Assembly: GCA_947034885.2 (NCBI GenBank)
Contig: OZ019759.1
Coordinates: forward strand, 13,084,501-13,148,500
Reading direction: 5' to 3'
Origin: Thuidium tamariscinum
Lineage: Eukaryota > Streptophyta > Bryopsida > Hypnales > Thuidiaceae
Length of the DNA stretch: 64,000 nt
Shown here: in pieces, positions 1 to 64,000 of the stretch
Numbering within the stretch: the stretch's first letter is position 1
Layout: every line of letters starts with the position of its first letter
Translations under genes and position numbers: made by a program
Notes under the pieces: model-generated
What the model saw: the letters and a program-made list of their open reading frames with translations, nothing else
The model's database searches: none
Told to the model about the DNA's origin: nothing

Positions 1-344
1 ATATTATTTAAGATTCATTTGATGGTATGAATAAGGATACTAAACCAAGGATGTCTAATTGTCTATTGAGGTTCCAAAGAAATTTATATATAAAATGTTA
101 AGACACTAAAATGAATTCTACAAAAAAAAGGTAAAAAGACATTGTACATTCTAAATAAGTACTCTACATTCCATATTTCCTAAAAGACAAATACAATAAG
201 TTCTTAGACACAAGCAAAAAACTTGTATTCCTAGAAAAAAAAATCTATAATTCCATTCGAAACTACTTTGAAATATAATGAAATTGGCCAACACAAAACC
301 CTTCTAAACAGGGTACTGTACATTCCTTTTTACATTTGAACTGA

Positions 345-1835
345 AGTTAGACTACTTTTGACTTAAAAGTTGAAATTTGTCATGCATTATGAATGTCCTA
401 TGACATTGCAACTTATCCCCATTTCTTTTGTCCCCTTTGCACGTTAATTTCTAATGGTATGTGGCATTTAGCAATTTGTGGAAAAAATGGCAAGGTGCCC
501 TTTTATTGGAAATCAAGTACAAAATTGACAATTTCAACTTAGAAGATGAAATTTGTCATGCATTATGAATGTTTTATGACATTGCAACTTATCCTCATTT
601 TTTTGGTCCCCTTTGCACATTGATTTCTTATTGTATGTAGCATTTGGCAATTTGTGGAAAAAATGGCAGGGTGCCTTTTTGTTGGAAATCAAGTAAAAAA
701 GTGACAATTTCAACTTAGAAATTGAAATTTGTCATGCATTATGAATTTCCTATGGCATTGCAACTTATCCCCATTACTTTTGTCCCCTTTTTACGTTGAT
801 TTCTTATTGTATGTGGCATTTGGCAATTTGTGGAAAAAATGGCAGGGTGCCCTTTTGTTGGAAATGAAGTAAAAAAGTGACAATTTCAACTTAAAAGATG
901 AAATTTGTCATGCATTATGAATTTCCTATGGCATTGCAACTTATACCCATCTTTTTTTGTCCTCTTTGCACGTTGATTTCTTATTGTATGTGGCATTTGG
1001 CAATTTGTGGAAAAAATGGCAGGGTGCCCTTTTGTTGGAAATGAAGTAAAAAATAGACAATTTCAACTTAGAAGATGAAATTTGTCATGCATTATGAATT
1101 TCCTATGGCATTGCAACTTATCCTCATTTTCTTTTGTCCCCTTTGCACGTTGATTTCTTATTGTATGTAGCACTTAGCAATTTTTGAAAGAAATGGCAGG
1201 GTGCCCTTTTGTTGGAAATCAAGTAAAAAATTGACAATTTCAACTTAGAAGTTGAAATTTGTCATGCATTATGAATTTCCTATGGCATTGCAACTTATCC
1301 TCACTTTTTTTGTCCCCTTTGCACATTGATTTCTAATTGTATGTGGCATTTGGCAATTTGTGGAAAAAATGGCAGGGTGCCCTTTTGTTGGAAATCAAGT
1401 AAAAAAGTGACAATTTCAATTTAGAAGATGAAATTTGTCATGCATTATGAATTTCCTATGGCATTGCAACTTATACCCATCTTTTTTTGTCCTCTTTGCA
1501 CGTTGATTTCTTATTGTATGTGGCATTTGGCAATTTGTGGAAAAAATGGCAGGGTGCCCTTTTGTTGGAAATGAAGTAAAAAATAGACAATTTCAACTTA
1601 GAAGATGAAATTTGTCATGCATTATGAATGCCCTATGGCATTGCAACTTATCCCCATTTTTTTGGTCCCCTTTGCACGTTGATTTCTTATTGTATGTGGC
1701 ATTTGGCAATTTGTGGAAAAAATGGCAAGGTGCCCTTTTGTTGGAAATCAAGTAAGAAATTGACAATTTCAACTTAGAAGTTGAAATTTGTCATGCATTA
1801 TGAATGTTTTATGGCATTGCAACTTATCCGCATTC
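345..1835. repeat. 176-bp satellite array 1 (about 8.5 copies)
   Basis: The anchor TGAAATTTGTCATGCAT recurs at about 371, 546, 723, 899, 1076, 1253, 1429, 1606 and 1782, so the period is 176-177 bp. Copies are highly similar, with small differences around the T-tract and the AAGATG/AAGTTG variant. Each unit has a short dyad in which AATTTCAACTT is followed by AAGTTGAAATT. A nucleosome-sized period with dyad symmetry is typical of plant centromeric or heterochromatic satellites, but the centromeric role is inference. The array at 14,795-15,515 is a diverged relative. Confidence 0.93.
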
Positions 1836-2324
1836 AACATAACAATGTTTGAATCTATGATGTCAAGCTTGCATTTAGGATAAGAATCCTATACAGTGTA
1901 AATACTTATATAAAGATGTAAAGATTTGTAATTAATTTACAATTACATAAGAGATTGTACAAAATTAACTACAATTGAAAGGTTATATATTACCCCGTAT
2001 ATTTGATGAATATGAAGAATATATACTCTAATGATTTTACCAAATAACATGTAACTATTGAACTAAGATTGAAAGCACTTTACAATCATCTGTTTTTCCA
2101 AAAATGAATTAATTTATTTAAGTTGTAAATAATAATAGAAAGGATACTTACTCCATTGAATGTTAATTGCATTTTCATTATTATGAAATGAAACTAATAG
2201 TGAGTACAAAATCCAAAGTTGTCTAAAAATACCAAAAGAGGGAGCTGATAATCTTAAACACTAATTAAGTAATGATATTGTTGAAATACTGAACCCTTCA
2301 TCTCATAAATTTAAAAAAATTGAA
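1836..2324. other. AT-rich spacer, no gene seen
   Basis: Plain AT-rich sequence between the satellite and the telomere-like block. I see no long reading frame, structured repeat or RNA gene. Bases 1-344 before the satellite are similar in character. Confidence 0.5.
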
Positions 2325-2970
2325 CCATTAAAAGACCCTAGAGTCTTAAACCAAAACACCTTAACTCCAAAGACTATAAAATCTATACAATCCAAATCCT
2401 AATATTCAATATTTAGGCACCCTAGTTTGAAATATCATGATTTGGAAACCCCTAAAATCCTTTACTTACAATTCATTCAATCCCATACCCTAAACCAAGA
2501 ACCCTACTTTATAAAACCTACATTTAAAACCGTAGATAATACATTCTAGACCGTCAACTCCAAGAATGTCAAAGCATAGACCCTAGAGCACATAACTTTA
2601 TACCTATGACCAATTATTCGTCAATCCTAACCCTTAGAATAAATAATATGAAATAGTAGACCCTAAACCTTGAACCCTAGATCCTATAGCCTAAGACCAT
2701 GGATCTTATAACCTAAGACCATTGACCCTAAGCCCTAAGCCCGTGGACCCTAAACCTTAAGATTTAGACTCTAAAGGCCTGAACTCTAAAACCATGGAAC
2801 GTATACCCTAAAACCTTCAATCCTCCTAGAGTGGTCCTAGAATTGAAGGACCTTAAATAAAGAAAGGCGCCGTCAACTATTAAATCCTCAAATGTAACCG
2901 TAATTATTTTGGATGAATTTTCTAAAGATTGCAATCCTAGTTTCTAAACTCTAACTTCTGTAAACCCTAG
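2325..2970. repeat. degenerate telomere-like (CCCTAAA-type) block
   Basis: CCCTAAA, CCCTAG, CCCTAAG and CCTAAAC variants recur every 10-25 bases, densest at 2655-2810. All lie in the same orientation (C-rich strand on +). Plant telomeres of the Arabidopsis type are CCCTAAA/TTTAGGG, so this resembles an old interstitial telomeric tract or a telomere-derived satellite. It is too diverged to be an active telomere. Confidence 0.6.
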
Positions 2971-4402
2971 GGCATACATCGTCATCCTCTTAAACGAAGT
3001 TGGAGCGAAGGAAGTCTTTGTTTCCTACAAAATCTACACCTTAACATGGTGAATCCAAGATTCTTAATTAATTTCCTTTTAATCATTTACTATAATATAA
3101 TGTATACTTTGCATTTGTTCTCTCTATACAAAAATGTAGATAGTGAATTCAACAGTGTTCATAAAGACATTCACTTAACTACATATAGTCATTACATATT
3201 GTGGAAAATATTGTTTCTAAACGAAATGTATTTTCCTTTAACATTAATGATATAGATGAGTCTATATGATAATGAAACTCAACAAGAATAGTGGTTATTA
3301 TTGATGAAGTTAAAAGACATGGAAGTGCTCAATGTGATGAGCATAATCGACAAAGAAAATGCTACAATAGTCTCCTACTTCAATGCTACAAATTTAAAGA
3401 ATCTACCAGAGATTCAAAATAGAAGGCTGCATGCATCTTCTCCAAGGTCTTAAAGTTGCACAAATTTTGAGAGTAAAGTCAACATTTAGAATAGAAGACC
3501 ACATGCATAAGTATGTGATTTTGCGTTAGATTAATGTGACAGAGCATGAAGAATGCAATGAGTAATTATTGTGAGGGGTTCACATTTGGAGATGCTCCTC
3601 GATAGTAGTGTTGCGCGAACTCCAAGAAAGCAGTCAACATTTGCATTAGGAGACCGCATCCGGAGAGATCCTCCCCTTGGTCAATGTAAGGAGAACTTGA
3701 GGAAGGCAGTCAACAATTTTGAACATGCAAGATTCGCATCTTTTGTACAAATTTGAGGTGGGAAGGACGGATCTTGAATCCTAACGAACTGGCGTCATGC
3801 CTTCAAGCTAGCTAGAGCTTGTTCTTTTGCACATGTGAAGTCGTGAATGTGCTTGTTGAGACTGAGGAGTTTGGAGCTCATGCATTGTAGCGTGTCAAGC
3901 ACTTGGAAGTGGGGGCCCATGAAGCTCTCTTGTCAATTCACTATTACAAGGTATGATTTCTTCAACTTTCAATGCTTCAAAGTTCATAATCTTTAGGTTT
4001 CTTTAGTGTAGTTGGTGTTGTTGCATGTCAATGAACAATAAAAACAAGTAGGATATGAGGACGTCAATGTAATGCTTCAACAGTTGGGATCGTGACTTAT
4101 ATTAAACAATGGATTCGTGACCCTTGATTCATGCATAACCATTAGCTGTTTATTGAGCAATGTTATTCACCATGAGCATCTACCTTGAGTTCATCTTGTC
4201 ATATAGAACAAAAAACACAATTAAAGAGAACTATCAAATTCATAGTCAATTGCTGGCATGTATTTGGAGAACTGTACCCAGGAATTGTAAGCTTTTTTAG
4301 ATTATTGTACAAGATGATAGTATGGATGTCCTAATGATGGTTGGTTGTCTACCTTTGGCTTACTAGTACATATTGTATGAGAATCTGTATTACCAATTAT
4401 TA
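2971..4402. other. no gene recognised
   Basis: There are only short reading frames without recognisable content, such as 3046-3255 and 3571-3756. The 3,400-3,950 stretch is less AT-rich and has a few imperfect internal repeats (variants of 'gtcaacatttag/gcat' and 'ccgcatccggag'), perhaps an old mobile-element remnant. Nothing can be assigned. Confidence 0.4.
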
Positions 4403-5012
4403 AGGACCTCGCTTTCATTTAAGAATATGTTAGAGTAATACAAATATACGTACAAAATACGGAGATGTAGTACCATACCACTGCACGTGCGATTGTATTG
4501 TCTCCATCCGGAGATCTCCCAATGGATGACTCAGAAGCTCTCGCAATATTTCCATCCGGAGATCTCGTGATAGATAATTCAGAAACTATCGTAATATTTC
4601 CATTCGGAGATCTCCCAATAGATGATTTAGAAACTCTCACAATATTTCCATCCAGAGATCTCCCGTTAGATGATTTAGAAACTCTCACAGTATTTCCATC
4701 CGGAGATCTTTCGATAGATAATTCAGAAACTCTCGCAATATTTCCATTCGGAGATCTCCCGATAGATGATTTAGAAACTCTCGCAGTATTTCCATCCGGA
4801 GATCTCCCGATAGATAATTCAGAAACTCTCATAATATTTCCATCCGGAGATCTCCCGATAGATGACTCAGAAACTCTCGTGTTGTTTCTATCTATAGATC
4901 TTCCTAATGGTGACTTACAAAATCTCGCAATAGTTCCATCAAATCTCCGGATAATTGATTTGAAGAACACTTTGCTGTATTATTGAGATATCTCTTAATT
5001 TAGCGAGGTCCT
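4403..5012. mobile_element. 610-bp unit with 11-bp terminal inverted repeats
   Basis: AGGACCTCGCT at 4403-4413 is matched exactly by its reverse complement AGCGAGGTCCT at 5002-5012, and a second TTTAAG/CTTAA match lies just inside. The unit encloses the 48-bp palindrome array. No clear target duplication is visible outside the repeats, so the exact boundary is uncertain. It may be a non-autonomous element or the regulatory or subterminal block of the neighbouring gene-bearing element. Confidence 0.5.
4508..4960. repeat. 48-bp palindrome-bearing tandem array (10 units)
   Basis: The core TCCGGAGATCTCCCGATAG or a variant recurs at 4508, 4556, 4604, 4652, 4700, 4748, 4796, 4844 and 4892, with a reduced copy near 4940, so the spacing is exactly 48 bp. 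The centre GGAGATCTCC is a palindrome. Because 48 is divisible by 3, a 16-residue repeat stays open on both strands (PSGDLPIDDSETL-type on +, GRSPDGN-type on -). These frames are probably a by-product of the period, not genes. Confidence 0.92.
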
Positions 5013-5255
5013 AGCAATCTTTGGATGTTTCCAGTGCCCTTCATCTGACAATGAATATTCATTCATATTCTGTTGTACGCAAGGAATGAGCCATTGTATT
5101 CAGAGAAGGATAGGGAGTAGGATTCAATTTTGCCAATTGTATACGCAATCAATTCTGTTGAATGCATTGGCTAGATATTTCAAAATGTGAACATTCTGTA
5201 TAGATAGGCAATGACAGTAATAAACATCCCACAACCTTTCTGATCCATTTGTGCC

Positions 5256-6623
5256 TTGATGATGTTTCAAATCCACTATTCATACAAGGAACTTTGTGGT
5301 ATGGCTTTCGACGACAGTGAGACATACGAAATGGATTTGTCCTATGAATCCCTCAACGATGCACTATTCTCTTACTCAAGTGGAACACCTCTAGAGAATG
5401 AATCTGAGAAGTTGAGTACTACATCTTCACCAGTCAAGAACGGTGATGTAGTGAAGTTGCTTGTACCGAGATACGGTGAAGTTGGAGAAGGATCTATTGT
5501 GGATGTACGTCCTCAAGGCAAGTGGCTTGGAGTTCAGATTCCCATGGAGCCCTGGGTATTTGTTCTGCTACGCCCTCAGACAATCAATCTGGAAGCTCAG
5601 GAACTTTGAGTTCACCCCTGCCAAAAGGGTTTTAGAACATTAGCTGAAATTCTCAATCGGACACTGTTATAGAGAGTTGATGCTGTAATGAGGCCATTGG
5701 AAGATCGCCCGATGGATCATGATCAATATATTTGTCTAGACAACTAGATGGGTCTTGAAGTGCACCACAAAGACTCGGATGGCATCCTACTGGCGTCAGG
5801 TCGAATAAACCACTTTAGGGCAGATGATCATTTCCAAGATGGAATACTCAATGAGGCCTTTGTGGGTGTTATTATACTGGACATTTTTGTTGGTAATAAG
5901 GATGCCATAATGATTCATGCTCGGTGGCCCTTACTGCATTCTTGGTTCCCAAATGGACAATCATTGATAGAGGCTATTGACTACTTTCGGGCCCATTCGG
6001 AAGTTCAAGACCCCTTAGCTTATCTAGGTGGTAGCAAGAAGTTGCCCTATCGCTTCATCGTTCGTCGATCCAAGCTTGATCAACAGGATTCACAATATGT
6101 TCGCAAAACTGGGGAAGATGAAATACGGAAGGTTAGCTCACAAAAATGATGCGACAATCAATGTTGCCAAATGTTTCATCACAAGACTATGTTGAAGGTG
6201 AGGAAGAAATTTTATCTTAAGTCATTTGAAGACTGTCGGGAATACGGAATCGTTGTGGGCGAACAGTTGCTTAGTGTGGACAGGAATCGGAAGTGGAAAT
6301 ATGTTACATTGGAGGGAGCTGAAGTTTGTGCTATGGCGTGGTACATTATTCATAGAATTCCAAAATTGACCTACCACAATTATATAGACAAGTACAATGA
6401 TGACGTGCTCTCAGGAACGCACGGAAACAAAGGGATTAAATGTCCGAGAATTCGAACCATCCAAGTGACAAGAACTATAAAAGTAATCATTAATGAAACC
6501 GCTGATCAAATGCCACACCAAATGCGGGGCATTGGGAATGGAAGAATGGACACTTTGAAATTCTTGCCTGTTGGAAATAATTGGAAGCGAGTTCAAGTTG
6601 ACGCTAATGAGGTAGTTGAATGA
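5256..6623 (+). pseudogene. decayed N-terminal part of DUF7869-like gene (locus A)
   Basis: One reading frame runs the whole length with no frameshift but four in-frame stops (TGA 5607, TAG 5670, TAG 5745, TGA 6147). The last part contains KYVTLEGAEVCAMAWYIIH, a HGNKGIKCPRI stretch and ADQMPHQMRG. These match, segment by segment, the minus-strand gene at 7,764-10,609 (FAGIEVCPMAWCTIHGV, HGNLGLKKPR, ADPMPHKSR). The C-terminal half found in that gene is missing here, so this copy is truncated. The family is of unknown function and probably transposase-related (inference). It lies just downstream of the 48-bp palindrome array, the same relative layout as locus B. Confidence 0.65.
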
Positions 6624-6674
6624 CTTGAAATATGTATTCTGAGTCAATGAGTAGCCTTACAATGCATTATGTCC

Positions 6675-6690
6675 TCCGGAGATCTCCGGA
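6675..6690. repeat. perfect 16-bp palindrome TCCGGAGATCTCCGGA
   Basis: This is the core of the 48-bp array motif, here as an exact palindrome. It is followed by a second partial copy (GAGATTTCCCGATAAAT, about 6700-6716). It sits 50 bp after the end of the locus A reading frame. Array motifs therefore lie on both sides of the gene remnant, as expected for subterminal binding sites of a DNA transposon. Confidence 0.8.
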
Positions 6691-6719
6691 TATATTATTA
6701 CATCGAGAGATTTCCCGAT

Positions 6720-7763
6720 AAATTTGTTTTGGAACAGAATCATTCTTAGCCATTATTTTTTGTTATTCCTTTTGATTTTGAAGCATACTTTTATTTCATT
6801 GCAGTTAAATGCGGATCATGGTCTTCCTCAAGTGAGCCAGTTAACTATTAAAGGCCATATTCATTAAAATGAGAGAAAGGGAAGTCTCATTTTAAATCTC
6901 CTCTAAATTTAGTAAACAAAAAAGCTCATTAAATTGAGACATCTATTAAATTGAGACAATTCAATAAATTGAGACAGCCATATATTAGGAGAATGTAACA
7001 TTCTTATGATTGTTCTAAACAAAATAACAACAATTGCACATATTCAAAATGGACATAAACACCCAATACGATACAAACTTTAACTTCTTCAAAGAATCTT
7101 TCTATTTATTATTTTGTACTCTTTCATGTTTACAATAAATTCATCATGAATGACCACCTTAAGGAATTGAGAATTTGCAATACAAATAAACATATACATA
7201 GGAAACACAAAGCTGAAGATCATGAATGCTATTCTTGAAATAAAATAACTAATCATAGAGATTAAAAAAAGAAAGTGAATGCAAACATTTTTGACAATAT
7301 ATGTCATAAACAAATAGTTCACTATAATCGAATGCTAAATGCAATACTAGAACATCATAAAGACAAAAAAAGATACATTAATAATACATCATCTAGGCTT
7401 AGAGCCCAATCATTTTTTATTCATAATGAGCAACATATAATGCATATGTATCTCAAAATAGATGCTATGAAGACACTATGAAAAAATTGCTCATTATTTC
7501 TACTTCTAACCAAAACACTTGTTTTAAATTTAAAAAAATTTAAAAATTTAAAAATTTTAATTTTAATTTTTTATTTATATATGAATATATAAATATATAA
7601 ATATATAAATAATGCTCTAGCTAATCTAGCCTACAACCCTCTAAAAATCATATAAATATAAATGATACTTTTTTCAAGAAAATAATATATAAACGAACAC
7701 ACAAACACAAGAATTCATGAATATTCCTACTAACCTACTTCAATAAATATGAACTAATCATCC
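6720..7763. other. AT-rich gene-poor stretch with low-complexity tract
   Basis: No supportable gene. Bases 7521-7612 are a simple A/T tract of TTTAAA and ATATAAAT repeats. Around 6870-6975 there is a small cluster of 'aattgaga/attgagaca' repeats. The two short overlapping frames at 7089-7481 look like chance. Confidence 0.45.
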
Positions 7764-10609
7764 TCATGTTGAAGGTGCAATGTTTGTGTCACCAACCACA
7801 TAGGCATTTACAAACTCTTTGATGATATTGATTTGTGCCCTCGGAATTTTAAGTCGTGGGGTAGATGTCCCTAGCCGCATACATGGCTTCCAAGCTGTCA
7901 TAATACAATCTGTATGTGTCCAACTTGGAGTGATAATTGTTTCTTCACACCACGAAATCCCTTGATGAGTATCCCACCCTGAATAAGTGTCTTCGTCAAT
8001 GTGCTGAAAAGATGAAGGCGTCCAATATTGCAATTGAATGGAATTCAAATGCCCTAGATTAAGATTTGGATTTGTAAGTGCACGAGCAAGCCAGAATGGC
8101 TTCAAATCACCGTCAACAAGACGCACTGCAACAAAATATCCAGCAAATGTGTCACGAAGAACATTGAATGATGGACGGGGCCGGTCACGCCTACGACCTA
8201 CAAAGGAAGCTTCCTCTTCATGATGCTCATGCGGTCTAACACCATCCCCAATTTCGTCAACCTCCTCTATGGCCATTAAGGAGTTAGGCCAGAATCCTTG
8301 TTGTAAAGTCTCTTGGACATCAAGAGTCTCGTTCAAGGCGGCTCTCACTCCATCCCAATACTTTTGGACAGGTTCAATTTTGCGACGGTACTCTCCAGAC
8401 ATGTCATCATCTGCCATCTGATTCCAAAGGGAAATAAAATTGTCCAAGCCTTTGCAAATCTCCTCAAAGTTTCGCATCTTCTGCGGAGGTACAGGCCGCG
8501 GAACACCTGTAGGCAAGTAGGGACGCCCATCAATAATCTCCTTCCACAAATAAATTCCTATTCCTTCCCTAGGTAACCAATCAATATCCGTACACAGGAT
8601 TTTGTATTGCATCAAGGGCCATCCATTGGAATCCATGTAGAACTTGAATTGTTGAGCTTGAGAGTGACCATGAAGAGAATCTGATCCCGAATTCGAATAT
8701 CCTTCCACAAACTGTTTAAAATTGGGGACCTCTTCAATAAGATGAGGAATGACAGGTTGTGTTTCACAATCCATGAAGGACTTCGTCAACCTGGGAATTG
8801 TTAGATAGTCATTGGCCCTCAACTTATTGCTCCAACAACGAAAAAGGGCATCAATGTCTTCATGAGTGTGTCCGATAATCAAAAAATTGATGTAAATTTC
8901 ACGGAAGATGGCTCTATAAACGAGGAGAGAGCAAAATGCGAACACCCAACGATTCTTGTTGTCTCCTGAAGCATTGTCCAACTGAAGAGTCAAGGTTGGA
9001 GGTAGAGGTTGTGCTTCGACCATCTCCTCCGGTGGGGTTGGAAGAGATTCTGAGCAGATCTCAGAGCTTGATAAAATGGCCTTGGACAACTCCGAACGGT
9101 TTGCATTCTCCACCAACAATTGACGAGATGTATATTTTGGTTGTGATTCTAAATCACGCAACAACCTAGCGATGGAACCTACAGTGTGATTTGAGTATGT
9201 AGGAAAGATGTCCAACCCATAGTGCACGTATCAAACATCTCCATGTCCATGCGCAATCATACCTGATACAGTAATGGGCAACTTCATGTATGAATCAATG
9301 CCCTTGTTCTTGTGAGAGTAATGAGGAGAGGCTGTCTTCGAGTGATCCATTTTGTCGTGGATTATAGTAAGAACCTTCTCAGGATACTTCTCAGACATCA
9401 TGCGATTTGCATAGTAGAGCTCACGGTGCACCCTCTGTCCTTCTAGGTGAACTTTCAACTTCCTTGACCACATTTCTTATGCCCGAGAACGTGGAGTGCA
9501 AGCACTTCGCAACTACTTGAATTTATCGCACTGACCACAGCGGGCAAAACTATCACCCCGAGGCTTGGGAGAGTACTCCGGAAAAAAATTTCTCCGAATT
9601 TTGCTCAAACCACTCGTAGAAATAGGTTGCAATTGTAATAGTGAATTGACGTTGTTTATTTCAGGCAGTCTCTCCCTCCAACGAAAAGCAGACGAGAGGA
9701 CCATAGATGGAACTTGTTCCCCTGATTTAAGCGTCCTTGACTTGTGTGGCATAGGGTCAGCATCCTTCTCCACAAGTAATCGAAGCGTAGCCACGGCTTA
9801 TAAAGTATGCGTCCGGGGCTTCTTCAATCCAAGATTACCATGCTGTTCCGGTTGTTTATTTGTCTTTGCCTCCGCTCGGTACTTGTAATAGGTCGACTTA
9901 TGCACTCCATGAATGGTACACCAGGCCATTGGACACACTTCAATTCCTGCGAACGTGATCATATCATTTCCGTCTACATCAGAGTGGACCTGTTTGTGCA
10001 CATCAAGCATACGGGACTTACGGTTGTATACACCTCCATGAAGGTGCACTTGAGACCGAATGGCTTGAATCTGCCCATGAAGAAATGGCTACAAGCAATT
10101 CTTCTTACAACACGTCTTGCTCGACACTTTGTTAATGGCCTGAGCGGTGAGCAGTCTCTTTTTTTTGGTGGATTTATTGGATCCCTACTCTCTTGCGAGC
10201 TCTCATAAGCCCTCACATCCACTCGGGGCCGTCTCCTTGAAGCATTTATGGCTGCATTGTAGATGTGGGTTTGCTCATGGTTGTACAAGCTAGCTTCGTT
10301 AAGAAAGATATGCTTGATACTCCAAGAGTGCAAGGACCACATCCACGCCGACGGAACTTCGTCCTCAAATAAAGACTCTGCAATCTGAACCGCTACCCGA
10401 TCGTCACCAAGGGCCTCTCCATTTACATCAATTACTAGACTGACATCAACGCCATGGCAGATCGCCTTTGCAACGTCCATCCCAGCCTCATTCGTGAGCG
10501 TCACAGCCTTCATTAACCAAGAAGAACGAGCAATACCCTCGCAAGGTGCAACACCAGGTGGTAACGTTGGCACCGTAAGGGCAAACTCATCAGAGTAAAG
10601 AGACTCCAT
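7764..10609 (-). pseudogene. DUF7869-like transposase-related gene (locus B), decayed
   Basis: The gene reads leftward from an ATG at 10609. The N-terminal third is in one frame and shifts frame near 10,040. From there to 7764 a single frame holds three in-frame stops (9798 TAA, about 9495 TAA, 9228 TGA). Visible parts in order are the Cys-containing FAGIEVCPMAWCTIHGV segment, CGQCDKFK, a KVLTIIHDKMDHSKTA block, GMIAHGHGD, then QLDNASGDNKNR (about 145 codons before the family's conserved HTHEDIDALF) and a long C-terminal region ending in an aromatic-rich QYWTPSSF segment. QLDN...DNKNR and GHTHEDID are, as I recall, hallmarks of DUF7869 proteins. A catalytic role of these acidic residues is inference. 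The 11-copy palindrome array at 10,961-11,860 lies upstream. Confidence 0.7.
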
Positions 10610-10960
10610 ACTACATCCAAAATAGTATCCCTGTTAGACGTATTCTCTTCACATCTAACCAAAGCGTAAGGAAATCATTGTGAGTTGAAACTGAAGAAGC
10701 AAAAATAGAACAAAGCTTCTCACGACCTACGATTAAGAAAGCTATTATACCCATTAGACCACTTGCAAGACTTCATAAACCAAAAATGATCCTATAAGCA
10801 CTATCCGTTTCAGTCAATGAATAGGATATTGTCAGGAAGTTTAGAACAAGTCGTCAAACAGAAACATCTGAAGAATCTGTAACATTCAGATTCTATAGCC
10901 CTGTACATGACGATCGAATCAAGTAGTAGTCACAAGGAGTTTAATTTTCTAGATGTAGAA

Positions 10961-11860
10961 TATCCTTGAGTCAAGGATAATTTGCTCGACACACTAACGT
11001 GAAAATACTGTTATCCTTCCGTGATGAAAGGTCGTTTCCGACTTCACAAAATATCCTCGAATCGACAATGATCTCACTGATGAAGAAATCTACAAGTACT
11101 CTCACTATGGCATTCTTTAAGATCGTTTTATTTTCCATGTAGTATCCTCGAGTCGAGGATAATCTGGTCGACAGACCGACATGAAAATACTGCTACCTAT
11201 ACGCTCTGAAAGGCCATTCCTATCACATAAATATCCTCGAGTCGAGGATGATCTAATTGATGAAGAATTATACAAGTACTCTCACCATGGCATATTGGAA
11301 GACCACTTCTATTTTCATACATTATCCTCGAGTCGAGGATACCCTCATTGACAGATGTTTGTCTGAATTCAAACATAGAAATCTTTTTTTGATTTTCAGA
11401 ATATCCTCGAAACGAGGATACTCTGACTAACAGAATACTGAACATCTCTACTTGAATTCAGTCATTACAGATCTTTTGGTTAATCAAATATTATCCTTGA
11501 GTCGAGGATAGTCTTATTGGCATATGCAAATGTACTTCTACTAATTTCATGACAGTAATTACCAATACGAAGGTTAATGGTATCCTCAAGTCCAGGATAA
11601 CCCCATAAGTATGAGGTATTACAGAAATTTCTTTGAAAGTCTTCCTTCAGATCAAATTTGAGAAGTCATATTATCCTCAACTCGAGGATAATTTAATTGG
11701 ACTAGGCCTATCACAATTTGGATTAGTAGACTATATCCTCGAGTCGAGGATAAAATACAAAGTGATCAATTGGATGTTTTATGTTATTTGGTATGCTCTT
11801 TCAAATTAGGGACGACAAGGACTTGGCATTTCAGGTGATATTATCCTCGAGTCGAGGATA
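10961..11860. repeat. array of 11 palindromes at about 90-bp spacing
   Basis: TATCCTCGAGTCGAGGATA (9-bp arms, one central base) or a close variant starts at 10961, 11052, 11143, 11232, 11323, 11402, 11492, 11581, 11672, 11734 and 11842. Most intervals are 89-91 bp. Intervening DNA is mostly not conserved, but 10,985-11,140 resembles 11,165-11,320, giving a weak 180-bp higher-order period. The array begins about 350 bp upstream of the start of the locus B gene. Likely a cluster of protein-binding sites (inference). Confidence 0.93.
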
Positions 11861-12910
11861 CTTCGTACGTTATGAACATGACAAGTTCCGTTAAATCCGG
11901 TGTCATTGTAGCGGCTACACTTTGAATCATGAGATATTGCAATGCGATAGAGATCACTGCTCTAAAATCGAAATTCAGTGTTCATAACAATTACAAGAAT
12001 GCATTTTGTAATACAAAGGCAAATGTGAATCGTATAAGCAAACTAGAAGCCCCATCCACAAACTATCGGCAATTTCCAAGATTAAATACAAGTCGACATT
12101 CACATGAATTCAATCTCCTCACGCACCAACACTACCAATTACTTGTGAGTGAACTAAAGTAAGGTTACAGACTATGATTGAGCGACACTATCTCTTCGCG
12201 ATACACCCTAACGCAGCTTCATACGCTACCAAACAATGAAAATATACTCCGCAACCGTCTGCACAGGTGTCTACCAAATCTATTCTACTCACTTGGCAAG
12301 ACAAAAGCATTGCATGACGAAACGATTCACGGCAAATCAAACAATAAATGCATCGCAACATGCCTTAATCCGTGAGAAGGCACACAACACGAGACAACAA
12401 TACGATGACAACGAAGACAATGAAATTGAGAGAGGGGGAAAGAGAATGTGAGCAACAAGGTATATGCAAATTGCACAAACCGCTATTCCTCGCGGGAGCG
12501 GGTGTGCATGTACGAAATTCTCCTTCATTAAAGAAGGCGCGTTGTCATTCGTAAAGTGCGTCTTTTTTCAATCGCCACCACATGCTCCACAGGAATATAG
12601 CAGCCTCTAAAACAGGAAAAGGCTGTCAGCCCATAACACTGAACTACAAATAGTATTAAGGGAATGGCGGCCTGAAAATGCTACAAAAAGGTGTTGCCGT
12701 TATAAGTAAAGAGAGAATGTCAGAGTTTTCATCCTCCGCCAAAAATATTGAGTACTATTTTCCGGAACAAAGACTACCGGGTATGGAGAAACAACATACA
12801 CGTTGAAGATGACAAAATGTGGACTACCACCTATATATTCTTCCAACGACAGTTATGGCACAACCCATTCAATCACCACAAAATGACAAAACGATACACT
12901 ACAGTAGTGA
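11861..12910. other. no gene recognised
   Basis: Several overlapping short frames on both strands (11,929-12,554) have no recognisable domain and look like chance. The stretch 12,140-12,700 is somewhat less AT-rich than its surroundings. Confidence 0.4.
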
Positions 12911-13327
12911 TCAGAAGTCATCAAGCCAAGAAAATTTGTAGTTGTCGAAGTCATAATCCGATTTCGAATCGAGATTCCAGTTGAAAGGCTCCAGCGCATC
13001 TTCATCTTCCTCGCCCACAGAGTTCTCCTCGTCATCCAAATTCACCTTGTCTTCCAAATTCTTTTCTTCAATCTCCTCCTCCTCCTCGTCCACCTCGTCA
13101 TCCATCTTGCTGTCATTACTCTCAAGAAAATTAAAGTTGCACTTGCATGGGAAGGGAGAATTGAAAGCAATGTCAAGCTTTCTTTTCTTCCTATTCTGTG
13201 CATCTGTAGTCACCTCGCATTTAGTGCCATTGATAAGGCAACTATCACAATCTGACATTCCTTCTCTCATTTCAAAGGAATAATAAGCTACAACTTCAAG
13301 AACTAGTAAAGAACAATCACTTCTCAC
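12911..13327 (-). CDS. possible small acidic protein or exon, 138 aa
   Basis: The frame has ATG at 13327. The first 60 residues hold a Cys cluster (CDSC, TKC, PCKC). A very acidic stretch follows (DDEVDEEEEEIEE and ENSVGEEDED), then an aromatic, acidic tail ending in SWLDDF. Composition is biased and I recognise no family. The Ser-rich frame on the opposite strand is the shadow of the acidic codons. It may be a last exon of a larger gene or a chance low-complexity frame. No decisive promoter or splice site is visible. Confidence 0.3.
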   Translation of the reverse strand: MRSDCSLLVLEVVAYYSFEMREGMSDCDSCLINGTKCEVTTDAQNRKKRKLDIAFNSPFPCKCNFNFLESNDSKMDDEVDEEEEEIEEKNLEDKVNLDDEENSVGEEDEDALEPFNWNLDSKSDYDFDNYKFSWLDDF

Positions 13328-13329
13328 TT

Positions 13330-14794
13330 CCTTCTCAAAAGTCTGATCTCGGCTATTGATGTTTTAGATTACTGAATGCAACATTATTGAAGTTCCAATA
13401 TGAATATTTTGAATATAAGAGCTTCTAAACATCTCCTACAACTCTTACAACACACAACTTAAACGAAGAAAAGATTAAGAATGAGATAATGAATTAGAAG
13501 ACTTACTTTACCTAGCTTTTCACTCTATCCCGGCCCATTATCATCGTGATTGTTAGACGATGTTTTGAGGTATAGGCATTTGATTTCATTTATTATTATT
13601 TCATTTCAATTTGAAATTTTCTTTGGACTAGGCCTTGACGTACCTTACATTTGTCCCTGACAGCCTCACAAGACGGCGCTCTCATATTGATTCGACGTTT
13701 TGGGCTCTAAGCGTTTCATTTCCTAAAGTACTTGTTCTATGTTCATTGTAAAGTTCTCGGCTCCAGACTCATGAGTTCATTCATTAATCTCAAGTACTTT
13801 TAAAAAAAATATTGAATTTAGACACTGCATAAGTTAAACCAAATAAAAAACTACTACCCCTTTTCTTGTCTACCTATTTAAATTGAATTATGTTGCATAA
13901 ACATTGATGATTCAAAATTCTAAACCCAAAACCTTAATATTGTTAGAACATGTCTATTTGTATTCAAAGAGATTAGTATAAAAAAGAGTGAGAAGGTAAT
14001 TACACCATTTGTATCTTTTAACCTCAATAAGACCGTACTAAAATGTAGAATTAAAAAAAAATGGACTTTTCGTCTTCAAGAAATCCTTATACAATTATAG
14101 ACTCAAAATTATTTGTAAAGATACTCACATTACCCCTCAAAGACAATCACAAAATACAATTTCTTTTTAAAAAGACTTTGTCACAAAGGTAAACACCCTC
14201 ACCCTTAATTTTTCTTTTGAAACTTTATATTTTGCTTGAAGGAATTCAAATGACATTCAAAAAACAAACCTACAAGATTTGCAAAATATAATAAATTTTT
14301 TATGCTTTAAAAAGGATGAATACTTATTTCATCCTCAAAAATAGCATCCAACTCCAATTGAAAGAAAATTCACCTAGACAATTATGTTTTTGTAAAGGTG
14401 CAGTAAAGAGCAATTTGAAAACATGAATGTTTATTCGGGTTTAGAAACTTAGTTATTTCATGACATTTCTACTTCAAACCTTCCTTTGTAGGCCTTCGTC
14501 TAACATGAAATGAAGGTCATTTAATGTCTTGGAAGTCTAAAATTAAAGACAAAAATATAGTCACAAGTTCAAATTTGGGGAGAAATCAAAACTTAATGAT
14601 ACTACAGGCCATTTCAATCTGTAAAATCTGAAATTTATACAGAACATGACTGTTGACTTCTAAAACTTTTGAACTTGTACATAACTTTTATTCTTTTAAT
14701 CTCAAAAGATTTCATATTCATCCTAAAATAAAAATGACTGTATTTTCATTATTTTCCCATGAACAAGCAATGGTGAATTTCACCTTAATAAAAC
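13330..14794. other. AT-rich spacer
   Basis: No gene seen. From about 14,440 there are weak echoes of the 176-bp satellite (catgac/ttccaac/ccttt order), possibly decayed copies leading into array 2. Confidence 0.4.
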
Positions 14795-15515
14795 GGAATT
14801 CATCATAGAACATGAATGTTCTATGATGTTCCAACTCCTACCTATTTTTTTTGGCCCTTTTTCTACGTGAATTCAAAGTCTTCATTGGGCTTGACTTTTA
14901 GAAATAATAATGGTTGTTTTTTGTTTTCTTTCCCATGAATAAAGAATGGGCAATTTGAGTTAAGAAAGCGGGAATTCATCATAGAACATGAATGTTCTAT
15001 GATGTTCCAACTTCTCCCTATTTTTTTTGGCCCTTTTCTTACGTGAATTCAAAGTCTTTATGGGGCTTGATTTTTAGAAAGAAAAATGGCAGTTTTTAGT
15101 TTTCATTCCCATGAATAAAGAATGGGCAATTTGAGTTAAGAAAGCCGGAATTCATCATAGACCATGAATGTTCTATGATGTTCCAACTTCTACCTATTTT
15201 TTTTGGCCCTTTTCTTACGTGAATTCAAAGTCTTTATGGGGCTTGATTTTTAGAAAGAAAAATGGCAGTTTTTAGTTTTCATTCCCATGAATAAAGAATG
15301 GGCAATTTGAGTTAAGAAAGCGGGAATTCATCATAGACCATGAATGTTCTATGATGTTCCAACTTCTACCTATTTTTTTTGTCCCTTTTTTAACGTGAAT
15401 TCAAAGTCTTTTGAGGGCTTCACTTTAGAAATAAAAATGGCTATTTTTTAAAAAATTTCCATGAATAAGCAATGGGTAACTTCAGTTAAGAAAGTGGGAA
15501 TTCAATATGGAACTT
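14795..15515. repeat. 176-bp satellite array 2 (about 4 copies)
   Basis: GGAATTCATCATAGAACATG recurs at about 14795, 14971, 15147 and 15323, with a diverged copy at 15497, giving a period near 176 bp. Each unit holds CATAGAACAT-GA-ATGTTCTATG, a 10-bp-arm dyad. The order of motifs (TCATG, TTCCAACTT, CCTATTTTTTTTGGCCC, TTACGTGAATTC, ATGGCAG) matches array 1 (TTGCAACTT, CATTTTTTTGGTCCCC, TGCACGTTGATTTC, ATGGCAG). The two are therefore diverged arrays of one satellite family. Confidence 0.9.
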
Positions 15516-18020
15516 GAATAACAATGACGCTAGCGCTCGAGCGATGAGCTTGAAGCACCTTTTTTTGGAGAAATTTTAGTTGAATTTTGTTTTTGGTTGA
15601 CTTTTTCAAAAATTAGAATAAATTTTTTATTATTTATAGTAAATTTTGGTAGGTATGACCGTGCCTCCTATAACCGTGGATTGTCATAGAATCCTCTACT
15701 TTTGGGCAATTATTGTTTAGTGCTATGTATTTAGAATTTAGGAAATTTGTTTTTGAACCATAGCAAAGAATATGCCAACCACTTTAAATACAAAGACTTG
15801 TATCACATTCCAATAATAAATTGTATTTTTTTCACTATCCGGAATGTATATGGACAATTCCAAAAGTGAGTGAATTAAAAAAAGGTCAAAAAATAGAAAC
15901 ACATGCCAAAAAAGATGCTTTCAAAATTAGAATATATCATTTCAATTGCACTATATGTAAAGAAATACAATATGAATGTAATACACACCAAAAACTAACC
16001 ATACCTACTTAGAAATAATGATGATCTCTACTTGGACTAGTAATAGCTTCAAGTCATTGAAGCTATATCTAAGTGCATAAATGAATTTGTCATCATGAAT
16101 ATCCATCTTGCAAAATTACTTATATAAATAGTATAAGTGCTTACGATTTATACATTGCACTTTTCTTTTGACAAGGGACACCACTATACTGATAAAATTA
16201 GAGCTTATACATATAGGATATAAGGAAATATACCAATTGTCACTTGATATACATTTTTATTTCACTCCACCCTAGTCTCCAACACCACTATTGCACCAAG
16301 TTCTAGAAGAGGTATAAAGATTACTTCTAGAATTTGTCCTCTTATATTTCCAACACTTTTCCATTTGTTTTATTGTGCTTTAGTTGGATCATTTGCAAGT
16401 CTTTTAATTGTTTTATTGTTCTTTACTATTGGATGTGCATTTAGATTTGGTGGACATGATTGGTTGAAAAAGACAAGCTCAAAAATTTTAGCCATTGTAA
16501 AGAATTTAGTTGGCAATAATGTGGGCCAGTTGTGGGGGCAAAAACTTGCATCCTATAAGAGTAAAGTCTTCTCTCGATTGAGATTGGTCCATATTAGTAT
16601 AGGCTAAATTTCAAGTAGCTCTGGCTAATCAATGACTCACTTCTTCTTTGTGCCTTCTACACATCATTCAATGTCATTCTAACAGAACGAGAAATCCACC
16701 ACCTCTCGCTTAGTTCAAAACTCTTATTTTCTACCATGATATGTTGGAGCTTGGGTTTCCTTTCTATCCTTTGCAATCCTTGAAGTACACTTGATGTTTG
16801 ATGTCTATTGTTGAGCAAAGCATCTTGCACTCAATTTGTATTTAATCCTTGCAATATGCCACTTCAATGTATTACAGTCGCATTTGCATACTACCAAGCG
16901 TCACATAGTAGAGAGGATTGACATCATTGCAATTTTGAGTACCTTTTATTAAATCTTCTATAATCTTTTTAGACCATATTTGAAGTTTTGAACATAGGGC
17001 TACACAAAGTTGACTTTTTTTGGTCTATATTAATCTCTTACATCACCAATAGGTACATCAAGTGTCTTCTTTGTGCTTCCAAAAATTCTTCTCCTTCTAC
17101 ATGTGGTACTCAAGTTCCCACACCATGTGCTTTTGGCAATGTATTCAATACTTTTCCAATTTTTTTGAGGCATCCGGTGCATCTTGCACCTCTCAACTTC
17201 AATTCCTCCCTTTGATGATCTTGACCCTAATGCATATTTGCTTAGGGATGTTCAATAGTTTGTCATTTGCATCCAGGTGCAAATATTGTCAAAACAAGAT
17301 GCATCAAACAAATTGTTTTTCCTTCTTCCTAACATTTTTAGCCACTTATTATATACCATTTTAGACAAATTATAGAAAATCATATACGTCATCTTTTCTA
17401 AAGTGAGACCCTACAAATCCAATTATAGCAAAAAATGAGTACAAAATGGAAACACTATTGTCATGCCAATTATATTTCAAATTGCTTTGCATAGTTGCAA
17501 GCATTTTAGTACAAGGTTTTAGGTCTAAAAGAGTATAATTGAAAAGAATAAATAAATAGAATTTAAGAAATTTGTAGTATCCTGATTTTTTATATGAGAT
17601 TAAAAATCCAATAAGATTGTACCTTGAAGTAGGTTGTCAAAGTTGCTTTAAATTCCAAGGTACCACTTATAGAATGTAATGATTAGAGATATTTAGAACC
17701 ATCAAATCCAATGAATTCTAAATACAATTCTTTTTTATATAAAAATAAAAATAGTGAAGGATTATATCTTCAACTAGAACGTGATTCAAAATGGTCATTA
17801 CTAGAAGCTATTTGAAGGGGGAGTTGAAAATGAAGGTACACTTAGAGCCGTCAAATCCGATGGATGTCAAAGTGATAGCCCATACTAGTCCCATTTTGGA
17901 ACCTTTCAAATTCTTATTACTATAAATTTCCAATCACTTGCACTAAAATATTTCACTAATTAGATCTAGTTATGAAAAAAATTCTTCCACTATCAAATTC
18001 AAATCTATAATCCTCAATTT
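15516..18020. other. no gene recognised
   Basis: Short frames only. The frame at 16,365-16,607 begins with a hydrophobic stretch but lacks support. Around 17,640-17,720 and 17,835-17,880 there are decayed copies of the hairpin family of the 20-22 kb region (variants of CCGTCAAATCCGATGG next to GGTACC-like ends). Confidence 0.4.
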
Positions 18021-19104
18021 CTAATAGAATGAAAAAATATTTTCAATACCAAAAGAAGATTCAATTACCATTGTCATGAAGCCTCTCCATTGTAAATACT
18101 GGATATGCCAAAATGCAAGCCAGTGGTCTAAGTAATGAAGTGAATCTTCACTTACAACTCTATATGAGAACCACCATGACCTAATTGCAAGTGAGCATGT
18201 CTTTGCTTCATTCAAAGTCTTTGATTCTTTGTATTGTTTACATACTGTAATGTAATATTGTTCGAATGTTTACTTGATGTACTTCTATATAAGTTTGCAA
18301 ATGAATTATTCCTATGTAGTAAACAAGCCCTCTTATGATTTTTTAAGACCTCATTTGCAGAACCACTACCATAAACAATGCAAACCACATTCCAATTGAA
18401 CATAGCACTATCTACCATGAACTCCTTAAAATTTGGCATATGCACTCCTTTTTTCTCCACTTTAGCATTCAACAACCTTCAAAACTATACTTGGATCTCC
18501 GTATCTTTTGATTGCATGCCACAAATTGCAATAGTCATTTCTTTCTTGTACTGAAAGTTGAACACGTGGCAAGCCATGGTGGTCAATTGTTCATGTGCTT
18601 TGCATGGTCAAACATTATCTACGCATTATGTAGATCACTTCCAAGTTGCATGTGCCTCATCAAGTCGACTCTACTTCTAGGTCCTTCAATGAGCATTTTG
18701 AAGATGTAAACCTTTTCTTTGCTATGGCTTGGGAAGATATTATAGTGTATGAATTCAAACTTGGATTCCCTCTTCATAGTCATAATGATGTCAATGAACC
18801 TTTTTTGGTTGTTTGAACATAAAGAGGAGATGATATTCCATATACTACTATTTAGAAACCTGAAGCAATCTATGACCCCTTCTATTTCCTCTCCTTTCAA
18901 GATCTACTTCACTCCCTTTCTGTGGTGAAATGAGTGGTTCGTGAAATCTATACTAGCGGACAAGGCAATGGTGGAATTTGTGGCTATAGAGGTTTTGGCA
19001 ACTTCATGTGCAATGAATATAGTGATTTCTTTTGTAGAGTCTATATTCATGATTTTTTCTATTGAGTGACTATGATTTCCTAAAAGAATTATAGCCCTAC
19101 TCAA
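18021..19104 (-). pseudogene. decayed transposase-like gene
   Basis: Fragments in different minus frames read as one degraded protein: 19104-18904, 18900-18619, a stop-rich bridge at 18618-18480, 18475-18212 and 18215-18021. Recognisable pieces are VYIFKMLIEGPRSRVDL, a bridge piece encoding MTIA-like residues followed by MQSKD, then FMVDSAMFNWNVVCIVYGSG, and LAIRSWWFS followed by LDHWLAFWHIQYLQW. I associate the FMxDSA..NWN..R/CIVYGSG and RSWW...LAFWHFRY pattern with transposase-like proteins of non-flowering plants. The D-containing blocks suggest an RNase-H-like nuclease (inference). Several stops and at least two frameshifts make it non-functional. Confidence 0.5.
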
Positions 19105-20215
19105 ATTAAGGTTGTCACTACAACAATAGTAAATCTTAGCATCACAGGTGTTATTTTAGGAATCAATTCAAGAACCTTCTCCAATGTCATTTCAAGAATC
19201 TCGTTCATGCTCTAATGCCTTTCCATCTACACTAGCAATACATCCATTTTTTTTTGTCAAACTTAAAATGAAAAATAAGCAAAAGCAAAGTCATACAATA
19301 TCTTGAAGTTTAACTCACCTCTTTAAGGAAGCCAAGCCTATTAGAGGGATGAGCCACTACTAATAGTAGTTTGTCCATTTTTACCATCAAAGTATTAGTT
19401 CTCTCTTTTGCTCTCGTCCTTACAGCATGAATGACCTCTTTTAGCCTTTTGTTGCTTTTTGGTGTGGCATTAGTATACTTTCTCATGGCAGCATGTGCTA
19501 CTTGAAAAATATCTTGGTGTATGATTACCCCATTTTTTCACTTAGTTATCAAAAAAGTTTCAAAAGCATGCCAAGCAAAAGGATTTGAATTTCTTGAAGA
19601 ACAACGTATTTTTCTTTAAATAAATGATGTAAAAACCTCCATAAGTACGATGTACCATTTCTTGAAAACCATGCTTTCAAAACACCTTTTCTTCTTTGTG
19701 AGGCTAAGTAAGTAGATTTGTGAATCATTCACCAGCAAAAGTCTATACTTTTGCACTTGGTACAAAGTGAATGTCATATTCTACTCAATTTCAAAGCTAT
19801 CTTTTTAGTCATGGTTTCAAAAAATTTGAAAAATAAACCTTTGAAAAAATCAATGGTATCAAAACTAGAAGTATCTTTCAACATCCTATAAAGTTCAATT
19901 GGATTCAATAGACCTTTATGGGGTGCTTGGAGGTGCCCTTCTTTTAGATACCTTGTTGAATTTCAAAACTATCTTCTTAGTCATGGTTTCAAAAAATTTT
20001 AAAAATAATTTTAAAAAAGTCAATGGTATCAAAATTAGAATTAATTCTAAGAGTACTATAAAGTTTAGGTGTATCCAAGAGAAATTGGGGGATGCTTGGA
20101 ACTACCTCTCTTTTTAGATACCCTGCTGAATTTCAAAACTATCTTTTTGGTTATGATTTAAAACACTTAGGAAATTTTTTTAAGAAAAAATTAAAGGATA
20201 CCAAATTAGGAGTAC

Positions 20216-20290
20216 TATGAGGCACTTCCAAGTTCCAAAAGAGCCGTCAGATCCGACGGACCTTTTTGAGGTGCCTCATGGTACCCCCAG
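20216..20290. repeat. hairpin with CCGTCAGATCCGACGG core
   Basis: Member of the GGATCC-centred hairpin family in the left arm of the large inverted repeat. The core is at 20244-20259, and the flanks TGAGGCAC and GTGCCTCA pair with each other. The mirror member in the right arm has its core at 20498-20513. Confidence 0.75.
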
Positions 20291-20462
20291 TTTAGATACC
20301 CTGCTAAGTCCAAAATCAAATTTTTGGTCATAGTCTTAATTTTTTAAATTTTTTTCCTATATTAATAATTAATCAAGAGAATTATATGATAAACTAATAA
20401 ATAAAAATTCAAAATTTTTTAAACTATGACCAAAAATTTTATTTTGGACTTAGAAAGGTACC

Positions 20463-20550
20463 TAAATTGGGGGTACCATGAGGCACCCCAAAAAGGTCTG
20501 TCGGATCTGACGGCCCTTTTGGAGGTGCCTCATAGTACCCCTAATTTGGG
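20463..20550. repeat. hairpin with CTGTCGGATCTGACGG core
   Basis: Core at 20498-20513. Outer arms GGGGGTACCATGAGGCACC and GGTGCCTCATAGTACCCC pair imperfectly. It is the right-arm mirror of the 20216-20290 hairpin. Confidence 0.75.
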
Positions 20551-21039
20551 CTCCTTGAATTTTTTTTTAAAAATTTCCTAAATTTTTTAAACCATGACCA
20601 AAAAGATAGTTTTGAAATTCAGCAGGGTATCTAAAAGAGAGGTAGTTCCAAACATCCTCCAATTTCTTTTGGATCCAAATAAAATTTATAGTACTCTGAG
20701 AATTAATTCTAGTTTTTAAACCACTGACTTTTTCAAAAGTATTTTTTCAATGTTTTGAAACCATGAGTAAAAAGATAGTTTTGAATTCAACAGGGTACCT
20801 AAAAGAGGGGCACCTCCAAGCACCCCATAAAGGTCTATTGAACTTTATGGGATGTTGAAAGATACTTCTAGTTTTGATACCACTAACTTTTTCAAAGGTA
20901 TTTTTTTCAAAATATTTGAAACTATGACCAAAACCTTAATTTTGAATTCAATTGGGTACGTAAAAGAGGGGAGCACGAAGTACCTTAAATGGTCTGTTGG
21001 ATCTTATGGAACTTTATGGGGTGGTTGGATACTTAGAAT

Positions 21040-21120
21040 TAGAGCACCATGAGATACTTTAAAAAAGCCTGATTCTTTTTGGAGTATCTCATGGTATCCC
21101 AATTTTGGATACCATTGTGA
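21040..21120. repeat. decayed member of the hairpin family
   Basis: ACCATGAGATACTTTAAAAAA near 21046 pairs with the GGAGTATCTCATGGTATCCC region near 21081. The central GGATCC is lost (GCCTGATTC). It lacks the long outer arms of the intact members. Confidence 0.55.
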
Positions 21121-21938
21121 TATTTTTGTAGAAATCTTGAACTTTCAAAGGATGCTCTTTTGATGAACATTGGTAATTTTAGTTATTCTTTCTATAAGCT
21201 AAGTAATCATTCAAGTGAAATTTTTTAATAGTTCAAGATCTCAAAAATACTACTCATGTTTTAGAATCAGAGGTCAAATTCAATAAACTAAAATTCTAGC
21301 TACAAAGTGAATGACCATGCCATACCACTTTGTAAAGTGAATACTTGCCATTTTCTATTTTCGGACTTTGTGCACTCAGGCTTCAATGAATCCATCTTGC
21401 CGATGACAAAAGACTGTAGATGCCTAAAAAAAAGAATCATTTTTTTTCAGAATATTTGGGTCTACTCAACTATTCCAATTTCAGATTTTAGAACCTTTGA
21501 AGAAGTTCCTAATGAGATACTTATAGCTATGAGAAGGGATTTAGGAATTGAAATTTTACATTTGATTAAGCCTACCAAGGACAATAAATTTGAGCTTAGT
21601 AAAGCTTTGAAATTTCAATTGATTTTTGATTCTATATACATTATTCTTTTGTAGAATTCTTGGATAGCCTTTCTTGGATTAGGTCTTTATACCTTTGATA
21701 ATTGTATCCAAAAGAATTTGCTTTAGTTTTCAGCTGAGTTTCTAATTACATATAAATTTTTGATTCCAGACATGCTAGAGTCAAATAAGCTTGTTTGAGG
21801 GCATTTTCCTCTTACTTGTGACCTTCAATCCAATTTTCTATCAAAACTAACTAGAAGTGTTGTACTTCAACGCATAAACGCACCCTTTTGGTGTTTTTTT
21901 TTTTTTTTTTCAAAAACAGCTTGTTTAAACTGCTCAGT
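21121..21938. other. spacer with one 115-aa frame of unknown status
   Basis: A plus frame at 21,307-21,654 (115 aa) has reasonably balanced composition (NEILIAMRRDLGIEIL, LSKALKFQLIFDS) but no family I recognise and no visible context. It could be an exon remnant or chance. A T-tract precedes the next hairpin near 21,895-21,911. Confidence 0.3.
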
Positions 21939-22034
21939 GTGCCAAAATTGGGGGTACCATGAAATACTCTAGAAAACACCGTCGGATCCGACGGTGTTTC
22001 CTAGAGTATCTCGTGGTACCCCCAATTTTGGCAC
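21939..22034. repeat. near-perfect 96-bp hairpin, core CACCGTCGGATCCGACGGTG
   Basis: The 20-bp core at 21977-21996 is an exact palindrome. Pairing continues outward through CTCTAG, GGTACCA/TGGTACC and TGTGCCAAAATTGGGGG against CCCCCAATTTTGGCACA. It is the best preserved member of the family. Confidence 0.92.
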
Positions 22035-22189
22035 ATTGAGAAGTATGTTTAAAAAATTATGTGAAATCATTTTTTGTTTAGGGTTTTTAGTTCAAATCCC
22101 AAGGCTTTTGCTAGCCAAAACCCCCCAGGGATTTGAACTAAAAACCCTGAACTAAAAATGGTTTCAGAGATTTTCTTAAAACATATTTC
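22035..22189. repeat. inverted repeat linking two hairpins, centre near 22,112
   Basis: TTTAGTTCAAATCCC at 22,086 pairs with GGGATTTGAACTAAA at 22,129 around GCTAGC (22110-22115). AAGTATGTTTAA near 22,043 also pairs with a partner near 22,176. With the hairpins on each side this forms a second, nested palindrome of about 355 bp (21,939-22,295). Confidence 0.82.
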
Positions 22190-22295
22190 TCAATGTACCA
22201 AAACTGGGGTTACTACGAGATACTCTAGGAAACACCGTCGGATCCGATGGTGTTTCCTACAGTATCTTGTGGTACCCCTAGTTTTGGCACATTGA
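22190..22295. repeat. 106-bp hairpin, core CACCGTCGGATCCGATGGTG
   Basis: Core at 22232-22251, with one mismatch from a perfect palindrome. The outer arms TCAATGTACCAAAACT and AGTTTTGGCACATTGA pair. The tail at 22,296-22,370 repeats 22,035-22,105 in direct orientation at about 253 bp, so this region also has a direct duplication. Confidence 0.88.
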
Positions 22296-22542
22296 GAAGT
22301 ATATTTAAAAAATTATGTGAAATCCTTTTTGGTCAGGGTTTTTTAGTTCAAATCCTTGGGTTTTGTTGGCTTGCAAAAGCCTTGATCTAAACTCAATGCC
22401 ATATATTAGATCTTCCATGATTGAGTTCTTTGGCACTTTATTTTTGAAAATCAATGGCCATATAAGCAGATTCTTTATAAATGATGTTTTCTTAAAAAAT
22501 TTCATTTTTTGCAAATTTCTAATTTTCTTTGAAATCTCAATT

Positions 22543-22645
22543 AGGTACCCAAAATTGGGGTACCATGGGATACTAGAGAAAGTACTATCGGATCCAATTG
22601 TACAACATTCTTGGATCTCTCATGGTACCCCAGTTTTGGGTACCC
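22543..22645. repeat. hairpin with partly decayed GGATCC core
   Basis: GGTACCCAAAATTGGGGTACC followed by ATGGGA on the left pairs with TCTCATGGTACCCC and GTTTTGGGTACC on the right. The core is CTATCGGATCCAATTG (about 22586-22601). Confidence 0.78.
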
Positions 22646-23009
22646 TTGTGAATTCCATTATTATTATTTTCATTAATTCTTTTATTTGTGTGCAATTTTT
22701 CTAGGTTCCTAATGCTATTTTAGGGCCAATATAAGGTTTTCAATTGATTTCTTAGCAAGTATAGAGCATTGAAGTCCAACTTTGTGCATGCCATCTCCAT
22801 GTGCGCGTTGCGCGTTACCTTGTGCGGGGGGACCCCATTCGTGTATACATATTTTGAACCTGTAGTATTAAGCTAGACTTGCTGACCCTCACTCGGTGTT
22901 TTAGAAATTAGCCCAAAGTTGGCACCCAATTGTTTCAAATTTCTTTCATCTCTTGTAGTTAAACCTCTTCGTTTTTCTATTTCTAATTCTCTCCATGGTT
23001 GAAATGTCA

Positions 23010-26000
23010 GAGTGAGGGCATTCATGCTTGTAAAGGCGTTATCAGTGCCAATGACCAAGTTTTATCCATTCAAGCCTTATATGAAGGAGGTCCATCCGAG
23101 GCAAAGATTCCAAAAGATGATGAAGAGGTGGTTGGAGAATCCAAAGATGAAGAGGAAGAGGGGGAGGAAGAAGATCTACCGATCTGGTAAGATTTGAGGA
23201 CATCATGAGTGTAGCAAGTTGTATTGTAGATGCCTTGGATGTCTCTATGCACACCCGCAATACTAATTGGCCAGGTTACCTTGTCGCGGGCTTCAATCGC
23301 AAGCACAAGAAAGTTGAGTTTTCTCCCGAGAGTTTAGAAACTGAGTATAGCTCAGAGCCACAGACATGTACGTCCATTATAAGTCTAGAGTTGCACAAGT
23401 TGAATGACTCAAATGATAGTGGTAGACTGCATTTTGAGGGAGAATTCATCATTATTCTCAGCTCAAACTTAGACACTGACAATAAGGTTGATGTTGTTAG
23501 TATTTGAATGGCACTACAGATTGCCCATGTAGTTCTAAGAGCTCCTTGAGCCTACTACTTAGTGAACTTTTTTTGCAATCAAAACAGTAGTCATTTTGGA
23601 CTTCCAATTTGATGTAAAGAGTTCACTATTTTGGCTCATCAATGATCAATGATGTCCTGTGTATTCATTCAATGTCCATTTTTATTTTAAGGGGGATGGA
23701 AACTTCAATCAACCTAGAGTGGGGGGTGAAGAAGACGTAGAGATGTTAAAGGGAGATGACATGAGTGACGATGAAGAAAAGGACCTCCTTGAAGACAACC
23801 TCCAAAGGCTGTAGAAGGTGGAATCCATCACCACCATCAATGCCTCGAGGATGAAGCCCGAAAAGACCTTCCACCTCACTATTCTTCTTTGTAGGATGTT
23901 TGCTATGCTAATGGTTCTGCCCACCTTCTCATGCGACATCCAGTTCCTAGAGAGGGAATTCACAGGTGGATATCGAGATGATGTAGCTATCTTCTATATG
24001 TCTACCACCAATGAGGCGAGAGAATCCTCACAGTTCACCAAGGAGGAAATGGATGAGTGGGACCCTTTGTGGAAACGCAAAATTGTAGAGTTTGAGAGCC
24101 AACTGGATGCCAATCCAGCTCTCAAGTGCCTCAAGAACTCTAAGTTCTTCGTCTATCACGGAAACCATCGACTCCTTGTATGGATGAACGTCATTTCCAG
24201 GATGTATGCCACCAACTGTGATTGGTACTATGCAGTGGACAACATTCTCTTAAACATGAAGGAAAAAATTGAGCTTGTTATGTAGGTCATGGACAACATC
24301 AATAAGTAGGTGCATAAAAACAACTCTACTTTCTCTTGCTTGTCTTCCATACATTGTATTTTCAATTGCATCTTGTTCTACACAATGACAATCAATTCTT
24401 ACCTTATTTAATTTGGATGGAATGTACAGATCTACGGAGGATTCACACATCAAAACCAACCTCGTACACACTCTCTACTGGGTGCAAAAGTATGGCCTAT
24501 TGCCTATGGAAAGGTTCAATGAAATGCTCAAGCCTTTGGAAAGAAAGAAATGTATTGCACTGCCAGCAAAAAGGACGTAGTACTCCATATCTATAGAGGT
24601 CTTCACTTCCTTCATCTTCAAGGTAAGACTTACAAAAGGCCTCTCCTTTACATCTACTCTCTCTTTCTTGTTATTGCCTTGGTTTCTTTCATTTGCTAAG
24701 GTTTGAAAAAAATGTGGGAATAAACAAAGAAATTGCCATGGAAAGTGGTAGATGCAGCGCTTTGAAGGTACACAGAGACGACATCATCTGAGAATCAAAT
24801 CGCAGAAGGGAAAACTCTATCCATGAGGGTGGAAGCCAAGAAAAGAATGTCAAATTCTATGTCAAGATGATCAAGCTCCTCACCATTGCCAATCCCGCTT
24901 ATGGAATGCAATTCCTTGAAGAGGTTAGTTGAATTGCTTCACTGATCATGTCTTCTCTCATTGTCATTCTTCCTTGCATTCAAAATGAAATTCAATGGCT
25001 TCGTGGTTGTCTAGGTGGAGAGGCATTGAAGCTCCAATGAGGTGCCCGAAACGATACTCGAGAAATTGAAGATGTTGGTCACCTGCAACACGACGCCATA
25101 CCACAAAATGAAGTTCCTCAAGTGGTGGAACACATCCATTCCGTCTCATGATGCTAGGAAGTTCCTAGCCAAACCCGTCGCTAAATCACATCTTGAACCA
25201 TTCTTCAACAAGTACGTCTGGTATGTGGGGATAAGTTCATTTGTTTACACCATTTTAGATTCATGTTGTTATTTTTTTTGGTGGAAGTGCTTATAGGTAC
25301 TTTCTTTGCATCTCATGTTTTGGTACATGAAATAAGTTTTTTGTTCTAATCAACATTTTCTACAGATCGAGGATGCTTCGGTCCAATACTTCAATGGGAT
25401 GGTCAGACATGACAATCTCAAGATTGACATGATGGTCCTGCAGTAGCCAGAGACATTGCCTGACTACATTGAGGGATGGAGGAGGAAGATCTGGGACCAA
25501 GGATTTGGACCTATCTTCAAAGGTGCTAATTACTTTAAGAAAGAAGATTCATTCATAAATTACAAAGGCTCCAACTTAGTGGTCCAAAGAGTTCTTTTCC
25601 TGTATGCTTTAAACATTGGTTAATGTTTTTCTAAAGTCATTTGCCTTATGCTTTGACCCCATTGCTCACAATTCTATCATGTTTGTTGTTGAAGGATATA
25701 CCATTTAAAACTCAACAGGATATTGGTTGCTAGAGTTTGTTAATTCTCTCTATTCATTCAATTGATTGGCGTGGCAGGTACTTCAAGTATGAGCTCCAAG
25801 AAAAGGGAGCAATTGAATGAAGGGACTTGCCACCTTTCTTGTCCTCATGGTTGGACCGCAACTCCATTGATTGCATGTTCTCCGCGAGCCAGCTATGCAT
25901 GTTCACCACTACTCATCTCAATGGAGGAACCTCATATTTGGAATGCTTTGTGGGAATCACCCATGAATCAGAGGTACAACTACGAGAATACTTGGAGGGC

Positions 26001-26862
26001 AAAGGGGCCATTGACTTGGAAGTGGATGAGTTCACTGGCTTGACGGATAGGCAAAGGAGGAAAGCCATTCAGAAGAGGGATTCTAACGACATGAAGAAGA
26101 AAGCACGAGTCCAAGTTCTACTCAATGCCAAGGAGAAGAAGGAAGTGAAGAGACTTGCCAAGCTCATGGAAAAAGAGAGGGAAAGGAGAAGGAATAAGCC
26201 AACAACAAAGGAAGAAGAAGGCAAAGGCGACCGCCCAAGTCCTAGCATCCTCCACAATTGATCAAGACTTTCAACTCTACGTTGGATCTCATAGTGGAGT
26301 CAAGAGGAAGGCCACTTTATCAGAGCTCTTGGAGGAGGTCATCACTCATGTATCTCAAGGATTTCTTCTCACCAACAAAGAGTTCATCAAATCCAAATAC
26401 TTGATCCTCAATGTCTCCATCGTGGAACTTGTGGAGGACATGGACTCCAACAAGCCCACTTATTACAAGTCTTGGCCTTATTGAGGAAAGTACTCACTTT
26501 AAATATCAAATTGGTCATTGTTCATTTTGTCTTGTCAACATCAATAGTGTACATGCTACTTCTTCATTTGCCGATGTACTTCAAGTTGGCACTTGGCAGG
26601 TGTCCACGACAAAAAACAAATATTTCTATGGGCAATGGAACACTTGATTAGGGGTAGATGTTGTCTTCTTCGATTGCCTTGAGAACTTGCCTATCCCAGG
26701 GTTGTCTTTTCCTAAAGATGATGTGCCCAATTAGAATGAAGACATTGAAGATGAGGCCCTCCAGTCAACCTTTGGCTTTGCGTACAAGCATCTCTAAGAC
26801 GACAACTACGTCATTGTCTTCTACTCATATGGCATCAAATCGAGGAGCGGCATACTGAAAAA
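23010..26862 (+). pseudogene. decayed multi-exon gene of unknown function
   Basis: Readable exons are separated by GT/AG-like introns. They lie near 23,012-23,507 (KFYPFKPYMKEVHP, then FEDIMSVASCIVDALDV after a frame change), 23,710-24,313, 24,428-24,610, 24,745-24,920, 25,016-25,220 and 25,366-25,602. Further exons lie near 25,778-26,484 and 26,600-26,862. Distinctive segments are FFVYHGNHRLLVWM, TEDSHIKTNLVHTLYWVQKYG, LEKLKMLVTC, FKGANYFKKEDSFINYKGSN, RDLPPFLSSWLDRNSIDCMF, and VGITHESEVQLREYLEGKGA followed by a Lys/Arg/Glu-rich coiled stretch. In-frame stops include TAG at 23,812, 24,283, 24,310 and 25,444 and a TGA near 25,820, and a frameshift lies near 26,200. I cannot assign a known domain. 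It may be a host gene family or a mobile-element gene. Confidence 0.6.
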
Positions 26863-27086
26863 AAGTCTTCTTTTTGAGTCCTCAAAAAACTTTTGACCTT
26901 CCCATCTATGCAAAGCAAGTGGCAAGTGCCTTTGTGACTTTTGGTTCCTCTAAACCAAAACATCATAAAGACACATATGTATACCCTAAATGTTTTACAG
27001 TTTATAGATGGATCAACATATGAGGGTAGAGAGTCTTTTAAGTTATCAAAGAGTTCTCATTGTGAGATTGAGTCTTCAACAATTTA

Positions 27087-27116
27087 GACTCACGGAATTG
27101 AAATATTCCGTGAGTC
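27087..27116. repeat. 12-bp-arm hairpin GACTCACGGAAT / ATTCCGTGAGTC
   Basis: Perfect 12-bp arms around a 6-base loop in otherwise plain sequence. It could be a small foldback remnant. It lies 225 bp after the last readable exon of the preceding pseudogene, so a transcription-end role cannot be excluded but is not supported. Confidence 0.7.
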
Positions 27117-27119
27117 AAA

Positions 27120-30100
27120 CTATTGTATGTTGCCTTCTATTCTGATTGGATTTGTGTGTTTTATAGCTACATCTTGGTACTTTATGGTGTTCATTTTCAT
27201 TTTTCATTATATGAATTATCCTTTAACCAACAACATTTCAACATTCTCTCCTAAACACCATATTCTAACTTGAAAAGATTGATAAACTTCACCCTAAAAT
27301 ACTAAACCACAGTCATGAGACCCCCTTCACTTATCCACGGTCATAGGTCCAAAATGAAATTTTTCCTTAAAAAAAATTTCCACTTGCAGGCTCACAAGCT
27401 TACAGGCTCACGCTCCTAGGCTCGCTTGCTAGCAACCCTAGCTAATGAAGCACATTGAACGTGCACTCTGACCGCAGAGATGGAGACCGAATCGATAGCT
27501 CTCGTGGTAAGGGTCTGGTTTGTATTTCAAGGTTTTCTTAGTTCAATTGTGTATAAATGCTTGGCCTTTCTGCACAACTAATGTTAGAATGAACAAGTTG
27601 CATTGATAGATCTATTAAATCATGTAATTAGTGATAGATGATAAAATTAAATCTTGTTCTTGACTCATATAATTTGGAACTAATAGATTGGCTCAATATA
27701 TTAGTAAAACCACTCTCCGTAATATATTAGGTATGTCTATCACTCGTGAGTTAACTACTAAACTGTAACACACTCTTTAATTTTTGCGTAAGCATCCTTT
27801 AGGATTTGCATGTGGCATTCAATTGCTTTCAATGAATACATTTTGTCTATTTTGAAACGAATGACGAAATTTCATTGCAGAGAAAAAAGAATGAACATGT
27901 TGAAATCAATACAAATTTTAGAGAGGCCCCTATGGTCAAAGCGTGCGATTCAATGTCCTCCTGTGTTGCTGAGTGATCAGCGAAACGCTAAATGTACTTC
28001 ATTAGCGCATCGGAAAAGCCTGCGCTGTCACTCAATTCTTCGCGCGTGTGAGCTCTTTCGAAGACAATCTTGTGAACACTGCCATTCAAGGACACATAAA
28101 TTCTTGTGTATCAATTTGAAAATGCAAAACTACGGAGCTAGCATGAATTCCATTTTGCGAGCACCAGAACTTGTGCAAGCCCATCTCAAACTACAAGTGG
28201 TCCAGACTTCATCAACAACCACAACCCTCTTGCCTCTGCATGCAATGGAAAGTTCAAATGTAGCTGATCTATGAATAGATGGGGCTTTCATTCAAATTTA
28301 TCTACATAATTGTAGTTAACAAGAATTTGAAAATTGAGAAGTTGATGCTTCTAAGGACTCCGGAACTGCGTCTCAATGAGCAAGTTACAAAGTTTTGGTG
28401 TTCATTGCTGCAAGAAATTCCTCAACTTCAGCCATTGGCTATCCTTCTAGGCATCTTCTACAAAGAGAGCTCCTTGAGTTAGAACTGACTTTTGCCATAG
28501 GAATACCATGATGGCAACTGAAGCAATTACTTAGGATTTGCTTCACTTCAAGAATTTCATAATTTGTTTGTACATGATTGAGTTGACCTATATCCAGCTC
28601 TATCAATGGCCATTAGTGACCTCACTATACTTTAATTTGGAGTTTCTATGATTGAACGTCACATTCTAAAATGCCAGATTTCATGAGAGGGAATAAAGCA
28701 AATACAACTTAGAACCCATCAGCAATCCTTCTTTTTAAGTATTTTTAGTGAAGTGGCATTGTCAAAATCCATCATTGTTGTTTAGAGAGAAGTCATTGTC
28801 TACTACTAATGTATTGAAAGTAACATTATATTTTCATTCACTTTATGATTTCATTTACATTTTTTGATCTTTCAATTCCAAAAGAATTTGCAGAGAAGCA
28901 AATGATTGATTAGCTAAAATTTCTTGAACCATAATCTCTTGCAATACAAAGAGAAATTGCAAATCATCAGGCATGTTGGAATTAGGAATCCATCTAACTA
29001 TTCAAACAATATGCATACACATGATCGAGAATCTCAGTCTTTTTAATGAGAAGAATTCTTCATAGTTGAAAATGAAGTATTCACCCTTGAAGGACCAAAC
29101 AAGCCCTTCATATTTGTTATATTGAGATCAAGTGTAGTCTCTGTTTCTTTTTGGACTCAACGATATTACATGGTCAGAACTTTTAAACTTTTAGTCTACT
29201 ATCTTGATAAGTTCAGACTTATATATATATATATAAAGCCATTCACTACCCTAAGGTTGGAATCTCATCTTACTATCAAGTCCATGATGAATGCCTATAG
29301 GGTCGTTGCAACAAACAGTTACCAGTTTTGTCTCAAAATGGCTCAAAATCAGTGAGTCCTGTGAGTCCTGTGACTTTTGGAATAAATGTTTTTGAAATGG
29401 AAAAAAATATGGATAATTTGAAGAGCAATGAGTATATTATGTCTCTTGAAATTCAGAACTAAGAAAATTGTTGTCTAAATATGGTCAATTTCGTTAATGA
29501 TAGACAATGGAAAATACAATGAAAACAACTCTTTTTTTACTAATTTGGTAAAAATAGTAAGGAAATTCAAAAAATGAGAATGAGACATCCATTTATTCTC
29601 CAAGTCAAGGTCTTTCTTTTCCAACAAATTTCATCTTTGGAAAAAATAAATTCTATTCTCCACACTTGCGCAAAGTCAGCCACTTTGACGACATGTGGAG
29701 GGTGAACAATATAGTATTTTCAAATTTGTACAATTCTGCAATGCTTGGAAGACTATATTAATTTCAATTTGAATAAAGTAGTGGAATATTCTTGATCTAA
29801 TAAAATTGCTCTGAAGTTAACTTTAATGACCATAGACATTTGCAATGAATGGCTAATTCGACTACGATTCTCTTTTATATTGCATGTCGAAATATTTTTC
29901 TAGTACAACTAGGAAGTAATTACTTATTGCTATAATTGAAATTCATATTCATTGTCAATATTACTATTTTAAAGATATTCCTATTTTTTGCATTCAATAA
30001 TTCAGAATGGATATCAATAAGGCACAGATTGCCTTGTCATATTCATACATTTGTGGAACTTTTTGTTTTAGGATGAAGAGAACATTGAGCACCTCATTCT

Positions 30101-31970
30101 GAAGAAGTTGAAAGAAAAGGATGGAAAAATGTTTTCTTAATAGACTTATAGCTTGAAGAAAGATGAATTAGAAATTTAATAATCCTATTTGGTATAAAAA
30201 TGTAATCATACATCAAAATGATTCTAGCATGCATTTCTAGCCATTCATAAAAAATAAGCTTTGATTTGGTAATCACTTTGTATAATTGGCAGAGGTAGAA
30301 TTCCAAAGATGTAGTTTTCCATTGGACGGTTTTCTCTTCGAGAGAAATTATATGTCAAAACACCTATTTTGAAAACTCTACCCTTTCTTTTCCTTCTCCT
30401 ACTGAAAGAAATATTTCACGCTAAAGGCATATTCTATTGGAAGGTGAAATCATTGGCAATGTACATTTTTTTGGGTTGAATGATTTCGTAACTTAAAAGT
30501 TCTCAAAAATAATTATACAAAATACAACTAAAAATACCAAGATTTCTTGCAATTGTCTTGATAATGAAGATAAACTTTTATTACCATTCCAATTGAAGGA
30601 AGACAATAATTGTACTAAAGGTAGTCCACTTACCTCGTACACAAACTTGTCTTAGTATTATAAACAAAAAATTAGTGTTACCTCAAAATATTATTTTGTA
30701 GAAATGAACACAATAGAGTACTACTCTAATCAACTTTCATGTAAAATATAATTGTGATTTCAATGAAATCGTGGAACAACAGTATTTGAATACATTAAGG
30801 TACAAATCCACAATGCTTGTGTGTGAGTTTGGACATGCGAGCATGTGAGCTTCTAATATGTACATAAGTACATATACTACCAGCTTTAAAGGTGTTCATA
30901 GTAAAAATACCTATAATATATTAGGTACTGCCTACAGTATAAAAACACTCTTATTATAGAAGGTTCCTATATTATAAGCATCTAATATACTATAGGCGCA
31001 TCATCTTTGAGGCTCATGAACTCCCACTTCTATGCTCACATACTAGCAACTGTGAAGGTACAACTAGTATGAATCAAGGGATAGTAGAACATGATTTGGA
31101 CAATCTCTTACTACAATAAATAAATGAATTAATTTTGTACATGACAATTAAATAGCGGCATTCATTGGACCATTGAGGTAGACCACTCTATTACCATTTG
31201 CTATCCAATTCCATTAGTACACTAGCCTAATTGTGTCACCTACTTTTGGCCCACATTTCATCTAGAATAATCTTCAAATCTATTTACTTCATATTATGAA
31301 GTCAGAGAAATAAATGATCACTGGATAACGTATCATTGACTCTATTCATAGTGAATATTTAGTACTTGATTTGGCGGTTTTAGATTGTTGAGGGATAGTT
31401 AATGTTTGAATTCAATAGGTGGTTACTTTAGTAATTTCAAGGCTCACTACTAACATCAAAGTTTCATGAAACTGACAATTATTTTGATTGGAAAATTGCA
31501 ATTATTCCACTTGGTTCTGACGGAGAAACAAGTTGTACACCTTTAGAAAATACATACCTCTTTTGTAATTGATTCCAAGATAGTCAGAACTCAATCACAG
31601 TGTTAATAGGCTAACCTAACATAATTGCATATAAGAAGTCAGGCTAATTTTGAAACACAATAATTTCGGTTTGAAATAATAATTCAACTCCAAACCTACA
31701 CCATTAGATAAAACTGTGTACATTGAATAGAAAGATTTTCATCAAAAGTAAGAATTGGCCATTTGGAAAGACTTTTTGGTGATGCAATTTGATTACAAAA
31801 ATGAGGTGAAAACCATTTCTAATGTTTGGAATTGCACGTGTAGAGAAGGCCTATTTGCATGAATGTGGAGGACATGAAATAATGCATTTTTAAGTTTCCT
31901 TTGCTAGGAAGATGTATACCTATTAAGAGAAGATACCATAGAAATGTCGGCTACAAAAAATAAATTCTAA
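27120..31970. other. gene-poor AT-rich region
   Basis: I see no recognisable gene. A 154-aa plus frame at 27,810-28,274 has no recognised family. A (TA)n run is at about 29,221-29,234. Inverted fragments of CTATAATATATTAGG/CTAATATACTATAGG type lie at 30,905-31,000. A short 'agtcctgtgagtcctgtga' repeat is at 29,353-29,371. Confidence 0.4.
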
Positions 31971-32023
31971 TCACTCAGTAGTACTAAAAGCCCCACTATG
32001 TCAAAGTGTGCAACATTAACCTC

Positions 32024-32600
32024 TAAAAGCCCAAGGGGTTAGGACAAAATACGAATGTGTTCTAAATTATAAGCGTTACAACTTTTTTGAAGTTAGTATC
32101 AAAGAAGATAATGTAAAGCACAAAAAGTAGAAAGTATCCATACAGTCAAAAATAACTTCAAAAATTCACCAAAAATACAATTTCTATTTTCAAGATTTGA
32201 AATTTTTTTTGATTGATCACAATTTTTTTTATTGATTTATAAAAAAATGAAAAATATTCAACCTCCAAAACCCCAAGGGATTAAGAAAAAATATGAATGT
32301 GTTATAAAATATAAGCTTTACAACTCTTTTGAAGTTAGCATCAAAGAAGATAATGTAAAGCACAAAAATTAGAAAGTATCCATATGATCAAAACTAAAAA
32401 ATATTTATAGATTATTTTAAATGACTTTTGAAGATATAACTTCAAAAATTCACCAAAAATACAATTTCTATTTTCAAGATTTGAAATTCTTTTTGATTGG
32501 TCAAAATTGTGTTCTTTATTGATTTATAAGAAAATAAAAAATATTCAACCTCCAAAACCCCAAGGGATTAAGAAAAAATACGAATGTGTTATAAAATATA
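32024..32600. repeat. tandem repeat split by the gypsy insertion, left part
   Basis: CCAAGGGGTTAGGACAAAATACGAATG-like starts occur at about 32,024, 32,262 and 32,546. Each is followed by the same order: GTGTTATAAAATATAAGC, GAAGTTAGCATCAAAGAAGA, CAAAAATTAGAAAGTATCC, TTCAAAAATTCACC. Unit lengths are about 235 and 285 bp because the second has an extra 50-bp segment. The third unit stops at 32,600 and resumes at 47,415. Confidence 0.88.
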
Positions 32601-32658
32601 TGTCGTGCACAAACACATGGCACACTTCTCACATGACAGCTGTCGTGCACAAACACAT
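32601..32658 (-). repeat. 3' terminal sequence of the gypsy element, reduced or rearranged LTR
   Basis: TGTCGTGCACAAACACAT occurs twice (32601 and 32641), separated by GGCACACTTCTCACATGACAGC. The piece CACATGGCACACTTCTCACA and the next five bases are repeated exactly at the other end of the element. The arrangement resembles an LTR end joined by two bases to the next LTR start, followed by an internally deleted LTR. It cannot be a full-length LTR copy. Confidence 0.55.
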
Positions 32659-32705
32659 CGTGCCAAGATTACATCGTGCTAATATGAGAGAAAGTGTGAC
32701 ATAAG

Positions 32706-33378
32706 TTAACAGGGAATCTTGTAATTGGCTAGCAACCTAACCACACCAAGACTCCATAGCTCCTGACCATCAGTAAATACTACTGTGGTCATAGGGAAAA
32801 TGCCACGTGACTTGTGACATATATTACAATCACGGTAATATCCTGCAAATAATGATAGAAATGCGAAAAACACTCTACCATCATAGTATGCAACACTAGC
32901 GACATCCATAGCAAGCAAAGAAAATAAACACCCACAGTACAACGGTACACCAGATGTGGTAAGTGGTTTTACAACCACCCCTTTACTCGCCCCCTTCGTC
33001 AGTGTTGAAGCCCCTTTCACACTAGCGAACTCAGTGGCGTTCTCTGAAGAACCACCAAGAACCCAGTAGAAAACCCTATGAAGATGAAGATGCGTGTCCA
33101 CATAAAACGCATTTCAATCCAGCTGAAATCCGTGAGTTGCTTGTATCAATTCGTCCATCAATGTGAGGCAAGTGACACGGCGCACAATTGCGCATGTGAT
33201 CTTTCCAGATCTTGCCGTCACGACCTTCCAAGAGCAATACTCCCGACTTCAACACCTCACGCACTCGTAGAATAATACGCCCTGCTGTCACGTCGAGTGT
33301 GGTTGGCGTTGTTTGCTGCAAATAAACATAGTCTCTAGGCAAAAAACGTCGAACCTGGGGCCTATAGCCCCCTCCTCA
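32706..33378 (-). pseudogene. post-integrase coding tail of the gypsy element
   Basis: After a TGA at 33376-33378 the pol frame continues in phase to 33076 with VRRFLPRDYVYLQQ and GRIILRVREVLKSGVLLLEGRDG. This resembles the C-terminal segment after the integrase core that binds DNA. No chromodomain is evident. A second, overlapping frame (33101-32706, 131 aa) follows in another phase; whether it is coding is unclear. Confidence 0.5.
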
Positions 33379-34686
33379 TATTGTGGCATAACGCAAAGTG
33401 TCTCTATGTTGTGCAATAGAAAGGTTGTCCAAAGCCATTGGCATTACTCTTTTATACAGCTTCGCCCGTTGCTCATATACGCGAGCCCACGTGTCCGGAT
33501 CATCCATATTATCCAATATCTTGTCTGCATCTTGTTTGATTGCCATAGGTAAAACCGGATGACGCCCAAACAGTAAATAATAGGGTGAAAAAGAAGCAAG
33601 AGATGCTTGCTTACTAAACCGATAGCCCATGGCTATCCATGAAAGTTGCAAGTCCCAATCTCTATGATGCCCCTTGTTCAAACTATATTTCCGAAGCCCC
33701 CTCTTGACGGTTTGCACCATGCGCTCCGCCAATCCATTTGCTTCAAGGTGATCTCTTGAAGTAGTACGGTGATCAATCATCGCTTGGTCACACAAGGCTT
33801 GAAATTCACCAAGGAACTCTCGTCCTTGATCAGTCAATACCTCAGCAGGAACCCCGAAGCAACTCAAAACACGATCCAAAAACAAATAAGCTGCCCCTTC
33901 ACTGAACTTATCAGGTAATGCCACCAACTCAATCCATTTGGAAAAATGTTCAATCATCACCAATACATACTTATTATATCGTGGTGTTACCGGTAATGGC
34001 CCTACAAAGTCTAAACTCCACCTATAGCCCAATCCCATGATTGGCAACGGTTGTAATTGAGGCATTGGGGCATTGAATGATGCCCGCACTCTATCACACA
34101 CGATGCATCTAGCTACCAATTGTTGAACTTGTAATTGCATTCCTCGCCACCAATAGTGAATTTGTAGCAAGCTATGAATTCTTCGCACTCCAAAATGCCC
34201 CAAGTCCTTGTGAGCATGCATAATCAATTTCACTCTCTCATGAGGTGCCGGTACTACCTTTTTGTTGCCATCTGGCCATACTCGAAGCAAATGAGTCCCC
34301 TCCCACACAAACCGCTTGGCTCGTTGTAGAATCCAATCTCTCTCCTTGGTTGACACAGTAGTTGTCAATTCTTCATGCTTCAAGTATTTCATAACCTCCA
34401 CATCTTCAAAAATATCCTTGGCGCCCCTAGACTCTTCACCTCCATCCACATCCATTGCAGCCACAATGGCTTCCTCGGTAGTGTCTCCAGTCATCGCCGT
34501 AATACTCAAGTAGGTGGCACAATGCCAACCTGGTAACGAATCTTCTCCCTCTTCCACGTGCCAACAAGCCCCCATAGAGTCTACTTGGCTAAGATTTGGA
34601 TTGCGGCTCAAGCCGTCAGCATCCATATTTACCAAACCGGCTCGGTGTACAACTTTAAAGTCATACTCCATGAGCATAAGCGCCCA
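33379..34686 (-). pseudogene. gypsy integrase (and RNase H end)
   Basis: The frame begins just after a TGA at 34687-34689 with the last RNase H residues and HRAGLVNMDADGLSR, the usual end of RNase H. The integrase zinc-binding part has H...H and CIVC (HAHKDLGHFG...CIVCDRV). The catalytic core has the first Asp in SLDFVGPLP, the second in VLTDQGREF and the Glu in NGLAERM. The segment ends with the FGRHPVLP motif typical of gypsy integrases. The catalytic residues are present but the reading frame is broken upstream and downstream, so this copy cannot make integrase alone. It inserts the cDNA copy into host DNA in intact relatives. Confidence 0.85.
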
Positions 34687-36093
34687 TCATGCAAGCTTTC
34701 CTGTAAGTTTGTCAGACTCCATAAGCCACTTCAATGGTTGGTGATCTGTTACCAGTAGAAATTCGTTACCGTATAAATAGCAGCGGAAATGAGTAATTGC
34801 CCAAATTGCTGCTAGACATTCTCCTTCATATGAGCTATATTGTGCCTCCGCGTTGTTATTTGAGCGACTAGCATAAGCTACTACAAACTCCTTGCCATCG
34901 TCGTCCATTTGAGTCAACACCGCGCCAATCCCCAGTGAGCTCCAATCCGTGTGTAATTGGTATGTCCTACCTGAAATTGGCCTCCTTAATATTGGTGACG
35001 ACGCTAGCCGTTCCTTCAATTGCGTGAAGGCAGCTTCTTGCTCATCTCCCCACATCCAAGGTTGATCATTCCTTATCAACATGGTTAATGGCTTTGCAAT
35101 CACACTAAATGTCTTCACAAATTTCTGATAGTAATTACACAAACCCAAAAATGCCCGCAATCTACTCACATCCTTCAGCCTTGGAATAGAAAGCATCACC
35201 TCTACTTTGCTGGCTACCACTCCCAATCCACCGGGATATATCATGTGGCCCAAGTATTCCACTCGGTCATAATAAAACTTATATTTATTCGGATGTAGTT
35301 TTAACCCATAGAGCCTCAGTCTAGGAAATACTTCTGCCAAGTGAGCTCTGTGTTGTTTTTGATTCATGCTATAGACAATAATATCATCAATGTATCATTT
35401 TACAAAATCCAAGCCCGAAAATATGCGATCCATAACTCTTTGAAATTCTGCTGGTGCATTTTTCAAACCAAATGGCAGGAACCTCCACTGATATAGACGA
35501 TCCTTACCATCTTCATCAATTCCCCAGAATGCCGTTTTCTCCTTATCACCTTCTCCTATACCAAATTGGTGATAACTCGATCGGAGATCCAAAGTACTAA
35601 ATACTTTGGCATGGCCAATGGCGTCAAAATTCTCCTCTAGTGTTGGCATGACATAGCGGTCTGACTTCGTGAACTTGTTAATTCTATGATAGTCTCCACA
35701 CATCCTTTTCTCGGTCCAATTTCCATAAATGTCTTTTTTGGATGGCATGACCGTTGCTGATGCATACTCGCAATCTGGAGAAGCTAACTCTACCAATCCT
35801 GCCTCTAGTAACTCCTTGGTTCGGGCTTGGATCATCTTGCGTTCTACCTCGCTATACTTGTACGGTTTGCGATAAATCGGTGCATCATCTGTCAAGTTAA
35901 TACGAACCTCTTGTCCCTTCAGTACACCTAAGTCTTTAAGACTAAAGGCAAAACAATCCACATACACCTTAAGGAACTCTTGTTCCTCCTTCATCTCTGC
36001 TTCATTTTCCAGGCCTACCAACGGTTGCCAAGTTTTATTGGTCACCGTTTCCTTCCTATCTTCCTTTGAAGCAGATTTTTCCACCTTTGGTTG
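34687..36093 (-). pseudogene. gypsy reverse transcriptase and RNase H
   Basis: The RT part shows ELLEAGLVELASPDCEYAS, RMCGDYHRINKFT, FSTLDLRSSYHQFGI, QWRFLPFGLKNAPAEFQRVM and the catalytic YIDD. A TGA at 35395-35397 replaces the residue just before YIDD. RNase H shows HTDWSSLGIGAVL, YEGECLAAIWA and VTDHQPLKWL, so the acidic catalytic residues are visible. A second TGA lies at 34687-34689. Both stops are in frame with the flanking coding sequence. Within pol the RT follows the methyltransferase across an in-frame TAG at 36094-36096. The frame is the same from protease to integrase, as expected for one polyprotein. Confidence 0.87.
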
Positions 36094-37016
36094 CTATTGC
36101 ACACCACGTGGAGTAGAGTCATCTTGCTCTACTCCAACCATGCCATACTGCTCTTCAACTTGGCTCAATTGCCATATTTCCTCGGTTTGATTCTCTATGT
36201 GTTCCTCAAAGAATAATTTATCCACATGCTCCTCCAATTTGATTGTATGCTTGGCCATTTGCTCCCAACTAGGCCAATTGGTTCGTGGAGTCGTGAAAAA
36301 TGAATTACTCTTCCATAAATCCCATGGGTGAGTTGTAAGGGCCCCTTCGCCCCCAACCATCAAGTGCAAAGTCTCGAAACTTGATGGTTTTATGGCCTCT
36401 TGCAACTCATGAAATCCCAAGTGGCCTGATAAAGTTGAAGCTATATGCTTTTGCTCAGCCACTACAAGTGAAACCACCCAAGAGAGACAATTTAAATCCA
36501 TGGCTTGACCTATGAGGTGTCGTCTCTGGAACTCGGTGATACCATGAATGTTGGTGATTCCCGTTTGGAATCCCATAGCCCTTTCCCGTTTGTCAGCATT
36601 GGGTTCCACCATTTCTTCAGTGCGGGAATCCCACACTAAGCCTGGTCCATTGTCTTTAAAGGTATAGGACCTTGAAAAACTCACCAAAGTGGGCAAAGCC
36701 CTGCGTGGTTCGCCTTTGCGATTAACTACCGCTAATGGAGCTTGATCATCATGGTATACACGCCTTGGTGAACGGTGAGGATCTAAAATATCCTTCACAT
36801 AAACATCTGGATGTTCAATCCGTTCAATTGTAGCAGATAATAACTCTGGTGGTACCATATTAGTCCACCAGAGTCGCAGTCTATGAGCTCGTGAGCCCAC
36901 TGCTGCTGCATCCAATAAAACAGGAATGCCCAAAATTCCATGAATACGATGAATACTTTCTAGCGTGCGTGTGCGTGAAGTACTCACTACAGGTACATTT
37001 TCAATAATATACCCTG
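36094..37016 (-). pseudogene. C5 DNA methyltransferase domain, C-terminal half, in gypsy pol
   Basis: This half holds the catalytic ENV motif (GYIIENVPVV, near 36,994-37,002) and the motif VIII-like SRAHRLRLWWTN, whose AHR-R-WxN form resembles DNMT3 more than DNMT1. A target-recognition region of about 90 residues follows, then the motif IX/X-like ERAMGFQTG...RRHLIGQAMDLNCL. C5 methyltransferases transfer a methyl group from S-adenosylmethionine to cytosine. No stop falls within the domain; the first is TAG at 36094. The start of the half is set by the target duplication at 37017-37021, where the nested element joins. The sequence after the domain (about 120 residues) is an unassigned linker to RT. 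Confidence 0.85.
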
Positions 37017-37021
37017 GTGGA
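37017..37021. repeat. target-site duplication GTGGA (left copy)
   Basis: Identical to 40914-40918 and flanks the nested TG...CA element exactly. Element plus one duplication is 3,897 bp, a multiple of 3, so the surrounding pol frame keeps its phase. Confidence 0.92.
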
Positions 37022-38287
37022 TGTCGTAGCACAGGAAAGCACAATTCCTCCTCTAAGGCGTTAGAATGGACTAAAGTAGCCTTAAAGTGACTCGTGTATC
37101 GTTCCCAAAGGATTTGGTCGAAAGTTGACGAAAGACCGGAATACGTTAGTAGTTACCACAACAAAACCTAAGCAAAAGACCGATCCGGTCTAGGTCTCAA
37201 GGTTCCTAAGATTTCCTTAGACCTGATTACCAACCCAATCTTTTATCTTTCAAGAATTATATATCTGTTTATACTAGTATATTTATCACCTTTATACTTA
37301 CCCTTACTAGATATGGGACTAAAGACCGGGTACTAGGAGTTGGTCCAGTCCCTAGATTAGTAACCAAATGTAAGTTTTACCTCGATAACAAGAGGGGTCT
37401 GCTTGTTTGGGCATTTAGGAAGGAAGCTTACTCCTACCCTTCAAGTTTTAAAGTGTCAGAAGTTCCACTTGCAAAGAAAAAGAGACTACTACTACAACTA
37501 GATCGGAATACCCCACAACTGGACCGGGACTAATCCGGCCCAGCAGGTCACGCAAGCACTCCTGCCTAATCCTAACAAAGACTACAACGACAGATTATCC
37601 AGTTAGTCTAAGTCCTGGTAGAACAAGGGCGGTAGCTCATGCAAGAGAGCTGAATTTCTTCACTTAGTCCTTCTTTCTTCTTCAGAGACCGGATCACCAT
37701 TCAGTTGGCATTTGGCCGGGTACTTCCCGATCTCAAACCCAGACTCTACAAGTGTCTATCCCTATCAAATACTCCCTAGACCTGTTCCAGAAAACACTAT
37801 GAGATCCTGCACAAATTCCCTATCAAAACCGAATTCACTTTAAGTCCAGAGACCGGATAAACTGAACATCCGGGCACACACTTACCCACACAAGGCTGCA
37901 ATCCTAACCATCACCATAAGACTTAGACAAGGTCCCATGCACATAGTCCACTCCAGAGTGAATCAGAAAGGCTCTGACTTGTATTTGCAACACAAAAACT
38001 TGTGAAAGTAAGATAACATAATGCGCGCCCGGATTCAATTACAAACCGGGTTTAAATACTAACTACAAGTAAACCTAAAAGTGCAAATGGAATCAAAACC
38101 AACTACAAAGAATGCCACGTGACATTCCTCTACAACTTGGGCGGGTTGACTTCCACAAAACTCCAAAAATACCAACAAAATAGGATCTCAGATCCTACAA
38201 ATTTGGATCCGGTCTAGGTTCAAAAATACCTATCCTAAATACATCCTGCTTTAGCTGCCTTCCTATCTACCTGGCGTTAATGCTTCC

Positions 38288-40384
38288 CTACTTCCTCACC
38301 CGCTTTACAGGCGATGCACCCTTCCGGGCTGGCTGCTTCTTCGAAGACCGGTACATCTTGACTGGTCTGGGTTTCGGCTTGGTTTTACCTCGCGCCTTGG
38401 CCCTGGTCTGCTTGGTCTCCGCCAGTGCTTGGTCTGCGTCTGAGTACTGGTTCGACTCATCACCGGAGTCGGTCTCCTCCTCCGAGTCCTCATCTTCCTC
38501 TTCTGAATCCTCCTCCTCTTCAACCCGGGCCTTCCGCTTCGCTGTGGGCGTCTCCGTGGTCTTCTTTTTGAACCCAGTGATGGGCGGATGGTGCACTGCC
38601 TTGCTCTGCGGGGTCTGCTCCCCCACTCTCTCGACAATCTGGACCTGTCCCTTGCTTGGTGAGCCAGATCCAGATCCGGTCTTCAGTATGGTGCGGACTG
38701 GCACCGTTGCCTTTGCTTCCCCTCCGGTCTTTGGTTGCGTGATGACCGTGGGTGATGACTTACCGGGAAAATCGTCCAGCAAGTTGATGAACTTGGTCTT
38801 CTCCCTCGGTGGTGTTGTTCCCCGAATAACCTCCCGCAACACGCTTGGCTCGGGTTCCGGCTCCTTGGTCTTCTCGGGTTCAGAAACCCTGGGCTCTTCA
38901 ATCTGGGTCTGTGTGATAGGTACCTCCACCACGGCTTTAGACCTGATTTCTTCTTCTTTCGCTGGCTCGGACGCACCGGCCTCCATCTCAACGGTAGCTG
39001 GTGGTGGTTGTTCCTTCGGGTGTTCCACCTCCATCTTCTACCCCTCCGGTCTTGGGACCGGAATAGAGCTAGTTTGGACCTCCGTGGCGACCGCTCGCCA
39101 CTTCTCCAGAACTGCCTCCATCTTCTTGTTGTAGGCCACCAGAGCAATGAGCATCTGTGGACCTACCATCTTGCCTGCCTCCAACACCTTCTTGTCGAAT
39201 AGCATGGCCTTGTTGACGACTTCGCTCGGATGTGTGATGAACTCTCGGATTTCTCCGAGAGTGTTCCGGGCCTTCGTGGTGAGGCGTCTATCTTCATCCA
39301 GCTCCTCCTGAGTGTGATGGAGCTCCCTCTTCAGGGCTGAGACCTGGTTCGTTAGCCGGAGCACTTCCTCCCTGTCCCGGCTCTCATGGGCTTCCCGAAT
39401 CAACTCTCCCAATACCTCCATGATTTTGGAGGGTGGGATAGAGCCTAGGGCTCGGTTGATGTCCTGTAGTAACCCCCTCTCCTCCAGGTGGTGCTTCCTA
39501 AAGTCATCCAGGTCCCGGATTATCCTCATCAAGGGGTCCTGTCCCCAGACCGGATCCACTCCTTGGGTCTCTCTTGCCAACACAGAGGCTTCTAGCGGCA
39601 CACTACCTTCTCCTACCTCTGGTTCTTCCTTTCTCTCCTGCAGTTCCTCTTGCTGCTCATCTTGACCCTCTTCCTTCGAGACCTCATCATCCGGGTCCTT
39701 GTCGGCCTCCGGATCCTCTATCTCATATTCTATCATTGCGGCTCTCACCTCGTAAGCCTCTCTCTCTCTCTCCCTTAGGAGGTCTAACGAGTGGTACAAG
39801 TGAAACAGGAATGGTGAAATGGGAGAGGGTTTTGATTTCCCAATTCCATTCACCATTTTAACCATCTGCTCCCGCATGACTAAACCCCAATCTATCCTCC
39901 TGTCTCCCGACAGCGCACCAAAGATGGTGTTGGCTACGGTGACCGTAATTCTACTAGGTCTATCCGAGTTCAAGATCGCCATCATGAACCGCAGCAGCCT
40001 CTTGTGTCTAGCACACACACACTCGGCTACCGTGAAACCATCCTTCGGGTTGGTGGGCCTGCGGAACTTACCCTGGTGAAACTTGTCTGTTCGGGTGCCC
40101 ATCACATCTCCGCCTTGCTCGAAGGCGTACACCTTGCGCCACATAGTCGCACTCCACTCCCTTGGCAGCGACCGGACCGTCCCCTTCCATTTGTTGGTCT
40201 GGCAGCCCAGCAATTCCTCCACCATCTCCTTATCTTTCAAGTTCGACGGACGCGCCATAAACCCCTCGCAGCCCATCTGCCTGAGGTCTTCCTCCAACTC
40301 CAGCTTCTCTTGTACGTCAGTTGGCACGACCGGATTGACATTCCGGAAGGCTAGAATCATTCCCTCCTGTACCTCACTTGCCAT
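38288..40384 (-). CDS. gag-like protein of the nested element, split by one in-frame TAG
   Basis: ATG at 40384 opens 448 codons to TAG at 39038-39040. The same frame then continues for a further 248 codons from 39034 to 38288. The N-terminal part has a folded-looking core (EEDLRQMGCEGFMARP, LPREWSATMWRKVYAFEQGG, KDGFTVAECVCARHKRLLRFMM). The middle is acidic (EEGQDEQQEELQERKEE) and is followed by a likely coiled coil (LTNQVSALKRELHHTQEELDED). The C-terminal part is Glu/Asp-rich and then very basic (AKARGKTKPKPRPVKMY, ending KRVRK), suiting nucleic-acid binding. There is no CCHC knuckle. I recognise no family. The N-terminal 135 residues are conserved in the second copy at 63,596, so the frame is under some conservation. 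Confidence 0.6.
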
Positions 40385-40615
40385 CGCTCACTTTACGCTT
40401 ACACTATCTAGGCGCGGTCCAACTTGACTAAACTCTCAGTGCTCAAGAACCTCTTAACTCGCTTAGTGCTAATCGCTCAACTATAAGCCAGACCGGATTG
40501 ACAGATTATCTATCCCCTCTCTCTGTCTGTAGACCGAATATTCTCTCTCTGGCCGGAAGACCCTTTCTCGAATTGCGTGCAAGAAAGTGGCAGGACCTAG
40601 CCTTGCTCTCCTGGT

Positions 40616-40621
40616 CTTATA
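40616..40621 (-). promoter_or_regulatory. candidate TATA box of the nested element
   Basis: GGGGGAAAAGTATAAGACC on the minus strand lies about 230 bp upstream of the gag-like ATG. It is conserved at the same place in the second copy (63359-63364). Its position inside the terminal block resembles a U3 promoter. Function is inferred. Confidence 0.5.
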
Positions 40622-40913
40622 CTTTTCCCCCAGCATTAATTACTGACCGTTAGGTTTAAACTAGTCTGGTCACGTGGGAGAGTTTCCGACAATCTCTAGG
40701 CTCGGTAGCCACTCATTGCCTATCCGGTCTGGGTCGCTAGTTAGGCTGGATCCGGGTTTTCTTACGCTGTTCCTTAACGTAGTTTTCTTCTTCCGGTCTT
40801 GGTCTTAATTGTGCGTCAAACTAAGGAAACAACAAAAAAAATGGGGATTGAATAAATCCCTTTTTCCTGTATTTTGCTTAAGAACCTACTTAGGTGAATT
40901 CTAGGTTGCCACA

Positions 40914-40918
40914 GTGGA
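40914..40918. repeat. target-site duplication GTGGA (right copy)
   Basis: Exact match to 37017-37021. Marks the right edge of the nested element and the point where the methyltransferase coding sequence resumes. Confidence 0.92.
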
Positions 40919-42075
40919 CGCGGTTGAGAAGTTTGGATAGAACGAATTATCCGCACCATATCATAAAACCGCGAAGAACGATTGTCCTTCAACCCATTTT
41001 GCTTACCGGCCATAGACATACCTTGACATGGCCACCCCGCAATAATTAAATCTACAGGTCCCACGCGTACAATGTCCTCATGTGAAATCATTGAAATGTC
41101 ACGTGGTAATGCAAAAAATGCAGTTTTGATAGCATGGGTACTTAATAATGAAGGAAATACTTGGCACAATCGTCGAGCATGATACTTTGCCACTTGACGT
41201 GCCATATCGTCATTGTCCACATAAAGGTATCGTCGCACCTTCACTCTTGCCTGCAATACTGCAGCCAATCCAGTGCCAATCTCACCAAACAACTCCAAAA
41301 GTGTAATACCTTCATCTGATGGTTTCCAATGGATTGTAGAAGTATCTAGAGGCAGACCTGCATCGTCTATACTTGTATCGTCCTCCTCATCCCGTGGCAA
41401 CAAAGATTGCTGCCACACCTCTTGGATCACGATTGTTGTTGCATCTTGTAGCTTGGCAGTACTCTCCCACGCTGATTCCACCCTTGGTTGATATAATGTT
41501 TCGCCCCCATCTTCGGAATTATCCAAGTAATCATTTGGATCTTGGCTAGTTGCAATGGAAGTGGCAACATGGGGATTTTCGAAATCCTCCTCAAACCAAG
41601 GTTGGCCTTCAGCTACAAGCCCAGAGAAGCAATAGAGATTAGCAAGATTACCGGTAAGAACTCGAATAAAACGAGCTGGCAAGTGAGCTTTTCGTCCATC
41701 TCCAGCTTGCCATCCCGGTCTATAAGATGCTGTCTCCTCCCAAAAGTCCAAGGTGAAGCCCATAGGGTATAGTACCATAGCCCCTACCAAAACATCATAA
41801 GATTTGGCCTCTGTGACTATAGCCTTCACCTTCATGAAGCTAGCGTCCTTGACATCATCATGGCGAAGCCGTAGTGTTAATTCGCCCTTTGTTATGCCAC
41901 TGGCTTGCTCCGTCCCTCCCATAGATGTACTAATGGTCCATGGACACGTCTCCAATGTGTCCCTAGTTAAACCCAACCCTTCGATTGCCGACTCTCCTAG
42001 CATCAAAGGTTGGGCTCCAGAATCCAATAGTACTCTTCGAGGCGCAAAAACTTTCCCTTTAGGTCCAACAAGTTG
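40919..42075 (-). pseudogene. gypsy protease and N-terminal half of the C5 DNA methyltransferase
   Basis: The aspartic protease appears first: LLDSGAQPLMLG with the catalytic DSGA, and a later VLVGAMVLYPMGF typical of retropepsin folds. After a linker of about 130 residues comes the methyltransferase: motif I ITLLELFGEIGTGLAAVLQA (about 41,250-41,307), then RRYLYVDNDD (motif II-like). Motif IV is GWPCQGMSMAGKQNGL, with the catalytic Cys in PCQ near 41,026. This half has no stop. It ends where the nested element inserted, between motifs IV and VI. Its frame differs from gag by a -1 step near 42,075-42,080. Confidence 0.88.
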
Positions 42076-42080
42076 GAAAA
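42075..42080 (-). other. gag-protease frame change at a TTTTCC run
   Basis: Reading gag through GTGTTTTCCAAC and stepping back one base at the T-run continues directly into the protease frame. It could be a programmed -1 shift or simply one extra T. Gag carries other lesions, so the distinction cannot be made here. Confidence 0.45.
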
Positions 42081-44010
42081 CACCTTGGAATTATCAAGAA
42101 CCATCACCTCTGGAGTGATGGAAGACCGTTCTATTGCTGGACGTGTTGGCATGATCTTCAATCAAGCAGCCGCTGAGATAAGGCCCTCAGATTGGGCCCA
42201 ATTCTCACTAGTCATTATCTCTGACTCAAGCCTGGTTTCCATTGCACTCACAGATGTAGAGGTGCCCTCCTCACACATGGTAGTCGCCAATTGGAACACC
42301 TTAGCCACACTAAACTATAAGTGTGAAATTATGGATGCAGAAAATAAAGGAGCCTGGCAAACCGTAGTGGCCGCATCAAGGAGTATACTAGTTTCTTGGC
42401 TAACTGTAGTAGTAGGCCGCTTAGCTCGCAGAGTGCTTGAGTGTCGGCTTGTTGGCACCATAGATGAGGTGGGAACTACATCTTCTATAGTAAATGACTC
42501 CGGCAACCGCGCTTGGCGGTTGGCTTCACCTCGCTGTGGATCCAACTTCGTACTTGCACCTCGTGGTACATCAGGTAGTATAGTCTTGCTCCGTGTCATG
42601 GCAAAACCCTCCACTAAGGGATCAAGGTTGGCACTCATGGCCGCCATCTTAGCCTCCAACTCTGTAAATCGAGCCTTCCACGACTTCTTATCTCCATTAG
42701 TAGTTTTGGCCTCTTTGGATTCAGCCCCTTTTGCATCTTTAGCTCCTTTAGGCTTGAGTTCTAGATGTATCTTCCAACAACTAGCTTCCCCATGGCCCTT
42801 AACACCACACCCAGAACAATAACCACCTGCCTTAGAAGGTTCCTTCTTCGTCATCTTTTTGCAATCTCGCCGACGATGACCCACTCCCCCGCAACCATAA
42901 CATACAATATCCGCATCTCCAGTGTTAGCTGGAATGTTGACTTTGGTAGACTTGGTCTTCTCTGGTGGTTTTTCTTCCCTTTTTAAGAACCCCATGGTAG
43001 CTTTTTCCTCCAAGAGATTGATCTCAATCCTTTCAGAGGTCTCAAAAACAAACCTTAAAGTTGGTGGCACACCTAACCTCAAGGCTTCTCCTCAGACTAG
43101 AGTTTTCAACTCCTTGTCGAGTATACTATACCAATGCTGAACAGCTTACTGTTCAGTCACTCCATGTGTTGCAGAGATTAATCTCCTCAGTCTCAAATGT
43201 GCCTCTCGCAATGATTCGTCACTCCCACGTGCAAATGTGCGAAGTGACTTCATTTTATCTGCTCGTTGGCCTCGATAGTCCCGTTGCAACTGCATGAAAA
43301 ATCGTGCAGTGGGATTGAAAGGGGGTGGATCTCTCACCATCGTAGGAGTCGTGGTGACAGTGACATCTGAGCCTTCTGTACCAGCACTCCCTTCTTCTTT
43401 CTTCCCTTTGCTATACTGGATCATAACATTAGGCCCTCCTCCCCATACATCGGAAAAATTTGGGGAATAATAATCCTGCCATGCTAGAATCTCTGTGGAG
43501 TGAGTAAGCTCGAACTCCCCATAATCTGCTAGCAATGCTCCTTCAAGGCACCCAAATAATGCTCTCCATACCATGTATGGGTTAAAGTCAATGTTGCGTG
43601 ATTTTTGGTGCTCACACCACATGGTGAACTCCCTTCGAAAATCATCAACCTCCATAGTGCCTGTAGCACCCGAAAATCGCCGAACTCCCCGATCAAAACT
43701 CCCATATAGTGTAGTCATCTCGTCCCACACAAATATAGATTCCCTAGGAGCAAGTTTTACCCCGTGGTCAACTATGATGGTGGATAGCTCTTCTTCCTCC
43801 ACGCGCTCAAGGTTTTCCACCAAATTTTCTTGCCTTTCGCTAGTACTTGGGATAGAATCACCTTAACCCTTCTTCCCCAAGAAAGGTTTTTGATCCCGAG
43901 ACCATACTAGTGTGACACCACTGGAGTCTGATGACTCAGAAACAGTGTCCTTAGCAAATGGTGTCCCGCTCCTGGTATAACCTGGCCTGCTAGACGGATC
44001 CAGTTTTCAC
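42081..44010 (-). pseudogene. gypsy gag with two CCHC zinc knuckles
   Basis: One frame contains the capsid-like core (FVWDEMTTLYGSFDRGVRRFSG, MEVDDFRREFTMWC) and a second block with LQRDYRGQRADKMKSLRTF. Two knuckles follow: CYGCGGVGHRRRDC and CSGCGVKGHGEASC, each CX2CX4HX4C. The frame is broken by stops at about 43,860 (TAA), 43146-43148 (TAA), about 43,092 (TGA), 42315-42317 (TAG) and 42162-42164 (TGA), without frameshift. The start is uncertain; the coding pattern fades near 44,000. Gag forms the particle that packages element RNA in intact relatives. Confidence 0.82.
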
Positions 44011-44166
44011 ATGTAAATTAAATTTTCACATGTAAAGCTTCCAAGCCTCATGCGTCCCCTCCACCGCCCCACAGTAAATTGTTGGTGGCACCTCTATGTC
44101 TAGGAAACCACGTGTTAGAGCATCCCAGACACTGGAAGCTCTTTCCATCCACCAACCTTGTTCCCA

Positions 44167-44709
44167 CTACCACGTTGTGTGGAACAAGTAATCCCCACTT
44201 TGGAACTCAATGAAAATCAAGGAGAACATTGGCAATTGAATTGTCCCCTCAAAAATATGTCTCACCACCTCTCGACGTTGCCCCTCGTTCTTCAATACCA
44301 TCGCTTGTTGTGGAATTACCAAGTCAATTGCTTCCACCCGCCCCCTTGTCCGATTCAACGGAGCTCCAATGCTAGGCAATTCTGCCCTCAAGTCCCAAAT
44401 GAGGCGCACTCCTCGTTGTTGAGTCCAAAATTTAATTGCCTTTGGACCTAACACTTTAGTGCCTAGTTGCCTGAATGCTTGGACTCCAAGTCGGTCACGT
44501 GCCAATGGTGAGAGAACAAATGGCAAAGTAGCTTCTTGAGGTTGATGTCTTAGATTAGATTCACTTGAGGACCCTAAGTGAAGGGTTTGGAAGGATTCTA
44601 GAACCCCTTGAAGATCTTCTTCGGTTAGTTCAATTTGTATCCCTTCCTTTTTCGTATCTCCTAGTGGTATCAACCTAAATGGCATAAGGCCACCCTTGCC
44701 TTTGTCCAT
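44167..44709 (-). CDS. ORF0-like frame upstream of gag, 180 aa
   Basis: ATG at 44709 opens MDKGKGGLMPFRLIPLGD and continues with TEEDLQGVLESFQTLHLG, a Gln/Arg-rich middle and a C-terminal block LPMFSLIFIEFQSGDYLFH. Composition is protein-like and the frame has no lesion. I recognise no domain. It lies between the 5' terminal region and gag of the gypsy element, where some plant gypsy families carry an additional ORF. The function is unknown. Confidence 0.5.
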   Translation of the reverse strand: MDKGKGGLMPFRLIPLGDTKKEGIQIELTEEDLQGVLESFQTLHLGSSSESNLRHQPQEATLPFVLSPLARDRLGVQAFRQLGTKVLGPKAIKFWTQQRGVRLIWDLRAELPSIGAPLNRTRGRVEAIDLVIPQQAMVLKNEGQRREVVRHIFEGTIQLPMFSLIFIEFQSGDYLFHTTW

Positions 44710-44908
44710 TGTAGTGCTGCATGGTACAACTTAGACTAGATATCCAAAATATCGAACCCTAAACCAAATGTAGTTGTGTAGATAATCAACACAATAAAGA
44801 TGAATCCTCAATCACATAAATAGTTTTTAGTGTTTGGCACAAAGCGCCACATACACCCTAACCATAATAAGCTAAATAATATTAGCTTAAATCCATTCCT
44901 ATCTATAT

Positions 44909-45154
44909 CTAGGAGCACCGAGCAAAGTCAATCATACGATCGCGGTTTAAGTATTTGAGTCCAACATTGAGTACTTCAACCTCTATCTCACGAAGAGACT
45001 GAGCATGCAACAACCGATCCAAGACTCCTGCCCGGTTATTATCCCAACTCTCTAAGGAGATGAAAGGAGTAATCTCCACACAAAAGCGGTAGGCCACTAC
45101 ACTTAGTGCATTGACATCCATACGTTGTGCCCTTGCCAAATCTGCACGCCACAC
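44909..45154 (-). CDS. second small frame in the gypsy 5' region, 81 aa
   Basis: The frame includes RAQRMDVNALSVVAYRFCVE and LREIEVEVLNVGLKYLNRD and has plausible protein composition. The phase is different from the 180-aa frame downstream. It could be the first part of the same upstream protein broken by an indel, or chance. No domain recognised. Confidence 0.35.
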   Translation of the reverse strand: MWRADLARAQRMDVNALSVVAYRFCVEITPFISLESWDNNRAGVLDRLLHAQSLREIEVEVLNVGLKYLNRDRMIDFARCS

Positions 45155-47414
45155 ACTCCAAAACTCTGCCCCATGATGCTAAAGTCCTCGATCTGGCACT
45201 CACTCTTAGATGATGGTCAATAGTTTTGCAATCAAGTCGGCCTCATGTTGCCATTGCTCTGCCTCTGTCAACTCAGGAAAATGTGCTGGAGATCTATGGC
45301 GAGCCACTTGGGCCCTTGTGGTCACCATAAGTGTTACTCCCACCTCCCACCTCCAGTGCTAGGTTCCAATGCATCCAATAACAACTTTCAAAGAAGTTGT
45401 CGTCGTTTTTTTTTTGTTTTTTTTTACAAAACTTGGCCTTAAGCGCCCTGTGCTACAGGCAAGCCTCAGCCAATGATGACCGGTTGATCCGGTCAATTCC
45501 TAGTTCCCACCTGTTGGCTTCGACGCGAACAAGTCTCAAATCCCTAATTTCTCAGTGCTAGCCGAAGTGGATTTGAATCCAACTGCAATTCAATCACCTC
45601 CTCAGTTATATCGTTCAATTATCCACGAATGCTAATCATGAATGCAATGTGAGATCTACGGAGTTTACAGAATAGCGAAATTGTAACTTCGACAATTGCC
45701 ACTGGAATTCGGCAAAAGCGCGCACAGAAGCACGTCAAGATGGACTAATACAGTTCGAAGTCTTTGACAAAATGCCAAGGTAGATCAGATCTTGCTGCTG
45801 CAACTTGCATCAACTTCCGCATTCCCAAGCGGCAAGATGCATGGGTTCTCAGGTCTTTCCGTCGAGACTCAAAATTTGTACCCACGATTGTTTCGCAAGC
45901 AGTCTGTGTCTACGGTTGGGTAGGTGAATTTAGGCGTTCGGGACGTGGAGACTAGTATGAAAGTTGGGAAGTCTCTAGATCCTTCTATGAGAGGGCTGAA
46001 ATCGAAGCACAAAAGAATACAAGTCCTAGGTACATGAACTCACTCAGCTTGCATTGACCCCTGCAGTCTTCCGAAAACAAGCCACTCTCGCACTGCTTCA
46101 CGCAAATCTACAGTCTCAATCTGAATTGGCAAGGCTCCATTTCGGAGTCCATTTAGAAGTAAAATCCACAGCAGCTCCGAGGAAGCTCGAAAACCGTCGT
46201 AATTGTGGACTTCCGATTACTATTCTACACTACTCGCGACAAACAGGAGCTACTAACGGGAATTTGGCCAGCAAAGCAAATTCTAAAGGAGCTAACCTCT
46301 TTTTTATTTTTGGTTGTCGATATTGGTGCCTCCTAATCCATCAATTCCGCTTTGCAATATAAGAAGTCAATGCCTCCTTCGTCCAGGTTCCCTCAATAAT
46401 GTCGCAAGTTGAGAGAGCTACAACATAATCCCCAACACTCACTCCCATCTGCTGCAGCCTATCTTTTCTCCTCTTGGAAAATTGTCCACGGAAGCACTCA
46501 ATCAAGGGCCATTATTGGCGCAGCAGCAGAAACCTTCCTAGTAGATCCTTCGTCCCTGTCAATAGTGAGTAGAATTCCTTCGCTCGCAGCTACCGCTTCG
46601 CACATTTGCTCACAAAAAACGAGGCAACGTCTTTGGCAACGTCAACCAAACTGCTTTCGGGGACGTTCCTTCTTCTCAGGAGAGAGACGACTCTCCCCTC
46701 CACGTTCCCTTGAGTTCCCTTAAGTGTTCCCTAACCAAGTTGGAGTTAACTTTCCCTTAACTCATGGTTCACTTTAATGCCTTTCATTGGTGGAAAGACA
46801 TCATGCTTATCTATCCTTTGCTACAATTAGGTGCAATAATGCACATTTCAACACCTATAGGCTCAAGACCCATTTCCAAGGCTAAAACACCCTAAAACCA
46901 TGGCTATGGTGCTAGAACTTGAGGTTCTTTTGCAATTCCAGCACATGCAAAACACCTCCAAAATACAAAAAAACACGTTTTTGTACAAGTTTAGATGTAG
47001 ATTTTCATTACGTATACACCCATGAACACAATGAGATCTTTTTCAAGTAATGAAAGTGAAGAAAAGCTTCAAAAGAAACTAGAGAAACCTCACAACATTG
47101 CACAAGTCAAGTCTACACCATTCTTGAAGAATGATTGCATGCTTGGACGGAATTCCGAGGCAAATGCCTCTCACTCCATCACATGGGAGACTCAACTTGA
47201 AAAAGATGAGTCTCCATTGCCCCACGTGGAAGACATGGGCATTGAGGTCCCCAAACGAGATGCCAACTCCCCGTCCCGATTCGAAGCCGAGACCCCAACT
47301 TGCATCCATGGTTCCTCATGCTCCACAATGCTCTGTAACGCTCCGCGCTGCTTCACATATATCTTCACATTGTTGGGCTGACGGAAAATCACATGGCACA
47401 CTTCTCACATGACA
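45155..47414 (-). repeat. 5' terminal (LTR) region of the gypsy element
   Basis: Begins TGTCATGTGAGAAGTGTGCC at 47414 on the minus strand. No reading frame here carries a recognisable domain. A poly-T run is at about 45,407-45,424 on the plus strand. The inner end of the LTR and the primer-binding site cannot be fixed, because the 3' LTR at 32,601 lacks the matching sequence beyond 25 bp. Confidence 0.55.
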
Positions 47415-47655
47415 TATAAGCTTTACAACTTTTTTGAAGTTAGCATCAAAGAAGATAATGTAAAGCACAAAAATTAGAAAGTATCCATATGATCAAAATT
47501 AAAAAATATTTATAGATTCTCTTCAAATGAATTTCAAAGATATAACTTCAAAAATTCACCAAAAATACAATTTCTATTTTTAGGATTTGAAATTTTTTTT
47601 TGATTGGTCAAAATTGTGGTTTTTATTGATTTGTCAAAAAATAAAAAATATTCAT
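47415..47655. repeat. tandem repeat split by the gypsy insertion, right part
   Basis: Starts TATAAGCTTTACAAC and follows the same order of motifs as 32,312-32,540. This sequence completes the repeat unit that stops at 32,600. Confidence 0.88.
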
Positions 47656-48576
47656 GAATGAGAGCATCAAAACTTCCCCCAAATAGTAAGTTCTTCAACA
47701 CTAAGCAATTTTAGACACTTTGTGCTATTTCTCTTTTTTTTTGCTATAACTTTTGTTTGATTGTATAGATCTTAGTTTTGAATGAAAATGTTGAAACACA
47801 ATCCAATATTTTGAAATTTTGAAAAAAAAAATTTGAATTTTTTTTTTTTTGCCCGAAAATGTTGCCCGAAGTTGGACAGCGACCATAAAATGGTCACTTG
47901 AGCACTTAGGGGTTAACAAAATCAACTTTTTAATATGAAATGATTTTAAAAATTTTCTAAAAATAAGAAACTCAATTTTTGTCACGATCTTTAGAAATAA
48001 ATTTTTTTTTTGGCATTGGATTCATACATGAAAAGTTCTAGTGCTCCAAAATGTGAATACAACGAAACTGCTAGGTGTTTTGTGCAATCACCCTCTATAA
48101 TTATATCAACACCATCAAATCTTGGAAATCCCAAAACAAGGGGATGATGGATTAGAATTGTGATTGTCATCAACTATCCTAATTGTAGTTTACAAAATGC
48201 AATAATTCAATCTCATATTGATTCCAATGAAGACACTTGTGTTGGTTTTGTTTCCATTTTCATTTTCACTAGTTTTCTAATAGTAGAAATTTATAAGGGA
48301 TTTAAGGCAAATGTGTTGAACATTTCTACGTTACCGTCTTAAGAGACCTTCATTTCAAACCCAATCTAATAAACAATACTGAACATATGGTAGTCATTTT
48401 CTTCCATTTGAATTGTAAAGGAATTTTTAGTAACTACTACTTCCTGAGTTTCCAAATTTGTGGAAAAAATAGGTGATAGCAACGGTGTGTCTAACCATAC
48501 GCAAAGCAAATGAATTTGTAAATAACACTAGTATGCAATTGTCATTTGTATCACAACTCTAGAATTGTATGCCAAA
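47656..48576. other. no gene recognised
   Basis: AT-rich with A- and T-runs (47,730-47,850). Short frames only. Nothing assignable. Confidence 0.45.
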
Positions 48577-48578
48577 TA

Positions 48579-49150
48579 CTACCTCTATCCCAAAATGATT
48601 TTCCTATCTAACAAAATATTATGGATTAATGCCAAAAATAACATTTTAAAGTCCCCTTTGGATTTGTAAGCAAAGTTTAGTTCACTCTTTAAGTTAGTAT
48701 CTTTGAAACTTTGAGTTTTAAAAGCCTTTTCCAAAGTGTAATTCTCTAATATAGAAAAGTAGAATTTTGGAGGCATTTTCAAAAAGCAGGAGTAGGCACT
48801 TACATTTTGAATTTGAGGTTTTTATTTTGTGGGTGATTAGTATAGGCCTAAGACCATGTGTGAACCTTTGTTCCAGCTACGAAAGGTTGACCTCCTTCAA
48901 GTAGGCAACACTGAAAGAGATGCAAGAAATACAAACAAAAAGTGTTGATTAACCCCTTTAGTCATTTTTTTGGTCTTTTGATTGATGGTTTTATGAATGG
49001 AAGGGAAATTATAGCTTAAAGTTTATTTTGCTAGTCTTGGAGAAGAATTAAAATCCAAATCTGACTAATTTTCATATCGGAAAAGGCAACAAGATCATTT
49101 TGGGCCAAAAAATTAGCGCCAACATGAAGATCATTTTGGGACGGAGGGAG
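48579..49150. mobile_element. Stowaway-like (Tc1/mariner) MITE
   Basis: Left end CTACCTCTATCCCAAAATGA and right end TCATTTTGGGACGGAGGGAG are inverted repeats of the plant Stowaway type (CTCCCTCCGT-like). They are flanked by TA at 48577-48578 and 49151-49152. It has no transposase gene; about 572 bp. AAGATCATTTTGGG is repeated just inside the right end at about 49,091. Confidence 0.85.
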
Positions 49151-49706
49151 TAGTCGTTATTGATGATTTTCCAAACATCCTCCATTTTGGACAAGAGTCT
49201 TCCAGATTGGGGGATCACGGCCAGCCTTTTTTTTCCCGGCACTGTGTGGCCACATTCCACCCTTTCAAATAATCTTTTTTCGCCTGAAATTTTCCAAATC
49301 TGTTAAAAATATAGATGAAGTTACCAAATTTGGATGAGAAAGTGTCTGAATATGACTGAAAAGTGTTTTCAAGCCCCGAAGATGGATGAATGTTGAATTA
49401 CAATGCTTCACCATCTTGGAACGTTCTCAAAAAGTAAAAGTAAAAGGCTAGTAATGGTCACTAGCTTTAGGATAGGCTTGAACGGCCTCTGTAGCTCCGG
49501 AGGAGGTTCGGAATTTTTTCCACAATGTGCAGGTTTGGCCCGAATCTAGAGGGCCGTGCCGAACCTGGTGGCATCGGGTGGTCGTCATCTGTGTGAGGTT
49601 GGGGTCCAGCGCTCATTTCCAGGTTTCTTGTTTTCATCTTCCTCTCTCCTTAGTTGCTCTCCTTCGTTTTCTATCTCCTTGCGGCGTGCGCTTCTTAGTG
49701 TTTGTT

Positions 49707-50140
49707 GTATTTCCGCATTTTGTTGATTGTAAGCGTGCACAAGGGAGTCCCTTTAAGCGCCGGCGTTTTTTGTATTTCACGATTTTTCTCATTGTACGCG
49801 TGCGCGAGGGAGTCGATTTGAACGCCGCCTTCTCCCGTTGCGTCGTGTTGGCGACTCCATTGCCAAATCGATTGTGCCACGCCGAATTGATTGTGAGGTA
49901 AGATCGTTCTTCTTTGCAGCTGCACTTGTTCAATGTAGTTTCAGGGTTCAATTTCAGTTATTGGGGGAATTGGCGAGGGGCATTTGGCGAGCAAAATGGT
50001 GCTTGTGTTTCGATTTTGTATTGGTTCAATCAGGGTTTGCAATTTCAGTTATTGGAGGAGTTGGCGAGGGGTAGTTGGTGAGCAGAATGGTGCTTGTGTC
50101 TCGATTTTGTATCGATTCAATCAGGGTTTGCAATTTCTGT
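49707..50140. repeat. two short tandem duplications
   Basis: GTATTTC...GCGTGC..AAGGGAGTC...GCGCCGGC at 49,707 repeats diverged at 49,772 (65 bp). A closer pair of 91 bp starts CAGTTATTGGGGGAATTGGC at 49,955 and recurs at 50,046, with a partial third start near 50,137. They precede the palindrome array of locus C and may belong to the end of that element. Confidence 0.78.
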
Positions 50141-50431
50141 TGCTTGGTTGTTCAAAATGTGAGTTGCCTAGCACGATGGTGGTTTAGTGTTCGGAGATTT
50201 TGTTGTTCCATTTCTCTCGGTCAATTGATTGCTACAATAGGTTTCTGTCCGTTGATTCCATTTGTTATGCAAATGCGGAATTGGATAGCTTACAAATTCT
50301 AGGTCTGCTCTCTTAGTGTGTTTGTTTCAGAATGTGCATGGACACAAACTGCAGTAGTGCTACACGCCTATCCCAAGAATAGTGCCCTATTATCGCGGAG
50401 CCATGGTAGATCACAACAGGTTGATTCATGG

Positions 50432-51491
50432 TTTAAGGCGCATGTTCTAAACCATTCCGCAGCTAGCAGAGAGAGAACCGGATTCAGTGGCTGATTAGAG
50501 TCCCAGTAATGACTTTGAGGTTCAGACGCGCGTTCTGAACCATTTTGCCATTACAAATACTAAGAAGATCCTTAAATGATGAAAATCCCTGAAATGAACA
50601 TGAGGATCAGAACACGCGTTCTGAAGCAAATGCGGATACAACCAATGCAGATATAGATGAATTCATAAATGGAAACTTGATGATCCTAGACAGAAACCTT
50701 GACTTGACTAAAATGTGAAGACCCTGAGTTTCAGACCGCACGTTCTGAACCAATCCTCCTTTACAAATGCTAAGAAGATTCATCTTAAATGATAAAAATA
50801 GCTGAAATGAACATGAGGATCAGAACGCACGTTCTAAACCAAATGCGGATACAACAAGGGCACATATAGACAACCATAAATGGAAATTTGATGATGGTAG
50901 ATAGAAACCTAGACACCACTGAAAAGCAAAGACCCGGGGCTTCAGACCGCGCGGTCTGTAGCTTCAGGTCAGTGCCATGTCTCAGGACCATGAGAACAAT
51001 CCATCTTTGAAATGCGCGAAGACCGTGAAGTTTAGATCGTGCGGTCTGAACTTGATGACCATGAGACCTGCTTGTCGTCCTACATTCAGACCTTGCCATC
51101 CAAACAACATTGTTAATCAAACAAGGAAGGAGCCCCCAACACATGAGGACCTTGTGACTCGGATGGACCTCGAGGTTTAGACCGTGCGGTCTAAACCACG
51201 TGATAACTGGAACGTTTGCGAGGACCTTTAGATGCCCATGAGCTTGTAAGTTCACAGGGAAGCCCAATTGGTTGCCCTTCCAGACGTATGCACGAATTGA
51301 TGGGATGGGGCGCACATGGTAAACAGCAGAATAAACTAGATGACCAACGTCGACCCAAAAGAGTGAACGAATCATAAGCATCCCTACGGACGATGTCGTG
51401 AATTAGTCCGCGCGGTCTGAATATCTCGTGCGATTTTCCATCGCCTATTCTAAAATGCATGCTTTTGGTAGTTCAGACCGCGCGGTCTAAT
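50432..51491. repeat. palindrome array, 10 copies, many at 86-90-bp spacing
   Basis: TTCAGACCGCGCGGTCTGAA or a variant begins near 50432, 50521, 50607, 50730, 50820, 50941, 51031, 51176, 51403 and 51472. Intervals are 89, 86, 123, 90, 121, 90, 145, 227 and 69 bp. The perfect 20-bp palindrome is the consensus; copies near 50,430-50,620 are the most diverged. Some intervening DNA is also repeated (GATGAAAATCCCTGAAATGA near 50,579 and GATAAAAATAGCTGAAATGA near 50,791). Confidence 0.92.
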
Positions 51492-51519
51492 TTGTTTGAC
51501 TTCTTGTGGACATTGAGAT

Positions 51520-54375
51520 GGGAGATTTTGTCGAAAACAACCCCGCTCTGCGGGGCTACCTAGAAGAAATCTCACCAAAGAGGATCCACAAAAAGTCGAA
51601 AACTGGAAACCTCATCTGGAAGACAAAATTCCGATGCAGATTTCTTCGAGGAGGGGACTGTGGATTGTGAAGTTGGGTCATGTGATGGAGTTGCCCGCCT
51701 TCGGTCTTGAAATAGGGTTCACGTCATCAGATGGGACACGTTAGAAGACGCTGAACGCTGTGATTTTCATCATCGTTCACGTCATGCCTAAGGCCATACT
51801 TCTGGACGTCGCCAATTCCTTTAATAACGTAGTCGGGGTAATAGTCATTCGTGTCGAGGAGGAGATGACGTTCTGCACGTGGAGGATGGTAGAGAATTTA
51901 GAGAACGTCCTGAACGTCTACTAGTACCTGATGCGCAAAATCCAGATGAAGTGTAATGCACACTTCGGTAGGTTTGTGGAGACTAGGAAGGTCATTCAGA
52001 CCTACATATCGGACGCAAACACCCTTCATGCATCAAGACTGAAATAGGGGTTTGATTCATAGGCCAAGAGGGGGAAAATGGAAGACAAGGGCGGCAGCAG
52101 CAGCAAGAAGGCCAAGAAGGGGAGCGAGTCGACGCCGACGGTGAAAACTCGAAGTTGCGCCGCTCCACAGTCCACCGTAGCGGGTGCCACCTTGTGAGCC
52201 GTCCCTCGAGCGGCGCCACGATCCATCGCGCGGCCCGCCACGAGAACTGCCGCACTTGAGCCGATGATCGCCACTTTGGCGCCAACGGCAGCGGCCGCTC
52301 CACCACACCACCCCCCGTAACACACCGACCGCACGCTCGAAGAAGTTGGCCAAGAAGCGGAAGGTTTAGTCTGAGCCTATCGCGGTGCAGAGCCAGGTGG
52401 ACGCGATCGAAGCGGAGCGATGGCGAAAGCAGAGGCGAGATCCCTACCCTAATGAGGATGTGTAGAGACCCTTGAGCCCGTCCATTCGAGCGGCTGAAGC
52501 TGCGCGACGCTCCATGTCACACAAGGCAAACCCTACACTAAACTCCTCCAGCCACGGTGCTACGGCGACTCCGAGTTCCTCCACACAGGAAGCGTGCACG
52601 GAGCCCTCGGAGATGAGTGAGGTCGAGGCATATGCAATGGCCGTTAAGAAGGTGAACGGCGAATGGACAGACAACCTAGATACGGTCCCATTGGATCCGT
52701 ACTCCATCTCAGATAAGATAATCGTGGAGATCGACTTCAAACCAAACTCCAAGAGAAGCGCGGAGGTGAACACCAATGGTCGACTGAAAGCGCAGGCCAA
52801 CGCGAACAAGGCGTTCAAGGAACTGTTGTCCTACATGTACATTTTCGGGCGCGACAAGTACTTCGAGCTAGACGTGAATAAAATAGTGAACGTGGAGTCA
52901 AGTTCCGGGATTATTGTGAGGCCCCTGGAGCCGGAGGGCGTCCTCTTTGTCCTAAAGCGGATGGTGCTTGTGAACTACACAAAGCAGATCCTGACCATGA
53001 TGCCCGACACGCCCACGTGTCTGAGGTGCTGGAAGGAGTGCATGACGGCCGGGAAGTTCAAAATCATCAACAGCCAGCACACGTGGAAGGCCGCAAAAGA
53101 GATCTTGTTGGGGGAGACGACGGTCGACGATGAGTCTGTCCTCGTCCGGCTATAGAAGTGGACATGCGAGATTGTCTGGTCAGACAAGTCGCACCACCTG
53201 CACACCCTGTCCTCCATGTGCAACTCGGGGAATGTGCTCGCTCCGTTTCTGTCTTCGGTGCCCGCCACGATCAAGCATTGTAGGGAGATCTGGGAATGCG
53301 CCGGCAAGCCGAGCCAATATTGGAAGAACATAAGGCAGACGAGTCAGAGCGACAATTACCATTGCTATGAGGTATGATCTTACCTTCCAGTTCAGACCGC
53401 GCGGTCTGATCTGCTTGACCCTACCACACGCAACCCTAGGATTTTGTTTGCTCATCTCCCCGAGTTCATCGCTATTAGTCGGGGTCAAATCCGACCGCGC
53501 GGTCTGGATTCTCCGTCATGCAGCTTGATTGTGATATAAAGGATTTGTTTGATTCCTGCAGTTGTAGATTCAGTGCGTGAGACACTTCAGACCGCGTGGT
53601 CTGATGTGGGGTACCTTGTAGCCTTGCCTCTTGGGTCCGGGACAAGGTATGTTGGAGGCGACTGGTTGTCCATAGAGAGAGATGAGGGTGTATGATGTGG
53701 TCTAGTATGTTGATTTTTTGAACAGACACGAGTCAGGGCACGCGCTCTAAACTTAATTTCTGATGTGGCTCCGTCATTTTGTAGGAGTTCAAGGCCAAGT
53801 GCGAGGGAGCTTCAAGTCGACCGGGACTTCGCACAACCCCAGCGGAGCGAAGACGAAGAATGTCGACTTCGACAAATTGGGGGAGCATAGGATCATCATG
53901 GCCTCTGATGAGACTTGGGCCCTCTGGAAGGAGCTCTTTGAAAAGCATGAGTCGGGCACCTTGCACGACGTTGACAACGGCTGCTTGTTTAAGGAGTTAG
54001 ATATCAAGGTGGGTGATTCCAAGGTGACGAAGTTGCCGCCCTTCAACCAGAATCAGATGCGGAACTTGCAAGGGATGGACGACTTGGCCGTGGGGGAGTT
54101 GGCAAGCAAGATGATGCAAGTCCCTCCCAAAGTCTACATGAAGAGGCCAACGCTCTAGTGCTCGGCCCTGTCCTTCGCCATGTGGTGCACGCGGAAGAAG
54201 TACAAGACGAAACTGTCACTGACATCTTGGAACAGGTGGATGGGCAGAACGTGCCCACGGCAAAGGGAGTCTTCAACGAGTTCGGCAAACTCGATCCCGC
54301 CCGATGGAAGGAACTGAAGGCGGCCGTGTATATACATGGCTTTCACATGGCGATCATGGAGCGTGTGGGAGAAGA
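51520..54375 (+). pseudogene. decayed intron-containing gene of unknown function (locus C)
   Basis: A GC-richer coding remnant. The clearest exon runs from 52,472 through TAG at 53,153 to a donor at about 53,372 (...NYHCYE then GTATGA). It contains VEIDFKPNSKRSAEVN, KELLSYMYIFGRDKYFELD, LKRMVLVNYTKQILTMMPD, WECAGKPSQYWKNI. The next exon starts after an AG near 53,783 with EFKAKCEG. A frame change leads into NVDFDKLGEHRIIMASDETW and LPPFNQNQMRNLQGMDDLA. A second frame change at about 54,150 leads into VFNEFGKLDPARWKELKAAV. The 51,560-52,470 part has readable but stop-riddled pieces, including a Lys/Ser/Ala-rich segment. I recognise no family. Palindrome arrays lie upstream and inside the main intron. 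Confidence 0.6.
53391..53752. repeat. second block of the same palindrome, inside the locus C intron
   Basis: Copies start near 53391, 53490, 53586 and 53732, spaced 99, 96 and 146 bp. The first is a near-perfect TTCAGACCGCGCGGTCTGA. All four lie between the donor at about 53,372 and the acceptor at about 53,783. Confidence 0.9.
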
Positions 54376-54450
54376 CACTAAAACAAAAGATGGTAAAAAA
54401 AACCCGCGTGCGCATCCAATTTTGGTTTTTTTTTCCATGGTTTTGTGCGC
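54376..54450 (+). mobile_element. CACTA-like left terminus 1
   Basis: CACTAAAACAAAAGATGGT followed by AAAAAAAACCCGCGTGCGC is closely similar to the terminus at 54752. A hairpin forms between GGTAAAAAAAACC and GGTTTTTTTTTCC. It interrupts the readable end of the locus C gene. No matching right terminus is visible before 54,752, so this is a truncated or duplicated end. Confidence 0.5.
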
Positions 54451-54751
54451 AATTTTTCCTACGCAAAAAATGTCTCCCTGTCGTAGACTTTGTCTTTTTT
54501 TTTCACTGCCAATTGCGCACTCGTGCATTTTTTTGGTTTGCGTGCATTTTTCTCATGAGCACACGCACGTAGTGCACGTACCAAGACTTTATATTCATTC
54601 ATTGTATGCGCGCGCTTGCATATATATATTGAATGTCATCAAAATATGTTTACTGGGATTTCCATTACTTATCTTGAGGTTTAGGTTTCCATATATTATT
54701 TTGGTTTCTATTGGGATACTGTTGTAAAATTAAGATAGTTATTCTTCATAT

Positions 54752-57700
54752 CACTACAACAAAACATGGTAAAAAAAACCGTGCAGGAACTTCCAAAGTG
54801 GTTTTTTTTGCCATGAACTTGTGCGCGTCATTCTTTGCGCGTTGCGCGTAGTCGACAGCCAACTTTGGCAGCAATTTCCCACTACAATTTTTGGAATTAG
54901 GAAGCTTGTCATATATCAATGGAAAGGTATTCAATCTCGCATTTCGCCACTCACTTCACTCTCACAAGTATAGGCATCCACTGAAGTCTGCAACCCACAC
55001 TACCACTACAAGCATCCACATTGATTCACAGACTCCACTACCTTAAGATTCATGACATTCATAAGGTATTCCTTTCGTCCTCAATGTCTATTGCAACACT
55101 TTTTCTTCGCATCTGTTCCACATGCACATCTTTCCTCCTTGAATACTGCAATTCACATGTCCGTCCATGTACGTCATCAGCTCATCGGACTCGGTGACAA
55201 ATTCTCATTTACATGTACGACGTTCTGTTCTTTGCTTTCAACAATTACCCATTGACAAAATTTCAATTCACCCGGCTCCCATCATCTCTTAAAAAAATAC
55301 TTTCTTCTCTCTCAAACAAAAGTGTAGTGCCATTGCGTGTTACCTCATTATTTGGAATCAACACTTTCTCGATACAATAAACCATATACGTCATTCTGTA
55401 TAGTTGGACCGCTTTCACTCCTTCCTCCTTGCAAGGAACTGCAATATTCACCTTTTACTGCTACAACAATGAAAACTCAAAAACTTCATCTAAAAGCGCA
55501 TTCACCTTCCACTTCTTAAGTACTAGGTCAGGCAATTCACATAGTTCCTTCACACGTAAAATATTCTTTAAGCCACATTCCATACGTACTTCCATTCGAC
55601 CTTCAATTTTTCTAATTACATAGACCACCTTAACAACTTCCGTCATCTTTCTCAAGTAACGACACCTACAGCCGGAACTAGTCAAATAAACACTGATAAT
55701 TTCATACTTGACGATATTTGTCCAATTCAGTTACCAAGACGTACGCGAATTTAATCCCACAGCAACTTCGCAACTGAATTCTGCGAACTCAATATTACAG
55801 ACAATAAGTCCTTCCATTCCACAGTTCTCTTTATTTTTACATTCTGACATCGCCCATAGCCGTGCACTGAAAGTCATTCAACATACTGTAATGGTACATC
55901 GACTACATCTTACCACTTCTTCGTCTCTCACTTTGAACTTTCAGACTACCACGTTCCGCCGTCCACTGTAACTCGGATACCACGTAACTTCTCCTCTCGA
56001 AGACAGGCCTTGAAGTTTCGGAAATTTCCAATATTAGTTAGTCCTTCATTCCTCTCTGCACATACTGCTCACTGTGACATTTATTTTGAATAAACCTTTG
56101 ACCACTGCAAGCACAACTACCACTATCTAATTCTGTTGCCACAAGGCACAGATGTACTGCCAAAATGAATCGTAATCGAACTTCATCTTGCTTGACATTA
56201 ATCACAGTCATAGACGTATAACTCCGCGATAAGAGAAGACAAAAAATAAAAGGAAAAAACTTGTCTCAAGGTACGCATTCCACTACTGTTGCCGTCCTGA
56301 CCATGACAATTCACATCCACGTCCACATGTACATGGCGCACATTCTCCAGTCTACCTTATCCACTAAAATTGAGTGATCTCTTGGTGAACAAATACATCA
56401 TCACCGTGTACTCGTTGTCCTACAACTATTTCCAAACATGGATAATGCAAGGAAGCAGAAACGAGTCATATTCAGGGCTTCTTTCACCTGTGACCTCCTC
56501 TGACTGTGTCCAGCACCAATATTCATCTTCCTCCTTCCACTCCGAAGTTGTTCTAGTGACAACCTTAATGGACGTCAATAACTAATCCGTTTAGGATATA
56601 AACAGCAACTGCCCCTCCCTCTACATTATCGTGAACGTGACATACCGTACGCTATGCTACCCTCTTACCACGGTGAAAATCGGATTCTGCATACACAATG
56701 CACTTCCTTCTCAAAACGAATTCTTCTTGTGCATAGTGCTCTCATTCAAAGCAATTACATTTTTTCATACCTCACACGCACTATTGCATGAGGTGCATAT
56801 TCCACGGATTACACAGTTTCAATTCAATAGAATATTAATGAACCATGCACTTCTGTCAATTGACTTAATACATTGAAATCAATTAACCTCAACTGGTTTT
56901 CCAAATTATCATCGCACGTCGTGATTACGTGCTGCTTACTTGTGGACATGGAATTGCCTTCTTCACTTCCCGCTTGCACTGAATACATCTGCACTGAAGA
57001 CGGCTGAATGTGAGCACTTATGGACTTCGATATTTGGTGAAACGGTGGAATCTCTATCACATGAGAAATATACCATAGCACCGATGTGTTTGACAAACCT
57101 TCCGCCTGGTCCAGGTAACTAATCTCAGTAGGAAATCGAGTGTTTCTGTCATACATTATAGGAACATTTTTGTAAAGAACTCGTTGTACAGCTATCATTT
57201 GCTGACCCTCCTTGTATATCTCATTGGCAGAGTCCACGCATCTTGATTTCTTGTTCACACCAGTTGTACCCTCCGCCACTACTTTTCCAATATAATTCAG
57301 ATGCAGAATCCATATTGGAGTCCTTGTCTTAATTGGGTGCTGCAAAAAAACAAAAATGAAATATTGGACGACGTCAATATTTATTTACTTGTACACTATC
57401 GACAAGGAGCAAAAATACCTTCATGTGTCCACCTTGTGCACTGTTTTCCAGTACGTCTTTGCCTAAATGGAACAAGGCGTACACCCCTGACTTTTGGAAT
57501 TTCATGTCCATATAATACCTATGTGCTTCTTAAGTGCGTCACTTCCTTACCGAGTTCTTCGGCCGCTTATACAACTGCAACTTCCTTATAACTGCCGCAT
57601 CTATTTCGGTGCCTTTTTGCTTCTTCACTGTTGCTTTGGTTCTCCCTTTTTTCCCTCTCACTTTCAACCCTCTGTTCCCACTGCTGTCGCCGTGCTCTGT

Positions 57701-60700
57701 TTCCACTTTGCGCTTGACAATCTCCCGTGGCAGAACTGGTGGCTCCTCCTCTTCGCTTATGTCATCTTCGTCTACATTTCGGTCATCCGTCTCCTCATTT
57801 TGTTCACCTGATCTACCTTTCCTGACCGCGGCATTTACAGGATACGAAGGTGTTGGAGTTTTGGAAGACATCCCTCTTATACTTCCGTTTTGTCCTGTAC
57901 GCTCAAGTGACTCATCTTGCATGACTGATTTTGGTTTCGAAACAACCAATGGCGTCATTGGTGTTTGTCTTTTCGTGCGTTCAGGGTTCTAGTAGATGGG
58001 TTGTTTTCCCTTGAGTTTCATCACTGTCCCACTGTCCTTTGTCACGGGCAGCAGTCTTTCTACTTCCTTCGTGTATATCTCGTTCAATGTACTGACGCCT
58101 TGGTCTTCTCTTCTCGTTATTGGCATTCGTATACCGGTTACCTTTGTACCATACAAGGAAGAACCTGATGATAAATCCAGAGTCCGCTGTTTTGCAACAC
58201 CAAATCCTTTTTTTGCTTTATTCCTCTCCTCCGTTGTTTTATTCGCATCTCTTTGACCAATTTCACACCTCACAGATTCTCACTTCAGCAACTCACTACG
58301 GGAAATTCAGTTTTGGACGTTCGCAATGTGCGGGCGTTGCAAACTACCAATTATTTCAGCTGTTGTTCGAATGCCTACTCTGCTGCTCTTCACACTCTGA
58401 CTCCCACTGGAATGGAAGCATCCTCTACCGTTTCCTGCTACGGAGTTCTCTTTCTGTCCTGAATAACACCTCCCCACTATTGACAATATTATATTGTCTA
58501 CTGCCTCGTGCAGCTGATTACTTATGTCTATCATTAGATTCCTTATCGCTATTGGAGACTGCAGCGTTGTCGTCAATGGGGTAACATTGTCAAAACCCAA
58601 GGAGTCCTGCAAGCATCAAAGGAGAGAACGCCTGACGAAGAATGATTACGTTACTTAACAAGCATCCCACACTGAGCATTTTAACTTACTGTATACCCTT
58701 TTCTTACAGTCCATTGCTCTCGAATACCCTTATACCAAGCACACTGAAGTTATACCTCGTAGGCACATGTCCTTTTTTACACATATCATACTACTACCAT
58801 CACTCATTGAGCCGCAGATACAACAAAGTAGTCTTTCATCTGGTTTTCAGTCAGCCTGAATAGCGTAGTACTTCATTACTTCTGAGACGTTAAATGTACT
58901 ACTTTGACTACACATATGTGAATGTCAATGCGCTCCAAAAACAAACATCTCATTCTTGTGTTTGAGCGCTCTGTCCGAAAAAGCTACTCCTATTCTCAAC
59001 GTGGACTTCACTTTCCGCTCCATACTTTTTTCTTTTCATTTTCACATATGGGAATGACTACTTAAGAAAATTACAGAATTTAAGTGCAGTACAGTCCAAT
59101 GTCGACCACCAATATGCTTTGCTTTTTAATCTCCACATCCTGTTATACATATTCTGTGCACAACCTCACACAATACTATTGCACTTATTCTGATTCAATT
59201 CAACCGTCATCTGCAATGCAGTATGTAGAACTCTACCTTCTAGCGTGACACCCGTTCTGTGATGCATGCCCAGTACTTATCGGGTTACTCTTAATCAGGG
59301 GACCACTATAGGTTGATTTTCTACATTTCACTTCCTGTTCTTTTTTTCCCTCATGACCTGCCATTATTACAAGTCTTTCTTGCCACGTTTTATATCACCC
59401 TTTTAGGAATGCATTCGCCGGACAAACAACTCACCGACTTATCCGAGTGCTCTCCCGATGACCTTTTCTCTTCAACCAAAGCTTCAATGACACTGCCAAA
59501 AAATAAATGCACCTCCGGTTTCTGATTTTCTTTCTACTGCATTTCCTTCCTCTCTACATACTGAAAAAACATAACTTCAACAAATTAATGCGTTTTCAAT
59601 ATACTTAATCATTTCACTACGCTAACAATTAGAGTATCATAAGAACACAAAATGCATTTGCCACCAACTGTGCTTCACTTCATTGTTTATTACGTTTCAG
59701 GTTATTCTCTAACTGCAACTTCTCCTCATTTCATATTATAAAAGGAACACCATTGCACAGCTTACAGACAACCGTCCATGACTTCGAAAAAAGTAAAACT
59801 CATCCTCCAGTGACATCATCAAACGCTGACATGTCTATGGAATTCATCATCACTCCACAACCATAGATCGGCAAACTGACATGAACACGATGAAAATTCA
59901 TCCCATCATTTTCCACTATTTCACTAACAAAATTTTTTGAAACATATTCCGCGTCAAAAATACATGCAATATCTTCTTCCCTTGACTTCATTAAAGAATA
60001 ACGAATGAATCTTTACTCTATTCTTTGTACTTCTACGAAGAGTTCACGAATGAAACCACTTTGCAATTTCCTTAAAATTAAAAACTTACAATGTACGCAC
60101 TTGATATTCAGGTATGACATAATATACGCTTCCAAGACTTCAAATGACTAGCTTCCTAATTATTTCTCTTACAGAAATCTACGAGTCGATCAAGTACTCT
60201 CGTCAGAACCCATACGAAGTGCTTAGTTTCATACACTGCCTACGATCACGTACGTACTTTTTAAACCAATGCCAGGCAACATCTTCAGATGTAAATCAAT
60301 CACTTCACAGGTCATTCACATCAATTCTGTTATCACCACAGTAATTGTCACCTTCTCTGAACATGCGTCCTCAGAATTACATAACCGTTCTCACTTCCCA
60401 CAAATGAAATATATACTCATGAACCTCCATGAACGATTGTCAAATAATTTAATGCTTCTGTCCTGGGAAGTATGATATGACTACAATTTGGGAAGAAGAG
60501 GCTTTAGTAAGGACAACATTTACCGACATCTGCTTCTAGGCTAACGCGTTCATCCTGTTCTTGTGGCATTCCTTATTCCCTTGCTCAAACTTCCAATATT
60601 CTACCAATTTCAACCAAGCCGCTTGTTTACAACCGTCAGGCTTTTTTCTGTCTCCATATTTTATCCAAAACTGGCGATACTCTAATCTACATCTCTTGAA

Positions 60701-63044
60701 ATAATTTTTCAAATACCTCTCCACCATTCCAATTGGTATTGGTTGAAGCAGTACAAACTGTCTCTTCACCTCGTCCATAATTTCATTCATTGTTTGTTCT
60801 TCATAGACGTCTATGTAAGCATCTTGGACAATTGCGTGAGCGGCCAACTTTAGGGCATTTAGAAACTGAGACTTATAACGAACTATGTTTCCAAATCTAT
60901 CTTGGACTACAGTCACCTATGGTACCCTTCCCTCTGATATAGCCAATTTCACTTCTTTCAAATAAGACTTCTCGTCTTCTCTTAGAGCTTTGCGTTGCTT
61001 CAAATAACTAGGAGTGTTGGACATACTTGAGTCATGCAAGGCTCCTTGGACATCAAGTCGTCCTTGTGACGGCGGAGTACAATGCCGCTGCACTGTACCT
61101 TCATTCGATGCTCCAATGTTCTGCTCCACATCCACGCTGTCGCTTGGAAGTGGTTCCTGCTGTGTTTCGGCCGACATCGCACGTGGTGAATGTTGCAACT
61201 CCACAGGCTAAGACGGTCTTCCACCTCCAAATCTTTTAATGCTCTTTCCTATCATCGACGAACAAGCATCCTTCTGATGCACATCAAATCCACTTCTTTG
61301 TTCTCCTTGCTCAGTGTCCTTGAATTGCTTACGCGGATTTATCCACTGCCCTCCACTGCTCTCAGTTGGCCTTCCGGATACAAAATGTGGCTCCTCACTT
61401 CGATGCGGTGGTGAAATTACTGATCCCCTCTGTGCTGGTTCATGCAATGTGACATTCACGTTCTGCCTAATCTGCTAGTCCACATTCTGAGGACCACCTC
61501 GTGATGGCCCACTATGAGAGCGGGGGAAACTATCGGCGAAGCCACCGTGATGAAGACTCCCATATCCTCTTGTCATGCCCCTGAAGGTTGGTGTTGGGAA
61601 AGAGGGATAAAATCCACTTCCATACATTAGCATCATTGGTTGCACTCCTGGACCCATGCCTCCTCCGTAATTTGACCAAACATTTGGCTGAACAAAAGGT
61701 ATTTGCGACATAGGTGTGCACATGCTGTCCTGCATATCAAGTAATGGAAGACCTCCCTCAACATAAATTTGTAATACTCTCAAATAAAGTTACCCTTACT
61801 GAAACAACTGCAAGGTCAGTTCACGACCGCAGTAGTCCCAAAGGTACATAACTGCATACGTTCATGATTGGGTTTATCGCATTTCAGGAACTTCCTCCGT
61901 CTACTCATTTGCATGAAACAAAGTACTGCTGTTTTACTAGGTACTAACACAATTGGAAATCAAAATTACTACAACGACTCCTCTACCAAACGCTGTCGCA
62001 TTATAACGTACGACTCTCTATACTCAAATCTGTACTTGAAAAAAGAATTATGCACTCTCTCTAGACCATACGCACATGTGTAGTACCACAACATTTGTTG
62101 ATAGTCTTGGATAGGACCGCATAAATCCTACAGACGATATCATAATCTACAACTTCCAATACATCAAGTTCACTCTTTTTAAAATGAAGGAATACTGCAC
62201 CATTCTTAAGTTCTTAAGTCTTTCTTCATTATTAATGACAATGCCAACTTCCTAAGCACAAAAGCCATGACTCTGTCTTCGGTTGTTAAACTTCGTCTAC
62301 GATTAACATTGATAAACCCCTGTCATGAATAGGGTTACTTTTCGCTCTTCCGTGCAACTTCTTCGAATTCCCAGTGTCCTGTCCGACTCACCATCCTCTA
62401 GCATTGCCCACTTTCTCTAAAAAATCAAAAACGACTTCACTTATCATATGATAAGACACCAAATTCGTGTTATATAGAGTCTCTCATGTCAACCTCTTCG
62501 TTTATCTTAGAAATGAACATGCATTCAATGAATGCTTCCATGCTGCACTATAGAGGGAAATATATGAAAGCAGACATGAATCACGTCAGGCACTAAATAC
62601 ACGCTCACGCTTAGAATCGTCACACAGTCGACCAACTGCCAAGACTAATTAACAATCCATAAGCATGTTACTTGCGAATGATTTATGTGAGGTGGTCGCA
62701 TTCCTCCATCAGAATAATACTGCACAGTTACATCATTTGCATTATGTAAGTACTGCTCTGTGGCTCCACGTTAATGCGTCACTATGTATCATGCAGACCA
62801 CTCCTTCATTCATCTACACCGCTATTCGCTAAATTCAGAATAGCGGAGACATCACATACTGGTGCTTGATTGCTGTGCGCGGACTGCAAAGAACCGTACA
62901 CGGCGCGGGCCTGACACACATTCACTCACGCATTAAGAACCGAAAAATTTCTTCTTCATGGCCAAAAAGGTTCACAAAGCATCACAAAATAAAGCCAGCG
63001 ACTGCCATAATTTGCTCACCTCCGTGTTCGGAGGAAGCTGTAAG
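54752..63044 (-). mobile_element. decayed CACTA (En/Spm) transposon, right end interrupted
   Basis: CACTACAACAAAACATGGT at 54752 is a CACTA-type terminus, followed by a subterminal hairpin (GGTAAAAAAAACC and GGTTTTTTTTGCC). The interior carries a minus-strand gene with features of the Ptta/En/Spm protein family. Near 62,955-62,975 a CATGGCCAAAAAGG sequence resembles the subterminal motif in inverted orientation. The element is then cut at 63,044 by the second TG...CA element, so the right CACTA end lies outside or was lost. The stretch 55,000-56,800 and much of 59,000-60,500 show no recognisable coding. Confidence 0.6.
56824..61783 (-). pseudogene. En/Spm-type transposon protein gene, decayed
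   Basis: Exon 1 (61783-60524) is one frame with TAG stops at about 61,475, 61,208, 60,917 and 60,536. It has a Gly/Pro-rich N-terminus (NYGGGMGPGVQPMMLMYG) and a conserved block (FGNIVRYKSQFLNALKLAA, GMVERYLKNYFKRCRLEYRQ, WLKLVEYWKFEQGNKE, HKNRMNALA). The last pattern resembles plant transposase Ptta/En/Spm proteins. A GTAAAT donor lies at about 60,523. An exon after an acceptor near 58,608 extends to 57,539 with stops and ends in a Lys-rich, acidic coiled stretch. A further exon (57345-56824) has IGKVVAEGTTGV, QQMIAVQRVLYKNVPIM and VLWYISHVI, similar in layout to the DUF8039-like part of such proteins. The family assignment is inference from pattern. Confidence 0.5.
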
Positions 63045-63358
63045 TGTGGCAACCTAGAATTCACCTAAGGAGGTTCTTAAGCAAAATACGGGAAAAAGGG
63101 ATCTATTCAATCTCCATTTTTTTTGTTGTTTTCTTAGTTTGACTCACAATTAGGACCAAGACCGGAAATCGGAAAACTGCGGACCGGAAGCAGAAAACTA
63201 CACTAAGGAACAACGTAAGAAAACCCGGATTCAGCCCACCTAGCGACCGAGACCAGATAGGCAATAAGTGGCTACCGAGCCTAGAGATCGTCGGGAACTC
63301 TCCCACGTGACCAGACTAGTTTAAACCTAACGGTCAGTAATTAATGCTGGGGGAAAAG

Positions 63359-63364
63359 TATAAG
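63359..63364 (+). promoter_or_regulatory. candidate TATA box, second copy
   Basis: GGGGGAAAAGTATAAGACC is identical in context to the first copy (40616-40621) and 232 bp upstream of the ATG. Confidence 0.5.
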
Positions 63365-63595
63365 ACCAGGAGGGCAGGGCCAGGTCCTGCCACTCTCTTG
63401 CACACAATTCGAGAAAGGGTCTTCCGGCAGGAGAGAGAGTATTCGGTCTACAAACAGGGAGAAGGGATAGAGAAGCTGTCAATCCAGTCTGGCGCATAGT
63501 TGAGCGATTAGCACTAAGCTAGTTGAGAGGTTCTTGAGCGCGGGAGGTTCAGTCAAGTTGGACCGCGCCTAGATTGTGTAGGCGTCAAGTGAGCA

Positions 63596-64000
63596 ATGGC
63601 AGGGGAAGTGCAGGAAGGGCTAATTCTAGCCTTCCGGAATGTCAATCCGGTTGTACCAACTGATGCACAAGATAAGCGGGAGCTGGAGGAAGACCTTAGG
63701 CAGATGGGCTGCGAGGGGTTTATGGCTCATCCTTGGAACCTAAAGGATGAGGCGATGGTGGAGGAGCTGCTAGACAGTCAGACCAACGAGTGGAAGGGGA
63801 CGGTCCGGTCGCTGCCAAGGGAGTGGAGTGCGGCTATGTGGCACAAGGTGTACGCCTTCGAGCAAGGCGGAGATGCGACGGGCACTCGGACGGATAAATT
63901 CCACCAGGGTAAGTTCCGCAGGCCCACCAACCCGAAGGATGGCTTCACAGTAGCCGAGTGTGTGTTCGCTAGACACAAGAGGCTGCTGCGGTTCATGATG
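63596..64000 (+). CDS. gag-like protein of the TG...CA element, partial (135 codons)
   Basis: ATG at 63596 opens MAGEVQEGLILAFRNVNP and the frame stays open to the window edge. By eye it aligns without gaps to the first 135 residues of the protein at 40,384. Differences are scattered substitutions (for example ARPSNLKDKEM versus AHPWNLKDEAM), while LPREWSA and TDKFHQGKFRRPTNPKDGF are kept. That both copies keep this frame supports it as real coding sequence. The C-terminal half, and whether the TAG of the first copy is shared, cannot be seen. Confidence 0.75.
   Translation, partial: MAGEVQEGLILAFRNVNPVVPTDAQDKRELEEDLRQMGCEGFMAHPWNLKDEAMVEELLDSQTNEWKGTVRSLPREWSAAMWHKVYAFEQGGDATGTRTDKFHQGKFRRPTNPKDGFTVAECVFARHKRLLRFMM

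Follow-up and report, generated by a model that had tools for sequence, protein, structure and literature searches.

The window, a 64-kb stretch of the genome of the moss Thuidium tamariscinum, raises the question of whether a C5 DNA methyltransferase (DNMT) found inside a retrotransposon polyprotein is a lasting component of a transposon lineage or a chance arrival in a single copy, and what such an enzyme could do for its carrier.

Anatomy and decay of the window copy

The methyltransferase motifs share one minus-strand frame with protease and reverse transcriptase (RT), as the sequence-only reading had proposed, and that frame is now divided among five open Pol pieces (40816-42090, 36094-37152, 35395-36093, 34687-35394, and 33376-34686). 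Pfam matches along these pieces give the Pol order protease, DNMT, RT, RNase H, and DDE integrase, with the RVT_1 match (E 1.2e-12) downstream of the DNMT, and upstream, in a different frame from Pol, is a gag that contains a CCHC knuckle. Element limits were set from the terminal repeats and from an AT-rich repeat of ~287 nt that the element interrupts. The element reaches well past the extent first proposed, 36094..42027: it spans 32601-47414 and has a 3.9-kb insertion within it. The features are listed along the element strand.

32601..47414, minus strand: whole element, 14,814 bp including the insertion; Ty3/gypsy Pol with split-direct-repeat ends
47415..47418, no strand: target site duplication TATA, right
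47390..47414, minus strand: terminal repeat A1, 25 nt, 5' end of the element; exact copy of A2
43146..43862, minus strand: N part of gag, open piece; 43% identity over 192 aa to Marchantia P0190
42315..43091, minus strand: C part of gag with CCHC zinc knuckle; PF00098, E 1.1e-4
41779..42042, minus strand: aspartyl protease (DSGA); PF13650, E 3e-4; 21.9 bits, below the cut-off of 24.3
40914..41350, minus strand: N-half of the DNMT with motif I (ELFGEIGTGL) and motif IV (GWPCQGMS); PF00145, E 5.4e-12; catalytic Cys present
37022..40913, no strand: insertion of 3,892 bp with TG..CA ends inside the DNMT; GTGGA duplication
36367..37021, minus strand: C-half of the DNMT with motifs VI (ENV), VIII (AHRLR), and IX/X (RERAMGF..LIGQAMDLN); 74% identity over 211 aa to P0086
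36094..36096, minus strand: in-frame stop at the DNMT/RT boundary
34687..36093, minus strand: RT and RNase H; PF00078, PF17919, and PF17917; in-frame stop at 35395
33376..34686, minus strand: DDE integrase with H2C2 zinc finger; PF17921 (1.3e-13) and PF00665 (1.7e-12); preceded by the in-frame stop at 34687
32641..32658, minus strand: terminal repeat B1, 18 nt; exact copy of B2
32614..32638, minus strand: terminal repeat A2, 25 nt; exact copy of A1
32601..32618, minus strand: terminal repeat B2, 18 nt, 3' end of the element; 5-nt overlap with A2
32597..32600, no strand: target site duplication TATA, left

No Pfam match was obtained for the N part of gag (43146..43862). Among solved structures, Ty3 came closest to the first RT piece in the window, to the RT of the related protein P0193, and to the integrase. 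The claim of a C5 methyltransferase inside a Ty3/gypsy Pol was confirmed. Judged by the sequence kinship of its Pol, the element is a member of Ty3/gypsy and not a canonical LTR element: it has the CCHC Gag, the protease, the RT-RNase H nearest Ty3, and the H2C2 and DDE integrase of canonical members, and it differs from them in its extra DNMT, its 25-nt and 18-nt split direct repeats, and the lack of any LTRs found. We regard this anatomy, a Ty3/gypsy Pol with a built-in DNMT, as virtually certain.

The element ends are DIRS-type split direct repeats, not LTRs, and run A1, coding region, B1, A2, and B2 on the element strand in the single copy that the window provides. When the 400-nt ends were shuffled 200 times, the longest left-right match never exceeded 12 nt, against the exact 25-nt and 18-nt matches of the element; a search of 28000-50000 for LTR pairs of at least 25 nt found none. 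Repeats at 32018-32600 and 47415-47654 were considered as LTRs and rejected, being parts of the ~287-nt AT-rich repeat that hosts the element. When the flanks were joined with a single TATA, they matched the neighbouring AT-rich unit at 94.8% identity over 231 columns with the junction unbroken, and TATA is therefore a 4-bp target duplication. DIRS elements are not known to make a target duplication. The published geometry of DIRS repeats is the same A-coding-B-A-B order, and DIRS elements carry a tyrosine recombinase (PMC5890265); the window element has the split direct repeats but neither the recombinase nor the absence of a duplication.

The window copy is dead, with an insertion splitting the DNMT and three in-frame stops (36094, 35395, and 34687) breaking Pol; gag likewise survives in separate open pieces. 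The insertion sits between DNMT motifs IV and VI, flanked by GTGGA copies at 37017-37021 and 40914-40918, and the empty site reads through the DNMT in frame. Because insertion and duplication together amount to 3,897 bp (3 x 1,299), the two halves remain in one frame. Open frames of 449 and 249 codons were identified on the minus strand of the insertion; no LTRs were found in its 3,892 bp, where the repeats were a CT run, no other exact repeat longer than 14 nt, and one imperfect 27-nt pair at 78%. The CpG observed/expected ratio in the element was 0.61-0.65, with TpG in excess, compared with 0.37 in the left flank, 0.86 in the right flank, and 0.64 in the window. This depletion and excess are consistent with past methylation, but the CpG depletion is common to much of the window and cannot identify the responsible enzyme, as host enzymes would produce the same.

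Identity of the methyltransferase domain

The catalytic PC, ENV, and AHRxR motifs are all present in the window copy, in canonical order with the insertion between them, and the full motif order is I, IV, VI, VIII, IX, and X. Its PF00145 match places the domain inside the C5-methyltransferase family, in agreement with the first assignment. The C-half alone gave no Pfam match; P0086, to which it is 74% identical, carries PF00145, and the assignment of this half is further backed by the aligned motif columns. Among 91 domains, the catalytic Cys was kept in 88 and the catalytic Glu in 90, while E replaces P in motif IV in 17.

A profile of 17 relatives searched against PDB scored 82 bits with DNMT3A, 45-51 with DRM, 33 with M.HhaI, and 28-29 with DNMT2, and no DNMT1- or CMT-named chain was among the 57 PDB matches up to E 10. 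When the predicted fold of a relative was searched with Foldseek, all 50 rows listed were DNMT3 entries. By sequence, motif order, and this predicted fold, the domain is best described as DNMT3-like, and the suggestion of DNMT3-like motif forms made from the letters is supported. It belongs to the same family as host DNMT3 enzymes, with the same motif order, and differs from host DNMT3 and DRM enzymes in being encoded inside a retrotransposon.

Chance motifs were ruled out by profile, tree, and fold. A DRM origin was ruled out by the lower score and the unrearranged motifs, the motif order of DRM being rearranged (PMC5890265), unlike that of the window enzyme. DRM chains were not among the 50 VIA rows listed, an observation that carries no weight. 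A bacterial or phage Dcm origin was also rejected: 15 IMG/VR enzymes (from 16 loci, L019 being omitted with a score below 30) fall across a 100/99 branch from the set of retroelement DNMTs, DNMT3A, and DNMT3-like phage enzymes.

Relatives, layouts, and descent

We identified 191 related proteins in a first search, with 110 of the 120 listed from JGI metagenomes and 10 from other sources; a second and a third search, which scored only the ~8,000 candidates that had the most words in common with the query, gave 67 and 56, overlapping in part. Among the matches listed were proteins from the liverworts Marchantia polymorpha and Calypogeia fissa, the mosses Sphagnum troendelagicum, S. fallax, and S. 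jensenii, and the algae Closterium NIES-53 and NIES-54 (Zygnematophyceae) and Cymbomonas tetramitiformis (Chlorophyta), whereas no named Klebsormidium protein was among those listed (120 of 191 in the first search). Many relatives carry PF00145, and the records of some are labelled plain DNA methyltransferases or hypothetical proteins. The Marchantia protein P0126 holds protease, DNMT, RT, and RNase H in a single chain, and P0193 holds DNMT, RT, RNase H, and integrase. No match was obtained in IMG/VR with P0009; alignment A2 retrieved 16 viral C5 enzymes there, whose loci showed nothing matching the RT, RNase H, or integrase of the window element, and the 29 and 17 stretches of prokaryote genomes that matched the pattern included no relative.

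Of 217 proteins fetched, 165 matched the DNMT; a protease was also detected in 97 of them, in every case before the DNMT, and RT, RNase H, or integrase in 36 of the 165. That a host DNMT gene or fragment landed by chance in an ordinary gypsy element, although compatible with the window copy taken alone, is extremely improbable given these counts, the 191 related proteins, and the at least 11 different MARPO_ locus tags from Marchantia among the matches listed, and we reject such a one-off insertion unless all the relatives are misassemblies.

The 36 informative proteins fall into two layouts. Layout I, with the DNMT before RT as in the window, was identified in 19, and the protease-DNMT-RT order noted at the outset recurs in named land plants. 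Layout II, with RT or RNase H before the DNMT and the DNMT between RNase H and integrase, was clear in 8; a further 8 were partial, being fragments without RT or RNase H in which the DNMT precedes the integrase, and P0130 was ambiguous, its gene model missing pieces. The precomputed Pfam lists assign a PHD finger (PF00628) to all 8 partial layout II proteins, to 6 of the 8 clear ones, and to no layout I protein (0 of 19); it follows the integrase in P0198, P0199, and P0206, the proteins checked. The larger result, as annotated from these sequences, is a DNMT-carrying gypsy Pol whose occurrence extends from liverworts and Sphagnum mosses to a zygnematophyte and a prasinophyte, and a second layout that mostly has a predicted PHD finger.

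The DNMT and RT of the window element are kin to the same relatives. In a quick DNMT tree (65 retroelement rows thinned from 91, the two window halves, and 3 phages), both halves, entered separately, clustered with JGI rows in a single clade (99) next to one of Marchantia, Calypogeia, and Sphagnum, and the two clades together had a support of 97. A careful tree of 40 rows hand-picked from the 65 gave 100/96 for the window clade and 90/99 for window plus bryophytes. The window element grouped with Marchantia in the RT tree (23 proteins; 99/96) and with Sphagnum in the integrase tree (22 proteins; 96/93). Identity between the window element and P0126 was 51% in the protease, 51% and 49% in the DNMT halves, and 53% and 65% in the RT pieces, so that conservation of the DNMT appears similar to that of the first part of RT. 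From these similar identities and from the DNMT and RT trees, the DNMT appears to have travelled together with its element.

The retroelement DNMTs formed one clade against DNMT3A and the phages in the careful tree (100/99), which contains no host plant DNMT3s, and again (99/99) in a tree of 15 IMG/VR enzymes and 20 retroelement rows, where this clade adjoins DNMT3A and the DNMT3-like phage enzymes. A single retroelement clade points to one capture and a later shift of the domain inside Pol. A bolder reading, somewhat less likely than not, is that a split-repeat gypsy lineage captured a DNMT3 once, before land plants, became a self-methylating lineage, and later underwent the Pol shift and, in one branch, gained a PHD finger. 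If so, the lineage would persist in liverworts, mosses, zygnematophytes, and one prasinophyte, the capture could predate the streptophyte/chlorophyte split, the DNMT would have moved from the protease/RT site to the RNase H/integrase site, and the PHD branch would combine a reader of chromatin with a writer of DNA methylation.

At least two separate captures of DNMT3 from hosts, once at each of these sites, are also possible, though on the doubtful side. The two positions in Pol would fit such a history, as would the separation of the layouts on the RT tree (100/100) and the single DNMT clade of layout II in the careful tree (11 rows; 100/99), and the charophyte case has been described as an independent acquisition (PMC5890265). 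The common clade of the sampled retroelement DNMTs speaks against it, yet the host-side references in these trees were DNMT3A segments, with neither named Klebsormidium proteins nor host plant DNMT3s, and host genes of bryophytes, charophytes, and chlorophytes could interleave. Unlike in the RT tree, the layouts were not cleanly apart on the integrase tree (2 changes, with 1 in 36% of bootstraps). Two proteins with layout I order, P0204 and P0216, were placed with layout II (support 90) in the quick DNMT tree, where they meet as unstable long branches.

Horizontal transfer between algae and bryophytes, instead of old vertical descent, is an unlikely cause of the wide distribution. Many relatives come from metagenomes, and Closterium lies away from the bryophytes on long branches in the careful DNMT tree, as transfer could produce; in the same tree, however, support was obtained for a group of the Marchantia rows and for another of the Sphagnum rows. 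One relative, P0136, was assigned to a bacterial bin, although its contig is probably from a plant or an alga.

Possible function and known counterparts

For intact relatives we infer catalytic activity, packaging, a cDNA substrate, and a benefit. The DNMT would be produced within Gag-Pol, packaged alongside RT and integrase, and methylate cytosines of the element's own new double-stranded cDNA or of the fresh insertion, so that new copies would arrive in the genome pre-marked. The mark might disguise the cDNA as host DNA, or it might hold the copy in check and thereby spare the host. That the enzyme is active in intact relatives is likely, and that it acts on the element's own cDNA or insertion is almost evenly balanced, leaning slightly against. 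As a whole, we lean towards a decayed element of Ty3/gypsy lineage with DIRS-like ends and a long-held DNMT3-type enzyme that would methylate its own cDNA or insertion.

Methylation of cDNA was proposed for DIRS elements by the authors of a 2018 study, who showed CG activity in yeast for DIRS-borne DNMTs and remarked that other retrotransposons manage without a DNMT (PMC5890265). The domain of KnitGypsy-Dnmt3 gave no methylation in yeast, a result that the authors call inconclusive (PMC5890265). By analogy, this negative result with the nearest tested element counts against self-methylation.

A target other than cDNA, such as RNA or target chromatin, or a structural or tetramerising role like that of DNMT3L, seems unlikely to us on present evidence. 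Because split-repeat elements need not prime from tRNA, their replication is unusual, which would accommodate another target, and the PHD finger after the integrase in most layout II proteins suggests a chromatin link. A DNMT3L-type partner is catalytically dead, its residues not so kept, unlike the nearly invariant catalytic Cys and Glu of the retroelement enzymes. The inactivity of KnitGypsy-Dnmt3 in yeast (PMC5890265) would suit a different role.

KnitGypsy-Dnmt3 of Klebsormidium nitens is the closest counterpart by description, with a DNMT3-type, non-rearranged enzyme in the Pol frame with Gypsy domains and, according to the legend of Fig. 4c, a DIRS repeat structure with typical Gypsy domains, as in the window element (PMC5890265). 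Its host is a charophyte alga (PMC5890265). The window element is a broken newcomer to the KnitGypsy-Dnmt3 kind, likened to it by published description. SymbioDIRS-Dnmt3 of Symbiodinium likewise has a DNMT3 in the Pol frame and split repeats, and its enzyme showed CG activity in yeast, but it is a DIRS element with a tyrosine recombinase, whereas the window element has a DDE integrase and a target duplication (PMC5890265).

The novelty of a land-plant family with this order stands in part: we found no publication on bryophyte gypsy-DNMT elements or on the layout with the DNMT before the integrase among open-licence papers, but the algal KnitGypsy-Dnmt3 is a precedent (PMC5890265). A 2025 paper mentions DNMT3s embedded in retrotransposons of streptophytes and dinoflagellates, following the 2018 work (PMC12344493). 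The relatives in Marchantia, Calypogeia, and Sphagnum contradict, for bryophytes, the statement in a 2019 paper that land plants lack methylases encoded by transposons (PMC6338049).

A transposon lineage appears to have retained its own DNMT3-type enzyme, with near-invariant catalytic residues, despite the silencing of transposons by methylation. Cytosine methylation is a main plant defence against transposons, and the relatives in liverworts, peat mosses, and green algae allow one to ask why a genome parasite would carry a silencing tool of its host. Marchantia is a genetic model, and with relatives present there, any benefit of the DNMT to the retrotransposon is directly testable in the plant. 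Across the 64-kb window, there were no tRNA or Rfam matches, and the sole Pfam match above cut-off in the eight other open frames scanned was DUF7869.

Related Pol proteins with the methyltransferase next to integrase

Among the related proteins from database searches, P0198 and P0199 are gypsy Pol proteins with the order RNase H, DNMT, integrase and PHD finger, and P0206, also a gypsy Pol, has the DNMT followed by integrase and then a PHD finger, with its front part missing. As predicted from their domain content, reader and writer are combined in a single polyprotein in all 3. The gene model of P0214, from Cymbomonas, places ankyrin repeats ahead of an RNase H-DNMT-integrase series; these repeats may reflect either a fusion or an annotation artefact.

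Bacterial and viral assignments

The retroelement DNMT P0136 was assigned to a MAG of Candidatus Obscuribacterales, had no match in the species-level genome collection and is probably mis-binned eukaryotic DNA. In a tree with 15 other viral C5 enzymes, from IMG/VR, the C5 enzymes L001 to L003, of Synechococcus, Roseobacter and Vibrio phages, clustered with DNMT3A (support 97/92) and apart from those 15.

The insert and the surroundings of the element

Two features interrupt, or are interrupted by, the element:
37022-40913, insert in the DNMT, with TG..CA ends and a 5-bp duplication (GTGGA)
32018-32600 and 47415-47654, AT-rich tandem repeat of approximately 287 nt, its array interrupted by the element

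The insert showed neither LTRs nor terminal repeats; it contains 2 open frames of 449 and 249 codons on the minus strand, for which Pfam gave no significant family. Elsewhere in the window, a 488-codon open frame (7764-9230) matched DUF7869 (PF25273, E 6.5e-39), and a short amino-acid unit of RSPDGN type was repeated along an open frame at 4419-4979.
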